Source: an uncultured Cetobacterium sp. (lineage in GTDB: Bacteria > Fusobacteriota > Fusobacteriia > Fusobacteriales > Fusobacteriaceae). From it: 64,000 nt of DNA. Below, piece after piece: positions 1 through 64,000 of the stretch. Numbering within the stretch: the first letter of the stretch is position 1; each line of letters starts with the position of its first letter. Position numbers and translations under genes: made by a program. The stretch covers positions 1 through 64,000 of the forward strand of contig CAKOHT010000007.1 of NCBI GenBank assembly GCA_934085975.1, written 5' to 3'. The notes beneath the pieces are model-generated. The model did not search any database. It had not been told where the DNA came from and saw nothing but the letters and a program-made list of their open reading frames with translations.

Positions 1-2
1 TC

Positions 3-35
3 CTAGATTTTAATGATATTACATCATTAATCTAG
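3..35. repeat. Imperfect inverted repeat downstream of the YfcC gene
   Basis: CTAGATT and AATGAT on the left are mirrored by ATCATT and AATCTAG on the right, with a two-base bulge and a five-base loop. It lies about 85 bases past the stop of the leftward carrier gene, so it could be its terminator, although no clear T run follows within the window, or an operator of whatever lies to the left. The function is not determinable here. Confidence 0.4.
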
Positions 36-120
36 AAGGTCTGCAATTATTATTTACACAAAATTATTTATACTCCCCAAATTTTTCAATATTTTTGTCT
101 AAATTTTTTCTATACTTTTA

Positions 121-1659
121 TTAAATCAAACCTAAAAATTGTGACACTGAAATCAATATACATCCCACTGCCAACATTGTTATAAATATTTTTAATACAA
201 ACTTTAAATACCGTTCATATGGAACGTTAAATAACTCTAATGTTCCCATTGTTGTAGCTCCCGGGTAGATTCCAGACATAAAATTTATTCCCAATGTAAA
301 TGCAGATATTAGCATTACTTGCCCACCTATCACCCCTATATTGGAATTTTGAAACAATGCTATTGCTACTGCTCCAAGTATTGGCATTGTTATTCCTGCA
401 ACTCCACTTGTCGATTGTAAAAAACATCCAATTCCAACATATGCTAGAACTGTAGCAATCGAAAATGCCCAAGCTGGTATCCCTTGAAGTGCTGATTGAA
501 TCCAATAAACAAAAGTTACTGACATTCCAGACGTTTTACTCCCCATCAGGACAGATATTCCATTTGCTATTGCTAAAACTAATACAACTCCCAGTAAATC
601 TTTTGCGCCAGATACAAATTCCTTTACAAATTTCTCTTCAGGCATTTTATTTATAAATCCAATTAAAAGCGATCCTAAAAAAAATACAAAAGAAAATTCA
701 CCAAAATACCAATCACCCAGAGGAGTTATGTACTTAGCTCCCAACAAATTCCCTAATAATGGTAGCTTTGCTAATAAATATATCGGCATATTTATAACAT
801 CTTGAAAATTAGAACCATCTGTAAATTTAATCTCATACCAAGGCATATAACCTAATATCAACAAAACTATAATTCCTATCAATATCATAATTGACCAAAA
901 TCTTTTCTTTGTCAATTCTGGTAAATGCCCTTGCTCATGAGTTAAAGTTTTTACATCAATATCAGCCACGAGAGATTTATTTTTATTTTTTTTAACCTCA
1001 TTTGCATACTTCACTGTAAAAAATAGTCCAACTACATAAAGAAGTACAAATAGAATCAATCTTAATATCATTCCACTTCCCAAAGAAAGTTCTGGATTCC
1101 CTATCGCCCCAATAGCTGCACCTGTTGAAAATGGATTTACAACACTAGCCATATTTCCAGCTGTTGCTCCAACTGTCAAAACAGCTAATCCTGTCATCAC
1201 ATCATAGCCTGCAAGAACAAATAGAGGTACTATAACAATTGAGAATGCTGGTATCTCTTCCCAAAATCCAAATACACTACCAAAAATAGCAAAAACAAAC
1301 ATCAAAATTGCTATCAAAGTAGTTCCAGTATATTTTTTTAATAGTGCCCCTATTCCGGCGTCCATTGCTCCTACAGAATTTATCAATCCTAAAAAAGCTC
1401 CTGCCATTAAAATTGCAATACTCACTGAACTCGATTTCTCAAACCCTTGCACTGGAGCCATTAAAATATTCCAAATCCCTGCAGGTTGAAGTCCTGCTCC
1501 CCTCACAATTTCTCCTGTATCATTAAAAATAGCGTTATAAATAACTTCATTACCATTCACAACAATTGATTGAGGAACTACCCAAGTCAGAGCTCCTGTT
1601 ATTATTAAAAATATAAAAACAATAGTATATGCACTAAACATCTTTCTTTCTTTTTTCAA
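121..1659 (-). CDS. YfcC/DcuC-superfamily carrier
   Basis: Integral membrane carrier of the YfcC family (COG1288, C4-dicarboxylate anaerobic carrier-like). About 512 residues, the usual length, with roughly twelve hydrophobic segments and a hydrophilic loop near residues 220-255. The glycine-rich stretch around VGATAGNMASVVNPF is typical of this superfamily. The substrate is unknown; relatives are often found with peptidases or arginine-catabolism genes, and here the gene follows a PepV dipeptidase by about 20 bases, so uptake of a peptide or amino acid is a reasonable guess. There is no ATG at the expected N-terminus. I prefer the TTG about 10 bases past an AGAGGAG site, giving MKKERKMFSAY; a TTG three codons upstream is also open. 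Confidence 0.85.
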   Translation of the reverse strand: MKKERKMFSAYTIVFIFLIITGALTWVVPQSIVVNGNEVIYNAIFNDTGEIVRGAGLQPAGIWNILMAPVQGFEKSSSVSIAILMAGAFLGLINSVGAMDAGIGALLKKYTGTTLIAILMFVFAIFGSVFGFWEEIPAFSIVIVPLFVLAGYDVMTGLAVLTVGATAGNMASVVNPFSTGAAIGAIGNPELSLGSGMILRLILFVLLYVVGLFFTVKYANEVKKNKNKSLVADIDVKTLTHEQGHLPELTKKRFWSIMILIGIIVLLILGYMPWYEIKFTDGSNFQDVINMPIYLLAKLPLLGNLLGAKYITPLGDWYFGEFSFVFFLGSLLIGFINKMPEEKFVKEFVSGAKDLLGVVLVLAIANGISVLMGSKTSGMSVTFVYWIQSALQGIPAWAFSIATVLAYVGIGCFLQSTSGVAGITMPILGAVAIALFQNSNIGVIGGQVMLISAFTLGINFMSGIYPGATTMGTLELFNVPYERYLKFVLKIFITMLAVGCILISVSQFLGLI

Positions 1660-1687
1660 TGTTCTCAATCTCCTCTAGTAATATTTT

Positions 1688-3046
1688 TTAAACTGCAAAT
1701 TTTTCAAAAGCTCTCATATATATTTTCATAGCTGTTTTCATGTCCTCTAAAATTATATATTCATTAGGTTGATGCTCTGTCTTTGGGCTATTTGGTAAAA
1801 CATATCCAAATGCTACACAATTATTTATAGCTCTTGCATATGTTGCTCCTCCTCCGGCTATTGGCTGTGATTCCATATCTCCAGTTATTTCCTGATAAGC
1901 TCCCATGAGTGTTCTTACAAGTTCTGAATCAAGAGGAGTATATATAGACTTTAAGTAATCATGCTGTGCATATTCAAATCCATACTCCTTTGCTTTTTCA
2001 CTTAAAGCTTTAACAATCAGTTCTTTGTCATATGTAACAGGTATTCTCATATCCACACACAATATTTCATTCTCCGGTGTAAATTCAATTTTTCCTACAT
2101 TAAACTTTAATTCTCCAGAGTGTTCATCTTTAACCTCTCCGAATATTGGTTCCGCAAAATCATATCCAATTAAATTCTCAACTACAAATTTACCTGACTT
2201 TGTTTCAATCCCGCTAATACTTAAAGCGTGCAAATATCTATTTATAGCATTTATTCCTGTTTCAGCCACTTGTGCATGAACACTTTTTCCTATAATTTCA
2301 ATTCTATTATCTTTCTCTACATATTCATATTTTAATCTATCTAAAGCTTCTACCAACCCCTTTGTTTTTTCAACTAAAATACTTGAAGGAACTGAATTAA
2401 AAGCGTCTCCTCCTTTAAATACCATTCCACTTTGATTTTTTGCTGTTAATTTACATTGCAGTAATCCTTTTTCTGCATAAATTAAAGGAAATTTGGAATC
2501 TGGTGTAAATCCAACTGTTGGCATCTCCTCCTTTTCAACATACTTAGGCATATCTCTCCATAAATTTTCTTCATCAGTTCCAAATATAAATCTCACTCTA
2601 TAGTTCAGCTTAAAACCGCAATCTAAAAGTGTTTTCAAAGCATATATAGCTGCCAAAGTTGGTCCTTTATCATCTTGTGACCCTCTTCCATAATATTTTC
2701 CATCTTTTATTACTGGCTCAAATGGAGGATTTTCCCATTTACCTAAATCACCAGGCGATACAACATCTAAGTGACCTAAAACTCCAACTAATTTTTCACC
2801 CTCACCTATTTCAGCATATCCGTAATATCCTTCTGGATCTATAAACGTTTTTAAACCTAACTTTTTACAAATTTCCAACATTGTTTCTAAAGCGTTTTGA
2901 ATATCCCTACCAAAAGGAAATCCATCGCTATTTTCTTGTAAAAAACTTGGAATTGAAACTATTTTATCCAAATCCTTTAAAAACCTAGGAAAGTTTTCTT
3001 CCATCTTCTCATATAATTTTTCTGTTTCTTGAATTTTTCTGTTCAT
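1688..3046 (-). CDS. pepV: Sapep/PepV family dipeptidase
   Basis: Cytosolic M20-family metallodipeptidase that hydrolyses dipeptides. 452 residues. Metal-site residues of the family are visible: His92 and Asp94 in GHLDVV, Asp125/Asp126 in RGSQDDKGP, the Glu159-Glu160 pair in FGTDEEN, Asp183 in TPDSKF, and a C-terminal His in KTEHQPNEY. A lid domain occupies about residues 195-300. The ATG is preceded by AGGAGG. It is co-directional with the carrier downstream and probably co-transcribed with it, consistent with amino-acid fermentation fed by peptides. Confidence 0.92.
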   Translation of the reverse strand: MNRKIQETEKLYEKMEENFPRFLKDLDKIVSIPSFLQENSDGFPFGRDIQNALETMLEICKKLGLKTFIDPEGYYGYAEIGEGEKLVGVLGHLDVVSPGDLGKWENPPFEPVIKDGKYYGRGSQDDKGPTLAAIYALKTLLDCGFKLNYRVRFIFGTDEENLWRDMPKYVEKEEMPTVGFTPDSKFPLIYAEKGLLQCKLTAKNQSGMVFKGGDAFNSVPSSILVEKTKGLVEALDRLKYEYVEKDNRIEIIGKSVHAQVAETGINAINRYLHALSISGIETKSGKFVVENLIGYDFAEPIFGEVKDEHSGELKFNVGKIEFTPENEILCVDMRIPVTYDKELIVKALSEKAKEYGFEYAQHDYLKSIYTPLDSELVRTLMGAYQEITGDMESQPIAGGGATYARAINNCVAFGYVLPNSPKTEHQPNEYIILEDMKTAMKIYMRAFEKFAV

Positions 3047-3163
3047 TTTTCCTCCTGTATAATAAAATATCTACATTATTAGATTTCCAATTTTTATTAT
3101 CTGCATACACTTTCAAAACAGTAAGTGAGAGTAATTATATTGTTTTTGAATCTAAAAATCAAG

Positions 3164-3188
3164 ATTACAATATAAAAAATATTGTAAT
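3164..3188 (-). terminator. Hairpin over the stop codon of the EamA gene
   Basis: Ten-base perfect inverted repeat, ATTACAATAT and ATATTGTAAT, with a five-base loop. It overlaps the last codons and stop of the EamA gene. The downstream T content on the minus strand is only moderate, so it may be a weak terminator or a transcript 3'-end stabiliser. Confidence 0.4.
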
Positions 3189-4031
3189 TCCGGCAAAAGA
3201 TACTAAAGCACCTATTCCTTCTAATATACTAACCTTTTCCTTAAAAAATATGATGGATATAGGTATTATCAGTATTGGACTTGTTGCAGCTAAAGTACTT
3301 ACAATCCCCACATTTGCATATTTCATAGCTTCTACTAATGCAGTCACCCCTAAAGTTGCAACAACAGTTCCTAAAACTATATAAATCATACCTTTTTTAT
3401 TTATAACCCCTTCTTTTATATTTGACCACTCTTTTTTTAAAGAAATATAAATTATAAAAGCTAAAATTGCAGGTATTGTCCTGACTTGGATTGTTGCAAA
3501 CGAATCGTAATCTATAGACCCAAGTCTTGTAAAAATAATCCCTAAGCTCTCTCCCAACATCGCTAATAAAGCGTATCCAAATCCAACTTTTGAAAATTCC
3601 TTATCATTTTTCTTTCTCAAAATAACAACAGTTATTCCAATTATCGTTAATACCACCCCTAAAATTTTAAACCCTTCCATTTTTTCCCCAAGTATAAAAA
3701 AACTTAAAATTGAAACAGCTATTGGAGTAAACGTCATCACCAATAAAGTTATTCTTGGACCTATTTTAATATATGATTTATATAAAAAAAAGTCTCCTAA
3801 AAATAATCCAAACAGCCCAGAAATAGATAAAAATTTAAATGATTCTTTTGTAACATCTAAAGGTAATACCAATCCTCTCTTTAAATATGTTATTATTCCT
3901 AAAAAAAACATAGCTACAATTAATCTTATCAAATTTACTGCTAATGTCCCCGTCTCTTTACTCGCTCTCTCTAAAAATACAGAGCTTCCTACCCATCCAA
4001 ACGCTGCCGCAAGTGCTAAACCTTCACCCAA
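3165..4031 (-). CDS. EamA/DMT-family transporter
   Basis: Drug/metabolite transporter superfamily protein with two EamA repeats and about ten membrane segments over 288 residues, the standard length. Glycine-rich motifs such as GLFLGDFFLYKS in the first repeat and TLAATSPILIIPI in the second support the family. The exported compound cannot be told from sequence. The start is a TTG with GAGGG seven bases upstream and no better ATG nearby. It lies 16 bases after the DUF1499 gene, so the two are probably co-transcribed. Confidence 0.85.
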   Translation of the reverse strand: MGEGLALAAAFGWVGSSVFLERASKETGTLAVNLIRLIVAMFFLGIITYLKRGLVLPLDVTKESFKFLSISGLFGLFLGDFFLYKSYIKIGPRITLLVMTFTPIAVSILSFFILGEKMEGFKILGVVLTIIGITVVILRKKNDKEFSKVGFGYALLAMLGESLGIIFTRLGSIDYDSFATIQVRTIPAILAFIIYISLKKEWSNIKEGVINKKGMIYIVLGTVVATLGVTALVEAMKYANVGIVSTLAATSPILIIPISIIFFKEKVSILEGIGALVSFAGITIFFIL

Positions 4032-4047
4032 TTCGATTCCCTCCCCC

Positions 4048-4386
4048 TTATTTTAAAGCTTTTCTTATATTCTCCATTCTTTTTCTATTCACTCCAAAAT
4101 CATACCATCCTACCTGAGCCGCTGACCTTATATTTATTACTTTTTTATCTCCTTCTATCTCAAAATCTGCTATATCCTCAAATTTAAAAAATTTACTGTA
4201 AAAAGCTACTTTTAAAAAATTTCCCTTCTCCTCTAAAATTTTTCCTTGAAACTCTTCTATTACTTTTATGAGCTTTTCTTTTATATCTCCCTCTTTGTTA
4301 GCTATAGATATAGGTTCAATATAGTGTTTTTTATCTCTTGATTCACTAGAAACACAGTTTGGTGTGCTTGGGCATTCTTTCAACAT
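4048..4386 (-). CDS. DUF1499 domain protein, N-terminus possibly lost by frameshift
   Basis: The body matches the DUF1499 family: it begins LKECPSTPNCVSSES, the characteristic Cys-rich opening, and ends near WYDFGVNRKRMENIRKAL. The function of the family is unknown; members are often exported or lipid-anchored. The ATG used here has AGGAGG about 12 bases upstream. Longer in-frame starts give no plausible signal peptide. However, a different frame just upstream (4457 to 4380) encodes one, separated from this frame by a run of six G. The intact protein may therefore start at 4457 and be frameshifted in this sequence. Confidence 0.75.
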   Translation of the reverse strand: MLKECPSTPNCVSSESRDKKHYIEPISIANKEGDIKEKLIKVIEEFQGKILEEKGNFLKVAFYSKFFKFEDIADFEIEGDKKVINIRSAAQVGWYDFGVNRKRMENIRKALK

Positions 4387-4457
4387 AACTTCTTTCTCCC
4401 CCCTCCTAACAAAATTGAAAAATAGCAAGCGAAGATCACTATTGACTTCCTCTTCAT
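4380..4457 (-). pseudogene. Out-of-frame signal-peptide-like leader of the DUF1499 gene
   Basis: A 25-codon reading frame with an excellent ribosome binding site (AAGGAG, eight bases before the ATG) and a TATACT -10-like element just upstream. It encodes MKRKSIVIFACYFSILLGGG, a basic start followed by a hydrophobic stretch, then leaves frame at six consecutive G and stops inside the DUF1499 start. One extra G would fuse it in frame with the DUF1499 body. It is either the true N-terminus broken by a homopolymer error or slippage, or a translationally coupled leader peptide. Confidence 0.6.
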
Positions 4458-4520
4458 AATTTTTGCTCCTTTACTTTATAGTATACTCTATTTTTTTACT
4501 AAAAAACATTTTTTTACAAC

Positions 4521-4548
4521 AAAAAACGGAAAGAAATTATTCTCTCCG
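4521..4548 (-). terminator. Rho-independent terminator of rubrerythrin
   Basis: On the minus strand CGGAGAGAA pairs with TTCTTTCCG (one G-T pair) around a four-base loop and is followed by a run of T. It sits 37 bases past the rubrerythrin stop. Confidence 0.75.
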
Positions 4549-4584
4549 CTAATTATTCTAAAATTTTTATATCTTCCCATAAAA

Positions 4585-5163
4585 TTAATAATTAATACAT
4601 TGTAATTCAAATACTTCTTGTTTTTCTAAACAAGATGGACAAACTTTCGGTGCTTCTGTTCCCTCATAAACAAATCCACATTCCCTACATTTCCAATTTA
4701 CTACATTCTCTTTTTTAAATACGTGCCCCTCTTTTATATTCTCCAATAATTTACGATACCTTTTTTCATGTACTTTCTCAACTTCCAATATCACTTTAAA
4801 TGCAGCTGCTACCTGTGGAAAACCTTCTTCAGTGGCTACCTCCGCAAATCCTGGATATAAATTCGACCATTCATCATATTCTCCTTCTGCAGCTTCTGCT
4901 AAATTCTGCATAGTTGTTCCAACTATTCCAGCTGGATAAGATGCTGTTATTTCAACCATTCCACCCTCTAAATATGAAAAAAATCTTCTTCCATGATACT
5001 GCTCATTTAAAGCTGTTTCTTCAAATATCGCTGCTATTTGATCATAGCCTTCGCACCTTGCCTTAGCTGCATATAACGTGTATCTTTGTCTTGCTTGAGA
5101 CTCCCCTGCAAAAGCCTTCAATAAATTTTGCTCAGTTTTTGTACCTTTTATGGATTTAGTCAT
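4585..5163 (-). CDS. rbr: Rubrerythrin
   Basis: Oxidative-stress protein of anaerobes that reduces hydrogen peroxide with electrons from NAD(P)H through rubredoxin-like carriers. 192 residues: an N-terminal ferritin-like four-helix domain carrying the di-iron Glu/His ligands (for example FAGESQARQRY, ALNEQYHGRRF, ILEVEKVHEKRY) and a C-terminal rubredoxin-type knuckle with paired CxxC motifs (CRECG and CPSC). The order is that of classical rubrerythrin, not the reverse type. The ATG follows a good GGAGG site. It is divergent from the nitroreductase and has its own terminator, so it is probably monocistronic. Confidence 0.95.
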   Translation of the reverse strand: MTKSIKGTKTEQNLLKAFAGESQARQRYTLYAAKARCEGYDQIAAIFEETALNEQYHGRRFFSYLEGGMVEITASYPAGIVGTTMQNLAEAAEGEYDEWSNLYPGFAEVATEEGFPQVAAAFKVILEVEKVHEKRYRKLLENIKEGHVFKKENVVNWKCRECGFVYEGTEAPKVCPSCLEKQEVFELQCINY

Positions 5164-5279
5164 TGATATTCCTCCTTAAAAATTTTCTCTTGAATATTGT
5201 TCAATTTTTTTTTGATTTTCCTTTTTATTTTTTTATTTATATGTTAATATTAAGAAAAATTTTACAACAGGGGGAATTT

Positions 5280-5792
5280 ATGGACTTTTTATCAAGAAGA
5301 TCAATTAGAAAATATACTTCACAAAATATTGAAAAAGAAAAATTAGATGAAATTTTAAAAGTGGCTTTAACCTCACCTACTGGAAGAAATTTAAAACCAT
5401 TTGAATTGGTTGTAGTTAAAGAAAAAACTATTTTGGCTAAACTATCTCTTTCAAAATCTGTTGGATCTGCAATGTTAAAAGAAGCTGATACTGCTATTGT
5501 TGTTTTAGGTAATCCCAAAATTTCAAATACTTGGAACGAAGATGCTTCCATTGTTTCTTTCAGTATACAACTCAAAGCTTTCGATCTAGGTCTTGGAAGC
5601 TGTTGGATAAATGTTAAAGAGCGAAAAACAAATGATAACGTTGAGTCTGAAGAATACATTAAATCTATTCTTAGCATTCCTGACCATTTAAAAATCGTTT
5701 CTATTATTTCTCTAGGTTATCCAAATGAAAAAAAACCTCCACATACTGAAGATGATATAGACTTATCCAAAGTTCACTTCAATAGATACTAA
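5280..5792 (+). CDS. Nitroreductase family flavoprotein
   Basis: FMN-dependent NAD(P)H oxidoreductase of the nitroreductase superfamily, 170 residues. The opening FLSRRSIRKYTSQNI and the SPTGRNLKPFELVVVKE segment match the FMN phosphate-binding and substrate regions of the family; GLGSCWIN near the centre is the usual flavin-contact motif. The native substrate is unknown. An upstream in-frame start would add 39 low-complexity hydrophobic residues. The ATG chosen here has AGGGGGA immediately upstream and gives the family's normal N-terminus. It converges on hutZ with a shared terminator. Confidence 0.88.
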   Translation: MDFLSRRSIRKYTSQNIEKEKLDEILKVALTSPTGRNLKPFELVVVKEKTILAKLSLSKSVGSAMLKEADTAIVVLGNPKISNTWNEDASIVSFSIQLKAFDLGLGSCWINVKERKTNDNVESEEYIKSILSIPDHLKIVSIISLGYPNEKKPPHTEDDIDLSKVHFNRY

Positions 5793-5819
5793 AAAAAGCC
5801 AATCGAATTGGCTTTTTTT
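5791..5819. terminator. Bidirectional terminator between nitroreductase and hutZ
   Basis: Perfect 13-base-pair stem around a CGA loop, with seven A on the left arm and seven T on the right, so it can stop transcription from both converging genes. Confidence 0.9.
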
Positions 5820-5822
5820 ATA

Positions 5823-6329
5823 CTATCTATGAGATTTTTTGTCTCCTGTCATTTGGATAACATCCCCATCTTTTAAATTATAGGCTTGTCCAAATCCTTT
5901 TACAAATCTTCCATTAGCTATATTTAATTTTACTAAATGAAAATCTTGCATTTTTCTAACAATTTTCATTCCCTCTCCAACTTTTTCCTCAAAAAGATCT
6001 AAGATAGTGTTAAACTTCTCATCTCTTTCTTTAAATTCAGCTGTTACATTATATCTTAATCTCTTTCTTACTAAAACAGAAGCCGCTTCCTTTTCGTCTT
6101 GCAAAAACATAATTTCGAACTGTGGATTATCTTTTAAGTTGTCAAAATGGTCTCCAATCTCACTGATATATATATATCCTTCTCCCTTATAATCCAAATA
6201 TGGAGCATATGTCACATCAATTTCTCCATCTTTAGATTTTGTTCCTAATATAACTGATTTAAAACTTCCTCTAAACTCTTCTATCTCTTTTTTTATTTGT
6301 TCTTTATCAAACTTTATTGGCATCATCAT
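5823..6329 (-). CDS. hutZ: HutZ/HugZ-type heme utilization protein
   Basis: Split-barrel (PNPOx-like) protein of the HugZ/HutZ family; family members bind heme and have been described as heme-degrading or heme-storing. 168 residues, close to HutZ. The motif GRFVKGFGQAY near the C-terminus is typical. A His is the penultimate residue, where HugZ-type proteins carry an axial heme ligand in a C-terminal loop (inference). A longer frame exists, but AAAGGAG lies 11 bases before the first of three ATG codons at this position. It is the last gene of the leftward heme cluster, 102 bases after the ABC exporter. Confidence 0.88.
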   Translation of the reverse strand: MMMPIKFDKEQIKKEIEEFRGSFKSVILGTKSKDGEIDVTYAPYLDYKGEGYIYISEIGDHFDNLKDNPQFEIMFLQDEKEAASVLVRKRLRYNVTAEFKERDEKFNTILDLFEEKVGEGMKIVRKMQDFHLVKLNIANGRFVKGFGQAYNLKDGDVIQMTGDKKSHR

Positions 6330-6430
6330 AACTATTTTTTCTCCTTTAATTTTGTTTATCAAATTATTTAAATATATATTATAATTTTCCTCGTGTTTTG
6401 TCAAGATTATTTATACTCAAATCGTATATT

Positions 6431-8131
6431 TTATAAATTTCCCGCTTTATACATATTGAAGAATGCACCTTTTTTGTCAATTAAACTTTGAAAGTCACCC
6501 ACTTCTTTTACACCATCTTTTCCTAAAACTATAATTTTATTAAAATTTTTAAGTGTATTCAATCTATGAGCTATTGAGATTATTATTTTATCCTCAAATT
6601 TTTGCAAAATATTATCCATTATTTTTTTCTCTAAGACATTGTCTAAAGCAGAGGTTCCCTCATCTAAAAATATAATTTCTGGATTTTTTAAAAATAATCT
6701 TGCCATCGATAAACGTTGTTTTTGCCCTGAACTTAACTCTATTCCCCCTTGACCTAGCTTTGTATTTTCTTTCTTTTCTAAACTTTCTACAAATTCTTTT
6801 AACTGAGCTAATTCCAATGCTTCTTCTATCTCTTTTTTAGTTGCATCTTTTTTTACCACTTTTATATTTTCTAATATTGTTTCATTCAACAAGCTATCCT
6901 TTTGATCAACTATAGCTATTTTATCTAACAAACTTTTTCTATCGACCTCATGAATACATAGTTCATTTATAAAAATTGTATTTTCTTCAGGTAAAAATGT
7001 TCTTTTTAAAAGTGAAAATATCGTTGTTTTTCCAACTCCACTTTCACCCACAAAAGCTACTTTTTCCCCTTTCTCTATGGTTATTGATAAATTTTTTATG
7101 ACCTCTTGTTTATCAAATGCAAAGTTTAATCCATCTACTTTTATACTATCTATATTTTTTTCTATAACAGTATTTCCATCTTTTGAGTTAGGAATATTCA
7201 TAACCTCTAAAAATCTCCCCACTCCTGTTGCTCCTCTTTGAAACACATCTACAAGCCCCATAAGTCTTAAAAGATACACTCTAAATCTATTAGTTAATAA
7301 TATAAAACTTACAATAACTCCAAAACTTATTTCACCTTTTATGTGCATATATCCGCCTATGAATATAACGATTAGTTGAGTTAGCTGATTATAGAAGTTA
7401 ATACCAGACATTAAAGCTGATGTGTTAAAAATATTCTTTTTCTCCACATCCAACAACTCTTTATTTTTCTTCGAAAATTTTTCTAAGCTATCCTCTTCCA
7501 AAACATTATCTTTTATAAAAAATATAGTCTTTAATGAGTCATGTATTCCAGAGGTTAATTTTGAGAATTTCTCCCTAACTACTATATATCCATATTTCAA
7601 TTTTTGGTTCTGAACTACTGTAAAATATATTGCTATTGGTAATGGAATCATTGTTATTAAAGTTAATTTTAAATTGAAAGTCGCCATTAAAACCACAGCA
7701 CCGGCTATTGATAATATTGAAAACAAAAAATCTTCCAACCCTCTGTAGAGTAGAGCTGAAACATTTTCTAAATCATTTGTAACTCTTGATATAATATCAC
7801 CACTTTGATTTTTCATAAAGTATGTATCTGGCTGATTTAAAATTTTTTTAAATAAATCTTCTCTCATAAAAAATTTTATTCTATTTCCCATCAACTGTCC
7901 TCTAAAACTAGAGTAAATTGATAAAAGTAATCTTATGATATAAATAATCAATAAAAAGGCTGAGAACAAAAAAAACTCTTTTAAATTTTTATTGGGAATT
8001 GAATTATCAATCAGATTTTGAACCACTATTGGTCCATATAAATCTAATATAGTCACAAAAAAACTGCTAACCAAAAAATAAGTTAGCAGCTTTCTCTCTT
8101 TTAAATAGTACTTAAAAATACTATTTAACAT
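6431..8131 (-). CDS. ABC exporter (fused membrane and ATPase domains) in the heme cluster
   Basis: Half-size type IV ABC exporter: six membrane segments over about residues 15-290, then an ATPase domain with Walker A GESGVGKTT (362-370), Q-loop Gln410, signature LSSGQ (466-470), Walker B IIFLDE (487-491) and the switch His in SIAHRL. It probably works as a homodimer. It is not a canonical hut gene. The substrate is unknown; its start overlaps the end of the heme-binding protein gene by 11 bases, so it is translationally coupled to heme import. Export of excess heme, porphyrin or the linear tetrapyrrole made by HutW is a reasonable guess. Confidence 0.85.
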   Translation of the reverse strand: MLNSIFKYYLKERKLLTYFLVSSFFVTILDLYGPIVVQNLIDNSIPNKNLKEFFLFSAFLLIIYIIRLLLSIYSSFRGQLMGNRIKFFMREDLFKKILNQPDTYFMKNQSGDIISRVTNDLENVSALLYRGLEDFLFSILSIAGAVVLMATFNLKLTLITMIPLPIAIYFTVVQNQKLKYGYIVVREKFSKLTSGIHDSLKTIFFIKDNVLEEDSLEKFSKKNKELLDVEKKNIFNTSALMSGINFYNQLTQLIVIFIGGYMHIKGEISFGVIVSFILLTNRFRVYLLRLMGLVDVFQRGATGVGRFLEVMNIPNSKDGNTVIEKNIDSIKVDGLNFAFDKQEVIKNLSITIEKGEKVAFVGESGVGKTTIFSLLKRTFLPEENTIFINELCIHEVDRKSLLDKIAIVDQKDSLLNETILENIKVVKKDATKKEIEEALELAQLKEFVESLEKKENTKLGQGGIELSSGQKQRLSMARLFLKNPEIIFLDEGTSALDNVLEKKIMDNILQKFEDKIIISIAHRLNTLKNFNKIIVLGKDGVKEVGDFQSLIDKKGAFFNMYKAGNL

Positions 8132-9002
8132 TTGATAACTCCTGATATAGCTCTTCTAAAGCGTCAATTACCCTAGGTGTTCCTCTTAGTATTTTATCTG
8201 ATTCTATTATCATTATATTCCCTTTTTGTCCTGCTTTTGTTTGTTTTACAACTGGATTACTATTTAAAATATCATTCTTATTTTTTATAGCCATTGATCC
8301 TACAAGTATATCTGGATTTTCTGCTAATAAAAATTCTGGTGATAGGATGGGTCTTCCTCCTGGTAAACCTTTTGCTATATTCTTTATTCCTAAAGTATCA
8401 AAAATTTGTCCCGGCAACGAATTTGAACTAAATACCATCATTGGAGACGTCGAAAATAAAAATCCCCCTTTTATATTCAATGGTTTTTCTGCTATTTTTT
8501 CTTTTATAGTTTTTAATTTTAAATTATAATTATCAACCAGCTTATCTGCATTTTCTTTTTGTCCTGTCACAATACCGTATATCTCTAAGTTATTTAAAAT
8601 TTGTTCAAAAGAATTAGCTTCGTTAATTATAAAATTCAACCTTCTTGCTTTTAAACTCTCTCCAAAATTTTCAGACATACTATTTAATATTACTAAATCG
8701 GGACTATATATTAAAACTTGTTCTATCGAAGGCTTCATTATTGTTCCAGCTTTTGGTAAAGTTTTTGTCTTTTCCTGTGGCCAAATTGGATTTTTTGCTG
8801 TATCCGCTATTGCCACAATATTTTTTTCTCCACCAATTAAATAAAATGACTCTACTGCCGCTGGATCTAATATTAAAACTTTTTTATATTCTTTTTCTTC
8901 TACTTTATTTCCTCTCGAATCAATGATAAAACCATTTTCTATTTTTAGAGCATAAACTAAATTACTCATTAAAATAGTAAAAATTAACATTACTCTTTTC
9001 AT
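8121..9002 (-). CDS. hutB: Periplasmic heme-binding protein of the ABC importer
   Basis: Type III periplasmic binding protein (FecB/BtuF/HutB fold), 293 residues, with a signal peptide of about 18 residues ending near LVYA. It would accept the ligand from the outer-membrane receptor and hand it to the permease. The two lobes are joined by a long helix around residues 145-170. Typical motifs are PDLVILNS and NPDILVGS. The heme assignment rests on context: the genes lie between HutW, a TonB receptor and HutZ. The ATG follows AGGAGG. Cobalamin or siderophore binding cannot be excluded by sequence alone. Confidence 0.85.
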   Translation of the reverse strand: MKRVMLIFTILMSNLVYALKIENGFIIDSRGNKVEEKEYKKVLILDPAAVESFYLIGGEKNIVAIADTAKNPIWPQEKTKTLPKAGTIMKPSIEQVLIYSPDLVILNSMSENFGESLKARRLNFIINEANSFEQILNNLEIYGIVTGQKENADKLVDNYNLKLKTIKEKIAEKPLNIKGGFLFSTSPMMVFSSNSLPGQIFDTLGIKNIAKGLPGGRPILSPEFLLAENPDILVGSMAIKNKNDILNSNPVVKQTKAGQKGNIMIIESDKILRGTPRVIDALEELYQELSNVK

Positions 9003-9010
9003 CTTTCCTC

Positions 9011-9784
9011 CTAAACTAATGGGATAACATATGGAATTCCACTTTCATCCTTTATAACTTTGGCTTTTAAATTATAAACTTCTTTTAAATTTTCTTCTGT
9101 TAATACTTCTAGTGGTGCTCCTTGATATTTTATCTCTCCATTTTTCATCATTATAAGCTCATCACAAAACATAGCTGCCAAATTCAAATCATGTAAAACA
9201 GCTACTCCTGTTAAAGATTTTTCAGATACTAAACTTTTCACCTTATTTAACAATTCAACTGCATGGTTCAAATCCAGTGCTGAAGTTGGTTCATCTAATA
9301 ATAATATCTCTGGATCTTGAGTTAAAGCTCTCGCTAACAGAACCCTTTGAAACTCTCCTCCTGAAAGACTAATGGCCACTCTTTCAGAAAACCTTTCCAA
9401 ACCCAAGAACTTTAAATTATCCTCAACTTTTTTTTTGTCTTCATACGAATATCCTGCCCAATCAGATTTCAAATGGGGTAATCTTCCCATCAATACAAAA
9501 TCTTTTACTGACATATTTGTCATCAAATTTGATTTTTGAGGAACTAATGATACCAATTTAGCTTTTTCTTTTTTAGATAGTCGACTTGTTTCTTTTCCGT
9601 TGAATACAACCTCTCCTTCATTTGGATTCAAATATCCCAATATATTTTTTAGGAAGGTTGATTTACCACAGCCATTTGGTCCTAATATCCCTGTCATTTT
9701 TCCTTTAGCTATATTGACTTTTAACTTTTTTAAAATCTGTCTTTCCCCATATGAAAACGACAAATTATTCACTCTCACACCCAT
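9011..9784 (-). CDS. hutD: Heme ABC importer ATPase
   Basis: ATPase of a FecCD/BtuCD-type importer, 257 residues. Walker A is GPNGCGKS (35-42), the signature is LSGGE, Walker B is ILLLDEP, with the D-loop SALD and the switch His in HDLN. It powers the permease encoded just upstream; its ATG overlaps the permease stop codon, a sign of translational coupling and equal stoichiometry. Nine bases separate it from the binding-protein gene. Confidence 0.9.
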   Translation of the reverse strand: MGVRVNNLSFSYGERQILKKLKVNIAKGKMTGILGPNGCGKSTFLKNILGYLNPNEGEVVFNGKETSRLSKKEKAKLVSLVPQKSNLMTNMSVKDFVLMGRLPHLKSDWAGYSYEDKKKVEDNLKFLGLERFSERVAISLSGGEFQRVLLARALTQDPEILLLDEPTSALDLNHAVELLNKVKSLVSEKSLTGVAVLHDLNLAAMFCDELIMMKNGEIKYQGAPLEVLTEENLKEVYNLKAKVIKDESGIPYVIPLV

Positions 9785-10752
9785 CAGTTCCCTCCTCTAG
9801 CCTTAAATGCTAAGTATAAAAAGAACGGAGCTCCAAAGAATGCTGTAACAACTCCTATTGGAATTTCTACAGGTGCTAAAAATAATCTTCCTATCGTATC
9901 ACAAATTAGCAGAAAAAATCCTCCCGCTAAAGCTGCATTTGGAATCAATCTAGAATTTGACGGACCCACTAGCATTCTTATTGAATGTGGTACAATTAAT
10001 CCAACAAATCCAATCATCCCCGAAAAAGCAACTGAAAATGCTACAACTAATGCTGATACAGTCAATATTTTAGCTTTTAATGTGTGAACGTCAACTCCTA
10101 AAGAATTTGCTTCTTCATCACCTGATAACAAAGCGTCCAATTGATTTCTTTGCAGATAGAAAAATATCAATGAAAAAACCAATGGAAGAACTAAAAGCGA
10201 TACCTTTGTCCAAGTTGCACCACCTAAATACCCCATCAACCACATAGTTATTTTAAAAGACTCCTCGCCTATTAAATACATAGCAAAAGAGGTAAAAGCT
10301 CCTATAAAAGCAGATACAGCTATTCCTACTATCAAAAGAGTTGTTATTTCAACCTTACCGCTTCTATTGGATAGTTTAAATATAATAAAAGTACTTATTA
10401 AGCATGATAAAAATGCTAACACTCCATAAAATATATCAGGCAGTTGAAACACATATGCTATTACAGCTCCAAATGTAGCACTTGCTGCTATTCCTATTAT
10501 ATATGGATCCGCCAACGGATTTTGAAATACAGCTTGAACAACCACACCGCTTGATGAAAGCATCATTCCTATCAATAGTGCCATCACTATTCTTGGCAGT
10601 CTTATATCGTAAATTATTGTTTTTATGTAATCTGGTGCTGTACTAATGGAAAATAACTGTTCCAATGATATAGAAACACTTCCTAATCCAATAGAAAGTG
10701 TTCCTGTTAGTATTATTCCCAGAATTAACATTAACGGTACATATTTTTTCAT
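9784..10752 (-). CDS. hutC: Heme ABC importer permease
   Basis: FecCD/BtuC-family inner-membrane permease, 322 residues and about ten membrane segments. The family motif GVVVQAVFQNPLADPYIIG in the first third and the cytoplasmic coupling segment GMIGFVGLIVPHSIRMLVG near the C-terminus are both intact. It would form a homodimer with two copies of the ATPase. It lies 17 bases after the receptor gene in the same direction. Confidence 0.92.
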   Translation of the reverse strand: MKKYVPLMLILGIILTGTLSIGLGSVSISLEQLFSISTAPDYIKTIIYDIRLPRIVMALLIGMMLSSSGVVVQAVFQNPLADPYIIGIAASATFGAVIAYVFQLPDIFYGVLAFLSCLISTFIIFKLSNRSGKVEITTLLIVGIAVSAFIGAFTSFAMYLIGEESFKITMWLMGYLGGATWTKVSLLVLPLVFSLIFFYLQRNQLDALLSGDEEANSLGVDVHTLKAKILTVSALVVAFSVAFSGMIGFVGLIVPHSIRMLVGPSNSRLIPNAALAGGFFLLICDTIGRLFLAPVEIPIGVVTAFFGAPFFLYLAFKARGGN

Positions 10753-10769
10753 ATTGATTCTCCTATTTT

Positions 10770-12803
10770 TTAGAAATTATACTTAAATCCTGCATAAAAA
10801 CTTCTCTCTGCAGCTGGATTGTACTCTTTAGAATCTGAACTTATAGAGTTATAGTACTTCTCATTAAATATATTATTGATTCCTGTGTATACCCTTAAAT
10901 TTTCAACTGGCTTATAATTTAATGTTAAATTTGTTACAATATTTTCATTTTGCTTACCTTCTGTATTCTGATTATTCAAATAATATCCAGATGAATATAC
11001 TGTATCCCAAATGACATTAACTTTCGAAGTTATTTCATAATCTAGTGCAATATTAAGTCTATTTGTTGGAACATCCGCTATCTCATTTCCTTCAATCGTC
11101 TTATCTTGGTCTTTCAATATCTTTGTTTTAACCAAAGCATATCCCTCTCTCACTGTTAACTTTCCAAAATATTGTTCCGCATTTAACTCTAAACCATACC
11201 TTCTTGTTTTTCCAATATTGTAGTTTCTAAAATTCATTCCAGTATAATTTTCTGTCGCTATTTCATCCTTTGTTTCAGTCAAATACATTGCTCCACTCAC
11301 AAAGCTTCCAAAGATATAATCTTTGAAACCAGTTTCATACGTTATATACGTTTCTGAATCCAAATCATTATTGACATATACTCCATCTATTTTATCCACT
11401 AACTGTGATGGTGTCGGAGATGTAAAACCTTTTTCTCCTTTTAAATATATATTTCCCGTCTCAGAGTATAAGTAATTTCCTACTAACTCATAAGCCATAT
11501 TCTCCATAGTTGTTTTTCTGTTTATAGTTGTACTTGATGTAGTTGTTCCATTTGACAAAGAATTTTTTAAGTACGCTCTATCAGTTTTATAATCCACATA
11601 TTCATATCTTACACCTTGAGTAAATTCAAATTTACCGATTGCATTTCTATTTAAAACAAATACGCTATGAGTATCTTTAGTTAAATCATTTTTATACTTC
11701 TCTGAGCTAAACATATCCATCTTGCTATCTCTTTTTAAGTTATTATTAATATAATCGTACCCTAAAATTAAACTACTTGCTTCACCATAGCCAATTTTTA
11801 ATTTCGGTTTAAATCCTACTTTTTCATCAGTATAATCCATATAATTCTTAACACTATATCCCATTTTTTCGTAATTATTCTTATTGTATATATCTGTTTT
11901 TTGGTAAAATCCAACTAAATCTAAAGTTACTTTTTCATTAAAGTTAAACTCATATTTTCCCGTAAATTCATCTTTTTTAGTATTATTGACAATTAACTCA
12001 TCATATTTACCAACAAGACCATCGTTTTTAGGATTTGATAGCATATCTTTCGTAAGAGCTCTTGGTGATGTTGCATCATCTTTGTATCTTGAATATTTAA
12101 AAGTAAAGTTTTGTCTATCATCAATTTTATATTTTAAACTTCCTTCAAAATATTCCGAGTCCGATTCATCTCCGTCTCTAAATCCTTTATAATCATTTTT
12201 AGTATAATTAATATTTATACCTAAATCTCCAACTGTTGTTCCATAAGAAATCTCACCTTTTTTCCCACCAAAAGTATTTAACTCTCCCGAAACTGAACCT
12301 CCTGTATAACCTGCTCCAGATTTTGTTACAATATTTATTATTCCTCCTCTTGTTCCACTTCCATAAAGAATGGCTCCGCCACCTGGAATAACCTCAATTT
12401 TTTCAATATTTTCAACTGGAACTGTATTGATTGGAGTTTTTGCATGAGATGTGTCTAATAGATTTACACTCACCCCATCTATTAAAACTTGCACGTTCGC
12501 TGTTGCTTTACTTCCTTGCCCCCTCATATCGATTATAGGGTCTTTTGGATCTCCTATCAAATTTACACTTGGTACATCTTTTAGTGCTTCCGATACAGTT
12601 TGATAATTCTTTTCCTCAATGTCTTTAGTCGTAATAACTGTCACTGTGTTTGTGATATTTCTCTGTGCTGTTTCAAACCCTGTAGTCGAAATTACACTTT
12701 CACTTAATTTTACCCCTTTATTAGCTTCTTCATAAAAAAAGTCGTCATTTGAATAACTTAAAGCTGTCACTACTAGACTTAATATTGCTATTCTTTTATT
12801 CAT
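10770..12803 (-). CDS. TonB-dependent outer-membrane receptor, probably for heme
   Basis: 677-residue outer-membrane receptor. The signal peptide covers about residues 1-17, a plug domain runs from about 45 to 165 (VLIDGVSVNLLD, then PGGGAILYGSGTRGGIINIV), and a 22-strand barrel ends in the classic C-terminal aromatic residue, YKYNF-like (FKYNF). A region like SESVISTTGF near residue 35 is where the TonB box is expected. It imports its ligand using energy from TonB-ExbB-ExbD, all encoded in this cluster. Heme as the ligand is inferred from the HutW, HutX and HutZ neighbours; no FRAP/NPNL heme-receptor motif was confidently seen. Confidence 0.9.
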   Translation of the reverse strand: MNKRIAILSLVVTALSYSNDDFFYEEANKGVKLSESVISTTGFETAQRNITNTVTVITTKDIEEKNYQTVSEALKDVPSVNLIGDPKDPIIDMRGQGSKATANVQVLIDGVSVNLLDTSHAKTPINTVPVENIEKIEVIPGGGAILYGSGTRGGIINIVTKSGAGYTGGSVSGELNTFGGKKGEISYGTTVGDLGININYTKNDYKGFRDGDESDSEYFEGSLKYKIDDRQNFTFKYSRYKDDATSPRALTKDMLSNPKNDGLVGKYDELIVNNTKKDEFTGKYEFNFNEKVTLDLVGFYQKTDIYNKNNYEKMGYSVKNYMDYTDEKVGFKPKLKIGYGEASSLILGYDYINNNLKRDSKMDMFSSEKYKNDLTKDTHSVFVLNRNAIGKFEFTQGVRYEYVDYKTDRAYLKNSLSNGTTTSSTTINRKTTMENMAYELVGNYLYSETGNIYLKGEKGFTSPTPSQLVDKIDGVYVNNDLDSETYITYETGFKDYIFGSFVSGAMYLTETKDEIATENYTGMNFRNYNIGKTRRYGLELNAEQYFGKLTVREGYALVKTKILKDQDKTIEGNEIADVPTNRLNIALDYEITSKVNVIWDTVYSSGYYLNNQNTEGKQNENIVTNLTLNYKPVENLRVYTGINNIFNEKYYNSISSDSKEYNPAAERSFYAGFKYNF

Positions 12804-12822
12804 AATTTTTAATCCCTCTCCA

Positions 12823-14085
12823 TTACTTTTTTATTGTTCCTAAAGTCTTCTCAACAACTGTAGTTAAAATTTCTCTAGATATATTGTTACCCCAAAATAA
12901 ACCATCTTCTGTCAAAGTATAATGCTCCTTCGTTTCAAATATAAAGTTATTGTCTTTCAAATTCGAAACTATCTCTTCAAAACTTACTTTTTCTTCAGGA
13001 GTTAAAAGTTCATTCACTACATTTTTACTCACTTGTGGGAACTGAAATAGTCCACTAAACTTATCCAATCTTTGTTGATAATCACTTTTTTCAACAAACA
13101 TTGACATCTCTTTTTTCATCCTAAAAATAGAGATATTATCAACATTTCCTCCAGCTCCAACTCCGATTGGAAATGTATCTCCACCAAAATTTCTAGTTTT
13201 TATATACTTATATTTATCTCTTCCTTTTTTTGCTATCTTTGTTAGCTCCAAAATATAATATTCCCCATCTTTTGTCAGCTCTCTTATAAAAGCATCATGA
13301 AGTTCTCTTTCTCTCTTCAAATCCTCTTGAATTTTAACTTTTTCGTCTTTAATATCATGGGAAAGCGTGGACCCTTCATGCACCATTAATGAATAAAAAC
13401 TTGAACTTCCTAAATCCAATTTTTTTATGATTCTGGCATCCTCTATAACATCCTCTATCCTCTGTTCTGGGTAGTTATAGATAATATCTATGCAGACCTC
13501 ACCGTTAAATTTATCTTTCAATTGGATCAATCTCTCCGTTACTTCATTTTTAGAATATGTTCTGTTGTAAAATTTTCTTCCTTCATCTGAAAAGCTTTGA
13601 ATTCCCACAGATAATCTATTGACTCCATATCTATTCATCAACTCTATTTTTTCATCATTTAAGTTATGCAATGTTGTTTCTAAAGTAAATTCATACTCTT
13701 TAGAAAATTTTATATTTCTATTGACACTTTGAAGTATACTTTCCAATTGTTCGTTTCTATAAACTGTCGGTGTTCCCCCACCAAAATATATTACATCTAC
13801 ACTTTTTTCCTTAAAGTATCTATATTCTCCGTACCTATCAAACTCACTAACAATATAGTCTGCATAAGAATCTAAACTTCCACTCAGTTGCTCTCTATTT
13901 AAATTACAAAACGAACAAATTTTATCACAATATGGCGTATGGACGTATATTGCTCTTGGGACATCTTTTGGTTCTTCTTTTAATTTTTCTAAAAACTCTT
14001 CCTCAGTAACTCTCCTTTGAGGATAATATTTACCTATTAATCCACTCGAGTTATGATGACTCTTATACCTTGTTTCAAAATGCAT
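12823..14085 (-). CDS. hutW: Anaerobic heme-degrading radical SAM enzyme (HutW/ChuW/HmuW type)
   Basis: Radical SAM protein related to HemN/HemW, 420 residues, of the HutW/ChuW/HmuW group, which opens heme under anaerobic conditions by methyl transfer, giving the linear tetrapyrrole anaerobilin and free iron. The iron-sulfur ligands are Cys53, Cys57 and Cys60 in YCDKICSFC; FGGGTPTV follows as the SAM-contact motif. The N-terminal RYKSHHNSSGLIGKYYP region is characteristic of this subgroup and not of HemW (a separate HemW is encoded at 60.5 kb). It is the third gene after exbB-exbD. The electron donor is probably the flavodoxin on the opposite strand. Confidence 0.9.
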   Translation of the reverse strand: MHFETRYKSHHNSSGLIGKYYPQRRVTEEEFLEKLKEEPKDVPRAIYVHTPYCDKICSFCNLNREQLSGSLDSYADYIVSEFDRYGEYRYFKEKSVDVIYFGGGTPTVYRNEQLESILQSVNRNIKFSKEYEFTLETTLHNLNDEKIELMNRYGVNRLSVGIQSFSDEGRKFYNRTYSKNEVTERLIQLKDKFNGEVCIDIIYNYPEQRIEDVIEDARIIKKLDLGSSSFYSLMVHEGSTLSHDIKDEKVKIQEDLKRERELHDAFIRELTKDGEYYILELTKIAKKGRDKYKYIKTRNFGGDTFPIGVGAGGNVDNISIFRMKKEMSMFVEKSDYQQRLDKFSGLFQFPQVSKNVVNELLTPEEKVSFEEIVSNLKDNNFIFETKEHYTLTEDGLFWGNNISREILTTVVEKTLGTIKK

Positions 14086-14092
14086 TATTTAC

Positions 14093-14530
14093 TCACTTCC
14101 CTTTAGTTTCTATATCTATTGCTTGTGCCCCTGCCAACTTTATGTCCGACATTATATCTACTACATCCCCGTAGTCAATTCCTCTATCAGCTAGTATTGC
14201 CACTCTTTTATTTTCCATCGTTAAAACTATGTTTTTTACTCTTTCCTGTAATTCATCTTTCGTCACATCCACTATAGAACTCTCTTTTTGCTTATCTATC
14301 TTTATTTTTAATTCTCCATTATTTGCAACTAAAATTGATATCTTATCAGCAGCTTCAGTTATTTCAGAGATTTCAGATTTAGGTAAATCTATCTTCATTC
14401 CTTTCATATCATCAAATGTTGTAGCAACCATAAAAAATATCAGCAATAAAAATACCACGTCGATTAACGGAGTTAAATCAGGTGTTAGTTGCTTTCTCTG
14501 ATAATTCATAAATCCCTTTGATTTAAACAT
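14093..14530 (-). CDS. exbD: Biopolymer transport protein ExbD
   Basis: 145 residues: a single membrane helix near residues 22-42 containing the essential Asp in PLIDVVFLLLIFF, then a periplasmic domain. With ExbB it forms the proton channel that energises TonB. It starts nine bases after exbB. The C-terminal domain is typical, ending in GDVVDIMSDIKLAGAQAIDI. Confidence 0.93.
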   Translation of the reverse strand: MFKSKGFMNYQRKQLTPDLTPLIDVVFLLLIFFMVATTFDDMKGMKIDLPKSEISEITEAADKISILVANNGELKIKIDKQKESSIVDVTKDELQERVKNIVLTMENKRVAILADRGIDYGDVVDIMSDIKLAGAQAIDIETKGK

Positions 14531-14539
14531 ACTACATCC

Positions 14540-15163
14540 CTACATCTTTCTTAAAATATTTATAAATTCCACTACATTTTTTTCCATATCAACCAATGCT
14601 TTTTCAATTTTTTTCTGATAAAAATTATAAAATATTAAAGCTGGTATCGCCACTATTAGACCTGATGCTGTGGTTATCAATGCCTGAGAAATTCCAAAAG
14701 CTAAAACTGTTGGATCACCTGCTCCATATTTTGACATGGCTGTGAACGCTCCAATCATCCCTGTTACAGTTCCTAACAAACCAGCTAAAGGAGTAACATT
14801 CGCTGCTAAAGCTAAAATCCACATATTTTTTTCCAATTTCGGCATTTCTCTTAAAGCACACTCTCTTGCTTTTTCCTCCAAATAATCATAAGTACAACAG
14901 TTCATTTTTTCACCGTTATATTCTATTAAAATTGTTTTCATAACTTTAGCTGATGTATTTTTAAAACAATCGCAAGCCTTTATAGCTCTCTCTCTCTCAT
15001 TGTTTTTGATAAATTTTTCTAGATGATTTATTAAAAGTTCTCCATTGTCTTTTTCATTTTTGAAAAAATAATATCCTCTTTCCAATATCACACTAAGACC
15101 TGCTACAGATAAGAATATTATCACAGCCATCAGCGGTCCTCCTGCTTTAATTATATCTATCAT
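14540..15163 (-). CDS. exbB: MotA/TolQ/ExbB proton channel protein
   Basis: Inner-membrane proton channel subunit, 207 residues, three membrane helices; the LLGTVTGMIGAF motif around residue 130 and the last helix GLIVAIPALIFYNFY match ExbB/TolQ. The ATG here has AGGAGGG six bases upstream. A TTG 12 codons earlier is open but lies at or before the predicted transcription start of the promoter at 15204-15232, so it is unlikely. First gene of the leftward heme operon. Confidence 0.92.
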   Translation of the reverse strand: MIDIIKAGGPLMAVIIFLSVAGLSVILERGYYFFKNEKDNGELLINHLEKFIKNNERERAIKACDCFKNTSAKVMKTILIEYNGEKMNCCTYDYLEEKARECALREMPKLEKNMWILALAANVTPLAGLLGTVTGMIGAFTAMSKYGAGDPTVLAFGISQALITTASGLIVAIPALIFYNFYQKKIEKALVDMEKNVVEFINILRKM

Positions 15164-15203
15164 CCATTCCCTCCTAAACTTAAATATTTTGACATTCAAA
15201 GTT

Positions 15204-15232
15204 ATTATATTGATTTTATTCTAAATAGTCAA
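15204..15232 (-). promoter_or_regulatory. Sigma-70-type promoter of the exbB operon
   Basis: Minus strand: -35 TTGACT (15232-15227), 17-base spacer, -10 TATAAT (15209-15204). The predicted start near 15197 leaves a leader of about 34 bases to the exbB ATG. No convincing Fur box was recognised, although iron or heme control would be expected. Confidence 0.75.
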
Positions 15233-15268
15233 TATATTTTTTAAGCAAAGTATTTTTTTATAAATAAT

Positions 15269-15297
15269 TTGATAATTAAAATATTTTTTGTTATAAT
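15269..15297 (+). promoter_or_regulatory. Sigma-70-type promoter of tonB
   Basis: -35 TTGATA (15269-15274), 17-base spacer, -10 TATAAT (15292-15297). The start would be near 15304, about 29 bases before tonB. It is arranged back-to-back with the exbB promoter, 36 bases between the two -35 elements, so one regulator could control both. Confidence 0.75.
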
Positions 15298-15332
15298 CGT
15301 TATGGATTAACTACTTATTTTTTGGAGGAATT

Positions 15333-16049
15333 ATGAAGTTTTTTATTTTTTCAATAGTTTTACATATAGTTATTTTTATTTTTGGTTTTTCTTTAGATTC
15401 AAATAAAAATTTTGAAATTGAAAATATTGGAAATGATTTTTCGGCTCCAGCTATCTCAGTTAATTTTAATTTTTCACAAGAAACTGATACTTCTCAATTA
15501 AATGCTCCTTTAGAAGAGATTAAAGAAGAAATAGTCAAAGAAAAAACAAAAGAAATAGTCGATATACCAAAAGAGGAACCTAAAAGAGAGGAACCCAAAG
15601 TTGAAGTAAAAAAGAAAGTCAGCAAACCTAAAAAATCTTTAGAAAAAAAGAAAACTGAATCTAATAAAGAAGTGAAAGCTTTACAAAATACGGACACCCC
15701 TACTAATAGCAACAATAGTGATTTAATTGAACTTTCACATGGAGTTTTTGCTGCTAAAAATCAAGGAGTTCAAGGACTTAAATATTCTTTTATTTCCCAA
15801 CCTGACCCAGAGTACCCTCTAGCTGCTAAAAGAATATCTTATGGTAAAGAAGTGTCTATCAAAGTGAGGTTTCTTGTCGGATTCAACGGTGAAATTGAAG
15901 ATATCAAATTTTATAACGATAAAGATAATTTAGGTTTCCAAAGAGAAGTCGAAAAAACTTTAAATAAGTGGAAATTGACTCCTGTAACTTTAAATGACAA
16001 GCCAATAAAATTATACTTTTATAAAGAGTTCAAATTTAATCAAAAATAA
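15333..16049 (+). CDS. tonB: TonB energy-transducing protein
   Basis: 238 residues: an N-terminal signal-anchor helix (about 1-19), a charged Lys/Glu/Pro linker of about 80 residues that spans the periplasm, and a C-terminal TonB domain beginning at PDPEYPLAAKR, the usual TonB PxYP motif, and ending in YFYKEFKF. It transmits proton-motive force to the receptor. The linker is Glu-Lys-rich rather than strongly Pro-Lys-rich. It precedes the flavodoxin by 18 bases in the same transcript. The good GGAGG site supports the ATG. Confidence 0.93.
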   Translation: MKFFIFSIVLHIVIFIFGFSLDSNKNFEIENIGNDFSAPAISVNFNFSQETDTSQLNAPLEEIKEEIVKEKTKEIVDIPKEEPKREEPKVEVKKKVSKPKKSLEKKKTESNKEVKALQNTDTPTNSNNSDLIELSHGVFAAKNQGVQGLKYSFISQPDPEYPLAAKRISYGKEVSIKVRFLVGFNGEIEDIKFYNDKDNLGFQREVEKTLNKWKLTPVTLNDKPIKLYFYKEFKFNQK

Positions 16050-16067
16050 TGGGAGGATTTTAATTTT

Positions 16068-16574
16068 ATGAAAATACTTATTACATATTCATCAAAAACT
16101 GGAAACACAGAAAAAATAGCTCAAGCTATTCATAGGGGTATTCCAACTGCTACTCTTTTACCAATCTCTGAAATTATAAACTTAGATTACGATTTAATTT
16201 TTGTAGGTGGTTGGATTGATAGAGCCACTTTTGACCAAATATCATTAACTTTAGCGAAACAAATTTTTGACAAAAATGTCGTTTACTTTTTTACTTTAGG
16301 AGCATACCCTCACTCGGATCATGCTAAAGACTGCGTTAAAAATATTGAAACTTTGTTAAAAAATAATAACAATAATGTCCTTGGAGGTTACTTTTGTCAA
16401 GGAGCTATAGATACAAAATTAATCTCTTGGTTATCTACACTCCCATCTGATCATAAGATGTCGCCTAATGAAGAGAGAAGACAAAGATGGGAAGACGCTA
16501 AATCTCATCCTGATCAATTAGATTTAGATAATGCTACTCAATTTGCATTAAATATTCTTTCTCAATGTAAGTAA
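16068..16574 (+). CDS. Flavodoxin-like protein of the heme cluster
   Basis: 168-residue flavodoxin-fold protein. SSKTGNTEKIAQAI at residues 8-21 is the FMN phosphate loop. In Fusobacterium nucleatum a flavodoxin-superfamily protein in the heme operon (HmuF) has been reported to work with the radical-SAM enzyme HmuW in heme handling and anaerobilin reduction; this gene occupies an equivalent context. The role here, electron donor to HutW or tetrapyrrole reductase, is inferred. The C-terminal SPNEERRQRWEDAKSHPD segment is an addition to minimal flavodoxins. Confidence 0.82.
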   Translation: MKILITYSSKTGNTEKIAQAIHRGIPTATLLPISEIINLDYDLIFVGGWIDRATFDQISLTLAKQIFDKNVVYFFTLGAYPHSDHAKDCVKNIETLLKNNNNNVLGGYFCQGAIDTKLISWLSTLPSDHKMSPNEERRQRWEDAKSHPDQLDLDNATQFALNILSQCK

Positions 16575-16593
16575 AAATAGATTTAGCAAAAAA

Positions 16594-16636
16594 TAAACAG
16601 CTTAAACCTCTTATGATATAAGGCTTAAGCTGTTTA
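16594..16636. terminator. Bidirectional terminator between flavodoxin and hutX
   Basis: A 12-base stem (TAAACAGCTTAA with TTAAGCTGTTTA) encloses a second inverted repeat (CCTCTTAT with ATAAGG). It lies between two converging genes, with A/T tracts on both sides. Confidence 0.75.
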
Positions 16637-16640
16637 AATT

Positions 16641-17111
16641 TTATAAACTTTGAAAACTCTCTAAACATTCTTTTATAAGTTCTTTTTTCTCATCTCTTGG
16701 AACATACACTGCAAATATTTCTTTCTCGTCCTCAGCAAAAAATTTTATAGAATAACTTTCTCTTCCAAACATTATATCCTTCACTAAGAAAATTTCTTTT
16801 ATCTTTCCAACACTCAAATGTCCCCCTATCGCTGAATCTTTGTCATGAAAATTTAAAAAACCATGAGCATAGAATCCTTTTGGAAACTTATCTTGAATCT
16901 CTAAAACAAAATTTGGCGTGACAACTAATAGAAATACTTTTTCCCATTCTCTTAAAGTGTTAAATAGTTCATCTATTCTTTCTACATCATACTTTCTCAC
17001 AGTTGGCGCTTCTCTTAAAACTTCAAGCATTGAAACTCCCAACTCTTTTGCGACTTTACCTAGAGATATTTTCTCATCATTCGTTAACATATCGCTTATT
17101 TTACTTTTCAT
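16641..17111 (-). CDS. hutX: HutX/ChuX-type heme trafficking protein
   Basis: Cytosolic heme carrier of the HutX/ChuX family, 156 residues; relatives bind heme and pass it to HutZ or HutW. It opens with a helix-turn-helix-like segment (GKVAKELGVSMLEVLREAP), common in this family, followed by the split beta domain (FYAHGFLNFHDKDSAIGGHLSVGKI). It is separated from the main operon by tonB and the flavodoxin on the other strand, and has its own promoter. The ATG follows GGAGGG. Confidence 0.88.
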   Translation of the reverse strand: MKSKISDMLTNDEKISLGKVAKELGVSMLEVLREAPTVRKYDVERIDELFNTLREWEKVFLLVVTPNFVLEIQDKFPKGFYAHGFLNFHDKDSAIGGHLSVGKIKEIFLVKDIMFGRESYSIKFFAEDEKEIFAVYVPRDEKKELIKECLESFQSL

Positions 17112-17141
17112 AAATCCCTCCTACGTCACATTCGTAAGAAG

Positions 17142-17170
17142 AATATATTATATTTTAAAAAGTTTGTCAA
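17142..17170 (-). promoter_or_regulatory. Promoter of hutX
   Basis: Minus strand: a perfect -35 TTGACA (17170-17165), 17-base spacer, -10 TATATT (17147-17142). It lies immediately after the YihY stop codon, so hutX can be expressed separately from the gene upstream. Confidence 0.7.
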
Positions 17171-18373
17171 TCAAATATTTTTGAAATATTCGTATAGTTT
17201 TAAATTTTCATTAAATTTTACTTCCTCTATTATGTAGTTTTCACCATAATTTTCCATATCTTCATACAATTTTTTCAAAGTGATTACTTCAATACTCATA
17301 GTAAGTTTATAACTTTTTTCATCTGTTGTTTCACACTCAGTTGCCAAAATATACCCCATTGTTTTTAGCATACCCAAAATATCTCTAGTAAACTCCATTG
17401 GAATTCTTAGTTTTTCGGATATTTCCATAGCTGATATAGCCTTATCATTTTTTAGATAGTTTTCCATTAACAGCAGTAATACTTGCTCAGTTACCCTATA
17501 CTTCGAAATAAAATTTATATTTTTTATTATTCCAATTTTTCCTAAGTTATCTCTATTTTGTAAAATATATGAAAAATGTGCTCCCAGTAAAATTAAAAAC
17601 CATACAATTTTTAACCATATTAAAGAAAGTAAAAGAACTGAAAAACTTCCATAAATCTTATTATATGTCGTTATTATTATCTGTAATTTTACTAAAAGCA
17701 TATTACTTTGATTCAATAAAAATGAAACTATAAAGCTACTCCAAATAGTTGGCACTAGATTCACCTTTGTATTTGGTAAAACTGTATAAAAAAATATAAA
17801 AAATATCCATAGAGCCAAATACGGTGCAATTAGTTGTATAATATAGTCACTATAAAATATATCAATTTTTAAACTAGTCAATATGTTGGCTCCAATAATA
17901 CTCACCGGCAACATTAGAAAAACGATAAAGTAGTCACTTATTTTTCTGAAAACACCTCTCGTTCGTCTAATTCCCCATATACTATTTAACGCCTTCTCAA
18001 TCACAGAAAACATTAATACTATAACCCAGCCTAACGATAGAAATCCAACTCCTGCAATTATTCCACTTCTTGTATTTTGCAATAAATTCTGAGTTGTTTC
18101 TAATATAAGACTTACAGTTTCTTCGTTAAGTGGCGAACTTTCTGTAAGCTCTTTAAGGTAATAGTTATCTATTCCAAACCATCTTCCTATACTAAATGCT
18201 ATTGCTAAAATTGGAATAAAAGATAATGTTGTAAAGTAACATAAGGTGTTAGCCCACAAATTTGAATTTGATCTCTTATAATTTTCTAAAGCTCCTTTCA
18301 TTTGATTATAAAAGTGAGTCAATTGTAACTCATTAATATAATTTCTTATTTTATTTATAAATTTTAAAATCAT
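17171..18373 (-). CDS. YihY/BrkB-family membrane protein with C-terminal winged-helix-like domain
   Basis: 400 residues. Residues about 30-285 hold six membrane segments of the YihY/UPF0761 family (once called RNase BN): SNLWANTLCYFTTLSFIPILA and IWLKIVWFLILLGAHFSY are characteristic. Residues about 295-400 look like a soluble winged-helix domain (AISAMEISEKLRIPMEFTRDIL). The function is unknown, and the old RNase assignment of the family is not supported. The ATG follows GGAGG. It is flanked by the candidate small RNA upstream and hutX downstream. Confidence 0.82.
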   Translation of the reverse strand: MILKFINKIRNYINELQLTHFYNQMKGALENYKRSNSNLWANTLCYFTTLSFIPILAIAFSIGRWFGIDNYYLKELTESSPLNEETVSLILETTQNLLQNTRSGIIAGVGFLSLGWVIVLMFSVIEKALNSIWGIRRTRGVFRKISDYFIVFLMLPVSIIGANILTSLKIDIFYSDYIIQLIAPYLALWIFFIFFYTVLPNTKVNLVPTIWSSFIVSFLLNQSNMLLVKLQIIITTYNKIYGSFSVLLLSLIWLKIVWFLILLGAHFSYILQNRDNLGKIGIIKNINFISKYRVTEQVLLLLMENYLKNDKAISAMEISEKLRIPMEFTRDILGMLKTMGYILATECETTDEKSYKLTMSIEVITLKKLYEDMENYGENYIIEEVKFNENLKLYEYFKNI

Positions 18374-18429
18374 CTCTCATCCTCCCAATCTATTCTTTTT
18401 CAATTTTACCATATTTCCTTTAATTAAGA

Positions 18430-18497
18430 AAATTAAAAGAACCTCCAAATAAGAGGTTCTTTTAACACGGGGGGATTATTTATTTTTATAACACTTT
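18430..18497 (-). ncRNA. Candidate small RNA with a C-rich seed
   Basis: On the minus strand a promoter (18504-18531) is followed about 24 bases into the transcript by UAAUCCCCCCGUG, an unpaired C-rich stretch, and then by a 13-base-pair hairpin (arms 18433-18445 and 18453-18465, seven-base loop) ending in a short U tract. The transcript would be about 68 bases long. There is no reading frame. The layout (promoter, short single-stranded seed, terminator) is that of a bacterial trans-acting small RNA. The alternative is that the hairpin is only the murP terminator. Confidence 0.5.
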
Positions 18498-18503
18498 TTC
18501 TTT

Positions 18504-18531
18504 ATCATATCTTTTAGACACAAACTTTCAA
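18504..18531 (-). promoter_or_regulatory. Promoter of the candidate small RNA
   Basis: Minus strand: -35 TTGAAA (18531-18526), 16-base spacer, -10 TATGAT (18509-18504). It lies inside the gap after murP and points away from murP toward the hairpin, with no protein gene for 130 bases. Confidence 0.55.
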
Positions 18532-18568
18532 GAAAAAGTTTTGAAGTTTTTTTAATTTTTTATCCCTA

Positions 18569-19255
18569 TTATACAGCTTCTTCTATATCCGTTGGAATTC
18601 CAAAGAAATATGTTATTATAAATCCAGCTACATAAGATATTCCTAGTCCAATTATATAGTAAAGAATTTTTCCTGGTACAACTAATGGAATTGCCGTTAT
18701 CCCAGATGGTCCAAACGCTATTGTTTGAACTTTCATCGCTGCTAAAAATGCTCCACCTAATCCACCAGCTATTGAAGCTGTTACAAATGGTTTTCCGAGT
18801 GGAAGTGTCACTCCATAAAGCATCGGCTCTCCAATTCCCAATATTGCAACTGGCATAGCAGCTTTTATGACATCTCTTAATTTTTTATTATGCTTTGCTT
18901 TTATATAGATTGCTGCTGCTCCACCAATTTGCCCTCCACCTGCCATACAAAGAATTGGAAATAGTGAAATACTTCCAAATTGTGTCAGTTGAACCATATA
19001 AAACGGTATCAATCCATGATGTAACCCTACCATCAATAGGGATAGGAAAGATGAAGCTAATATAAACCCACCTATTATTGCTATTGGTCCTTCACTCATT
19101 ATAAAAAATGAAAATATTTTTATAATTACATCTGAAGCCACTCCTGAAAAAGGCATTATTATAAATACTGTTAATGTTCCTACTATCAATATCGCCAGTG
19201 TTGGCGTTATAATTGAATCCAAAAAATCTGGTATAATTTTTCTAAGCTGTTTCAA
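18569..19255 (-). CDS. murP: MurP C-terminal half (PTS EIIC), separated by a frameshift
   Basis: Encodes the rear part of the EIIC membrane domain of a glucose-superfamily PTS permease: LRKIIPDFLDSIITPT is an internal EIIC motif and is never a natural protein start. Later motifs GLHHGLIPFYMVQL and AILGIGEPMLYGVTLPLGKPF are intact. The only available start is a TTG without a proper site. It overlaps the upstream half by 14 bases in another frame. Read with the other half it gives a protein of about 464 residues, close to MurP. Confidence 0.8.
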   Translation of the reverse strand: MKQLRKIIPDFLDSIITPTLAILIVGTLTVFIIMPFSGVASDVIIKIFSFFIMSEGPIAIIGGFILASSFLSLLMVGLHHGLIPFYMVQLTQFGSISLFPILCMAGGGQIGGAAAIYIKAKHNKKLRDVIKAAMPVAILGIGEPMLYGVTLPLGKPFVTASIAGGLGGAFLAAMKVQTIAFGPSGITAIPLVVPGKILYYIIGLGISYVAGFIITYFFGIPTDIEEAV

Positions 19256-19961
19256 CCCAAGCTAGAATTGCAACACCCATTATCACCCCTATAATTCCAC
19301 CTTTTCCTGGAATTAAAATACTGCTCAGTGGTACTTCTGCATTATACAAACCTAAAGCTTTTGAAAATATATTTATATTTGAACTTATCGTTATCGCTCC
19401 AATAATTCCACCTAGAGCAGGTGTCGCTCCAAATTCATTAGCTGAGTTTACACCTACAAATATTGCAAAATATGCAAATAGTCCATTTCCTAAAGTTTGA
19501 AAAAAAGTTATCCACATAGGCATATCTTTTATTCCCTCTGCTGTATACACATTTTGAAAATATCCTGCTATTCCATTTAAAAGTCCCGCCCCTATTATAG
19601 CTGGAATTAATGGAATAAATATATTTGCTAATCTTCTTAATACTGAAGAGAATTTACTTTGCTTCGACTTTACACTCTCTTTTGTTTTTTTCCATTCATC
19701 ATTACTAGCTGATATTTCTCCACAAAGTTTTTTCATTTCATCTGCTATTTTTTTACTTTTTCCTGGTCCTACAACTACTTGAATAGTATCATCTTTTATT
19801 ACTTTTATAACTCCTGGAATTTCATCCAAACTTTTAAAATCTACTTTATCGTTATCCTTAACAGAAACTCTTACTCTTGTCATACAATTATTTATAACTA
19901 CTATATTATCTTTTGACCCCAATTTTTCAATTATCTCTCTTGCAATTGATTGATTATCCAT
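19242..19961 (-). CDS. murP: MurP N-terminal half (PTS EIIB and start of EIIC)
   Basis: PTS permease for N-acetylmuramic acid, which imports the sugar and phosphorylates it to MurNAc-6-phosphate. EIIB lies at about residues 1-85 with the phosphorylated Cys26 in NNCMTRVRV; the first membrane segments of EIIC follow (LANIFIPLIPAIIGAGLLNGI). The frame ends at GVAILAWVETA in mid-domain, where one surplus base (or two missing) separates it from the rest of EIIC. Neither EIIA nor the other half is fused, so EIIA must come from elsewhere. Assignment to MurNAc rests on the adjacent murQ and murR. Confidence 0.85.
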   Translation of the reverse strand: MDNQSIAREIIEKLGSKDNIVVINNCMTRVRVSVKDNDKVDFKSLDEIPGVIKVIKDDTIQVVVGPGKSKKIADEMKKLCGEISASNDEWKKTKESVKSKQSKFSSVLRRLANIFIPLIPAIIGAGLLNGIAGYFQNVYTAEGIKDMPMWITFFQTLGNGLFAYFAIFVGVNSANEFGATPALGGIIGAITISSNINIFSKALGLYNAEVPLSSILIPGKGGIIGVIMGVAILAWVETA

Positions 19962-19979
19962 TTTACTCTCCCCTTGATA

Positions 19980-20876
19980 TTATTTTATTGCTTCTCTTAT
20001 AAAACCTTTAGATTCATTTAATCTTTCTAATGCTTCTTCTTTATTACATTTTAATAAAACCATTACAATTGCTACTTTTACTTGATTATTAGCTTTTTCT
20101 AATGCTTCTTGAGCGACTTCATAACTACACCCTGTTATTTGCATTACGTTATTTTTTGCTCTCTCCTGCAACTTTATGTTAGTAATTTTCAAATCTACCA
20201 TTAAATTTTCATAAACTTTTCCTATCCCTGTCATTGAAGCAGTACTAATCATATTTAAAATTAATTTTTGAGCTGTCCCTGCTTTCATTCTTGTAGACCC
20301 TGTTAAAACTTCAGGACCTACTTCTACCTCTATTGCCACATCTGCTATCTCTCCAATTTTACTTCTCTTATTACACGCAATTGCTATTGTTTTACAACCT
20401 AACTTTTTTGCATATTCAATTCCACCTATTACATACGGTGTTCTTCCTGAAGCTGCTATTCCACAAACTATATCATTCGATTTTAATTCTATTCCATCTA
20501 ATTCTTCTACGGCTAACTCCTTAGAATCTTCAGCCCCTTCCTGTGCTTCTATAAAGGCTTTTTCCCCTCCTGCTATCAGTCCCATCACCTTTGTCTTATC
20601 TACACCAAATGTTGGTGGACATTCAACAGCATCTAAAACTCCCAATCTTCCACTTGTTCCAGCTCCCATATATATCAGTCTTCCACCATTATTAAAAGCT
20701 CCAATAACTAGCTCCACTGCTTTTTCAATCTTTGGAATAACTTCCTGAACACTTTCAGGAACTCTTTTATCCTCTTCATTTATAAGCATTAAAATCTCTT
20801 TTACACCCATGCTATCCATTCTCATGCTTTTTACATTTCTCGTTTCTGTCATTTTTCCTTCTAATATCTTTTCCAT
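19980..20876 (-). CDS. murQ: N-acetylmuramic acid 6-phosphate etherase
   Basis: Cytosolic SIS-domain enzyme that removes the lactyl ether from MurNAc-6-phosphate, giving GlcNAc-6-phosphate and lactate. 298 residues, the normal length. Family motifs are clear: GRLIYMGAGTSGRLGVLDA, VIGGEKAF-like VMGLIAGGEKAF, GIAASGRTPYVIGG and GSTRMKAGTAQK. Its ATG directly follows the murR stop. With murP it forms the MurNAc recycling or scavenging route. Confidence 0.95.
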   Translation of the reverse strand: MEKILEGKMTETRNVKSMRMDSMGVKEILMLINEEDKRVPESVQEVIPKIEKAVELVIGAFNNGGRLIYMGAGTSGRLGVLDAVECPPTFGVDKTKVMGLIAGGEKAFIEAQEGAEDSKELAVEELDGIELKSNDIVCGIAASGRTPYVIGGIEYAKKLGCKTIAIACNKRSKIGEIADVAIEVEVGPEVLTGSTRMKAGTAQKLILNMISTASMTGIGKVYENLMVDLKITNIKLQERAKNNVMQITGCSYEVAQEALEKANNQVKVAIVMVLLKCNKEEALERLNESKGFIREAIK

Positions 20877-21725
20877 TTATTTCTCCACCCATCCCACTAT
20901 TTTTTTACTTCTATCTATGTATTCTTTTACTTTTTTATAATCTTTTTGCATCAATCTTAGAAAAATACTATCCAATATTATCATTTGCGCCATTCTCGAT
21001 GAAATTGCTGAACTTCTTAATATACTTTCTTTGGAAACAACACCAATATTATAATCACTCAAGGAGGAAAGCGTATTTTTACCAATTGAAGTTATTGAAA
21101 TAACACAGATATTCATCTCCTTAGCTATACCTACAACATCTAAAATTTCTTGGGTTTCTCCTCTATGAGAGATTGCTATAATTAAATCATTAACGTCCAT
21201 TGTTGAAAGTTTCATAAGTTGCATTTGCTTACTTTCATAGTGAACTGTATCTATTTTTATCTTCATCAATTTTAGCTCCAAATCTCTAGCTACAATTGAT
21301 GACATTCCCGTACCTATTATCAAAATACGACCACTTTCTCTTATTTTTTCTATGATAGTTTCAAAGTTTTTATAATCAATCACTGCTACAGTAGTATTTA
21401 AAGCTTCTACAGTTTCTGCTAATGTTTTTTTGGTTACCTCCTCCAAAGAATCTTCTAAATCTATTTCGCTATGAATTTTATTTTTTAATAAACTTTTTTT
21501 ATGTCCCAAATCCCTTTCTAACTGCAACTTAAATGCTACGTATCCTGAAAAACCTATTTTTTTTATAAATTTTATAATAGATGATTGACTTACTCCAATT
21601 TTTTTAGCTAGTTCCGTTGAAGTTATTTCTCCTATTATTTTTTTATTTTTAATCACATACATTGCAATCATTTTTTCACTTTCAGATAAATTATTTTCCA
21701 AACTTTTTATAATATTTTCAATCAT
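20877..21725 (-). CDS. murR: RpiR-family regulator, probable MurR
   Basis: 282-residue transcription factor: an N-terminal RpiR helix-turn-helix (TSTELAKKIGVSQSSIIKFIKKIGF) and a C-terminal SIS sugar-phosphate-binding domain (ILIIGTGMSSIVARDLE, DLIIAISHRGETQEIL). In E. coli MurR represses murQP and responds to MurNAc-6-phosphate; the same is inferred here from gene order. A TTG five codons upstream is open, but AAAGGTGG lies just before this ATG. An inverted repeat at 21801-21829 may be its operator. Confidence 0.85.
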   Translation of the reverse strand: MIENIIKSLENNLSESEKMIAMYVIKNKKIIGEITSTELAKKIGVSQSSIIKFIKKIGFSGYVAFKLQLERDLGHKKSLLKNKIHSEIDLEDSLEEVTKKTLAETVEALNTTVAVIDYKNFETIIEKIRESGRILIIGTGMSSIVARDLELKLMKIKIDTVHYESKQMQLMKLSTMDVNDLIIAISHRGETQEILDVVGIAKEMNICVISITSIGKNTLSSLSDYNIGVVSKESILRSSAISSRMAQMIILDSIFLRLMQKDYKKVKEYIDRSKKIVGWVEK

Positions 21726-21800
21726 ATATCCACCTTTCAAAACATATATTACAGTATTTATATTCCAAAATCAAGAATTTTTTATTTTTATTATATAAAA

Positions 21801-21829
21801 AACTTAAGAATATTTTATTCTTACTTAAA
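21801..21829. promoter_or_regulatory. Inverted repeat upstream of murR, possible MurR operator
   Basis: AAGAAT and ATTCTT form a perfect core around a five-base centre, with near-symmetric flanks (AACTT left, CTTAAA right). It lies 76 bases upstream of the murR ATG and is the only strong dyad there besides the citF terminator. A TATAAT-like hexamer on the minus strand at 21795-21790 sits just downstream. Confidence 0.35.
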
Positions 21830-21830
21830 C

Positions 21831-21857
21831 AAAAAAAGTGGAGAAATATTCTCCACT
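21831..21857 (-). terminator. Terminator of the glutamate fermentation operon
   Basis: Minus strand: AGTGGAGAA and TTCTCCACT with a three-base loop, followed by at least six T. It lies seven bases after the citF stop. Confidence 0.9.
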
Positions 21858-21863
21858 AAAATA

Positions 21864-23402
21864 CTATTTTATTTTCTTGATTGTATCTATGACAGTTCCA
21901 TCTCTATATTCAACAACTGCAACTATTTCATCTTCAAACTCAACATCATTTTCTTGTCCAGTCATTCCTCTAGCAATATCTCTTAACTCTTCTATCGTCT
22001 TTATCGGAAGTTTTGAATTTTTAAACTTTTCTAACAAACCTTTTCTTAAAGGATTTATAGCTATTCCCCTTTCTGTCACAAGAATGTCAACTGTTTCCCC
22101 TGGTGTAGTCAATGTTGTGACTTTATCTTTTACAACAGATATCCTTGAATTAACTAGTTGTGATACTATTATACATAATTTCGAACCTGCCGCAGTATCA
22201 GAGTGACCACCTGATCCTCCCATTATAACTCCATTAGATCCTGTTGTTACATTCACATTAAAGTTTGTATCAATCTCTGTTGCTCCCAAAATAACAACAT
22301 CTAATTTGTTTACAACGGATCCTTTGTTATTTGCATTCGCATACATTGATGCTGACATTGTTATATGTGCCGGATTTTCTTTAGCTGATTTTATAGCATC
22401 TAAATCAAAACATTGAACATCAAACAAAGCTTTGAACAACCCCTCTTTATACATATCGACAATATACCCTGTTATTCCTCCAGATGCAAAACTTCCACAA
22501 ATTTCCCTTTGTTTCATTATATCTTTTAACTGTGCCGCTACAGCTAGAGAAATCCCTCCTGCACCAGTTTGAAAACTCATACCATTTTTTAAATATCCAG
22601 ATTCTTCAATAAATTTCGCTGTTAAATCTGCCACTTTTAATCCAATTGGATTTTTAGTTATTTGGGTTGTTCCTGACACAATTCCTTTTGGATCTCCTAT
22701 TGCATCTACAACTAAAACATAATCCACTAAAGTTTGGTTTATTTCAATTGTTGTGTTTGGATATTCAACTAAGTTATCTGTTATGGCTACAACTATATTT
22801 GCTAACTCAGCATCTGTATGAGCATATCCTAATGCTCCACAAGCTGATTTTCCATCTACACCATTTATATTTCCATATTCATCACTCGTAGGAGCTGCCA
22901 TAAATGCAATATCAATAGTTCTCTCTCCTGATTCAAATATTCTTGCTCTTCCACCATGTGTATGCATTATAGCAGGTTTTTTTAACTTTCCTTGAGATAT
23001 AGCTTCAGCCACTGGTCCAGATATATACGCTGCATATATTTGAGTTACTACCTTATCTTCTATCATTTTTACTAAGCCTTTATGACAAGGGAATATCGAA
23101 CTTGCTGCTATCGTTACATCTTTATACCCTCTTTTCGCAATCTCCTCCATTACCATATTTAAAACAAAATCCCCATTTCTTAAGTGGTGATGAAATGAAA
23201 CTACCATCCCATCTTTCAATGGTAATTTATCCATTAATTTACTTAAATCCATATGTAATTTTGAATCTTGAGAAGATATAGTTTTAAATTTAAAATCCTT
23301 TTTTATCACTCCATCTTTATTTGAAAGATATCCTTTGTATTGTTTTACTTCTCCATACCCTTCTATAAATTCAGGAATTTCTCTTCCTAAAATATTTTTC
23401 AT
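21864..23402 (-). CDS. citF: Citrate/citramalate lyase alpha subunit (CoA-transferase)
   Basis: 512-residue CitF-type subunit, which transfers the acyl-carrier prosthetic group from its acetyl thioester to the substrate. The CoA-transferase fold is seen through MHTHGGRARIFESGER, GGSGGHSDTAAGSKL near residue 405 and PGETVDILVTERGIAINP near the C-terminus. The sequence does not separate citrate lyase from citramalate lyase; the position at the end of a glutamate mutase-methylaspartase operon points to citramalate, yielding acetate and pyruvate. The usual partners citC, citX and citG are not in this cluster. Confidence 0.92.
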   Translation of the reverse strand: MKNILGREIPEFIEGYGEVKQYKGYLSNKDGVIKKDFKFKTISSQDSKLHMDLSKLMDKLPLKDGMVVSFHHHLRNGDFVLNMVMEEIAKRGYKDVTIAASSIFPCHKGLVKMIEDKVVTQIYAAYISGPVAEAISQGKLKKPAIMHTHGGRARIFESGERTIDIAFMAAPTSDEYGNINGVDGKSACGALGYAHTDAELANIVVAITDNLVEYPNTTIEINQTLVDYVLVVDAIGDPKGIVSGTTQITKNPIGLKVADLTAKFIEESGYLKNGMSFQTGAGGISLAVAAQLKDIMKQREICGSFASGGITGYIVDMYKEGLFKALFDVQCFDLDAIKSAKENPAHITMSASMYANANNKGSVVNKLDVVILGATEIDTNFNVNVTTGSNGVIMGGSGGHSDTAAGSKLCIIVSQLVNSRISVVKDKVTTLTTPGETVDILVTERGIAINPLRKGLLEKFKNSKLPIKTIEELRDIARGMTGQENDVEFEDEIVAVVEYRDGTVIDTIKKIK

Positions 23403-23421
23403 TAGAACACCTCACTCTAAA

Positions 23422-24294
23422 TTAATCTAATAATCCAATCATTTCAGCAATTTCTAAAGTCTGGATAGCTCTATTTATAATTGGAAGGTCAACCATCTTT
23501 CCATCTAAAGAGAACACTCCTAGCCCTTCTTTTTCTGCTTCTTCTTTTGCTGCCATAACTCTTAAAGCATGACTTATCTCCTGCTTTGTTGGAGAATACA
23601 CTTCATGAATTGTATCTATTTGCCTTGGATTTATAGCTAACTTTCCAGAGAATCCTAACATCTTAGCTTTTCTCGAATCTTCTGCTAATCCCACATAGTC
23701 ATTTGTATCTGTAAAAGGTGTATCTATTGCGTCTACCTTCAATGCCTTACAAGCGTTTACAACCTTTGTTCTGGCATAGAATAACTCCTCTGAATCCTTT
23801 GTTCTCTTCACTGCTAAATCTGCTGCTAAGTCTTCTCCACCTAGTAAAACAGCTTGAATTCTTTTAGAAGATTTTATTGTTTCATAAACAGTTTCCACTC
23901 CATAAGCTGTTTCTACTAAAGCATGAACTTTTATAGTTCCTACCTCAATACCTTCCTGCTCCTCAATTCTTTCTAGCTCTTTTTCCAAAATTGCCATATC
24001 TTCTGGAGTAGCCTTTGGAAGCAATATTGCATCTGGCTTTAGTCTAGCCATCTTATCTATATCTGTCATCGCAAATGGAGATGATAATGGATTTATTCTT
24101 ATCACAACCTCTGTATCTCCATAACTCATTGTTCTCATAGCTTCTGTTACTAATATTCTTGCTGCATCTTTTTCTGTTAGAGCAACTGCATCTTCTAAAT
24201 CAAATATTACTGAATCCGCTCCAAATGTATCTGCTGTTTGTAGCATTCCTGGGTTATTTCCAGGCATAAATAACATTGTTCTTCTTAATTTCAC
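23422..24294 (-). CDS. citE: Citrate/citramalate lyase beta subunit
   Basis: 290-residue CitE-family TIM-barrel lyase that cleaves the acyl-ACP intermediate, here probably (3S)-citramalyl-ACP to acetyl-ACP plus pyruvate. The opening LRRTMLFMPGNNPGML, then DSVIFDLEDAV and LLGGEDLAADL, are classic motifs with acidic Mg ligands. The start is a GTG following GAGGTG. It is 19 bases before citF, in the same transcript. Confidence 0.92.
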   Translation of the reverse strand: MKLRRTMLFMPGNNPGMLQTADTFGADSVIFDLEDAVALTEKDAARILVTEAMRTMSYGDTEVVIRINPLSSPFAMTDIDKMARLKPDAILLPKATPEDMAILEKELERIEEQEGIEVGTIKVHALVETAYGVETVYETIKSSKRIQAVLLGGEDLAADLAVKRTKDSEELFYARTKVVNACKALKVDAIDTPFTDTNDYVGLAEDSRKAKMLGFSGKLAINPRQIDTIHEVYSPTKQEISHALRVMAAKEEAEKEGLGVFSLDGKMVDLPIINRAIQTLEIAEMIGLLD

Positions 24295-24321
24295 ATTAAC
24301 ACCTCACCTTAAAAGGAATAT

Positions 24322-24582
24322 TTAACAACCTCTTTTAACAGCTCCCTCAATTCTAGCTCTTATTGTATAATCTAAAGCCCCTTTATCTTGAGCTTTCACT
24401 AAAATTGAAGTAATTCCCATCTCTTTTAACTTCTCTTCAATAACCATCTTTATATGATTTCCAAATTGCTTTTCTACAACACTTTCTAACTCAATATCTA
24501 TTCCATTTTCACTTGGAGTTAACATTATAAATATATCATTAGACTCCAGTGTTCCACATTTAGCGGGTTTATTTATTGTCAT
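24322..24582 (-). CDS. citD: Citrate/citramalate lyase acyl carrier protein (gamma subunit)
   Basis: 86-residue carrier that holds the phosphoribosyl-dephospho-CoA group. The attachment Ser lies in GTLESND and is residue 14 from this ATG, the same position as in Klebsiella CitD. GAGGTG lies six bases upstream of the ATG; a GTG three codons earlier would overlap that site. First of the three lyase genes, downstream of mal after an intergenic hairpin. Confidence 0.93.
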   Translation of the reverse strand: MTINKPAKCGTLESNDIFIMLTPSENGIDIELESVVEKQFGNHIKMVIEEKLKEMGITSILVKAQDKGALDYTIRARIEGAVKRGC

Positions 24583-24617
24583 TCTATTCACCTCTTAGAA
24601 TTTTCTATAAAATTAAA

Positions 24618-24646
24618 GGAAAAGGTAGGAGACCCCCACCTTTTCC
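24618..24646 (-). promoter_or_regulatory. Intergenic hairpin between mal and citD
   Basis: GGAAAAGGT and ACCTTTTCC enclose an 11-base loop that can pair further (GG with CC). On the coding strand it is followed by TTTAATTTTA, a broken T run, so it may be a partial terminator that lowers citDEF expression or protects the 3' end of upstream mRNA. Confidence 0.55.
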
Positions 24647-24662
24647 CAGAATTAAAAGTCTA

Positions 24663-25904
24663 TTACTTTCTTCTGTTTACTAAAGCTTCTACTCTGCTCA
24701 TTTCGTTGAATACGATCATGTATCCTTCGTCAACTCCCATTCCAGGTTTTGCTAAAACTTGAAGAGCTCCACATGCCATAGCTATGTTAGTAGTAACTTC
24801 AGCTGATCTGTTAGTCTCGTTACAAGTTCCTCCACAGTAAGAACCAATTCCTACTTTGTTACAGTAAAGAATTGCATCAGCTATGTTATTTACCCCTCCT
24901 AAATCTGGAGTTTTTATTTGAACTACGTGTCCAGCCTTAGCATCAGCAAAAGCTGCTATATCCTCATAAGTGTTACACCACTCATCAGCAACTAACTCGA
25001 TTCCCATGTTTCTTCTATCCACTTCAGCTGTCAATGCCGCTAAAGCTTCAATTTGTTTATCTCTATCCTCTACGTCCATAGGACCTTCAATTCTTAATTT
25101 AAAAGGTCTTGCCGCATCCACTAATGTCTGTAAGTAGTCTGCCATTTTTATTGTATCACAATCAAATGCAGCTCCAATTGTTCCGTATACATCTATATGT
25201 AAAATAGGCGTGTAATCATCTGAATCTCTTAAGTGAATTATTCTATCTCTTAACCATCCAACATACTCAAGTAGTAACTCTCCATTTTTACCTAATTTTG
25301 TTTCTACATGATTTATCAAAGCGTGTGGTAAAACATCAGCAGATTTTATAATCATTTTGTCTGCATTCTCATATCTGTTATCTCCTGATTGAGTGAATAT
25401 AGGTCTTTTTGAAATCTCTAAACCTGTATTATAGTCTTTTTGAATAACTTCAGCCATAGTCACTTTTCTAGCTTTTGCTACAGCATCTAATAAAGCCTGA
25501 GTAATCCCATATCTTATAGCAGTATGCAATCTTTTTCCATCTAGTAACATTCCGTCAAACTCTTCAGCTAACGATTTAAAATTATCTAACTCTTTTCCGA
25601 TTAACTTTGGAGCAATTTCTTTTTCAATTACTGGAATAAAATCTTTAGCTAAGAATAACGGATCTCTTCCACCCGCACCTGAATATTGCACTGCTGCACA
25701 ATCTCCAAACGCCACTTGACCATCTTCTAATATTAATTGTACAGAGATTGCTTCTCCAGCTTGTCTAATTGAAGTAAATCCTTCTGTTACTGGCTCCCCT
25801 ACATAAGCAAACCCATCATGTCCTGCTCCATTTTTTATAGCTCTTTGGTCATCAAAATAGAAACCTGTTTTTCCTGCTGAACATACTACATCAACTATTC
25901 TCAT
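24663..25904 (-). CDS. mal: Methylaspartate ammonia-lyase
   Basis: Enolase-superfamily enzyme that removes ammonia from (2S,3S)-3-methylaspartate to give mesaconate, the second step of methylaspartate glutamate fermentation. 413 residues, identical in length to the Clostridium tetanomorphum enzyme. Catalytic residues fall at the same numbers: His194, Lys331 in QIKTPDLGG, and Mg ligands Asp238, Glu273 and Asp307. It follows glmE in the same direction and is flanked by two hairpins. Confidence 0.97.
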   Translation of the reverse strand: MRIVDVVCSAGKTGFYFDDQRAIKNGAGHDGFAYVGEPVTEGFTSIRQAGEAISVQLILEDGQVAFGDCAAVQYSGAGGRDPLFLAKDFIPVIEKEIAPKLIGKELDNFKSLAEEFDGMLLDGKRLHTAIRYGITQALLDAVAKARKVTMAEVIQKDYNTGLEISKRPIFTQSGDNRYENADKMIIKSADVLPHALINHVETKLGKNGELLLEYVGWLRDRIIHLRDSDDYTPILHIDVYGTIGAAFDCDTIKMADYLQTLVDAARPFKLRIEGPMDVEDRDKQIEALAALTAEVDRRNMGIELVADEWCNTYEDIAAFADAKAGHVVQIKTPDLGGVNNIADAILYCNKVGIGSYCGGTCNETNRSAEVTTNIAMACGALQVLAKPGMGVDEGYMIVFNEMSRVEALVNRRK

Positions 25905-25927
25905 TTTAATTCCTCCTGATTTTTACG

Positions 25928-25948
25928 AGGGAGATTATTACTCTCCCT
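25928..25948 (-). promoter_or_regulatory. Intergenic hairpin between glmE and mal
   Basis: AGGGAGA and TCTCCCT pair around a seven-base loop. No T run follows on the coding strand, so this is more likely an RNA processing or stability element than a terminator. Confidence 0.5.
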
Positions 25949-25998
25949 AACTTTTATAATAAATCAAATTTTAAATTATATTTTTTATTTTATAGAAA

Positions 25999-27456
25999 TT
26001 ACTTTGTTGCTGGTCTTCCAATTAACGTTCCTTTTCCTACAGCAAATATATCATCCACTGTCATTTGGAAACTTATCTCTCTTCCTTCAAAATCTGCTCT
26101 TTCTTGTAACTTAGCAGTATGGAATGCTTTTATATCCTCTGATAACGGTAAATTTCCTGCATTTAAATATCTAATCATTCCATTATTGTCTCTTGCTGGT
26201 AACATCTTTCCTGCATTATATTTAGAAGGTGCAAATGGAATATCTAAAACTCCCTGCTCGAACGCTTTAACAGTTCCCACCGCCAAATCTCCATCTCCTA
26301 ATTCAAGTACTTTATCGATAATTTGTTTAACTTCTCTTTTTATCATATCTTTTTCAAATTGAACTTCTTCTGAGTTTGGTAATTTTTGTCCTCTTAATAA
26401 GTTTAATACCATCTTTGTCGCTCTAATTCCCATAGCATTAGCTTCTTTTGTTGGTACTCCAATTGCTTCGTGAGGTGTTTTTACAATAACCTTCGTTGCA
26501 CCTGCTAATGCAGCCGCTGAGGCTCCATTTGAAATAACTCCAAATGCCTTAGCCTCATCTTCAGGGAACCCTCCCATCCACTGGTGGAATACAGATGTTA
26601 ATTGCATATTTTCATACCCAAACTCTTTACAATATTCTTCAGCTTGCTCCATCATAGATCTTACTGCAGCAACGTCTTGTACTAAATTTCCACATTGTCC
26701 GTACCCTAAAGTGATATTCTTAACTCCTTGCTCAGCAGCTAATAAACACTCAATAATTTGAACGGCATTTGAGATTGATGGCGGAACTAATGTTCCTGTC
26801 AACGGTCCAAACGGTTCTCTGTTGATAGAAATTCCTTGCTCTTCGTACCATCCAACTAATCTATCACAGTATTGCCAATCTTTTATTGTCTGCTCTAAAC
26901 TTACTGATTTTGCATAAGGAATGTTGTAAGATATTCCTCCACCTTCGTTTGAAGTATATCCAGCAGCTAGCATAATTTCTGATAATAATCTAGCATCTGG
27001 AGTTCCGTGTCTCAATTGTAAAGGTAGATTTACAGCTTCTACAACTTCTCTACAACCTTTAACTCCGTGGTTTACACCTGGGAATCCATTAAGTAATGAT
27101 CTCCCAGCTTTTTTAGACTCCTCAATTCCTTTTTCACAGTTCTCGTATTTATTTTGTCTTGTATAAGAGTCTATTGTAGAAGGTAGTAAATCTGCTCCCC
27201 CTTCTTTATCTAAGAAATTTAACAACTCAATATGTTGTTCAATCAGAGCAACTCCAGCCCTTGGTTGAGCTAATGTTATATTTTTTTCTTTCGCATCTAT
27301 TAATTTTTTAGCAAAATTTTTATGCTTTGGTAACGCCTTGTGATAAGCTACAGCTTCCTCTAAGTCTACTTCTTCACCTGTTGGCCACTGCTTTAAAACC
27401 TCTTCTCTCACTTTAAAGAACTCTTCATCAGTCCATTTTTTAAATTTTAAATTCAT
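25999..27456 (-). CDS. glmE: Glutamate mutase catalytic subunit E
   Basis: 485-residue TIM-barrel subunit (epsilon, MutE/GlmE) of adenosylcobalamin-dependent glutamate mutase, which converts L-glutamate to threo-3-methylaspartate by a radical carbon-skeleton rearrangement. The length matches the family. Substrate-site segments such as [12 protein letters not shown] and [12 protein letters not shown] are present. It works with GlmS, which binds the cobalamin; GlmL sits between the two genes as in clostridia. Confidence 0.97.
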
Positions 27457-27478
27457 TGATCAGATTCCTCCTTAAAAC

Positions 27479-28894
27479 TTATACTTCAATCAGATATTTT
27501 TTCATTATTTTTATTGCTAAATCTGGTTCTTTTTGAGCTAACAACCCCATGGAAGATAAGATATATGTTTTATCTACCATAAATTTTGGGTTTTCTGGTT
27601 TCAGATATATCGGTTCTGCTGGATTAAACGTACCAGCTGCTAAAATCCCTCTTGGGTCCTCGCTATGAACGATAACTCCACCAGTTCCTATTATATAAGG
27701 TGCATTTAGGAGATCCTTTCCACTTTGATTAAACATTGTTCCCATAGGTGTATAGATACATTCTAATACTCCACAATGTCTAGTCATTGATAACTCCGTT
27801 GCAACTTTAGCCATAGCTTCATCAAATAAAATCTCCTCTTTTGTTTGAGGCACCATTTTTATGTGATCATGCCTGTAACTACAATGACCTTTTACATCCC
27901 ATTTCTTATCCACATCATTTAAGTAATTCCTAACTTTCTTAGTTCCAGCTGCTTCTAGTAAAGAAATTGCCGAGTATCTCATTCCTAAATCTCCCTCAAC
28001 AGTTCTTTTAGCAACAGGATCTTCCAACCCTTTCAAAAGCACTCCTGGCTTTGATGGTTCACCTTTTCCAATGGAATGAATATCTGTAGTTGCCCCACCA
28101 ATATCAACGATTATTAAATCTCCTATTCCATCTTCTTCATCTGTTCCTTCAGATAATACCTCTGCTGCTTTTAGTACTGCCGCAGGAGTTGGCATCAAGA
28201 TTCCACTGATAAAACTCTCAGCCTTTTTCATTCCTTTTGCTTCTATTATCTTATTCATAAATACTTTTCTTATCTCTTCACGAGCTGGTTCAACATTGAG
28301 TTTATTTATCTTTGGCATCACGTTATCTGTCATATAATAGTCTAATTTTGCCTCAGAAAAAATTTTCTCTATCTCATCTGATGCTGCTTTATTACCTGCT
28401 ACAACAATTGGTTTTCTTATATCATGCTCAACTATTAATCTAGCATTATGTATTATACACTCTTTATTTCCACCGTCAGTTCCACCAGCCAAAAGAATTA
28501 TATCTATCGGTGAGCTTTTAATTTCCTCCATCTCACGAGAATTTAATTCATACGAGTATGTTTTCATAACTCTTGCCCCTGCTCCTAAAGCCGCTTTTTT
28601 TGCTGCTTCAGCTGTCAGTTCTGGAACTAATCCAATCGCAACCATCTTTAATCCACCAGCTGCTGATGAACATGCTATTTTGTCCACAAATTCAACTTGT
28701 GATATTGGAATTTCCTTCTCAATTTTTTTTACAAGTTTACTATAGGCTTTGTCAAAACCAATCATTATATCATCTTCTACAGTTGTTATATCTTTAGCAG
28801 TTGCTAGAATTCTTTCTCCTACTAAATCTATCGCTGTCAACTTCGTGTATGTACTACCAAAGTCAATAGTTAGATAACATTTCATAGAAATCAT
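27479..28894 (-). CDS. glmL: GlmL/MutL, glutamate mutase-associated ASKHA protein
   Basis: 471-residue protein of the actin/Hsp70/hexokinase ATPase fold: phosphate-1 loop TIDFGSTYTKLTA at the N-terminus and DIGGATTDIHSIG as the second phosphate loop. It is thought to act as a reactivase or chaperone for the mutase, exchanging damaged cobalamin, by analogy with diol dehydratase reactivases; this is not proven. A second ATG three codons in gives MKCYLTIDFGS and may be the true start. Always found between glmS and glmE, as here. Confidence 0.93.
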   Translation of the reverse strand: MISMKCYLTIDFGSTYTKLTAIDLVGERILATAKDITTVEDDIMIGFDKAYSKLVKKIEKEIPISQVEFVDKIACSSAAGGLKMVAIGLVPELTAEAAKKAALGAGARVMKTYSYELNSREMEEIKSSPIDIILLAGGTDGGNKECIIHNARLIVEHDIRKPIVVAGNKAASDEIEKIFSEAKLDYYMTDNVMPKINKLNVEPAREEIRKVFMNKIIEAKGMKKAESFISGILMPTPAAVLKAAEVLSEGTDEEDGIGDLIIVDIGGATTDIHSIGKGEPSKPGVLLKGLEDPVAKRTVEGDLGMRYSAISLLEAAGTKKVRNYLNDVDKKWDVKGHCSYRHDHIKMVPQTKEEILFDEAMAKVATELSMTRHCGVLECIYTPMGTMFNQSGKDLLNAPYIIGTGGVIVHSEDPRGILAAGTFNPAEPIYLKPENPKFMVDKTYILSSMGLLAQKEPDLAIKIMKKYLIEV

Positions 28895-28927
28895 CTCTTT
28901 TCTTTAAGTTTATTTAAGTTTAGATAA

Positions 28928-29341
28928 TTAAATTCCCAAATCTGATTTTAAATCTTCTGTTGTAAGTTCAATTGGAGTTCCTGGTCTATAAACTCTATTG
29001 AACCCCATCGCTTTAAATCTCGATTCTACTTCTGACCATTCCTGTTTTCCAACAACAATGTTTCCTCCAACATATAGTAAGATATCTTTTAATCCAGCTT
29101 CTTCGCACTTTTCTCTCATTCCTTGGCAATCTAACTCCCCATGTCCATATAGAGATGATACGATTATTGCATCGGCCTTTGTCTCTATTGCAGCGTTAAT
29201 GAAATCAATCTGTGGAGATAAAACTCCTATATTGATTACTTCAAATCCATTGCTTTCCAATACGTGATGTATAATTTTATTTCCTACTGCATGACAGTCA
29301 GAACCGATTACACCAATTACTACTTTCTTTCCATTTTTCAT
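28928..29341 (-). CDS. glmS: Glutamate mutase cobalamin-binding subunit S
   Basis: 137-residue Rossmann-like B12-binding subunit (MutS/GlmS; unrelated to the glucosamine synthase of the same name). The DxHxxG motif is DCHAVG, whose His is the lower axial ligand of cobalamin. The ATG chosen gives exactly the clostridial length and has GAGGTG nine bases upstream; a GTG four codons earlier would collide with that site. First gene of the operon. Confidence 0.96.
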
Positions 29342-29430
29342 TGAAAATAACACCTCACTATTTTTTTTCTATAAAAAACAAACTTTTATAATATATTTTA
29401 TACACTACGTTTTAAAAAAATACAATACAA

Positions 29431-29459
29431 ATAATAAATTTATATCATTGATTTTTCAA
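29431..29459 (-). promoter_or_regulatory. Probable promoter of the glmS operon
   Basis: Minus strand: -35 TTGAAA (29459-29454), 17-base spacer, -10 TATTAT (29436-29431). The leader to the glmS ATG would be about 83 bases. The AT-rich surroundings make chance matches likely. Confidence 0.4.
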
Positions 29460-29545
29460 TTATTTATAAAATATATTATAACTATTTACTTTTCTATTAC
29501 ATTTTTATTTTTTATTACATTAATATATATAATAATATGATTTCA

Positions 29546-29574
29546 TTGATTTTTTTTTATATTTATGCTATACT
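29546..29574 (+). promoter_or_regulatory. Extended -10 promoter of the rimP-nusA-infB operon
   Basis: -35 TTGATT (29546-29551), 17-base spacer, -10 TATACT (29569-29574) preceded by TGC, the extended -10 element. The start near 29581 leaves a leader of about 82 bases. Confidence 0.75.
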
Positions 29575-29603
29575 TTGGTTGGATAATTTATACTAGAGCT
29601 GAC

Positions 29604-29626
29604 AAGAGTGGGGAAATCCCACTCTT
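29604..29626 (+). promoter_or_regulatory. Leader hairpin upstream of rimP
   Basis: AAGAGTGGG and CCCACTCTT form a perfect nine-pair stem with a GAAAT loop, followed by TTTCTTTAT. Similar AGAGTGGG/CCCACTCT hairpins stand before rimP in many low-GC bacteria. It looks like a terminator inside the leader of an operon that encodes NusA, so attenuation by NusA is a sensible hypothesis. Confidence 0.7.
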
Positions 29627-29662
29627 TCTTTATAGTTTTTATTTAGAAAGAGGTGAAATTTT

Positions 29663-30148
29663 ATGATAAAACTTGATAAAAGAGATATGGAAGAAACTCT
29701 TTTAAAGATAGAAAAAATAGTTATTCCAGCTGTCGAAAAAAGAAATCTTAATTTAGTTGATTTAGAATATCTTCAAGAGGGGGGATATCTATACGTTCGT
29801 ATTTTTATAGAGAAACCTGAAGGCGATATTACCCTTGAAGATTGTGGCTCTCTTAGCAACGAAATTGATGAAGCTATCGACGCTTTAATTCCTCACAAAT
29901 TCTTTTTAGAAGTGTCTTCTCCTGGAGTTGAAAGACCTCTAAAAAAACAAGCTGATTTCATTAGATTCAACGGTGAGAAAATTAAAGTTAATTTAAAACA
30001 TAAACTTAATGATAATAAGAATTTCGAAGGTATTATTGAAGATTTTAAAGATGAAACACTTTTCTTAAATATAAAAGATAAGACTCTTGAAATCCCTTTT
30101 AAAGAGATAAAAAAAGCGAATATTGTCTTTGATTTTAGTGATATTTAA
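29663..30148 (+). CDS. rimP: Ribosome maturation factor RimP
   Basis: 161-residue factor needed for assembly of the 30S subunit. The N-terminal alpha/beta domain (about 10-85) has the conserved VSSPGVERPL segment (EVSSPGVERPLK) at its end, and a C-terminal SH3-like domain follows. First gene of the classic rimP-nusA-infB operon. The ATG has AGAGGTG upstream. Confidence 0.95.
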   Translation: MIKLDKRDMEETLLKIEKIVIPAVEKRNLNLVDLEYLQEGGYLYVRIFIEKPEGDITLEDCGSLSNEIDEAIDALIPHKFFLEVSSPGVERPLKKQADFIRFNGEKIKVNLKHKLNDNKNFEGIIEDFKDETLFLNIKDKTLEIPFKEIKKANIVFDFSDI

Positions 30149-30184
30149 TTAATTATTTAGTTTTAGTTAGGAGGAAAACCCATT

Positions 30185-31255
30185 ATGAAAAGTAAAGATG
30201 GAAAAATCTTTTTAGAAGCTCTTGAGCAACTTGAAAAAGAAAAAGGAATAAACAAAGAAAGTCTTCTTGAAGCGGTGGAACAGGCTATGTTAGCCGCTTA
30301 TAAAAAGCACTATGGTGAGGAAGAAAACGTTGAAGTAGAAATCAATAGATCAACAGGAGAAGTAAAGGTTTTTGAAGTGAAAACAGTTGTCACTGCTGAA
30401 GATTTATATGATGCTGCACTTGAAGTTTCTGTAGAAGATGCTATTGAAGCTGGTCACAAAAGAGCTAAAGTTGGAGATGTTATTAAACTTGAAGTCAACT
30501 GTGAAGAGTTCAGAAGAAATGCAATACAAAATGGTAAACAGATTGTTATTCAAAAAGTTAGGGAAGCTGAAAGACAAAATATTTTTGATAAATTTAAAGT
30601 TAAAGAGCATGATATCATCACAGGTATTATCAGAAGAATCGACGAAAAAAGAAATATTTTTATTGAGTTTGATGGATGTGAAGCTATTTTGACAACTGCT
30701 GAGCAATCACCAGCAGACATCTATAGAGTTGGGGAAAGAATTAAAGTTTATATCGCTGAAGTTGAAAAAACAAATAAATTCCCTAAAATTGTAATTTCTA
30801 GAAAAAATGAAGGATTATTAAAAAAGTTATTTGAATTAGAAATTCCAGAAATCGCAGATGGTATTATTGAAATTAAATCAGTTGCTAGGGAAGCTGGTTC
30901 TAGAGCAAAAGTCGCTGTTTATTCAGCCGATAATAATATCGACACTGTCGGAGCTTGTATTGGACAAAAAGGATTAAGAATAAGAAATATTGTCAATGAA
31001 TTAAATGGTGAAAAAATTGATATCGTTGTTTGGAAAGAGGACGTTAAAGAATTTGTATCTGCTGTTCTTAGCCCAGCCAAAGTTATTAGTGTTGAAGTTC
31101 TTGAAGAGGGAAGTACTGCCAGAGTTTTAGTTGAAAACTCGCAACTTTCTTTAGCTATTGGTAAAAACGGACAAAATGCAAGACTTGCTGCTAAACTAAC
31201 TGGTATGAGAGTTGACATTAAAACTGTTACTTTAAACGAGGAAGAAAATGCTTAA
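30185..31255 (+). CDS. nusA: Transcription termination/antitermination factor NusA
   Basis: 356 residues: N-terminal RNA-polymerase-binding domain (about 1-125), S1 domain (about 135-200) and two KH domains (GACIGQKGLRIRNIVNEL and LAIGKNGQNARLAAKLTGM). It lacks the acidic C-terminal repeats of the E. coli protein, which is usual for this group. It may regulate its own operon through the rimP leader hairpin. Its end overlaps the next gene by eight bases. Confidence 0.97.
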   Translation: MKSKDGKIFLEALEQLEKEKGINKESLLEAVEQAMLAAYKKHYGEEENVEVEINRSTGEVKVFEVKTVVTAEDLYDAALEVSVEDAIEAGHKRAKVGDVIKLEVNCEEFRRNAIQNGKQIVIQKVREAERQNIFDKFKVKEHDIITGIIRRIDEKRNIFIEFDGCEAILTTAEQSPADIYRVGERIKVYIAEVEKTNKFPKIVISRKNEGLLKKLFELEIPEIADGIIEIKSVAREAGSRAKVAVYSADNNIDTVGACIGQKGLRIRNIVNELNGEKIDIVVWKEDVKEFVSAVLSPAKVISVEVLEEGSTARVLVENSQLSLAIGKNGQNARLAAKLTGMRVDIKTVTLNEEENA

Positions 31256-31772
31256 TCACACACCAGAAAGAACTTGTGTCATTTGTAAAGAAAAGAAAAA
31301 TAAAAGCAATCTTTTCAGAATCGCAAAAATTGGTGAAAACAACTATTCATTTGATGAAAAACAAAAACTTCAAGCTAGAGCAATCTATGTTTGTAAGACT
31401 CATGAATGTATTAAAAGAATTTCAAAAAATAAAAAGTATAGCCTAAAAATAGAAGATTTACTTACTATGATAAACCTTCTTAAGAAACAATCTAAAGATT
31501 ACTTGAATATTTTAAAGGCAATGAAGAACTCTGAACATCTAACTTTTGGTATCAATATGGTTATGGAGGATATTCAACATATCCATTTCCTAATAATCGC
31601 TGAAGATATTAGTGAGAAAAATGATAAAAAAATAATTGCAAAAGCTAAGGAGCTTAACATTCCTTACGCACATTTTGGGAATAAAACACAACTTGGTGAT
31701 ATATTCAATAAAGATGAGATCAATGTAATTGCTATAAAAAATAAAAAAGTTGCAAGGGGATTAATAGATTAG
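31248..31772 (+). CDS. YlxR-L7Ae (YlxQ) fusion RNA-binding protein
   Basis: 174 residues joining two proteins that are normally separate in the nusA operon. Residues 1-75 are YlxR (DUF448): TPERTCVICKEKKNKSNLFRI and the RAIYVCKTHECIKR motif. Residues about 80-174 are an L7Ae/L30e/YlxQ-type RNA-binding domain (NIPYAHFGNKTQLGDIF). Bacillus YlxR and YlxQ are adjacent single-domain RNA-binding proteins. No frameshift is involved; the linker is continuous. Translationally coupled to nusA. Confidence 0.88.
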   Translation: MLNHTPERTCVICKEKKNKSNLFRIAKIGENNYSFDEKQKLQARAIYVCKTHECIKRISKNKKYSLKIEDLLTMINLLKKQSKDYLNILKAMKNSEHLTFGINMVMEDIQHIHFLIIAEDISEKNDKKIIAKAKELNIPYAHFGNKTQLGDIFNKDEINVIAIKNKKVARGLID

Positions 31773-31796
31773 GCTATTTGGAGGTGTCTAAATTTT

Positions 31797-33965
31797 ATGA
31801 AAATAAGAGTACACGAATTAGCTAAAAAATATGGTTTTGGAAACAAGGAGTTTTTAGATATTTTAAACAATATTGGAATTGATGTACACTCACATCTAGC
31901 TGGATTGACTGATGAGCAAGAAAGAATTGCCACAGAATATTTTGCTAAAAAAAATGATGATGTTGTTTCTAACAATGTTTGTATAGAGGAGGAAACAATG
32001 AAAAAAAATATGGATTTTAATGATGTAGATGATTTTGTAGAGGAGAGTCAACCTACAAAAAAGAACAAAAATAAAAATAAAGCTAAAACTAATGATGAAG
32101 GCTCTAAAGATGAGGGAAAATCAAAAAAAAGAAAAAAAGGAAGAAGAGCAGATTTTATTGTGAAAAAGGCTGAACAAGGTCCTGAAATTGTTGAAGAGGA
32201 CGGAATGAAAATTATCAAAATCAGAGGTGAAATTACTTTAGGTGATTTCGCTGATAGACTTGGAATTGGAAGTTCTGAACTTATAAAAAAACTATTTTTA
32301 AAAGGACAAATGTTAACTATCAATAGCCCAATCTCTTTTGAATTAGCGGAAGAATTAGCTGTGGATTATGATGCTTTGGTTGAGGAGGAACAAGAAGTTG
32401 AATTAGACTTCGGAGATAAGTTTGCTCTTGAAATTACTGATAGACCTGAAGACCTTATTGAAAGAGCTCCTGTTATCACAATTATGGGACACGTTGATCA
32501 TGGAAAAACTTCCCTACTGGATGCCATCAGAACAACATCAGTAGCTTCGGGAGAAGCTGGAGGAATCACACAAAAGATCGGAGCTTATCAAATTGATAAA
32601 GCTGGTAAAAAAATAACTTTCGTCGATACTCCTGGACACGAAGCATTTACAGATATGAGAGCTAGAGGAGCTCAAGTTACTGATATTGCAATTCTTGTGG
32701 TTGCTGCTGATGACGGTGTTATGCCCCAAACTATAGAAGCTTTGTCTCATGCAAAAGCTGCCAATGTACCAATTATTGTTGCTATCAATAAAATTGACAA
32801 ACCTGAAGCCAACCCTATGAGAGTTAAACAAGAGTTGATGGAGCATGGATTAGTTTCAGTTGAATGGGGAGGTGATACTGAATTTGTTGAAGTTTCTGCT
32901 AAAGCTAAAATGAATTTGGACACTCTTTTAGATACAATTTTAATTACTGCTGAAATTTTAGAATTAAAAGCTAATCCTAAGAAAAGAGCCAAAGGAATCG
33001 TTTTAGAGTCTAGATTAGACCCTAAAGTTGGACCTATCGCTGACGTTTTAATTCAAGAAGGGACTTTGAAAATTGGAGAGGTTATCGTTGCAGGAGAGTC
33101 AATGGGTAAAGTTAGAGCTCTCGTTAATGATTTAGGAACTAAAGTTCAATCAGCTACAGTTTCTCAACCTATTGAAATTATTGGATTTAATGATGTTCCA
33201 TCAGCTGGTGATACATTCTATGTTATCCAAAATGAGCAACATGCAAAAAGGATTGTTGAAGAGATGACTAAAGAAAGAAAAATTGCTGAAGTTAGTAGAA
33301 AATCTATCTCTCTTGAAAGCCTGTCTCAACAGATGGATAATGCCAATATAAAAGAATTAAACCTAATCTTAAGAGCGGATTCAAGAGGATCTGTTGAAGC
33401 TCTGCGAGATTCACTATTAAAACTTTCTCATGAAGAAGTTTTAGTTAATATTATTCAGGCTGCATCTGGTGCTATTACAGAAAGTGATGTTAAACTTGCT
33501 GAAGCGTCAAACGCTATTATAATTGGATTCAATGTTAGACCTACTACAAATGCTTTAAAGGAAGCCGATTCTAACGGTGTTGAAATCAGAACATCAAACA
33601 TCATATATCATATCACTGAGGATATTGAAAAAGCTTTAACTGGAATGCTTGATCCTGAGTTCAAAGAAGTTTACTCTGGAAGAATTGAAATTAAAAAAGT
33701 ATTTAAAGTTTCTAAAGTTGGAAATGTTGCTGGATGTGTAGTGGTCGATGGAAAAGTTAGAAAAGATTCAAATATTAGAATATTGAGAAATGGTGTTATC
33801 GTATATGAAGGAAAATTGAATACACTTAAGAGATACAAAGATGACGCTAAAGAAGTGGTTGCTGGTCAAGAGTGTGGTCTTGGAATCGAAAATTTCAACG
33901 ATATCAAAGAAGGAGATATTGTTGAGGCATTTGATATCATTGAAGTTAAAAGAACTTTAAAATAA
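31797..33965 (+). CDS. infB: Translation initiation factor IF-2
   Basis: 722-residue GTPase that places initiator tRNA on the 30S subunit. IF2 N-terminal domain, a short Lys-rich linker (about 85-115), a second IF2N domain, then the G domain with GHVDHGKTS, DTPGHEAF and NKIDKP, and domains II-IV. A strong GGAGG before the Met-Lys-Lys-Asn codons at 31998 suggests a possible shorter second form starting there, as with IF2-beta elsewhere. The main ATG follows GGAGG. Confidence 0.97.
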   Translation: MKIRVHELAKKYGFGNKEFLDILNNIGIDVHSHLAGLTDEQERIATEYFAKKNDDVVSNNVCIEEETMKKNMDFNDVDDFVEESQPTKKNKNKNKAKTNDEGSKDEGKSKKRKKGRRADFIVKKAEQGPEIVEEDGMKIIKIRGEITLGDFADRLGIGSSELIKKLFLKGQMLTINSPISFELAEELAVDYDALVEEEQEVELDFGDKFALEITDRPEDLIERAPVITIMGHVDHGKTSLLDAIRTTSVASGEAGGITQKIGAYQIDKAGKKITFVDTPGHEAFTDMRARGAQVTDIAILVVAADDGVMPQTIEALSHAKAANVPIIVAINKIDKPEANPMRVKQELMEHGLVSVEWGGDTEFVEVSAKAKMNLDTLLDTILITAEILELKANPKKRAKGIVLESRLDPKVGPIADVLIQEGTLKIGEVIVAGESMGKVRALVNDLGTKVQSATVSQPIEIIGFNDVPSAGDTFYVIQNEQHAKRIVEEMTKERKIAEVSRKSISLESLSQQMDNANIKELNLILRADSRGSVEALRDSLLKLSHEEVLVNIIQAASGAITESDVKLAEASNAIIIGFNVRPTTNALKEADSNGVEIRTSNIIYHITEDIEKALTGMLDPEFKEVYSGRIEIKKVFKVSKVGNVAGCVVVDGKVRKDSNIRILRNGVIVYEGKLNTLKRYKDDAKEVVAGQECGLGIENFNDIKEGDIVEAFDIIEVKRTLK

Positions 33966-33982
33966 AAAGTAGGTGATTAGTT

Positions 33983-34339
33983 ATGAATAAAAAAAGATTA
34001 GCTGCAATAGAAAAAGAAATTTCTAGAGTTGTTTCTAAATGTCTTTTCGAAGAAATTAAAAATCCAAAACTAAAAAAAGCTATGGTTTCTATTACTAGTG
34101 TTAGAGTTACTGAAGACTTAAAATTTGCAGATTTATATTTCAGTATTATGCCTATAGCTGGAGAAACCGTTAATAAAAATGAAGTTTTAGAAGGTTTGAA
34201 TGAAATTAAAGGTTTTCTTAGAAAAAGAGTATCTGAAGAACTAGCCTTAAGATATACTCCTGAAATGAGAATAAAACTGGATGACACTATAGAGCACGCT
34301 ATTAAGATTTCCCAGTTACTTGATACCTTAAAAGGGTAA
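33983..34339 (+). CDS. rbfA: Ribosome-binding factor A
   Basis: 118-residue KH-like cold-shock and 30S maturation factor. The full family fold is present, from KKRLAAIEKEISRVVS to the C-terminal RYTPEMRIKLDDTIEHAIKI motif. Gene order infB-rbfA is standard. A short spacer separates it from recJ. Confidence 0.95.
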   Translation: MNKKRLAAIEKEISRVVSKCLFEEIKNPKLKKAMVSITSVRVTEDLKFADLYFSIMPIAGETVNKNEVLEGLNEIKGFLRKRVSEELALRYTPEMRIKLDDTIEHAIKISQLLDTLKG

Positions 34340-34343
34340 TTTT

Positions 34344-36059
34344 ATGCACTGGGAATATAAAACAGTATCTGAAAATCTTATTGAAACTAAGGCTAGTCAA
34401 TGGAGTGTTTCTAAATTTTTAGCTACTTTACTTTTAAAAAAAGGCTTTTTAGAAAAAGAAGAAGTAGATAATTTTCTCAATCCATCTATAAACAAATTTA
34501 GAAATCCTTTTGATTTTGAAATGATGGATAGTGTTGTAGAAAAAATAGTTTCAGCTAGAAATAATGGAGAAAAGTTATTCATCTATGGTGACTATGATGT
34601 TGATGGAATAACTGCTGCTATCTTTCTTGTATTAGCTTTTAGAGAGATTGGAATTGATATTGATTACTATATTCCTAATAGAATGGATGAGGGATATGGT
34701 CTTGACAAAAAGACCATTGACTACATTCATAAGAACTCTGGAAAACTAGTAATTACTGTGGATACAGGAGTAAATTCCTATGAGGATGTCGAATATGCTC
34801 GTACTCTTGGAATTGAAGTAATTGTCACTGATCATCATAAAAGTGTCAAAGACGAAGAGGAAGACAATATTCTCTTTATCAATCCTAAACTTAGTGATAA
34901 TTATAAATTCAAATTTTTGGCTGGAGCTGGAGTGGCCTTGAAGGTTGCCCAAGGAGTTTACTCCTACTTAAATGAAGATTTCTCTAAGTTGTATCAATTC
35001 ATGGATGTTATTATGATAGGGACTGTGGCTGACGTAGTTCCTATGTTCGACGAAAATAGAATAATTATAAGCAGAGGTCTAGAAACTCTAAAAAACACAA
35101 AGATTAAGGGACTAGTCTACCTCATGAAATATTTAAAACTTTATAACAAAGATATTAGCACAACAGACATCAGCTATTTTGTTTCTCCCTTAATAAACTC
35201 TCTAGGAAGACTTGGGAATTCTAAATTAGGTGCTGATTTTTTCATGAAGACAGATGATTTTGAAATTTACAATATTATCGAAGAGATGAAAAAAGCTAAT
35301 AAGCAACGAAGAGAACTTGAAAGAATGATATTTGATGAAGCGAATAAGATGATTCAACAAAAAGATAATCCAAATGATTTAAAATATATTTTTGTTGCAT
35401 CAGAACGATGGCATCCCGGAGTTATTGGTGTGGTTGCTTCTAGATTAAGCGTAAAATACAATTTGCCTGTCGCTATGATTTCGTTAAAAGATGGTCTTGC
35501 AAAAGCTTCATGCAGAAGTATTCCAGGTGTAAATATTTTCAATATTTTGAAACTTATCGAAAATAGATTAATTCGTTTTGGTGGCCACGATTTAGCTGCT
35601 GGATTTATAGCTGATGAAAAAAATCTTCCTGAGATAGAACTTCTATTTCAAAGAGAGATTCAAGTTCATGAACACAATATAAATCAACCTAAATTCTTAG
35701 AAATTGACCTAGAGCTACCTATAGATAAAATAAACAAACAAAATATCAATGATATAAAAAAATTGGGTCCTTTTGGTCTTGAAAATAAACATCCTTATTT
35801 TCTTGATAGAGGCGTTAAAATCACAGATACAAAGTTTTTTGGTATTGAAAATCGACATTTTAATGGATTTTTATTAAAAAATGGAAAATCTTATCCCTTA
35901 GTAGCTTTTGACTTAAGTGCAAAACTACATAAAAATAATAAAAATATGCTTTATGATATTGTTTACTATCCAGAAAAGATTATTAACAAAGGGGAAGAGT
36001 TCTATCAGTTTCGTTTAAAAGATCTCAAATCTCATAAGATTTGGGGTATTAATACATAA
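34344..36059 (+). CDS. recJ: Single-stranded-DNA exonuclease RecJ
   Basis: 571-residue DHH-family 5'-3' exonuclease for recombination and mismatch repair. Motif I YGDYDVDGITA, motif II TVDTGVNSYED, motif III TDHHKSV (the DHH residues) and the DHHA1 glycine-rich motif GGHDLAAGF (RFGGHDLAAGF) are all visible, followed by the OB domain. Five bases after rbfA; RecJ in this position is common in Fusobacteria and some Firmicutes. Confidence 0.95.
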   Translation: MHWEYKTVSENLIETKASQWSVSKFLATLLLKKGFLEKEEVDNFLNPSINKFRNPFDFEMMDSVVEKIVSARNNGEKLFIYGDYDVDGITAAIFLVLAFREIGIDIDYYIPNRMDEGYGLDKKTIDYIHKNSGKLVITVDTGVNSYEDVEYARTLGIEVIVTDHHKSVKDEEEDNILFINPKLSDNYKFKFLAGAGVALKVAQGVYSYLNEDFSKLYQFMDVIMIGTVADVVPMFDENRIIISRGLETLKNTKIKGLVYLMKYLKLYNKDISTTDISYFVSPLINSLGRLGNSKLGADFFMKTDDFEIYNIIEEMKKANKQRRELERMIFDEANKMIQQKDNPNDLKYIFVASERWHPGVIGVVASRLSVKYNLPVAMISLKDGLAKASCRSIPGVNIFNILKLIENRLIRFGGHDLAAGFIADEKNLPEIELLFQREIQVHEHNINQPKFLEIDLELPIDKINKQNINDIKKLGPFGLENKHPYFLDRGVKITDTKFFGIENRHFNGFLLKNGKSYPLVAFDLSAKLHKNNKNMLYDIVYYPEKIINKGEEFYQFRLKDLKSHKIWGINT

Positions 36060-36078
36060 ATACTTTAAGGAGGAAATG

Positions 36079-37365
36079 ATGAAACACGAATTAAAAAAAA
36101 TCGAACACTCAGCAGTTGAGATTATATTAACTTTAACAGCTGAAGAATTATTACCAATTAAGTCAGAGGTTGTTAAAAATTTAGCTACTAAAGTAGAGGT
36201 ACCTGGGTTTAGAAAAGGGAATGCACCATTAAACAAAGTTGAAGCTACTTTTGCTGATGCCATAAAAGAAGAGGTTGTTGATTCTGTTCTTAAAGCAAAT
36301 TTCGAAAAAATTGTTGCTGAAGAAAAAATTACTCCAGTGAGCTTCATTTACGATCTTGTTGCTGATATGAAAGATTTTCTTAAAATAACATTTAAAGTAG
36401 ATGTTTATCCTGAGATAACTTTAGGGAATTACAAAGGTTTAGAAGTTGAAAAAGAATCTTTCCAAATGACTGATGAGCTTTTAGATAAAGAAATTGAAAA
36501 TATGTTAAATGCTAAATCTAAATTAGAAGATGCACCAGAAGGACATAAAGCTGAAATGGGAAATACTGTTGACCTTGCTTTTGAAGGATTTATTGATGGT
36601 GTTCCATTCGAAGGCGGAAAAGCTGATTCTCATCAACTAAAATTGGGATCAAAAATGTTTATTGATACATTTGAGGAGCAATTAGTTGGATATACTGTAG
36701 GACAAGAGGGAGAGGTTAAGGTATCGTTCCCTGCTGAGTACCACGCTGAAGCTTTAGCTGGAAAACCTGCTACATTCAAAGTGAAGATAAACTCTATAAA
36801 GACTTTAATTAAACCTGAATTGACTGAAGAATTTGCAAAAGAAGCTGGATTTGAATCTGTTGAAGATTTAAAAGCTAAAAAAACTGCTGAAATTATAGCT
36901 AGAGAAGAGGTTAGAATTCATAATAACTTTGTTGGAAAATTGATTCAAAAAGTTGTTGCTGACTCAAATGTTGATGTACCTAAGTCTATGGTAGTTAGAG
37001 AAGTCGAAAATAGAATGGCTGAAATGAATCAACAATTAGCTATGCAAGGAATGGATTTAGATCAATACTTAAAAATGACAGGTATGACTAAAGAACAAGC
37101 ATTTAATCAAATAGCTCCTATGGCTCATAATAAAGTTCAAGTTGATTTAGTTTTAGAAGCTATTGCTAAAGCTGAAAAGTTGGAAGTAACTGCTGAAGAA
37201 TTAAATACTAAAGTTGAAGAAATTGCTAAAATGTATGGTATGACTAAAGAACAATTAGAGGCTGAATTAAATAAAAATTCTAATCTTGATGAGTTCAACC
37301 ACAGCTTAAAAACAGAAAGTTTAGCTCAAAAAGCTGTAGAAGTTATTGTTAATAACGCAAAATAA
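36079..37365 (+). CDS. tig: Trigger factor
   Basis: Ribosome-bound chaperone and prolyl isomerase. 428 residues: N-terminal ribosome-binding domain with the signature VPGFRKGNAP (the FRxGxxP motif), FKBP domain around 160-240 (GNTVDLAFEGFIDGVPFEGGKA) and a helical C-terminal domain. Two consecutive ATG codons are available; the second has better spacing from AAGGAGG. It precedes clpP as in most bacteria. Confidence 0.96.
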   Translation: MKHELKKIEHSAVEIILTLTAEELLPIKSEVVKNLATKVEVPGFRKGNAPLNKVEATFADAIKEEVVDSVLKANFEKIVAEEKITPVSFIYDLVADMKDFLKITFKVDVYPEITLGNYKGLEVEKESFQMTDELLDKEIENMLNAKSKLEDAPEGHKAEMGNTVDLAFEGFIDGVPFEGGKADSHQLKLGSKMFIDTFEEQLVGYTVGQEGEVKVSFPAEYHAEALAGKPATFKVKINSIKTLIKPELTEEFAKEAGFESVEDLKAKKTAEIIAREEVRIHNNFVGKLIQKVVADSNVDVPKSMVVREVENRMAEMNQQLAMQGMDLDQYLKMTGMTKEQAFNQIAPMAHNKVQVDLVLEAIAKAEKLEVTAEELNTKVEEIAKMYGMTKEQLEAELNKNSNLDEFNHSLKTESLAQKAVEVIVNNAK

Positions 37366-37376
37366 TAAAAAAATAT

Positions 37377-37408
37377 GTATTGAGTAGAGATAAAACTCTA
37401 CTCAATAC
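37377..37408 (+). terminator. Hairpin after tig
   Basis: Perfect 13-base-pair stem (GTATTGAGTAGAG with CTCTACTCAATAC), six-base loop. The T run after it is broken (TACTTTAATT), so termination may be partial. Confidence 0.65.
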
Positions 37409-37428
37409 TACTTTAATTAAAAATTAGT

Positions 37429-37460
37429 GTTAAATACCTAAATATTTTTAAGTATTTAAC
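37429..37460. repeat. 32-base inverted repeat in the clpP leader
   Basis: GTTAAATAC and GTATTTAAC form a perfect nine-base dyad, extended by TAAA and TTTA after one mismatch, with a four-base centre. It is 41 bases before the clpP start. It is not a CIRCE element nor a CtsR-type direct repeat. It may be a heat-shock operator of another kind or an RNA hairpin. Confidence 0.55.
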
Positions 37461-37500
37461 TTTAAATTTTTAAAGCAAGTTTTTATAAGGAGGGAAAAAA

Positions 37501-38076
37501 ATGTACAGTCCAACAGTTATTGAAAACACAGGAAAAGGTGAAAGAGCCTACGACATCTATTCAAGACTTCTTAAGGATAGAATTATATTTTTAGGTAGTG
37601 AGATTGATGATCAAATAGCTAATGCAATTGTTGCTCAACTCCTATTTTTAGAAGCTGAAGATCCCAATAAAGATATAATTATGTATATAAATAGTCCTGG
37701 AGGTGTTATTACTTCTGGTATGGCAATCTATGATACTATGAATTACATCAAGCCTGATGTACAAACAGTTTGTATCGGACAGGCTGCAAGTATGGGAGCT
37801 CTATTACTTTCTGCTGGAGCTAAAGGAAAAAGATATTCACTTGAAAATTCTAGAATTATGATTCATCAACCGCTTGGTGGAGCTAGAGGTCAAGCTACAG
37901 ATATTGAAATCCAAGCCAAAGAAATTTTAAGAATGAAGGATTTAACTTCTAAAATTTTAAGTAAAAATACAAATAAATCAGTTGATGAAATAATAGCCGC
38001 AACTGAAAGAGATAACTTTATGAGCGCTGAGGAAGCTAAAGAATTTGGTCTAATCGATCATGTTTTTGTTAGATAA
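37501..38076 (+). CDS. clpP: ATP-dependent Clp protease proteolytic subunit
   Basis: 191-residue serine peptidase forming the double-ring Clp chamber. The catalytic Ser is in [10 protein letters not shown], the His in [10 protein letters not shown], and the Asp follows in the C-terminal third. It pairs with ClpX, encoded 11 bases downstream. AAGGAGGG precedes the ATG. Confidence 0.97.
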
Positions 38077-38087
38077 GGAGGGAAAAG

Positions 38088-39335
38088 ATGAATAAAAAAG
38101 AACATTGCTCGTTCTGTGGAAGAGGACAAGATGAAGTTTCAAAACTTTTCTCTGGTATTGATGGATCATTTATTTGTGATGAGTGTATTGAAACTTGTTT
38201 TGATATGCTTGGCTACGAAAATGATGTTTACTATGGAGAAAAGCATTCTGAAACTTCTTCAACTCATTCTTTAACAGGAATAAAATTACCTACACCAAAA
38301 GAGATTAAAGAAAAACTTGATGAATACGTTATTGGTCAGGATGAGAGTAAAAAAGTTTTAGCTGTATCTGTTTATAATCATTATAAAAGAATAATGCATA
38401 AAGACCAAGGAAGCAAGGATGTTGAGTTACAAAAATCAAATGTGCTTCTTATTGGTCCAACTGGTTCAGGTAAAACTCTTTTAGCTCAAACTCTTGCAAG
38501 AACGCTTCACGTTCCTTTTGCAATTGCTGATGCTACAACACTTACTGAAGCTGGATATGTAGGTGATGATGTTGAAAACGTTCTAGTTAGATTACTACAA
38601 GCTGCCGATTATAATGTAGAAGCTGCTGAAAGAGGAATTATCTATATAGATGAGATAGATAAAATTGCAAGAAAATCTGAAAATGTATCTATCACAAGAG
38701 ATGTCTCAGGAGAGGGAGTTCAACAAGCTCTATTAAAAATTATTGAAGGAACAAAATCTCAAGTTCCACCACAAGGTGGTAGAAAACATCCAAATCAAGA
38801 GCTTATAGAAATCGACACTACCAATATCTTATTCATAGTTGGTGGAGCTTTTGAAGGAATGGAAAAAATTATAAAATCTAGAACCAATAAAAAAGTTCTT
38901 GGGTTTGGTGCTTCTCAAGATCCTATTGAAGCAGAAAAAGAGATTGAACTTTTAGGTAAAGTTCTTCCTGAAGATTTAGTTAAACAGGGAATCATTCCAG
39001 AATTAGTTGGTAGACTTCCTGTCATTACAACACTATCTCCTTTGGATGAAGCTGCACTTATAAAGATTTTATCTGAACCTAAAAACTCAATTGTGAAACA
39101 ATATCAAAAATTTTTTGAAATGGAAAATGTTAGTCTTGAATTTGAAGATGAAGCTCTTAAAAAAATTGCTGTTTTAGCTTTAGACAGAAAAATCGGTGCA
39201 AGAGGTCTTAGGTCTATTATCGAAAACATAATGACCGACCTAATGTTTGAGATTCCTTCTGATAAAACTATAAAAAAGGTTATAATTAATGCTGATTCAA
39301 TTCAAGATTCAAGAAAAGTTAAAATTGAACACTAA
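38088..39335 (+). CDS. clpX: Clp protease ATPase subunit ClpX
   Basis: 415-residue AAA+ unfoldase. The N-terminal zinc-binding domain is CSFCGRG...CDECIETC, with Walker [16 protein letters not shown], Walker [12 protein letters not shown], and a ClpP-docking loop of the IGF type represented by LGFGAS ([10 protein letters not shown]). It recognises and feeds substrates to ClpP. Co-transcribed with clpP and lon. Confidence 0.97.
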
Positions 39336-39348
39336 GGAGTGATTACCA

Positions 39349-41652
39349 ATGAGTAGATTACCTTTTTTACCTACTAGGGAAATGGTACTTTTCCCAGGAA
39401 CAGCCTCTCCTCTTTATGTTGGAAGAGAGAGAAGCTTATTAACAATGAATTTTGCAATGAAAACAAAAAATAAATTAATTCTTAGTTTACAAAAAAACTC
39501 ACTAGAAGAAAACCCTGTTCTTCCTGAAGGAGTTCATAAGATAGGAGTTTTAGCAAATATTATACAATCTATTCCTTTACCTAATAAAAGTATAAAAGTT
39601 CTTATCGAAGTAGATAAAAGAGTTCTTATCGAAGATATAATTGAAGAGGATGGTATCTTATTTGCTGACTATAGTGTTATATCTGCAACTGAAGAATCTT
39701 CACCTGAGTTAATAGCCTTAAAAAGAAAGGTTGTTAGTTTATTTGAAGAATATTCAACATTAACAAATCAAGTTAGCGCCGAACTAATGGTTCAACTAAA
39801 AAGTTTTAGAAAAGCTGGAAAAATTTTTGACTCTATTGCTTTTAATTTGGACATTGAAGAAAATTTAAAAGTTGAGCTTTTAGAAATTCTAGATGTTAAC
39901 ATCAGAGGATATAGATTATTAGAAATTTTAAATGATGAAATTGAAATTGCCTCTATTGAACAAAAAGTTGATCAAAAAGTCAAAGAAAAGATAAATGAAA
40001 GTCAGAAAAGTTACTTTATAAGAGAGAAAATTAATACCCTTAGAGAGGAATTAGGCAAAACTGGTGGTGATGAGGAAACGGATGAACTTTATGATAAAGT
40101 TAAAAATTCTCCACTTCCTGAAGATGCGAAGCATAAACTTGAAGTTGAATTGAAAAAACTTGGAAAAATGGCTCCATACTCCGCTGAAGCTACAGTTTCT
40201 AGGGCGTATATTGAATCTGTTTTAGAACTTCCTTGGGGAGTGATTACCCCCGAGACTCTAGACTTAAAAATTGCCCATGATGTCCTAGAAAAAGATCATT
40301 ATGGTCTAAAGGATGTTAAGGATAGAATTCTAGATTATTTAGCTGTTAAAAAACTGAACCCTAATATGAAGGGAACTATTCTTTGTTTAGCTGGACCTCC
40401 TGGGGTCGGTAAAACATCTTTAGCTAAATCCGTAGCTGATTCTCTTGCTAGAAATTTCGTTAGAGTTTCTCTTGGAGGAGTTCGAGATGAGGCTGAAATA
40501 AGAGGACATAGAAGAACCTATATCGGATCTATGCCTGGAAGAATCATAAAAGCTATAAAAAATGCTGGCAGTGTTAACCCTGTTATTCTACTGGATGAAA
40601 TTGATAAAATGTCCAGTGATTTTAAAGGAGATCCTGCTTCAGCAATGTTAGAAGTTTTAGACCCTGAACAAAACAAGCATTTCGAAGACCACTATTTAGA
40701 TATGCCTTTTGATTTATCTAAAGTTTTCTTTATAGCTACAGCTAACGATTTAAGAAATATACCGGGACCTTTAAGAGATAGGATGGAAATTATTAACCTT
40801 TCATCATATACTGAGTTTGAAAAATTACATATCGCTAATAACTATTTAATTAAACAAGCTCAAGATGAAAATGGACTAAATGGTATCAAAATAAATATGA
40901 CTGATAAGGCTGTTTTAAAAATAATTGATGAATACACTAAAGAAGCTGGAGTTAGAAATCTAAAAAGAGAGATTTCAGCTCTATTTAGAAAAGTAGCTAG
41001 AAAAGTTATTGATAATGACGCAAAATCAATCAGTATAAATATAAAAAATCTTGAGTCTTATTTGGGTCACCCTAAATTCAGACCTGAAAAAATGAAAAAA
41101 GCAATCTCTAAAGTCGGAGTAGTCAATGGTCTAGCTTGGACATCTGTTGGTGGAATGACTTTGGAAGTTCAGGGAGTTCAGATTCCCGGAAAAGGAAATC
41201 TTTCGCTAACTGGAACTCTTGGAAATGTTATGAAAGAATCTGCAATGGTTGCATTTACATATCTAAAAGCAAACCTTGATAAATTCCAAATAGACTCAAG
41301 TATTTTGGAGAAAAAGGATATACATCTTCATTTCCCTGAAGGTGCTACACCAAAAGATGGTCCATCCGCTGGTATTGCTATAACTACAACTATTCTATCC
41401 GTTTTAACTGGAAGAAAAGTTAAGCAAACATTTGCTATGACTGGTGAAATTACGATTACAGGTGACGTTTTACCTGTTGGTGGAATTAAAGAGAAAGTCA
41501 TTGGAGCTCATAGAGCAGGAATTAGAAATATAATTTTACCTGATGACAATAAAGTTGATGTAGAGGAGATTCCTGAGGAAGTAATGAAAGATATTAAAAT
41601 ATATTTTGCTTCAACATATGAAGATGTTGAAAAACTTGCCCTTGAAAAATAA
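39349..41652 (+). CDS. lon: ATP-dependent protease Lon
   Basis: 767-residue LonA-type protease: N-terminal substrate domain (1-210), coiled coil, AAA+ domain with GPPGVGKTSLAKS and ILLDEIDKM, and a C-terminal protease domain with the Ser in PKDGPSAGIA and the Lys further on in PVGGIKEKVIGAHRAG. It degrades misfolded and regulatory proteins. Thirteen bases after clpX, so the two main quality-control proteases share a transcript. Confidence 0.97.
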   Translation: MSRLPFLPTREMVLFPGTASPLYVGRERSLLTMNFAMKTKNKLILSLQKNSLEENPVLPEGVHKIGVLANIIQSIPLPNKSIKVLIEVDKRVLIEDIIEEDGILFADYSVISATEESSPELIALKRKVVSLFEEYSTLTNQVSAELMVQLKSFRKAGKIFDSIAFNLDIEENLKVELLEILDVNIRGYRLLEILNDEIEIASIEQKVDQKVKEKINESQKSYFIREKINTLREELGKTGGDEETDELYDKVKNSPLPEDAKHKLEVELKKLGKMAPYSAEATVSRAYIESVLELPWGVITPETLDLKIAHDVLEKDHYGLKDVKDRILDYLAVKKLNPNMKGTILCLAGPPGVGKTSLAKSVADSLARNFVRVSLGGVRDEAEIRGHRRTYIGSMPGRIIKAIKNAGSVNPVILLDEIDKMSSDFKGDPASAMLEVLDPEQNKHFEDHYLDMPFDLSKVFFIATANDLRNIPGPLRDRMEIINLSSYTEFEKLHIANNYLIKQAQDENGLNGIKINMTDKAVLKIIDEYTKEAGVRNLKREISALFRKVARKVIDNDAKSISINIKNLESYLGHPKFRPEKMKKAISKVGVVNGLAWTSVGGMTLEVQGVQIPGKGNLSLTGTLGNVMKESAMVAFTYLKANLDKFQIDSSILEKKDIHLHFPEGATPKDGPSAGIAITTTILSVLTGRKVKQTFAMTGEITITGDVLPVGGIKEKVIGAHRAGIRNIILPDDNKVDVEEIPEEVMKDIKIYFASTYEDVEKLALEK

Positions 41653-41670
41653 TGAAAAGAGGTAGCCACA

Positions 41671-42264
41671 ATGAATATAAAACAAGCGGATTTTACCAAA
41701 TCAGCTGTATTTGAAAAAGATTATCCTGAAGAACTAAATCACATTGAATTTGCTTTTGTAGGGAGATCTAACGTTGGAAAATCATCTCTTATAAACAGTA
41801 TCACAGGTAGAAATAAACTAGCTAAAACTAGTAAAACGCCGGGAAGAACCCAGCTAATTAACTATTTTTTAATCAATAAAGAGTTTTTCTTTGTCGATTT
41901 ACCTGGGTACGGCTTTGCCAAAGTTCCCAAAGAGATGAAAAAAGAATGGGGATTGACTATGGAAAGATACCTAGCTAGTCCTAGAAAAAAACTTGTTTTC
42001 GTTCTGTTAGATATAAGAAGAATTCCAAGTGACGAGGACCTTCAAATGCTTAATTGGTTAGATCACTATGGAATTCCGTTTAAAATAATTTTTACAAAAA
42101 TGGATAAAGTTTCAAATAATGAAAAATTCAAAGCACTAAAAGAAATTAGAACAAAAGTTGATTTCCACAATGATGATGTTTTCTTCCACTCGTCACTGAA
42201 TAACAATGGAAAAGAACAAATTTTAAATTATATTGAAGGTTATTTAGAGGGAGAAATCGAATAG
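41671..42264 (+). CDS. engB: Ribosome biogenesis GTPase EngB/YsxC
   Basis: 197-residue GTPase required for 50S assembly. G1 GRSNVGKSSL, G2 TSKTPGRTQ, G3 DLPGYGFAK and G4 TKMDK are all present. Following lon is the normal place for this gene. The start follows AAAGAGG. Confidence 0.96.
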   Translation: MNIKQADFTKSAVFEKDYPEELNHIEFAFVGRSNVGKSSLINSITGRNKLAKTSKTPGRTQLINYFLINKEFFFVDLPGYGFAKVPKEMKKEWGLTMERYLASPRKKLVFVLLDIRRIPSDEDLQMLNWLDHYGIPFKIIFTKMDKVSNNEKFKALKEIRTKVDFHNDDVFFHSSLNNNGKEQILNYIEGYLEGEIE

Positions 42265-42276
42265 GAGGATTTAAAA

Positions 42277-44937
42277 ATGAATGAATTAGCAACTACTTAC
42301 TCCCCAAATGAAATAGAGGGAAAATGGTATAAATATTGGGAAAACTCAAACTTTTTCGCCGCAACTTTAGATGATAGTAAACCAAACTACTCTATAGTTA
42401 TTCCGCCTCCAAATGTAACTGGCATATTACATATGGGACATATTCTTAACAATAGCATTCAAGATGTGCTTGTTAGATATAAAAGAATGAGTGGATATAA
42501 TACTCTTTGGATGCCTGGAACTGACCATGCTGGTATTGCAACTCAGAATAAAGTGGAAAGAAAACTGGCTGATGGGGGTCTAACTAAAGAGGACCTAGGT
42601 AGAGAAGAGTTTATCAGACAAGTTTGGGAATGGAAAGAGCAGTATGGAAATGTTATCACTACTCAACTTAGAAAAATAGGTGCTTCTCTAGATTGGAAGA
42701 GAGAAAGATTTACAATGGATGAAGGACTTTCTGAATCTGTTAAAGATATTTTTATCAAACTTTTCAATGATGGATTAATATACCAAGGTGAATACATGGT
42801 TAACTGGTGTCCTAGATGTGGAACCGCTCTTGCTGATGATGAAGTTGAGCACGAAGAAAAAGCTGGTTCGCTATGGAATATTAAATACCCTGTTAAAGAT
42901 TCTGAAGAGTTTTTAGTTATAGCTACTACAAGACCTGAAACTATGCTTGCTGACGTCGCTATCGCAGTTAATCCAAGTGATGATAGGTACTCCCATCTTA
43001 TTGGTAAAAAAGTTATTTTACCTCTTGTTGGAAGAGAAATTCCTGTTATCGCTGACGAGTATGTTGATATAGAATTTGGAACTGGAGCTCTTAAAATAAC
43101 TCCTGCACATGATCCTAATGACTTTATTTTAGGACAAAAATTTGATCTTCCCATTATCAATATGATGACTCCAGATGGAAAAGTTGTCAATGAATATCCC
43201 GCTTATGCTGGAATGAATAGATTTGATGCTAGAAAAAAAATTGTTTCCGATTTGGAAGAACAAGATTTATTAGTTAAAATTGAAGCTCATTCACACAATG
43301 TTGGAGGATGTTACAGATGTAGTACTGTTGTTGAGCCAAGAGTTTCAAAACAATGGTTTGTTAAAATGGAACCCCTTGCAGAAAAAGCTTTAGAAGTTGT
43401 TCGAAATGGAAAAGTTAAACTTATGCCTAAAAGATGGGAAAAAGTTTACTATAATTGGTTAGAAAACATCAGAGATTGGTGTATATCAAGACAAATCTGG
43501 TGGGGACACAGAATACCTGCTTGGTATGGACCTGATATGCATATTTTTGTCGCTAAAACAGAAGAGGATGCAAATGCTCAAGCTAAAGCTCACTATGGTA
43601 AGGACGTTGAATTAACACAAGAAACAGATGTTTTAGACACTTGGTTTTCATCTGCTTTATGGCCATTTTCAACTTTGGGGTGGCCTGAGAAAACAATTGA
43701 ACTAGAAAAATTTTATCCTACCTCTACGCTAGTAACTGGTGCCGATATTTTATTCTTCTGGGTTGCCAGAATGGTAATGTTTGGTATGTATACTATGGAC
43801 GATATCCCTTTTGAAAACGTTTATTTACACGGAATAGTTAGAGATGAAATTGGTAGAAAGATGTCAAAATCATTAGGTAACTCGCCAGACCCATTAAATT
43901 TAATTGACGAATACGGGGCTGATGCTATTAGGTTTACAATGATTTATAATACTTCACAAGGACAAGATGTCCATTTCTCTGAAAAATTAATAGAGATGGG
44001 GAGAAACTTCGCTAACAAAATTTGGAATGCTTCAAGATTTGTTCTTATGAACCTTGAAGATTTTGATATAAAATCATTTGATAAATCTAATGTAGAGTTT
44101 GAATTGGTTGATGAATGGATTTTCTCTAAGCTAAATAAAACATCTAAAGAAGTCGCTGATAAATTAGAAAAATTCCAATTGGATGAAGCTGCTAAATCAA
44201 TCTATGAATTCTTAAGAGGAGACTTCTGTGATTGGTATGTTGAATTAGCTAAAATTAGATTATATAACAAGGATGAGTCTGGAATTAAATCTAGGCAAAC
44301 TGCTCAGTATGTTTTATGGACAGTTTTAGAATCTGGTTTGAAACTTTTACATCCATTTATGCCATTTATCACCGAAGAAATTTGGCAAAAAATAAAAGCA
44401 AATGGAGAAACTATCATGCTTGCTGACTATCCAGTTTGTAACGAAGCCCTTGTAAGTGATGAAAAAGAAAAAGCTTTTGAATACATTCAAGGTTTAATCT
44501 CATCACTGAGAAATATTAGAGCCGAAAGAGGAATATCTCCAGCTAAAGAGGCTAAAGTAGTTATTAGAACTTCTAATCCTATAGAGTTAGAAACATTGAG
44601 TGCAAATAAGTTATTTATAACTAAACTTGCTAAAATCGAAGAGTTGACTGTCGGTCCTGATCTTCCAACTCCTGAGCAAAGTGGATTTAGAGTAACTGGA
44701 AATTCTGAAGTATTTATGATTTTAACTGGTCTTTTAGATGTTGAGGCAGAGATTAAAAAAATTAATGAACAACTTGAAAAAATTAAAAAAGATTTAGATA
44801 AAGTTAACTCTAAGCTTTCTGATGAAAGATTCACATCCAAAGCTCCAGCTCATATCTTGGATAGAGAAAAAAGAATCCAAGAAGAGTTCCAAGATAAGTA
44901 TGATAAATTGATGGAAAACTTAAAAAATTTCCAATAG
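42277..44937 (+). CDS. valS: Valyl-tRNA synthetase
   Basis: 886-residue class I synthetase. HIGH-type motif PPPNVTGILHMGHIL near residue 45, editing domain (about 190-360), KMSKS in RKMSKSLGNSPDP near 530, anticodon domain, and a C-terminal coiled coil (about 815-886) that contacts tRNA. A zinc-ribbon-like segment CPRCGTALADDE lies at about 175 and GCYRCSTVVEP at about 347. It ends the clpP-to-valS run and is followed by a terminator. Confidence 0.97.
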   Translation: MNELATTYSPNEIEGKWYKYWENSNFFAATLDDSKPNYSIVIPPPNVTGILHMGHILNNSIQDVLVRYKRMSGYNTLWMPGTDHAGIATQNKVERKLADGGLTKEDLGREEFIRQVWEWKEQYGNVITTQLRKIGASLDWKRERFTMDEGLSESVKDIFIKLFNDGLIYQGEYMVNWCPRCGTALADDEVEHEEKAGSLWNIKYPVKDSEEFLVIATTRPETMLADVAIAVNPSDDRYSHLIGKKVILPLVGREIPVIADEYVDIEFGTGALKITPAHDPNDFILGQKFDLPIINMMTPDGKVVNEYPAYAGMNRFDARKKIVSDLEEQDLLVKIEAHSHNVGGCYRCSTVVEPRVSKQWFVKMEPLAEKALEVVRNGKVKLMPKRWEKVYYNWLENIRDWCISRQIWWGHRIPAWYGPDMHIFVAKTEEDANAQAKAHYGKDVELTQETDVLDTWFSSALWPFSTLGWPEKTIELEKFYPTSTLVTGADILFFWVARMVMFGMYTMDDIPFENVYLHGIVRDEIGRKMSKSLGNSPDPLNLIDEYGADAIRFTMIYNTSQGQDVHFSEKLIEMGRNFANKIWNASRFVLMNLEDFDIKSFDKSNVEFELVDEWIFSKLNKTSKEVADKLEKFQLDEAAKSIYEFLRGDFCDWYVELAKIRLYNKDESGIKSRQTAQYVLWTVLESGLKLLHPFMPFITEEIWQKIKANGETIMLADYPVCNEALVSDEKEKAFEYIQGLISSLRNIRAERGISPAKEAKVVIRTSNPIELETLSANKLFITKLAKIEELTVGPDLPTPEQSGFRVTGNSEVFMILTGLLDVEAEIKKINEQLEKIKKDLDKVNSKLSDERFTSKAPAHILDREKRIQEEFQDKYDKLMENLKNFQ

Positions 44938-44958
44938 TAGTATCATCCTAAAGCTTTT

Positions 44959-44992
44959 AAGTAGTAGGAATTTACTTTCTACTACTTTTTTT
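44959..44992 (+). terminator. Terminator of valS
   Basis: AAGTAGTAG pairs with CTACTACTT, with an inner extension and a short loop, followed by six or more T. Confidence 0.9.
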
Positions 44993-45039
44993 AAATAAAT
45001 TGTATTCATTATGTTAAAATTATGCTAAAATAGAATAGT

Positions 45040-45062
45040 AACTATACATAATAATAATAGTT
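45040..45062. promoter_or_regulatory. LysR-type binding site (T-N11-A dyad)
   Basis: AACTAT, 11 bases, ATAGTT: a perfect dyad whose inner bases fit the T-N11-A rule for LysR-family operators. It lies 14 bases before the proposed start of the LysR gene, which suggests autoregulation. Confidence 0.55.
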
Positions 45063-45075
45063 GGGAGTGATACAA

Positions 45076-45942
45076 TTGGATTTACATTATTTAAGAATAT
45101 TTTATGAGGTGGCTAAAGAAAAAAGTTTTACTAAAGCAGCTAATAAATTATACATAAATCAATCGGCGGTTTCAATACAAGTTAAAAAATTTGAGGAGAT
45201 TTTAAACTCTAAACTTTTTGATAGAAGTTCTAAGAAAATAAAATTAACTTACACTGGGGAAGCTCTTTTTAAAATGGCAGAAGAAATTTTTGAAAAAGTT
45301 AAAAGAGCTGAAAAAGAGATGGAAAGAATTATCAACTTGGATAAGGCAAAAATATCTATTGGTGCTACATCTGTTATTGGTGAACCTTTACTTCCTCTTT
45401 TAATGAAAGATTTTATCTCCTTACATGATGAAATTGAATACGATATTACTATTTCTACTAAGGCTTGGCTTTTAAAACTATTAAAAGAGGGGGAGTTAGA
45501 TATTCTTTTAATAGACGAAGAACATATTACTGATTCTAACCTAGAGATTATCACTGTAGGTTCTGTTCCTTATGTCCTTGTTGGTACAAAAAATTTCCAA
45601 AAACTAGAGGCTGTTTCCAAAGAACCTTTAATATCTAGAAAAAATATCTATAACAACGATAAAGCTATCAGTCATTTAGAGGATAAGAATCACATTTGTT
45701 TCAATACAAAAATTCCTGTACTAGGGAATTTAGGAGTTATCAAAGGTATGGTTAAAGAGGGTATCGGTAACGTTATACTTCCTTATTATGCTGTATATAA
45801 AGAGATACAGAGTGATGAATTTAAGGTTATAAGAACTATTGATGAAGTCACTGATTCTTATCAAATTGTTATAACTAAGGACAAGAAAAACCTTGCACAT
45901 ATTATCAAATTTATTAATTTTGTCAGAAATTTTAAACTTTAA
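45076..45942 (+). CDS. LysR-family transcriptional regulator
   Basis: 288 residues: an N-terminal winged helix (LDLHYLRIFYEVAKEKSFTKAA, NQSAVSIQVKKFEEIL) and a C-terminal periplasmic-binding-like effector domain (about 90-288). The start is taken as a TTG with GGGAGTG six bases upstream, giving the standard LysR N-terminus. An earlier TTG would add five residues made from that binding site. Of the CysL/CbbR type by appearance; its targets are unknown. It is 22 bases before gmhA and probably co-transcribed. Confidence 0.88.
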   Translation: MDLHYLRIFYEVAKEKSFTKAANKLYINQSAVSIQVKKFEEILNSKLFDRSSKKIKLTYTGEALFKMAEEIFEKVKRAEKEMERIINLDKAKISIGATSVIGEPLLPLLMKDFISLHDEIEYDITISTKAWLLKLLKEGELDILLIDEEHITDSNLEIITVGSVPYVLVGTKNFQKLEAVSKEPLISRKNIYNNDKAISHLEDKNHICFNTKIPVLGNLGVIKGMVKEGIGNVILPYYAVYKEIQSDEFKVIRTIDEVTDSYQIVITKDKKNLAHIIKFINFVRNFKL

Positions 45943-45964
45943 TTTTATAATTTAGGAGGCTAAT

Positions 45965-46540
45965 ATGAATTTATTAGATTCGTATAAAATAACGGCTTCT
46001 CTCTTAGAAAACTTTATAAAAGAGGAAGCGGAAAAAAAAGAAACTGAAAGGGTAGCTAAAGAATTAGCCAATGTTTTTCAGCTTGGAAATAAAGTTCTAA
46101 TCTGTGGAAATGGTGGTAGCAACTGTGATGCTCTACATTTTGCCGAGGAATTTACTGGAAGGTTCAGAAAAGATAGAAAGGCACTCCCTGCTATCTCTTT
46201 ATCTGATTCATCCCATATTACTTGTGTTGGAAATGACTATGGTTTTGACTATATCTTTTCTAGAGGTGTAGAGGCCTATGGTAAAGAGGGAGATATGTTT
46301 ATTGGTATCTCTACAAGCGGAAACTCAACAAATGTTATAAAAGCTGTAGAGGTTGCTAAAAAAATGGGACTAAAAACTTGTGTTCTCCTTGGCAAAGATG
46401 GTGGAAAACTTAAAGGGATGTGTGACTATGAATTTATTATCCCTGGAAATACCTCTGATAGAATCCAAGAGATTCATATGATGATCCTACATGTCATTAT
46501 TGAAGGTGTAGAAAAAATAATGTTCCCTGAAAATTATTAA
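45965..46540 (+). CDS. gmhA: Phosphoheptose isomerase
   Basis: SIS-domain enzyme converting sedoheptulose 7-phosphate to D-glycero-D-manno-heptose 7-phosphate, the first step toward the heptose of lipopolysaccharide. 191 residues, typical length. CGNGGSNCDALHFAEEFTGRF and GISTSGNSTNVIKAVEVAK are diagnostic motifs, with catalytic Glu and His candidates in HFAEEF and the C-terminal HMMILHVIIEGVE. The presence of the gene supports an LPS-bearing outer membrane. AGGAGG precedes the ATG. Confidence 0.93.
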   Translation: MNLLDSYKITASLLENFIKEEAEKKETERVAKELANVFQLGNKVLICGNGGSNCDALHFAEEFTGRFRKDRKALPAISLSDSSHITCVGNDYGFDYIFSRGVEAYGKEGDMFIGISTSGNSTNVIKAVEVAKKMGLKTCVLLGKDGGKLKGMCDYEFIIPGNTSDRIQEIHMMILHVIIEGVEKIMFPENY

Positions 46541-46567
46541 AAATACCCTTTTTAGGGTATTTTTTTT
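46540..46567 (+). terminator. Terminator of gmhA
   Basis: AAAATACCCT with AGGGTATTTT, four-base loop, continuing into eight or more T, starting at the last base of the gene. Confidence 0.9.
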
Positions 46568-46579
46568 GAGGTGATTTAT

Positions 46580-47416
46580 GTGTTTCTAAAATTAATTTTT
46601 GCTTTGCTAATCTCAATATACTCACTTTCTTTTTCAACAGAAGAGGAAAATAAAGCTTACATAGGAGTTTTCAATACTTTAAGACTCGGAAAAGGAGTTA
46701 AAGACTATGAACACCTCGCAAAATCTATTGAACCTTTTGATATTGTGGGATTAGTAGAAGTTATGAATAAAAAAGGTCTTTATAGGCTTCTTTCTGAAGT
46801 TGAAAAAATAAGTGATTCAAAATGGGGGTATGAAATTTCTTCCTATCCTGTGGGAACTAACGAATATAAAGAGTACTATGCCTTTTTATACAAAAAAAAT
46901 AGAGTTAATTTTGTTAAAAGTGAAGGATTTTATCCTGATGAAAATAATGAGTTTATTCGAGAGCCGTATGGTGCTACGTTTAAAATTCATAACTTTGATT
47001 TTACATACGTCTTAGTACACTCCATATATGGAAAAAAAATATCTCAAAGACAATTTGAAGCCGATAAGCTCATTGATGTTTATAATTATTTTCAAAATTT
47101 AGATTCTATTGAAAATGATATTTTAATTGGAGGAGATTTTAATCTCCCCGCTAATGATTCAGCTTTTGATAGTTTATTAAGCCATGAGGATGATATTATC
47201 TATACTCTAGATCCTTCAATTAAAACAACTATAGGAACTAAAGGATTTGCAAACTCCTATGACAATATCTTTATTTCAAAAAAATACACTCAAGAGTTCA
47301 AAGGACAAAGCGGTGCACTAGATATTACTAAAGATGACTTCATTAAAACAAGAAAGGAGGTTTCTGATCATCTACCCATATTTATTATTGTAGATACAGA
47401 AATTGATGATGACTAA
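46580..47416 (+). CDS. Exported endonuclease/exonuclease/phosphatase-family protein
   Basis: 278 residues with an N-terminal signal peptide of about 18 residues, then a DNase I-like fold: IGVFNTLRLGKG, EVMNKKGLYRLL (metal-binding Glu), YVLVHSIYG, GGDFNLPANDSAFD (catalytic Asp and Asn) and SDHLPIFI (catalytic His) near the end. It is probably a secreted or periplasmic nuclease, perhaps for nucleic-acid scavenging. The start chosen is a GTG six bases after GAGGTG; no in-frame ATG exists there. Its SD overlaps the preceding T tract, so some read-through is possible. Confidence 0.8.
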   Translation: MFLKLIFALLISIYSLSFSTEEENKAYIGVFNTLRLGKGVKDYEHLAKSIEPFDIVGLVEVMNKKGLYRLLSEVEKISDSKWGYEISSYPVGTNEYKEYYAFLYKKNRVNFVKSEGFYPDENNEFIREPYGATFKIHNFDFTYVLVHSIYGKKISQRQFEADKLIDVYNYFQNLDSIENDILIGGDFNLPANDSAFDSLLSHEDDIIYTLDPSIKTTIGTKGFANSYDNIFISKKYTQEFKGQSGALDITKDDFIKTRKEVSDHLPIFIIVDTEIDDD

Positions 47417-48038
47417 AGCTTTTATATTTTTAAACGGTGATTTTCCTGTTTGTAAAAATTTTTACAATAACTTAAATATCGACACCAGCCATCTTTTTTG
47501 TGCAGATGGAGGTGCTAAAAAAGCTCTTGAATTAAACTATATTCCTAAAGAAGTATGGGGAGATTTTGACTCTTTAGATCAATCCTCCATAGACTTCTTG
47601 AAAGCCAATGAGGTTATTCTAAAAAAATTTGATAAAAATAAGGATTTCACAGATGGGGAACTTCTAATTTCCTATGTAAATTCTCTTAATTATAAGGAAA
47701 TCTATATAATAGGTGGCTTTGGTGGAAGAATAGATCATACACTGACAAATATAAATCTTATTTTTAAGTATAATAATATTATATTTATAGATGAGCATGA
47801 GAAACTATTCTTAGTAACTCCAAAATTTATTTTAAAAAATTGTTTAAACAAAAGAATATCCTTTATTCCTTTTTCAGACACCGTTGAAAATCTTACCTTG
47901 GAAGGATTTCTTTATCCTCTTAAAACTCACACTTTAAAAAGAGGAGATTCTATATGTTTAAGCAATATTGTTACCAAAAATAGAGCTTTTGTTTCTTTTA
48001 GCTTTGGTAAACTCCTTGGTTCGTTAAGTTTAGATTGA
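47406..48038 (+). CDS. thiN: Thiamine pyrophosphokinase
   Basis: About 210 residues, thiamine pyrophosphokinase family, converting thiamine to thiamine diphosphate. FCADGGAKKALEL, VWGDFDSLD and DFTDGELLISY followed by GGFGGRIDHTLTNINLI are the substrate and metal-binding motifs. It overlaps the upstream nuclease-like gene by 11 bases, with no clear ribosome binding site, so translation is probably coupled. In Firmicutes this gene usually follows rsgA-rpe; here the context is different. Confidence 0.92.
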   Translation: MMTKAFIFLNGDFPVCKNFYNNLNIDTSHLFCADGGAKKALELNYIPKEVWGDFDSLDQSSIDFLKANEVILKKFDKNKDFTDGELLISYVNSLNYKEIYIIGGFGGRIDHTLTNINLIFKYNNIIFIDEHEKLFLVTPKFILKNCLNKRISFIPFSDTVENLTLEGFLYPLKTHTLKRGDSICLSNIVTKNRAFVSFSFGKLLGSLSLD

Positions 48039-48099
48039 CAATACTCCTAAAATAATGTAGGCTATTTAACGGTATAAAATTTTATGGAGGATTTTAATA

Positions 48100-49335
48100 A
48101 TGACTAATTTATCAACAAAAAGTAAACTTTTACTTGGAGTTCAACACGTATTAGCTATGTTTGGAGCTACTGTACTAGTTCCTTTTTTAACTGGCTTAAG
48201 CCCCTCGGTAGCCTTACTTTCAGCTGGAATCGGTACACTTCTTTTTCATCTTTGTACTAAAGGGATTGTTCCTGTTTTTTTAGGGTCATCCTTTGCTTTT
48301 ATCGGTGCATTGGGTCTTGTTTTAAAGGAAGAAGGAATTGCTGCCATTAAAGGCGGAGTTATTTCTGCTGGTTTCGTATACATTTTCATGTCATGGATGG
48401 TTAAAATATTTGGAGTTGAAAAAATAAAATCATTTTTTCCTCCTGTTGTTGTCGGACCAATTATAATGGTAATAGGACTTCGATTAAGCCCTGTAGCTCT
48501 TTCTATGGCTGGATATTCCAATGGACATTTTGATTTGAAAAGTCTTGTTATTGCTCTTATAGTTGTGATATCCATGATAACTATTTCAATTTTAGAAAAA
48601 TCATTTTTTAGATTGGTGCCTATTTTGATATCTGTTATTCTTGGATATGTAGTCTCTATTTTCTTAGGATTAGTAGATTTTACTCCAATTGCTACTGCAA
48701 ATTGGATTGGATTTTCTCAAGAAGCATTGCAAGACCTACTAACTTTACCTAGATTCTCTGCAACTGCTATTTTAGCTATCGCACCAATAGCACTAGTTGT
48801 TTTTATCGAACATATTGGAGATATAACAACAAATGGTGCTGTTGTTGGTAAAGATTTCTTTAAAAATCCGGGTATTTCACGAACTTTACTAGGTGACGGA
48901 GTTGCTACCGTAGCTGCTGGATTGCTAGGAGGACCTGCTAATACAACTTACGGAGAAAATACTGGTGTTCTTGCTGTTACTAAAGTCTATGATCCTGCTA
49001 TTCTAAGAATTGCAGCTTGTTACGCTATTCTTTTGAGCTTTATTGGTAAATTTGGAATTATTTTGCAAACTATTCCTACTCCAGTTATGGGAGGAATATC
49101 TATTATATTATTTGGTATGATTGCCTCTGTTGGAGTTAGAACACTCATTGAAGCAGAAATTGATTTTTCACATTCAAGAAATCTTTTGATCGCTTCTTTA
49201 ATATTTGTTTTAGGAATTGCCATTGATAATATTATTATTTGGAAAACAGTTTCTTTATCTGGACTTGCTATTGCAGCTCTAATTGGGGTTTTTCTGAATA
49301 AAATATTACCTAAAGATCGACTGGATAATCAATAA
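48100..49335 (+). CDS. uraA: Uracil/xanthine permease, UraA type
   Basis: 411-residue NCS2-family symporter of 14 membrane segments. The QHVLAMFGATVLVP opening, the substrate-site segment FIEHIGDITTNGAVVG and GGPANTTYGENTG, and the motif PTPVMGGISIILFG are characteristic of UraA/PyrP. Imports uracil with protons. GGAGG precedes the ATG. A TTGACA at 48035 may be its -35 element but the matching -10 is weak. It has its own terminator. Confidence 0.92.
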   Translation: MTNLSTKSKLLLGVQHVLAMFGATVLVPFLTGLSPSVALLSAGIGTLLFHLCTKGIVPVFLGSSFAFIGALGLVLKEEGIAAIKGGVISAGFVYIFMSWMVKIFGVEKIKSFFPPVVVGPIIMVIGLRLSPVALSMAGYSNGHFDLKSLVIALIVVISMITISILEKSFFRLVPILISVILGYVVSIFLGLVDFTPIATANWIGFSQEALQDLLTLPRFSATAILAIAPIALVVFIEHIGDITTNGAVVGKDFFKNPGISRTLLGDGVATVAAGLLGGPANTTYGENTGVLAVTKVYDPAILRIAACYAILLSFIGKFGIILQTIPTPVMGGISIILFGMIASVGVRTLIEAEIDFSHSRNLLIASLIFVLGIAIDNIIIWKTVSLSGLAIAALIGVFLNKILPKDRLDNQ

Positions 49336-49346
49336 AAAAATTTATT

Positions 49347-49385
49347 AAAATAGGAAGATGTTTGAAGCTTTTCTTCCTATTTTTT
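49347..49385 (+). terminator. Terminator of uraA
   Basis: AAAATAGGAAGA with TCTTCCTATTTT around a 13-base loop, followed by a T-rich run. Confidence 0.9.
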
Positions 49386-49408
49386 ATTTTTTGTTGTAAT
49401 ATATAAAA

Positions 49409-49414
49409 TATAAT
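49409..49414 (+). promoter_or_regulatory. -10 element upstream of the pepF gene
   Basis: A perfect TATAAT 22 bases before the upstream ATG. The -35 region is T-rich and not distinctive. The leader would be only about 15 bases and contains the AGGGGGA ribosome binding site. Confidence 0.45.
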
Positions 49415-49435
49415 AAAGGAATACAGGGGGATTAG

Positions 49436-51400
49436 ATGAAGAAATTTATAGTTCTTATTCTTATAGCAAACTTAGCTTTTGTTGGTAAATATTTTTATGA
49501 AAAAAAATTATCACACTCTCAAACTACTTTAATTAAACCAGTACATGAAATAAAAAAGGAGGATTTTTCTATGTTAAAAAATAGAGATACAATTGAACAA
49601 CAATATAAATGGGATTTAAGCGATATCTATCCCAATTGGGGCCAATGGGAAGGTGATTTAAGTAAACTTAAGGAACTTATGGCTAAAGTTCCTATGTACC
49701 AAGGCAAAATTTCTGAAAATCCCGAAACATTTGTCGAATTTATAGAACTTGAAGAGAAAATATCAAGACTCTTAGATAAGGTTTACTTATATCCATATTT
49801 ACAAAGAGATTTAGATTCAACTAATGAAATGGCTTCTGTTAAGCTTCAAGAGGTTGAAAGCATATATGCTAATTACTCGATTTCTTCCTCTTGGATTACG
49901 CCTGAGATATTAACTATTCCTAAAGAAACTATGATTACTTGGATCGATAGATACCCAAGTCTTGAGCCTAATAGATTTCCTTTGATGGAAACTTATAGAT
50001 TACAAGAACACGTTCTTTCTGCTGATAAAGAAAAATTACTATCGTACTTTGGGCAATATCTAAGTGTTCCGTCCGATATATACAGTGAACTATCTACTTC
50101 GGATATTAAATGGAACGAGGTTGAGCTATCTGATGGTAGCAAAAATACTGTTACCAATGGAGTCTACTCCAAAGTAATTTCAACCAATCGAAACCAAAAG
50201 GATAGAAAAAAAGTTTTTGAAGCACTCTATGATTCTTTCAACACTAATAAAAATACATATGCTTCAATCTATAAGAGTATTTTACAAAGAGACTTTGCTT
50301 CAGCTCAATCCAGAAATTATAAATCTAGCTTAGAAAAAGCTTTAGACCCTAAAAATATTCCCATAGATGTTTATATCTCACTAATTGAATCTACTAGAGA
50401 AAACACTGCTCCTCTAAAAAGATATGTTGCCTTGAGAAAAAAGGCCTTAAATTTACCTAGTTATCACTATTATGATAACTCCATAAATATTGTTGACTAC
50501 AACAAAGATTTTTCATATGAGGAAGCTAAGAATACCGTTTTAGAGTCTGTTAAGCCTTTAGGTGAAGAGTATTACAATGGATTAAACACAGCTTTAAGTG
50601 AAGGATGGTTGGATGTATATGAAACTCCCAACAAGAGAAGTGGTGCCTATTCTTTAAATATATATGACGTACACCCATATATGTTGCTTAATTATAACGG
50701 AACAATGGACGCTGTTTTTACTTTGGCTCATGAACTTGGTCATACTATGCACTCTATGCTATCTACTAAAAATCAACCATATGCTATTAGTAGCTACACT
50801 ATCTTTGTCGCTGAGGTAGCTTCAACATTTAATGAAAGATTGTTGCTTGATAGTATGTTAAAAAATACAACCGACCCAAAAGAGAGAATAGCTCTTATTG
50901 AACAAGCTATTGGTGGAATTGTCGGAACTTACTACATTCAATCTCTATTTGCTGACTACGAATATCAAGCTCACAAAATTGTAGAAAGTGGCGGAGCTAT
51001 AACTCCTGAAGTTTTAAATAATATCATGGAAAATTTGTTTAAAAATTACTTTGGACCTGAGTTGACTATGGATGAATTACAAAAAATTATTTGGACAAGA
51101 ATTCCTCATTTTTATAACTCTCCATACTACGTATATCAATATGCTACTAGTTTTGCTTCATCAGCAAATCTATATGATAGAATAACAAATATGAAATATA
51201 CACCTGAAGAGAGAGAAAATGCTAAACATGAATACCTTACTCTTTTAAAATCTGGTGGAAATGATCATCCTATGAACCAATTAAAAAAAGCTGGAGTGGA
51301 TTTAAGTAAAAAGGATGCTTTCAACGCTGTTGCTACAGAATTTAATAGACTCTTAGACCTTTTAGAAAAGGAATTAAAAAAAGAGAAAGGAGATATCTAA
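49436..51400 (+). CDS. pepF: Oligoendopeptidase F with N-terminal export/anchor segment
   Basis: M3B metallopeptidase that cleaves short peptides. The zinc site is HELGHTMH near residue 430, with the third Glu in EVASTFNE. From the upstream ATG the protein has 654 residues and begins MKKFIVLILIANLAFVGKYF, a signal peptide or membrane anchor unusual for PepF. A second ATG at 49571, preceded by AAGGAGG with an eight-base spacer, would give a normal cytosolic enzyme of 609 residues. Both ribosome binding sites look functional. It is followed two bases later by sppA. Confidence 0.92.
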   Translation: MKKFIVLILIANLAFVGKYFYEKKLSHSQTTLIKPVHEIKKEDFSMLKNRDTIEQQYKWDLSDIYPNWGQWEGDLSKLKELMAKVPMYQGKISENPETFVEFIELEEKISRLLDKVYLYPYLQRDLDSTNEMASVKLQEVESIYANYSISSSWITPEILTIPKETMITWIDRYPSLEPNRFPLMETYRLQEHVLSADKEKLLSYFGQYLSVPSDIYSELSTSDIKWNEVELSDGSKNTVTNGVYSKVISTNRNQKDRKKVFEALYDSFNTNKNTYASIYKSILQRDFASAQSRNYKSSLEKALDPKNIPIDVYISLIESTRENTAPLKRYVALRKKALNLPSYHYYDNSINIVDYNKDFSYEEAKNTVLESVKPLGEEYYNGLNTALSEGWLDVYETPNKRSGAYSLNIYDVHPYMLLNYNGTMDAVFTLAHELGHTMHSMLSTKNQPYAISSYTIFVAEVASTFNERLLLDSMLKNTTDPKERIALIEQAIGGIVGTYYIQSLFADYEYQAHKIVESGGAITPEVLNNIMENLFKNYFGPELTMDELQKIIWTRIPHFYNSPYYVYQYATSFASSANLYDRITNMKYTPEERENAKHEYLTLLKSGGNDHPMNQLKKAGVDLSKKDAFNAVATEFNRLLDLLEKELKKEKGDI

Positions 51401-51401
51401 T

Positions 51402-53120
51402 ATGTTTTTGCTTAGATGGATTTTCAATTTCTTAAAATTTATTATCAGAGAAATATCTTCAATGATAATAAAATTTACATTCCTTTTGATTTTAATAGTT
51501 TTGGCTTTTAATTACTTTACTAAAACTAAAAAAAGCCCATTTACTAAAAAATCATACTTAAAAATAGATTTATCTAAAGAGTTCAATGAAACTTCAATTC
51601 AAAGTCCTATTAATTTTAATTCTAAAAGTTTAAACTTCTATCAACTTTTGGATAATATAAATGTGGCAAAAGAGGACGATAATGTCCAAGGAGTCATATT
51701 GTTTTTAGATGACAACTCACTGAGTAGAAGTCAAATTGATGAATTAGGAGAGGTTTTAAACGAGTTTAAAACCTCAACTAAACCTATCTATTCATACGGA
51801 GCCATATTGGATAATAACTCTTTGCTAATAAGTAGTTATACCGACGAAATCATTATGCCCCCAGCAACATCCACTGTTGTAAATATCACTGGTTACAACA
51901 AAAATATTCCATATTTTAAAACCTTAACAGAAAAATTAGGAATAGATGTCACTGTTGTTCATGTAGGAGATTTTAAAACTTATGGCGAAAACTATACACG
52001 AAGTGAAATGTCTGAAGAAAATCGTTCTGATTTAAAAAGAATTTTGGATAAAAGTTATTTCTTTTTTGTTGAAGATTTATCAAAAAATACTTCACTTGAT
52101 ATAAATAAACTTAATTCACTTATTCTTTCTGGGGACTTAATGGGCGAATCATCAGAAACTTTAAAAAATAATAACCTAATTACTTCTCTCAAATACTGGG
52201 AAAATTTTAAAAAAGAAAAAAATATTGATAATATCATCAGTATCGAAAATTATTCTCCCTCTCCAAAAACAACTATTTCTGATAATAAGATAGCCATAGT
52301 TTACGCAGATGGAGAGATTAGTTATACATCCTCTAAAAATCCAGCAGCAAGTATTATAACTCCTGACAAATTCATCTCTGCTTTAGAAAAGGCGGAAAAA
52401 GATGATACTATTAAAGGAATTGTAATTAGAGTCAACTCGCCTGGTGGGTCTGCACTAGCATCAGACATCATTTGGAACTCAATTAATAACGTTAAAAAGC
52501 CAGTCTATGTTTCTGTTGGAAATGTTGCAGCCTCAGGTGGTTACTATATCTCCACTGCTGCTAAAAAGATATTCGCTGATAAAAATAGTATAACTGGTTC
52601 TATTGGAGTTGTAAGTCTTATTCCAAACTTTAAAGAGCTAACAGATAAAATTGGTGTCAATATGAATGATATATCCTATGGAAAGTATGCAGATTTATAT
52701 TCTTTAACATCACCAATGACTCCTGATAGACAGGAAAAAATGTATAGTTCTAATCTTAAAGTCTATAATGAATTTCTAAGTAAAGTTGCCAATGGTAGAA
52801 ATTTACCATTGGAAGAAGTTGAAAAAATAGCTCAAGGAAAAATCTGGTTAGGACAGGAAGCAATTAATATTGGATTGATAGATTCTATAGGAGGAATAAA
52901 TAAAACTATAAAAACTCTAGCTTCAGATTTAGAGGTAAGTGATAATTACTCTGTTGTTGAGATTTCCTACGAAGAAGATTTAAAATCTATGTTTGAATCA
53001 ACGCTATTTCCTATACAAACTTTTTTCAATTTCAAATCTTTAACTGAAAGTGAAACTATTAAAAAACTGATTGAAAATGAGGAAGTATTCTTTAAACCAA
53101 TTTTATATCTGAGCTTTTAA
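51402..53120 (+). CDS. sppA: Signal peptide peptidase SppA, 67-kDa type
   Basis: 572-residue inner-membrane protease that degrades cleaved signal peptides. One membrane helix (about 20-40), then two tandem Clp-like domains. The Ser/Lys dyad is visible: Lys192 in DFKTYGENYTR and Ser378 in NVAASGGYY. The double-domain E. coli-type form fits the Gram-negative envelope. Co-transcribed with the exported PepF, which could take over the released fragments (inference). Confidence 0.93.
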   Translation: MFLLRWIFNFLKFIIREISSMIIKFTFLLILIVLAFNYFTKTKKSPFTKKSYLKIDLSKEFNETSIQSPINFNSKSLNFYQLLDNINVAKEDDNVQGVILFLDDNSLSRSQIDELGEVLNEFKTSTKPIYSYGAILDNNSLLISSYTDEIIMPPATSTVVNITGYNKNIPYFKTLTEKLGIDVTVVHVGDFKTYGENYTRSEMSEENRSDLKRILDKSYFFFVEDLSKNTSLDINKLNSLILSGDLMGESSETLKNNNLITSLKYWENFKKEKNIDNIISIENYSPSPKTTISDNKIAIVYADGEISYTSSKNPAASIITPDKFISALEKAEKDDTIKGIVIRVNSPGGSALASDIIWNSINNVKKPVYVSVGNVAASGGYYISTAAKKIFADKNSITGSIGVVSLIPNFKELTDKIGVNMNDISYGKYADLYSLTSPMTPDRQEKMYSSNLKVYNEFLSKVANGRNLPLEEVEKIAQGKIWLGQEAINIGLIDSIGGINKTIKTLASDLEVSDNYSVVEISYEEDLKSMFESTLFPIQTFFNFKSLTESETIKKLIENEEVFFKPILYLSF

Positions 53121-53128
53121 ATCTCTAG

Positions 53129-53158
53129 TTGAAAATTTACTCCCTATTGTGATATAAT
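53129..53158 (+). promoter_or_regulatory. Promoter of ybaB
   Basis: -35 TTGAAA (53129-53134), 18-base spacer, extended -10 TGA-TATAAT (53153-53158). It starts just after the sppA stop. Confidence 0.7.
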
Positions 53159-53195
53159 CATAACAATTACACAATATATTCTAGGAGGGATTAAA

Positions 53196-53549
53196 TTGGT
53201 TAGAAAAATAAAAGGACAAAAAACTACTGGAGGAAACTCTCAATCTGATATTTTAAAGCAAGCTCAGGCTATGCAACAGCAAATGCTTTCTGTTCAAGAA
53301 TCATTAAAAGAAAAAGAGGTTGAAGCTTCTGTTGGTGGAGGAGCTGTTGTAGTAAGAGCTAACGGACAAAAAGATATCGTTTCTATAAAAATATCTGAAG
53401 AAACTATCAAGGATGCTGTTGAAGATAAAGAGATGTTAGAAGATCTTGTTCTTTCTGCTGTTACTGAAGCTATGAGACAAGCTGATGAGTTAGCTGAGAA
53501 AGAGATGTCTGTTGTTACTGGCGGAATCAATATCCCAGGATTATTCTAG
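53196..53549 (+). CDS. ybaB: YbaB/EbfC-family nucleoid-associated protein
   Basis: 117-residue small DNA-binding protein of the YbaB/EbfC family. The family core is complete: ILKQAQAMQQQML, GGGAVVVRANGQKDIVSIKI and LVLSAVTEAMRQADELAEKEM. The start is a TTG with AGGAGGG seven bases upstream. The usual neighbours dnaX and recR are absent; it has its own promoter and terminator. Confidence 0.92.
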   Translation: MVRKIKGQKTTGGNSQSDILKQAQAMQQQMLSVQESLKEKEVEASVGGGAVVVRANGQKDIVSIKISEETIKDAVEDKEMLEDLVLSAVTEAMRQADELAEKEMSVVTGGINIPGLF

Positions 53550-53561
53550 TTTGAATTTTAG

Positions 53562-53594
53562 GCACCGATACAATAAGTATTGGTGCTTTTTTTT
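53562..53594 (+). terminator. Terminator of ybaB
   Basis: GCACCGATAC with GTATTGGTGC (one G-T pair), five-base loop, then eight T. Confidence 0.9.
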
Positions 53595-53606
53595 ACCTTA
53601 AATTTA

Positions 53607-53615
53607 TGTTATAAT
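53607..53615 (+). promoter_or_regulatory. Extended -10 promoter element before the DUF374 gene
   Basis: TGT-TATAAT at the end of an AT-rich stretch, 36 bases before the chosen ATG. No -35 hexamer is recognisable, which is common for extended -10 promoters. Confidence 0.5.
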
Positions 53616-53650
53616 TATTTAAAAATACTTTGTTTATAGGTGGTTTTTTG

Positions 53651-54307
53651 ATGGAAAATAATAAATATAAAAGATATGGTTTAATACTTTACTACCTACT
53701 TAAAATTATTTCTAAAACAATGAAAATAGAGATTATTAAAAGTTCTAATCTTATTGATGGACAAAATTATGTGTGTGGTTTTTGGCATAATAAACTTGTT
53801 GGTGCCTCTCTAGGACTTATTAATCTTTCTGAAAAAAAAGCTGTCCTAGCCAGTCCTTCCAAGGACGGAGAGTTAATATCTATTCCCTTGGAAAAAATGG
53901 GATTCACTATGGTTAGAGGCTCTTCTGGAAAAGATTCTATTAAAGCAGTTTTAAAACTAATTAAGCTAGTTAAAGACGGTCATAGTGCTGGAACTCCATT
54001 GGATGGACCCAAAGGACCTATTTATGAGGTTAAGCCCGGTATGCTGTATCTTGCTCAAAAATCTGAAAAGGCTTTAGTCCCAGTAGGAGTTGCTTTTAGC
54101 GATAAATGGATTTTTGAAAAAACTTGGGATAAATTCCAAATGCCTAAACCCTTTTCTAAAATGGTTTGTTTGATTGGTGACCCCATCATGATTCCCAAAG
54201 ATGCAAATTTAGAGGATTACTCTAATTCAGTGAAAGATGCTTTATTTCAAATAGATAAAGAAGCAGAAAAAATATTAACTAAAAATAACGTTTCGAAAGG
54301 AGATTAA
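53651..54307 (+). CDS. DUF374 lysophospholipid/lipid A acyltransferase-like protein
   Basis: 218 residues of the DUF374 family, related to LPLAT/MsbB acyltransferases. CGFWHNKLVGAS carries the His of the acyltransferase motif; TPLDGPKGPIYEVKPG is the family signature. It probably adds an acyl chain to an outer-membrane lipid, for example lipid A, but the substrate is unproven. An upstream in-frame start adds seven residues; the chosen ATG has TAGGTGG seven bases before. First of a run with metG and galU. Confidence 0.82.
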   Translation: MENNKYKRYGLILYYLLKIISKTMKIEIIKSSNLIDGQNYVCGFWHNKLVGASLGLINLSEKKAVLASPSKDGELISIPLEKMGFTMVRGSSGKDSIKAVLKLIKLVKDGHSAGTPLDGPKGPIYEVKPGMLYLAQKSEKALVPVGVAFSDKWIFEKTWDKFQMPKPFSKMVCLIGDPIMIPKDANLEDYSNSVKDALFQIDKEAEKILTKNNVSKGD

Positions 54308-54310
54308 TAG

Positions 54311-56233
54311 ATGAGTAAAAATTTTTATGTAACAACACCTATATATTATGTCAATGGAGATCCACATGTTGGAAGTGCATATACAACCATTGCTGCTGAT
54401 GTTTTAGCTAGATATAAAAAATCAAAAGGTTTTGATGTCTTCTTTTTAACAGGAACTGACGAACATGGACAAAAAGTTGAGGAAGCAGCTAAAATGAGAG
54501 ATTTAACTCCACAAGCTTGGACAGATTCTATGGCTCCTAGATTTATTGAGATGTGGAAAGCATTGGATATCAACTATACAGATTTTATAAGAACTACAGA
54601 GTCTAGGCATAAAGATGCTGTTAAAAAAATAATAAAAACTGTTTATGATAAAGGAGATATCTATAAGGGAGAATATGAAGGAAAGTATTGTGTTTCTTGT
54701 GAAACCTTCGTTCCTGAAAATCAAATCGTGAATGGAAACCACTGTCCTGATTGTGGTAAGGAATTAAGAACAGTTAAAGAGGAGTCTTACTTTTTTAAGA
54801 TGTCCAAATATCAAGAGGCTTTACTTAAGCATATTGAAACTCATTCTGACTTTATTCTTCCTCATTCTAGAAAAAATGAAGTTATTTCGTTTATAAAACA
54901 GGGGCTTCAGGATTTATCTATTTCTAGAAATACATTTGAATGGGGAATACCAATTGAATTTGCCCCTGGGCATATCACTTATGTTTGGTTTGATGCCTTA
55001 ACAAACTATCTAACAGCTGTTGGATACGAAAATAATCCTGAGCTATTTGATAAATTCTGGAACAATGGAGAAGTTGTCCACCTTTTAGGAAAAGATATTC
55101 TTAGATTCCATGCTATTATATGGCCTTGTATGCTTTTATCCGCTGGAATTAAACTTCCAAACAAAATTGTAGCCCATGGATGGTGGACTTCCGAGGGTGA
55201 AAAGATGTCTAAATCTAAAGGAAATGTTGTTGCACCACTGGATGAAATAGCTAAATACGGTGTAGATGCTTTTAGATACTGCTTAATGAGAGAGGTAAAT
55301 TTCGGAAATGATGGAGATTATTCAACACCATCAATCGTTACAAGAATCAACTCGGATTTGGCTAATGATTTAGGAAATCTTCTAAATAGAACTCTTGGAA
55401 TGTATGGAAAATACTTTAACGGAGTAGTTGTAAAAGGTGAGTCTTTCGAAGCGATTGATGACACTGTAATGACTCTTTGGAATGAAACTGCCGTTTCTGT
55501 CGATTATCATATGAATAGAGTTGAATTCTCGAGAGCATTAGAAGCTATCTGGAAATTTATCTCTAGAATGAATAAATACGTTGATGAAACAGCTCCTTGG
55601 TTACTCGTAAAAGATAAAGAAAAAAAAGAAAGATTAGCAACTGTTATGAACTTTTTAGTTCAATCACTTTACAAAGTTGCTGTTTTAACAGCTCCATATA
55701 TGCCAACAGCGTCACAAAAAATTTGGAATCAATTAGGATTTTCTAACGATATTTCAAAAGCTAGTCTTGACTCGGTTGACAGTTGGAACTTACTAAACGA
55801 AGGACATAAACTTGGAAATGCTGAACCTATATTCCCAAGACTTGAAATTGAAAAAAAAGAGGTTAAAAAAGATTCTCTGGCTATAAATGAAGAATTAAAA
55901 ATTGAAAATCCAATAGATATAAGTGATTTCGATAAAATAGATATTCAAATTGTTGAAATTTTAGAAGCTAGTAATATTGAGGGGGCCGATAAACTTCTTA
56001 AATTTAAAGTGAAAACTGCTACTGAGACAAGACAGATTGTTTCTGGAATTGCTAAATATTACCCAACACCTTCAGAGCTTATTGGTAAAAAAGTTTTAGC
56101 AATTTTAAATCTACCGCCGGTTACTTTAAGAGGAGTGCTTTCTCAAGGTATGCTGCTGAGTTCTACTGAAAAGAAAAGATTAAAACTTGTGGAAGTGGAT
56201 TCAAGTGTTAAAATAGGATCTAAGATAAAATAG
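54311..56233 (+). CDS. metG: Methionyl-tRNA synthetase
   Basis: 640-residue class I synthetase with a C-terminal tRNA-binding (EMAP/Trbp111-like) domain from about 535. TPIYYVNGDPHVGSAY is the HIGH motif; the zinc knuckle CVSCETF...CPDCGKEL has four Cys; GEKMSKSKGNVV is the KMSKS loop. Three bases after the acyltransferase. Confidence 0.97.
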   Translation: MSKNFYVTTPIYYVNGDPHVGSAYTTIAADVLARYKKSKGFDVFFLTGTDEHGQKVEEAAKMRDLTPQAWTDSMAPRFIEMWKALDINYTDFIRTTESRHKDAVKKIIKTVYDKGDIYKGEYEGKYCVSCETFVPENQIVNGNHCPDCGKELRTVKEESYFFKMSKYQEALLKHIETHSDFILPHSRKNEVISFIKQGLQDLSISRNTFEWGIPIEFAPGHITYVWFDALTNYLTAVGYENNPELFDKFWNNGEVVHLLGKDILRFHAIIWPCMLLSAGIKLPNKIVAHGWWTSEGEKMSKSKGNVVAPLDEIAKYGVDAFRYCLMREVNFGNDGDYSTPSIVTRINSDLANDLGNLLNRTLGMYGKYFNGVVVKGESFEAIDDTVMTLWNETAVSVDYHMNRVEFSRALEAIWKFISRMNKYVDETAPWLLVKDKEKKERLATVMNFLVQSLYKVAVLTAPYMPTASQKIWNQLGFSNDISKASLDSVDSWNLLNEGHKLGNAEPIFPRLEIEKKEVKKDSLAINEELKIENPIDISDFDKIDIQIVEILEASNIEGADKLLKFKVKTATETRQIVSGIAKYYPTPSELIGKKVLAILNLPPVTLRGVLSQGMLLSSTEKKRLKLVEVDSSVKIGSKIK

Positions 56234-56251
56234 TTTTAGGGGGAATTGTTC

Positions 56252-58757
<2,506 letters not shown>

Positions 58758-58774
58758 GGGGAGGAACTTGTAAA

Positions 58775-60466
58775 ATGGATAAATTTATATTGGAAAACTA
58801 CAATAATTGGTTAGTATCCGATTATATCGATTTAAAGGACAGAGAGGATTTGAAAAGTATCCGAGGAGATGAAAAAGAAATTGAGGATAGGTTTTATACA
58901 AACCTTTCATTTGGAACTGGTGGAATGAGGGGGGTTAGAGGAATCGGTATCAATAGAATTAATAAATACACTATCCGAAAAGCAACTCAAGGACTTGCTA
59001 ACTACATCCTAGAATCTACTGGTGAAAAAGGAAAAAAAATGGGGGTTGCTATAGCTTACGATTGTAGAATTGGTTCTGAAGAGTACGCATTAAATGCTGC
59101 TCTGGTTTTAGCTGGAAATGGAATTAAAGCATATCTTTTTAAATCTCTTAGATCAACGCCTGAGCTTTCATTTGCTGTAAGAGAGCTAAAGTGTGTCGCT
59201 GGTATAGTGGTAACAGCGTCCCACAATCCACAAGAATATAACGGATATAAAGTTTACTGGAGTGATGGATGTCAAATTATTGAACCTCAAGCTAGTGGTG
59301 TTGTGGCTAATGTCAATGCCATCAATTCTTTTGATAAAATTAAGTTACTAACTAAAGAATGTGCTATTCAAGATGGACTTTTAGAATACATTTCTGAGGA
59401 TATCGATACTGAGTTTATTAAAGCGGTTAAAAAACAAATTATTCACAATGAAATTCCTGGTAAAGAAAACTTTAAAATTGTCTATTCACCATTACATGGA
59501 ACTGGTGGAAGACCAGTCAAAAGAGTTTTTGAAGAAACTGGATTTGAATCAGTCTATATAGTAGCTGAGCAAGAACAACCTGATGGAAATTTTCCAACTT
59601 GTTCATATGCCAATCCAGAGGATCCAGCAGTTTTTAAATTAAGTATAGAATTAGCAGACAAAGTTGGAGCGACACTATGTATGGCAAATGATCCTGACGC
59701 AGATAGAATAGGTGTAGCGGTAAAAAACGAAAAAGGAGAATGGATTTACCCAAATGGAAATCAGATTGGTCTTTTGCTAATGAACTATATTTTAGAGAAT
59801 AAAAAGAGTATTTCTAAAAATTCAGCAGTTGTATCAACTGTAGTTTCAACTCCAATGTTAGATGTTGTTGCTAAAGAGAAAGGTATAAAAATTTTTAGAA
59901 CTCTTACAGGTTTCAAATTTATTGGGGAAAAAATAAGAGAGTTCGAAGAGGGAAAATATGATGCAACATTTTTAATGGGATTTGAAGAATCGTATGGCTA
60001 TCTTGTGGGAACGCACGCAAGAGATAAAGACGCTGTTGTATCTACTCTATTAATAGCTGAAATGGCTGCCTATTACAATAGTATCGGTTCATCTATTCCA
60101 AAAGAATTAAAAAAATTATATGAAAAATTTGGTTATTATAAAGAAGGAATTATTGCTATTACTAAAAAAGGAAAAGACGGCGTAGAAGCTATTGCTAAAA
60201 TAATGTCAACTCTTAGAGCTAACGTTTCTGACTCCCTACTTGGAAAAAAAGTGGTATCCAAAAGAGATTTTAGCTTAGGATACGAAGGATTACCTAAATC
60301 TGATGTTATTCAATTTGTATTAGACGACAATACATATATTACAGCTAGACCTTCTGGAACAGAACCAAAAATAAAATATTACTTCTGTGTCGTTGGAAAA
60401 ACAGAAGATGAAGCAAATGAAAAATTAATAAAAACTATGGAGGATTTTCAAGCTTTTATTGATTAA
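58775..60466 (+). CDS. pgcA: Phosphoglucomutase/phosphomannomutase
   Basis: 563-residue alpha-D-phosphohexomutase. The active-site Ser loop is VTASHNPQEYNGYKVY, the Mg loop is NDPDADRIGVAV, the sugar loop GFEESYGYLVG and the phosphate-binding loop ARPSGTEPKIKYY. It interconverts glucose 6- and 1-phosphate, supplying GalU. The larger size fits the PgcA/Pgm2-like subgroup. Seventeen bases after groEL. Confidence 0.95.
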   Translation: MDKFILENYNNWLVSDYIDLKDREDLKSIRGDEKEIEDRFYTNLSFGTGGMRGVRGIGINRINKYTIRKATQGLANYILESTGEKGKKMGVAIAYDCRIGSEEYALNAALVLAGNGIKAYLFKSLRSTPELSFAVRELKCVAGIVVTASHNPQEYNGYKVYWSDGCQIIEPQASGVVANVNAINSFDKIKLLTKECAIQDGLLEYISEDIDTEFIKAVKKQIIHNEIPGKENFKIVYSPLHGTGGRPVKRVFEETGFESVYIVAEQEQPDGNFPTCSYANPEDPAVFKLSIELADKVGATLCMANDPDADRIGVAVKNEKGEWIYPNGNQIGLLLMNYILENKKSISKNSAVVSTVVSTPMLDVVAKEKGIKIFRTLTGFKFIGEKIREFEEGKYDATFLMGFEESYGYLVGTHARDKDAVVSTLLIAEMAAYYNSIGSSIPKELKKLYEKFGYYKEGIIAITKKGKDGVEAIAKIMSTLRANVSDSLLGKKVVSKRDFSLGYEGLPKSDVIQFVLDDNTYITARPSGTEPKIKYYFCVVGKTEDEANEKLIKTMEDFQAFID

Positions 60467-60481
60467 ATCTTGGAGGTACTT

Positions 60482-61558
60482 ATGCTAAGTGCAATGTATA
60501 TACATATTCCTTTTTGTCTTAATAAGTGCAACTATTGCGATTTTTTATCTTTCAAATCCACAGATGAAGAGAGAGAAAAATACGTTGATGCAATTATTTG
60601 CGAAATCAATATGTATCCCAAGTTTCCACTTGAAACTGTTTATTTTGGGGGAGGCACTCCCTCTTTGCTTACTCCTGAGCAAATTAGTAGAATTTTAAAT
60701 AATTTGAATATAAAATCTAGTGCTGAAATCACACTTGAAGTTAATCCAAAAACAGTTACACTTGAGAAACTAAAATTTTTTAAAAAGGCTGGAGTAAATA
60801 GAATTAGTATTGGAATACAAAGCTTCAATGATGAGACACTCAAACTTTTGGGAAGACTTCATTCTTCAGCAGAGGGGGAAGAGGCCTTTTATCTAGCTAG
60901 AAAAGCTGGATTTGAAAATATCAGTTTAGACTTAATGTTTTCTCTTCCCAACCAAACTTTGGATGATTTAAAATCTGATTTAACTCATCTGTTCTCTCTA
61001 AAGCCTGAACATTTTTCCATATATTCTTTAATTTGGGAGGAGGGTACTGATTTTTTCGCTAAACTTGAAGCTGGAATCTATAAAGAAACTGATAATGATT
61101 TAGAAGCATCCATGTATGAATTAATCATTGATGAAGCTAAAAAAAATGGATATATTCACTATGAGATTTCAAATTTTTGTCTTCCCGAAAAAAGAGCTAC
61201 CCATAACACTAAATACTGGAAAAACGAAGAGTACTTAGGAATCGGAATCGGAGCATCTGGATACTATCAAGATATCAGATACAAAAATATCTTAAAAATT
61301 CCTGAATATTATGCTAGAATATCTAATAATATTAAACCTATCTTAGAAGAAGAGTTTATTGACTCGAATGAAAAAGAGCTCTATGAATATATTCTTGGAC
61401 TACGGATTATTCCAGATGGAATAGTTCCTAAAGGAAAATATATCGACCTCTGTGACAGCCTAGTTAATAGTGGATTCTTAATCAAAGATAACTCGCAGTA
61501 CAACTTATCCAGAAAGGGTATTCTCATGGCTAATGATGTTTTTAGTAAATTTATTTAA
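60482..61558 (+). CDS. hemW: Heme chaperone HemW-like radical SAM protein
   Basis: 358-residue radical SAM protein of the HemN-related HemW group. The cluster Cys residues lie in HIPFCLNKCNYCDF and are followed by YFGGGTPSLL. It lacks the N-terminal extension that true HemN uses for its second SAM, so it is HemW, described as a heme chaperone, rather than coproporphyrinogen dehydrogenase. It is distinct from the HutW at 12.8-14.1 kb. The ATG after TGGAGG is preferred over a TTG four codons earlier. Confidence 0.92.
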   Translation: MLSAMYIHIPFCLNKCNYCDFLSFKSTDEEREKYVDAIICEINMYPKFPLETVYFGGGTPSLLTPEQISRILNNLNIKSSAEITLEVNPKTVTLEKLKFFKKAGVNRISIGIQSFNDETLKLLGRLHSSAEGEEAFYLARKAGFENISLDLMFSLPNQTLDDLKSDLTHLFSLKPEHFSIYSLIWEEGTDFFAKLEAGIYKETDNDLEASMYELIIDEAKKNGYIHYEISNFCLPEKRATHNTKYWKNEEYLGIGIGASGYYQDIRYKNILKIPEYYARISNNIKPILEEEFIDSNEKELYEYILGLRIIPDGIVPKGKYIDLCDSLVNSGFLIKDNSQYNLSRKGILMANDVFSKFI

Positions 61559-61576
61559 TTTAATTAGGAGGAAATT

Positions 61577-62248
61577 GTGAGAATTTCAGAAAATATTAAT
61601 GAAATCTTATTAGATATAAAAAAACTCTCTCCATATCCTGAAAAAGTTAATCTTGTAGCCGTCACTAAATATGTTGACACTGAAACTATAAAGGGTGTAC
61701 TTAAAAGTGGAGCTCATATCTTAGGAGAGAATAAAGTTCAAGTTTCAACAAAAAAATATGAAGAAATCTCGGATTACTCTATTGGTCATAAATGGCATTT
61801 TATTGGGAATCTTCAAAAAAATAAAGTTAAATACATTGCCCATTTTATTGACATGATTCATTCTATTAACAAACTTTCTTTAGCTGAAGAAATCGATAAA
61901 AGAGCTAAAGAACACAATAGAATTATTGAAGTTTTAATAGAAATAAATCTCTTCCAAGAAGACAGCAAAGAGGGATATGATTATCAAGATTTCTTAAATG
62001 ATATTCCTGCACTTTTATCTCTTGAAAATATTAAAATTAAAGGTCTTATGACAATGGCGCCGTACACTGATAATGAGGATATTATTAGAAACGGATTTAA
62101 AAAATTAAGAGAATTAAAAGATGAATTAAATATTCTTTACTTTAACGATTCTTTAACTGAACTTTCAATGGGGATGAGTAATGATTATAAATTGGCTCTT
62201 GAAGAGGGAGCAACTCTTATAAGAGTAGGTAGTAAAATATTCGAGTAA
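61577..62248 (+). CDS. yggS: PLP homeostasis protein YggS
   Basis: 223-residue single-domain PLP-binding protein of the alanine racemase N-terminal fold, involved in vitamin B6 balance. LVAVTKYVDTETIKGVL has the PLP Lys, then GENKVQVSTKKYEEI, WHFIGNLQKNKVKYI and the C-terminal LSMGMSNDYKLALEEGATLIRVGSKIF. The start is a GTG after AGGAGG. YggS upstream of sepF is the conserved order seen near divisome genes. Confidence 0.95.
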   Translation: MRISENINEILLDIKKLSPYPEKVNLVAVTKYVDTETIKGVLKSGAHILGENKVQVSTKKYEEISDYSIGHKWHFIGNLQKNKVKYIAHFIDMIHSINKLSLAEEIDKRAKEHNRIIEVLIEINLFQEDSKEGYDYQDFLNDIPALLSLENIKIKGLMTMAPYTDNEDIIRNGFKKLRELKDELNILYFNDSLTELSMGMSNDYKLALEEGATLIRVGSKIFE

Positions 62249-62262
62249 ACATGGAGGTATCA

Positions 62263-62778
62263 ATGAAAATTACTAAATTCAAAAACGCTTTTAAAGATTT
62301 TACTGATAGTGTTGGACTTACCTTTGATCCTAATGAAGAGAATTATGAGGAGTATCAAGATGAAAGTGAACTAGCTGCTTCACTTCCTAAATTTAGTTTA
62401 AATAATAATGGTAAGGAGGATGTTATTCCTACTTTTACAAATTCTATTCCTAAAGCAGAGATTAAAACACCTGTTAACAACACTGTTCAAGAGGATTGTC
62501 AAACAATTTTTGTCAATCCAAAAAGTTTTGCAGAGTGTAAAAAAATTGCTGATTATATAAAAAACGATAAAGTGGTCACATTAAATCTAGAAAATGTAAA
62601 TGGAAAAGATGCACAAAGAATTCTTGATTTCTTAAGTGGTGCAATCAATATAAAAGAAGCTAAATGGATTCCTATAAGCAGAAATGTATTTACTTCAGTT
62701 CCTAAAAATATCAACTTCCTTTATGATGGAAAAAATGATTTAAAACAAAATACTTTTTTAGATATTGACCACGAGTAA
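62263..62778 (+). CDS. sepF: Cell division protein SepF
   Basis: 171 residues: an N-terminal amphipathic helix, a variable linker rich in Asn/Glu (about 20-85), and the SepF domain (about 85-171) with TIFVNPKSFAECKKIADYIK and VVTLNLENVNGKDAQRILDFLSG. SepF anchors FtsZ at the membrane in Gram-positive bacteria and is notable in an organism with outer-membrane genes, as expected for Fusobacteriota. Start at the second Met; the upstream ATG overlaps the GGAGG site. Confidence 0.93.
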   Translation: MKITKFKNAFKDFTDSVGLTFDPNEENYEEYQDESELAASLPKFSLNNNGKEDVIPTFTNSIPKAEIKTPVNNTVQEDCQTIFVNPKSFAECKKIADYIKNDKVVTLNLENVNGKDAQRILDFLSGAINIKEAKWIPISRNVFTSVPKNINFLYDGKNDLKQNTFLDIDHE

Positions 62779-62799
62779 TTGATTCATGGAGGTTAATTA

Positions 62800-63792
62800 A
62801 TGAAAGCATTGGCGCTTTTTTCTGGAGGACTTGATAGTGCTCTAGCAATTAAAATTATAAAAGATCAAGGTATAGAAGTTATAGCTCTTAACTTTGTATC
62901 GCATTTTTTCGGCGGAAAAAATGAAAAAGCTGAAAATATGGCTAAACAACTAGGGGTTCAATTGGAGTATGTTAACTTCAGTAGTGTCCACACTGAAATC
63001 CTAAAAAATCCTGTTCATGGGCGTGGAAAAAATATGAATCCATGTATCGATTGCCATGCTTTAATGTTTAAAACAGCTGGTGATCTTATGGAAAAATATG
63101 GAGCTTCTTTTATTATATCTGGTGAGGTTCTAGGTCAAAGACCTATGTCACAAAACTATCAAGCGCTAGAAAAAGTTAAAGCTCTTTCTCCGGGGCTTGA
63201 AAATCTCATTGTTAGACCTTTATCTGCGAAACTTCTACCGGAAAGTGAACCTGAAAAATTAGGTTGGATTGATAGAAGTAAACTTTTAGATATTCAAGGA
63301 AGAAGCAGAAAAATTCAGATGGAACTGATGGAGAAATTTGGTATTGTAGATTATCCAACTCCCGGTGGTGGATGTCTTCTCACTGATCCAGCGTATTCAA
63401 AAAGACTTAGAATATTGGAGGAGGATGGTATATTAGAAGATAAAAACTCTAATTTATTCCATCTTCTAAAAGTAGGAAGATTTTTTAGATTTGGAGAGGG
63501 AAGATATTTGATTGTTGGAAGAGAGCAAGAGGATAATTTAAAAATAAACGAATTTAAAGATTTTGGATCTTTGTTTATCAGAGGAAAAGAGACTCCTGGA
63601 CCACATATGGTTGGATTCGGAAACCTTGCACAAAATGAAATAGATTTTGCCTTAAATCTATTTTCGAGGTATTCTAAAGTAAAAGGAACTACTGGAATAA
63701 CACTTTTACTAAATGGAGAAGAAACTTATATTCCTGCTGTCGATCTTGAAAAATTAAATGAAAAAATAAAAAAATACCAAATTACCATGTAA
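62800..63792 (+). CDS. PP-loop protein, ThiI/MnmA-like RNA thiolation candidate
   Basis: 330 residues. The ATP pyrophosphatase loop is FSGGLDSALAIKI at the N-terminus; CIDCHALM and YPTPGGGCLLTDP add two possible active or metal-binding Cys sites, as in MnmA/ThiI relatives. The C-terminal 90 residues (RFFRFGEGRYLIVGREQEDN) resemble an NFACT-R-like module. It is often annotated as a tRNA 2-thiouridine or 4-thiouridine enzyme, but the exact reaction is unknown. GGAGG precedes the ATG. Confidence 0.75.
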   Translation: MKALALFSGGLDSALAIKIIKDQGIEVIALNFVSHFFGGKNEKAENMAKQLGVQLEYVNFSSVHTEILKNPVHGRGKNMNPCIDCHALMFKTAGDLMEKYGASFIISGEVLGQRPMSQNYQALEKVKALSPGLENLIVRPLSAKLLPESEPEKLGWIDRSKLLDIQGRSRKIQMELMEKFGIVDYPTPGGGCLLTDPAYSKRLRILEEDGILEDKNSNLFHLLKVGRFFRFGEGRYLIVGREQEDNLKINEFKDFGSLFIRGKETPGPHMVGFGNLAQNEIDFALNLFSRYSKVKGTTGITLLLNGEETYIPAVDLEKLNEKIKKYQITM

Positions 63793-63812
63793 TTCTAACA
63801 GGGGTGACTATT

Positions 63813-64000
63813 TTGAAAATAGATTTACTACACGAAGCTAACCGTTGCTTGAACTGCAAAAAACCACTTTGTAAAATACACTGCCCTATATCAACAGATA
63901 TACCTAATATTATAAATTTATTTAAAGAGAATAAAATATCTGAAGCTGGAGAGATATTATTTAATAATAACCCACTATCTATATTTTGTTCTATTGTGTG
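63813..64000 (+). CDS. GltD-like NAD(P)-dependent oxidoreductase, partial
   Basis: The first 62 residues of a protein cut by the window edge. CLNCKKPLCKIHCPISTDIPNII is the N-terminal iron-sulfur domain of glutamate synthase small-subunit, NfnB and dihydropyrimidine dehydrogenase relatives (Cys spacing C-x2-C-x4-C-x3-CP). The start is a TTG with GGGGTG upstream. The flavin domain would lie beyond the edge, so the exact enzyme cannot be named. Confidence 0.75.
   Translation, partial: MKIDLLHEANRCLNCKKPLCKIHCPISTDIPNIINLFKENKISEAGEILFNNNPLSIFCSIV

Follow-up and report, generated by a model that had tools for sequence, protein, structure and literature searches.

A multicopy family of candidate sigma-E type small RNA genes carrying cytosine tracts in Cetobacterium

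The small RNAs (sRNAs) that appear closest in behaviour to the family described here are FoxI and FoxJ of Fusobacterium nucleatum and LhrC of Listeria. In the available part of the report on them, FoxI and FoxJ are described as C-stretch sRNAs that depend on sigma-E and repress FomA, and foxI, foxJ, and rpoE have -10 and -35 motifs in common (PMC11005410). FoxJ is described there as an RNA of ~156 nt that is encoded upstream of ylmH and carries its C-stretch in a hairpin loop, and foxI and foxJ as two single-copy genes (PMC11005410). LhrC of Listeria monocytogenes is, in the accessible sections of its report, present in five copies, carries redundant UCCC motifs in a single-stranded stretch and in loops, and belongs to the envelope-stress response (PMC4132741). 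A literature search, which covered the F. nucleatum sRNA papers in part, found no earlier description of the Cetobacterium family.

The window analyzed here is a stretch of 64,000 nucleotides of DNA from an uncultured Cetobacterium sp. The original prediction placed an sRNA with a C-rich seed next to murP in this window. Comparison with related genomes strongly supports this core reading, while the sigma-70 type promoter that had been assigned to the RNA is replaced by one of the ECF type. The parts of the element and its neighbours are as follows.

18569-19255, minus strand: 3′ part of a PTS EIIC gene (murP; PF02378), the upstream neighbour in some relatives only
18533-18542, minus strand: -35 element AAAACTTTTT of an ECF sigma-E type promoter, the same in all 10 aligned rows
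18514-18519, minus strand: -10 element GTCTAA, 13 bases 3′ of AAAACTTTTT (AACTT-N16-GTCTAA), identical in 10 of 10 aligned rows
18504-18531, minus strand: TTGAAA-16-TATGAT, the promoter originally proposed, judged not to be the main one
18428-18508, minus strand: predicted sRNA of ~80 nt, its 5′ end placed from the promoter
18469-18474, minus strand: C-tract of six Cs, the presumed seed (UAAUCCCCCCG)
18432-18466, minus strand: terminator hairpin (fold z -6.0; stem covariation in the family)
~18432-18426, minus strand: T-rich tail after the hairpin
17171-18373, minus strand: YihY/BrkB family gene (PF03631, E 6.7e-38), the constant downstream neighbour, in the same order in 8 orthologous places

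The sequence parts that the original prediction had named on the minus strand are all present: TTGAAA (18531-18526), 16 bases, TATGAT (18509-18504), and six Cs (18474-18469). A strong hairpin also exists, with 15 bp in the fold rather than the 13 counted before; its energy is -19 kcal/mol (z -6.0), and equal stability was reached by 0 of 200 shuffles. The gap between the flanking genes (18374-18568) is wider than the frame-free 113 bases described for it. The window copy has a single C-tract: its terminator loop is without a second one, and the same is true of its 8 orthologues. Rfam 15 gave no match at the gathering score in the window or in 10 loci with family copies. As for the neighbours, the YihY/BrkB protein has counterparts in three Cetobacterium metagenome assemblies, to which it is 88, 74, and 73% identical. 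murP is split into two overlapping reading frames (18569-19255 and 19242-19961, minus strand), the 3′ one of which matches the second half of the EIIC profile only; the gene may be broken, or the split may reflect a sequence error.

A DNA search of 98 Fusobacteriota genomes (each designated by G and a number) with the window element at E 0.001 gave matches in 22, which were full-length in eight (G001, G002, G003, G008, G009, G010, G011, and G013) and short and partial in the remaining ones. G008 contained a second full-length match, a paralogue with 68% identity, and the window, the 8 orthologues, and this paralogue make up the alignment of 10 rows. The six-C run is intact in 6 of the 8 orthologues, and UCUCCCC is found in G009 and G010. 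The element has kept its place next to YihY in all 8 genomes as in the window: one orthologous place in 9 sequences. The other side differs. murP lies upstream of the element in the window, G001, G009, G010, and G013, and is absent from this position in G002, G003, G008, and G011, where the upstream gene is the counterpart of the window gene at 21864-23402 (CoA-transferase-like by eye). Since the promoter, C-tract, and hairpin are all kept in these four genomes, the element is independent of murP. The original prediction had named as evidence against itself the loss of promoter and C-tract in relatives that keep the hairpin as the murP terminator; the opposite was found, in that the whole unit persists without murP.

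The alignment also clarifies which promoter is likely to be used. AAAACTTTTT and GTCTAA, 13 bases apart, are invariant, and the window copy carries the promoter form of the family, AACTT-N15..17-GTC(T/A)A, at 18540-18514 on the minus strand. The TTGAAA of the proposed sigma-70 promoter, in contrast, occurs in 0 of the 8 orthologues, while its -10 box is represented by TATAAT in 7 of them and by TATAAG in the eighth. The sigma-70 promoter as originally drawn was set aside because its TTGAAA is present in the window alone; a second transcription start at the TATAAT-like box, kept in 7 of the 8 orthologues, is conceivable.

The window element is one member of a family with a common layout: an ECF promoter, ~40 mostly A/U bases, UCCCCCC, and a terminator hairpin, usually with a second C-tract in its loop. 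In the family alignment of 34 copies, 97.8% of the cells in the terminator stem are paired and the covariation score is 0.328, each of which was reached by 0 of 500 shuffles; 6 of the 11 stem pairs are changed on both sides, a number reached by 15 of 500 shuffles. A covariance model (R1) was trained with the window-type orthologues left out and the G008 paralogue included. This model recovers the window element (18508-18427, 45.9 bits, E 6.1e-6; the next window match has 22.7 bits) and 8 of 8 orthologues. Because R1 finds these copies although it was trained without them, the window copy can be regarded as a member of the family.

Over the 98 genomes, R1 gave 97 matches in 19 genomes, and the promoter was checked in 96 of them (all but the one in G046). 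It is present in 80 of the 96; several of the 16 without it look like chance terminators. Outside the training loci, it was found in 45 of 60 matches, where its frequency in 1.2 Mb of G013 predicts ~0.03; this test is not fully independent, since many of these matches are close kin of training copies. In 20 of the 80 promoter-bearing matches, the -10 element is the variant GTCAA. Promoter and C-tract occur together in 77 of the 96, and two C-tracts together with the promoter in 68; the second C-tract in the terminator loop is thus common but not universal in the family, and the window copy is among those that have none. Copies with promoter and C-tract number 15 in G010, 14 in G008, 9 each in G009 and G002, 8 in G013, 7 in G012, 5 each in G001 and G011, 2 in G003, and one each in G014, G015, and G051; these copy numbers may be off, as the completeness and contamination of the genomes are not given. 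The genes that follow the copies are of many kinds, and some copies have no gene after them in their own direction. The information content falls to background ~20 bases 5′ of the -35 element, beyond an A-rich stretch (75 upstream sequences), and directly after the T-run and one G (73 downstream sequences). The limits of conservation therefore lie at the promoter and the terminator, as expected for a transcription unit. This comparison across genomes shows the promoter, the C-tract, the terminator, the existence of the family, and its copy number.

Two further groups were observed. In one class, found in several genomes including G014 and G015 (loci L113, L116, L117, L135-L140, L145, and L147), the -10 box reads CGTCAAA, the 5′ part is longer, and TTTAATCCCCCC and a C-rich terminator loop stand at the end. 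Another, at L165-L171, L173, and L174 in other Fusobacteriota genomes, consists of longer predicted RNAs that share the promoter of the family and carry a tract of TTTTTCTCTCCCCCC or TTTTTTCTCCCCC, and might include foxI-like genes.

The promoter motif was also examined by pattern searches. AACTT-N16-GTCTAA alone gave 111 sites in 12 genomes as compared with 84 for the reversed control; it is the combination with the C-tract that carries the signal. AACTT-N16-GTCWAA-N25..55-TCCCCC gave 74 matches (66 distinct sites) in 21 of the 98 genomes, with 1 reversed-control match. When the gap was lengthened and four Cs sufficed, 62 matches were obtained, with 9 in the control. A looser promoter and C-tract pattern in 22 other genomes gave nothing above control (13 matches vs. 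12), and a spacing scan of 1.2 Mb was too sparse to give a clear peak (5 sites for AACTT-N16 and 0 to 7 for other spacings).

Reading 40 regions around chosen promoter-motif sites beginning with AACTTTTT revealed 37 C-rich sRNA-like units and, in four genomes, an ECF sigma gene. The encoded protein has sigma-70 regions 2 and 4 (Pfam Sigma70_r2, E 2.2e-15; Sigma70_r4_2, E 1.4e-10), and an rpoE-like ECF protein was detected in 54 of the 98 genomes at E 1e-12. Of 30 ECF sigma gene loci that were read, 26 have AACTT-N15..18-GTC(T/A)A just upstream of the gene, and a 27th (G020) has GACTT instead of AACTT; a sigma-E type promoter in common with the rpoE-like gene, which is a FoxI/FoxJ trait, is thus also found for this family. 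Of the 21 genomes with the promoter and C-tract pattern, 19 carry the ECF gene, the exceptions, G003 and G016, being both small, and all 34 genomes from G066 to G099 have neither the gene nor the pattern. We infer that the promoter motif is read by this ECF sigma factor, in line with the -10 and -35 motifs common to foxI, foxJ, and rpoE in F. nucleatum. At L077 (1192-2393, minus strand), the ECF sigma gene is followed by genes for a protein of 108 residues that has a single hydrophobic stretch and looks anti-sigma-like by eye, and for one of 140 residues that begins with a signal-like stretch. Another promoter of the sigma-E type, AACTT-N17-GTCTAA, was seen at L093 (G009) and at G013:C1 (~1100773, minus strand); it precedes a similar non-C-rich stretch (…ATAGCCATCACACAGTTTC…) in both genomes and possibly drives another sigma-E dependent RNA.

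The likely targets were considered with 1024 start regions from a 1.2-Mb G013 sample. Predicted pairing with the family seed is stronger for exported-like genes (difference -0.99 kcal/mol; p 1.3e-4 in a one-sided Mann-Whitney test). The corresponding bias is -0.87 kcal/mol for the window seed and -0.48 kcal/mol for the 16S-tail control, so that a generic control also favours exported genes. GGGG is mildly enriched at exported-like genes (odds 1.56, p 0.027), and no enrichment of GGGGG was found in the G013 start regions (p 0.39). With permuted A/U flanks, the real seed is equalled or surpassed in 23 of 100 trials by mean energy, in 6 by the share of strong duplexes, and in 16 by the exported bias, and the signal seems to be carried by the C-run, not by a longer seed. 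These results are weak evidence for targets: the bias to exported proteins is modest, and pairing is predicted without clear seed specificity.

In the window, the best duplex energy among the called start regions belongs to the gene starting at 58775. The leaders of DUF1499, the nitroreductase, and the galU-like gene, which had been proposed as pairing partners over shorter lengths, do rank second to fourth, but they simply contain G-rich ribosome binding sites. The main proposed partner, the pepF leader, belongs to an M3 peptidase gene that this ranking left out, as its start was missed by the simple gene caller.

49426-49434, plus strand: GGGGGATTA in the M3 peptidase leader, a candidate target; ATG at 49436

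The nine-base site is present, at this position rather than at 49429-49437. Of 10 sequences, 4 retain it and 8 retain GGGGGATT; the leader is well conserved as a whole, and the proposed pairing is not singled out by this conservation. The gene itself (49436-51400, plus strand) encodes an M3 / oligopeptidase-F type peptidase that begins with the signal-peptide-like MKKFIVLILIANLAF; such a start is unusual for PepF.

Taken jointly, we consider it likely that the element is a stand-alone sRNA gene of the ECF sigma-E type and a member of a multicopy family, and that pairing with G-rich ribosome binding sites lowers translation. Transcription, dependence on sigma-E, repression, and targets are what we infer from the comparison. 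The gene would be transcribed by the Cetobacterium ECF envelope-stress (sigma-E type) sigma factor, and the window copy would be a single-C-tract member held at one chromosomal place. In response to envelope stress, this factor would drive both its own gene and the many sRNA copies. Every RNA would expose UCCCCCC in unpaired form, and in most copies the terminator loop is C-rich as well. Their C-tracts would pair with G-rich ribosome binding sites and reduce translation, probably mainly that of envelope proteins.

Other explanations can be weighed against the same evidence. A hairpin with a T-rich tail close behind murP makes a good intrinsic terminator, and the element might be merely the terminator of murP or of another upstream gene, with an incidental C-tract. 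This has almost no probability and was set aside: the unit is retained behind another gene in G002, G003, G008, and G011, where murP is absent, and promoter, C-tract, and hairpin recur together at many other places. Such recurrence, in many intergenic copies with an inverted repeat, is what a mobile or structural DNA repeat (REP- or MITE-like) would also give. That the family is such a repeat and not an RNA gene is highly improbable, because its conserved parts are a promoter, a C-tract, and a terminator with compensatory stem changes, and the window copy is found at one orthologous place in 9 sequences.

It is also very unlikely that the element serves the YihY/BrkB gene as a leader or attenuator, with conditional read-through of the hairpin from this promoter; the YihY gene is indeed next in 8 orthologous places, but family copies stand before varied genes or none in the same direction, and the hairpin is a strong terminator. 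Finally, the RNAs may be real and serve mainly as binding sites for a C-tract-binding protein rather than for pairing with mRNA. Short motifs repeated in unpaired places of many copies would suit this function, the A/U flanks contribute little to the predicted pairing, and F. nucleatum is said, in the available part of the report, to lack Hfq and ProQ, so that other partners are possible (PMC11005410). This explanation is nevertheless unlikely, as the C-stretches of FoxI and FoxJ are reported in the same text to be base-pairing seeds for fomA mRNA (PMC11005410).

The preferred reading, an sRNA gene acting by pairing, can be set beside the known systems as far as the available parts of their reports describe them. 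The family resembles FoxI and FoxJ in the phylum, in an ECF sigma-E type promoter that also precedes the sigma gene itself, and in a cytosine stretch as the likely seed; repression of envelope proteins would be a further likeness (PMC11005410). Unlike these two, the Cetobacterium RNAs are predicted to be ~80 nt long and occur in many copies, a comparison made by description and not by sequence. The window copy, unlike FoxJ, is located between murP and YihY and not upstream of ylmH. Among 50 loci out of the 85 genomes with a YlmH match, no sigma-E promoter and C-tract unit was recognized upstream of ylmH; loose matches there, considered as a FoxJ orthologue, were judged by eye to be coding or unrelated. 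With LhrC, the family shares several copies with redundant C-rich motifs, although the window copy itself has one motif only. LhrC differs in its nearly identical copies, its control by the LisRK two-component system, an extra stem-loop, and its phylum (PMC4132741), while the Cetobacterium family has an ECF promoter, up to 15 copies, and more divergence among them. The likeness to LhrC is regarded as one of design, without any claim to kinship. MicA, RybB, and MicL of enterobacteria have seeds other than that of the Cetobacterium family, and they are single-copy and Hfq-associated. What they would have in common with it is their place as the noncoding arm of a sigma-E envelope-stress response, as described in the accessible text (PMC11005410).

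The window element is thus well supported as a small RNA gene by sequence comparison, with a promoter other than the one proposed and an unexpectedly large family. This family joins control of the FoxI/FoxJ type with multiplicity of the LhrC type. FoxI and FoxJ showed, in the part of the report available, that the envelope-stress response has an sRNA arm outside Proteobacteria as well (PMC11005410), and a much larger family of this kind in a neighbouring genus raises the question of why one sRNA has been copied so often. It lets one ask how the copies diverge in the number of seeds, and it bears on pairing in a phylum whose best-studied member is reportedly without Hfq and ProQ. The combination of a sigma-E promoter, a C-tract, and a terminator provides a simple genomic signature by which such genes may be found.
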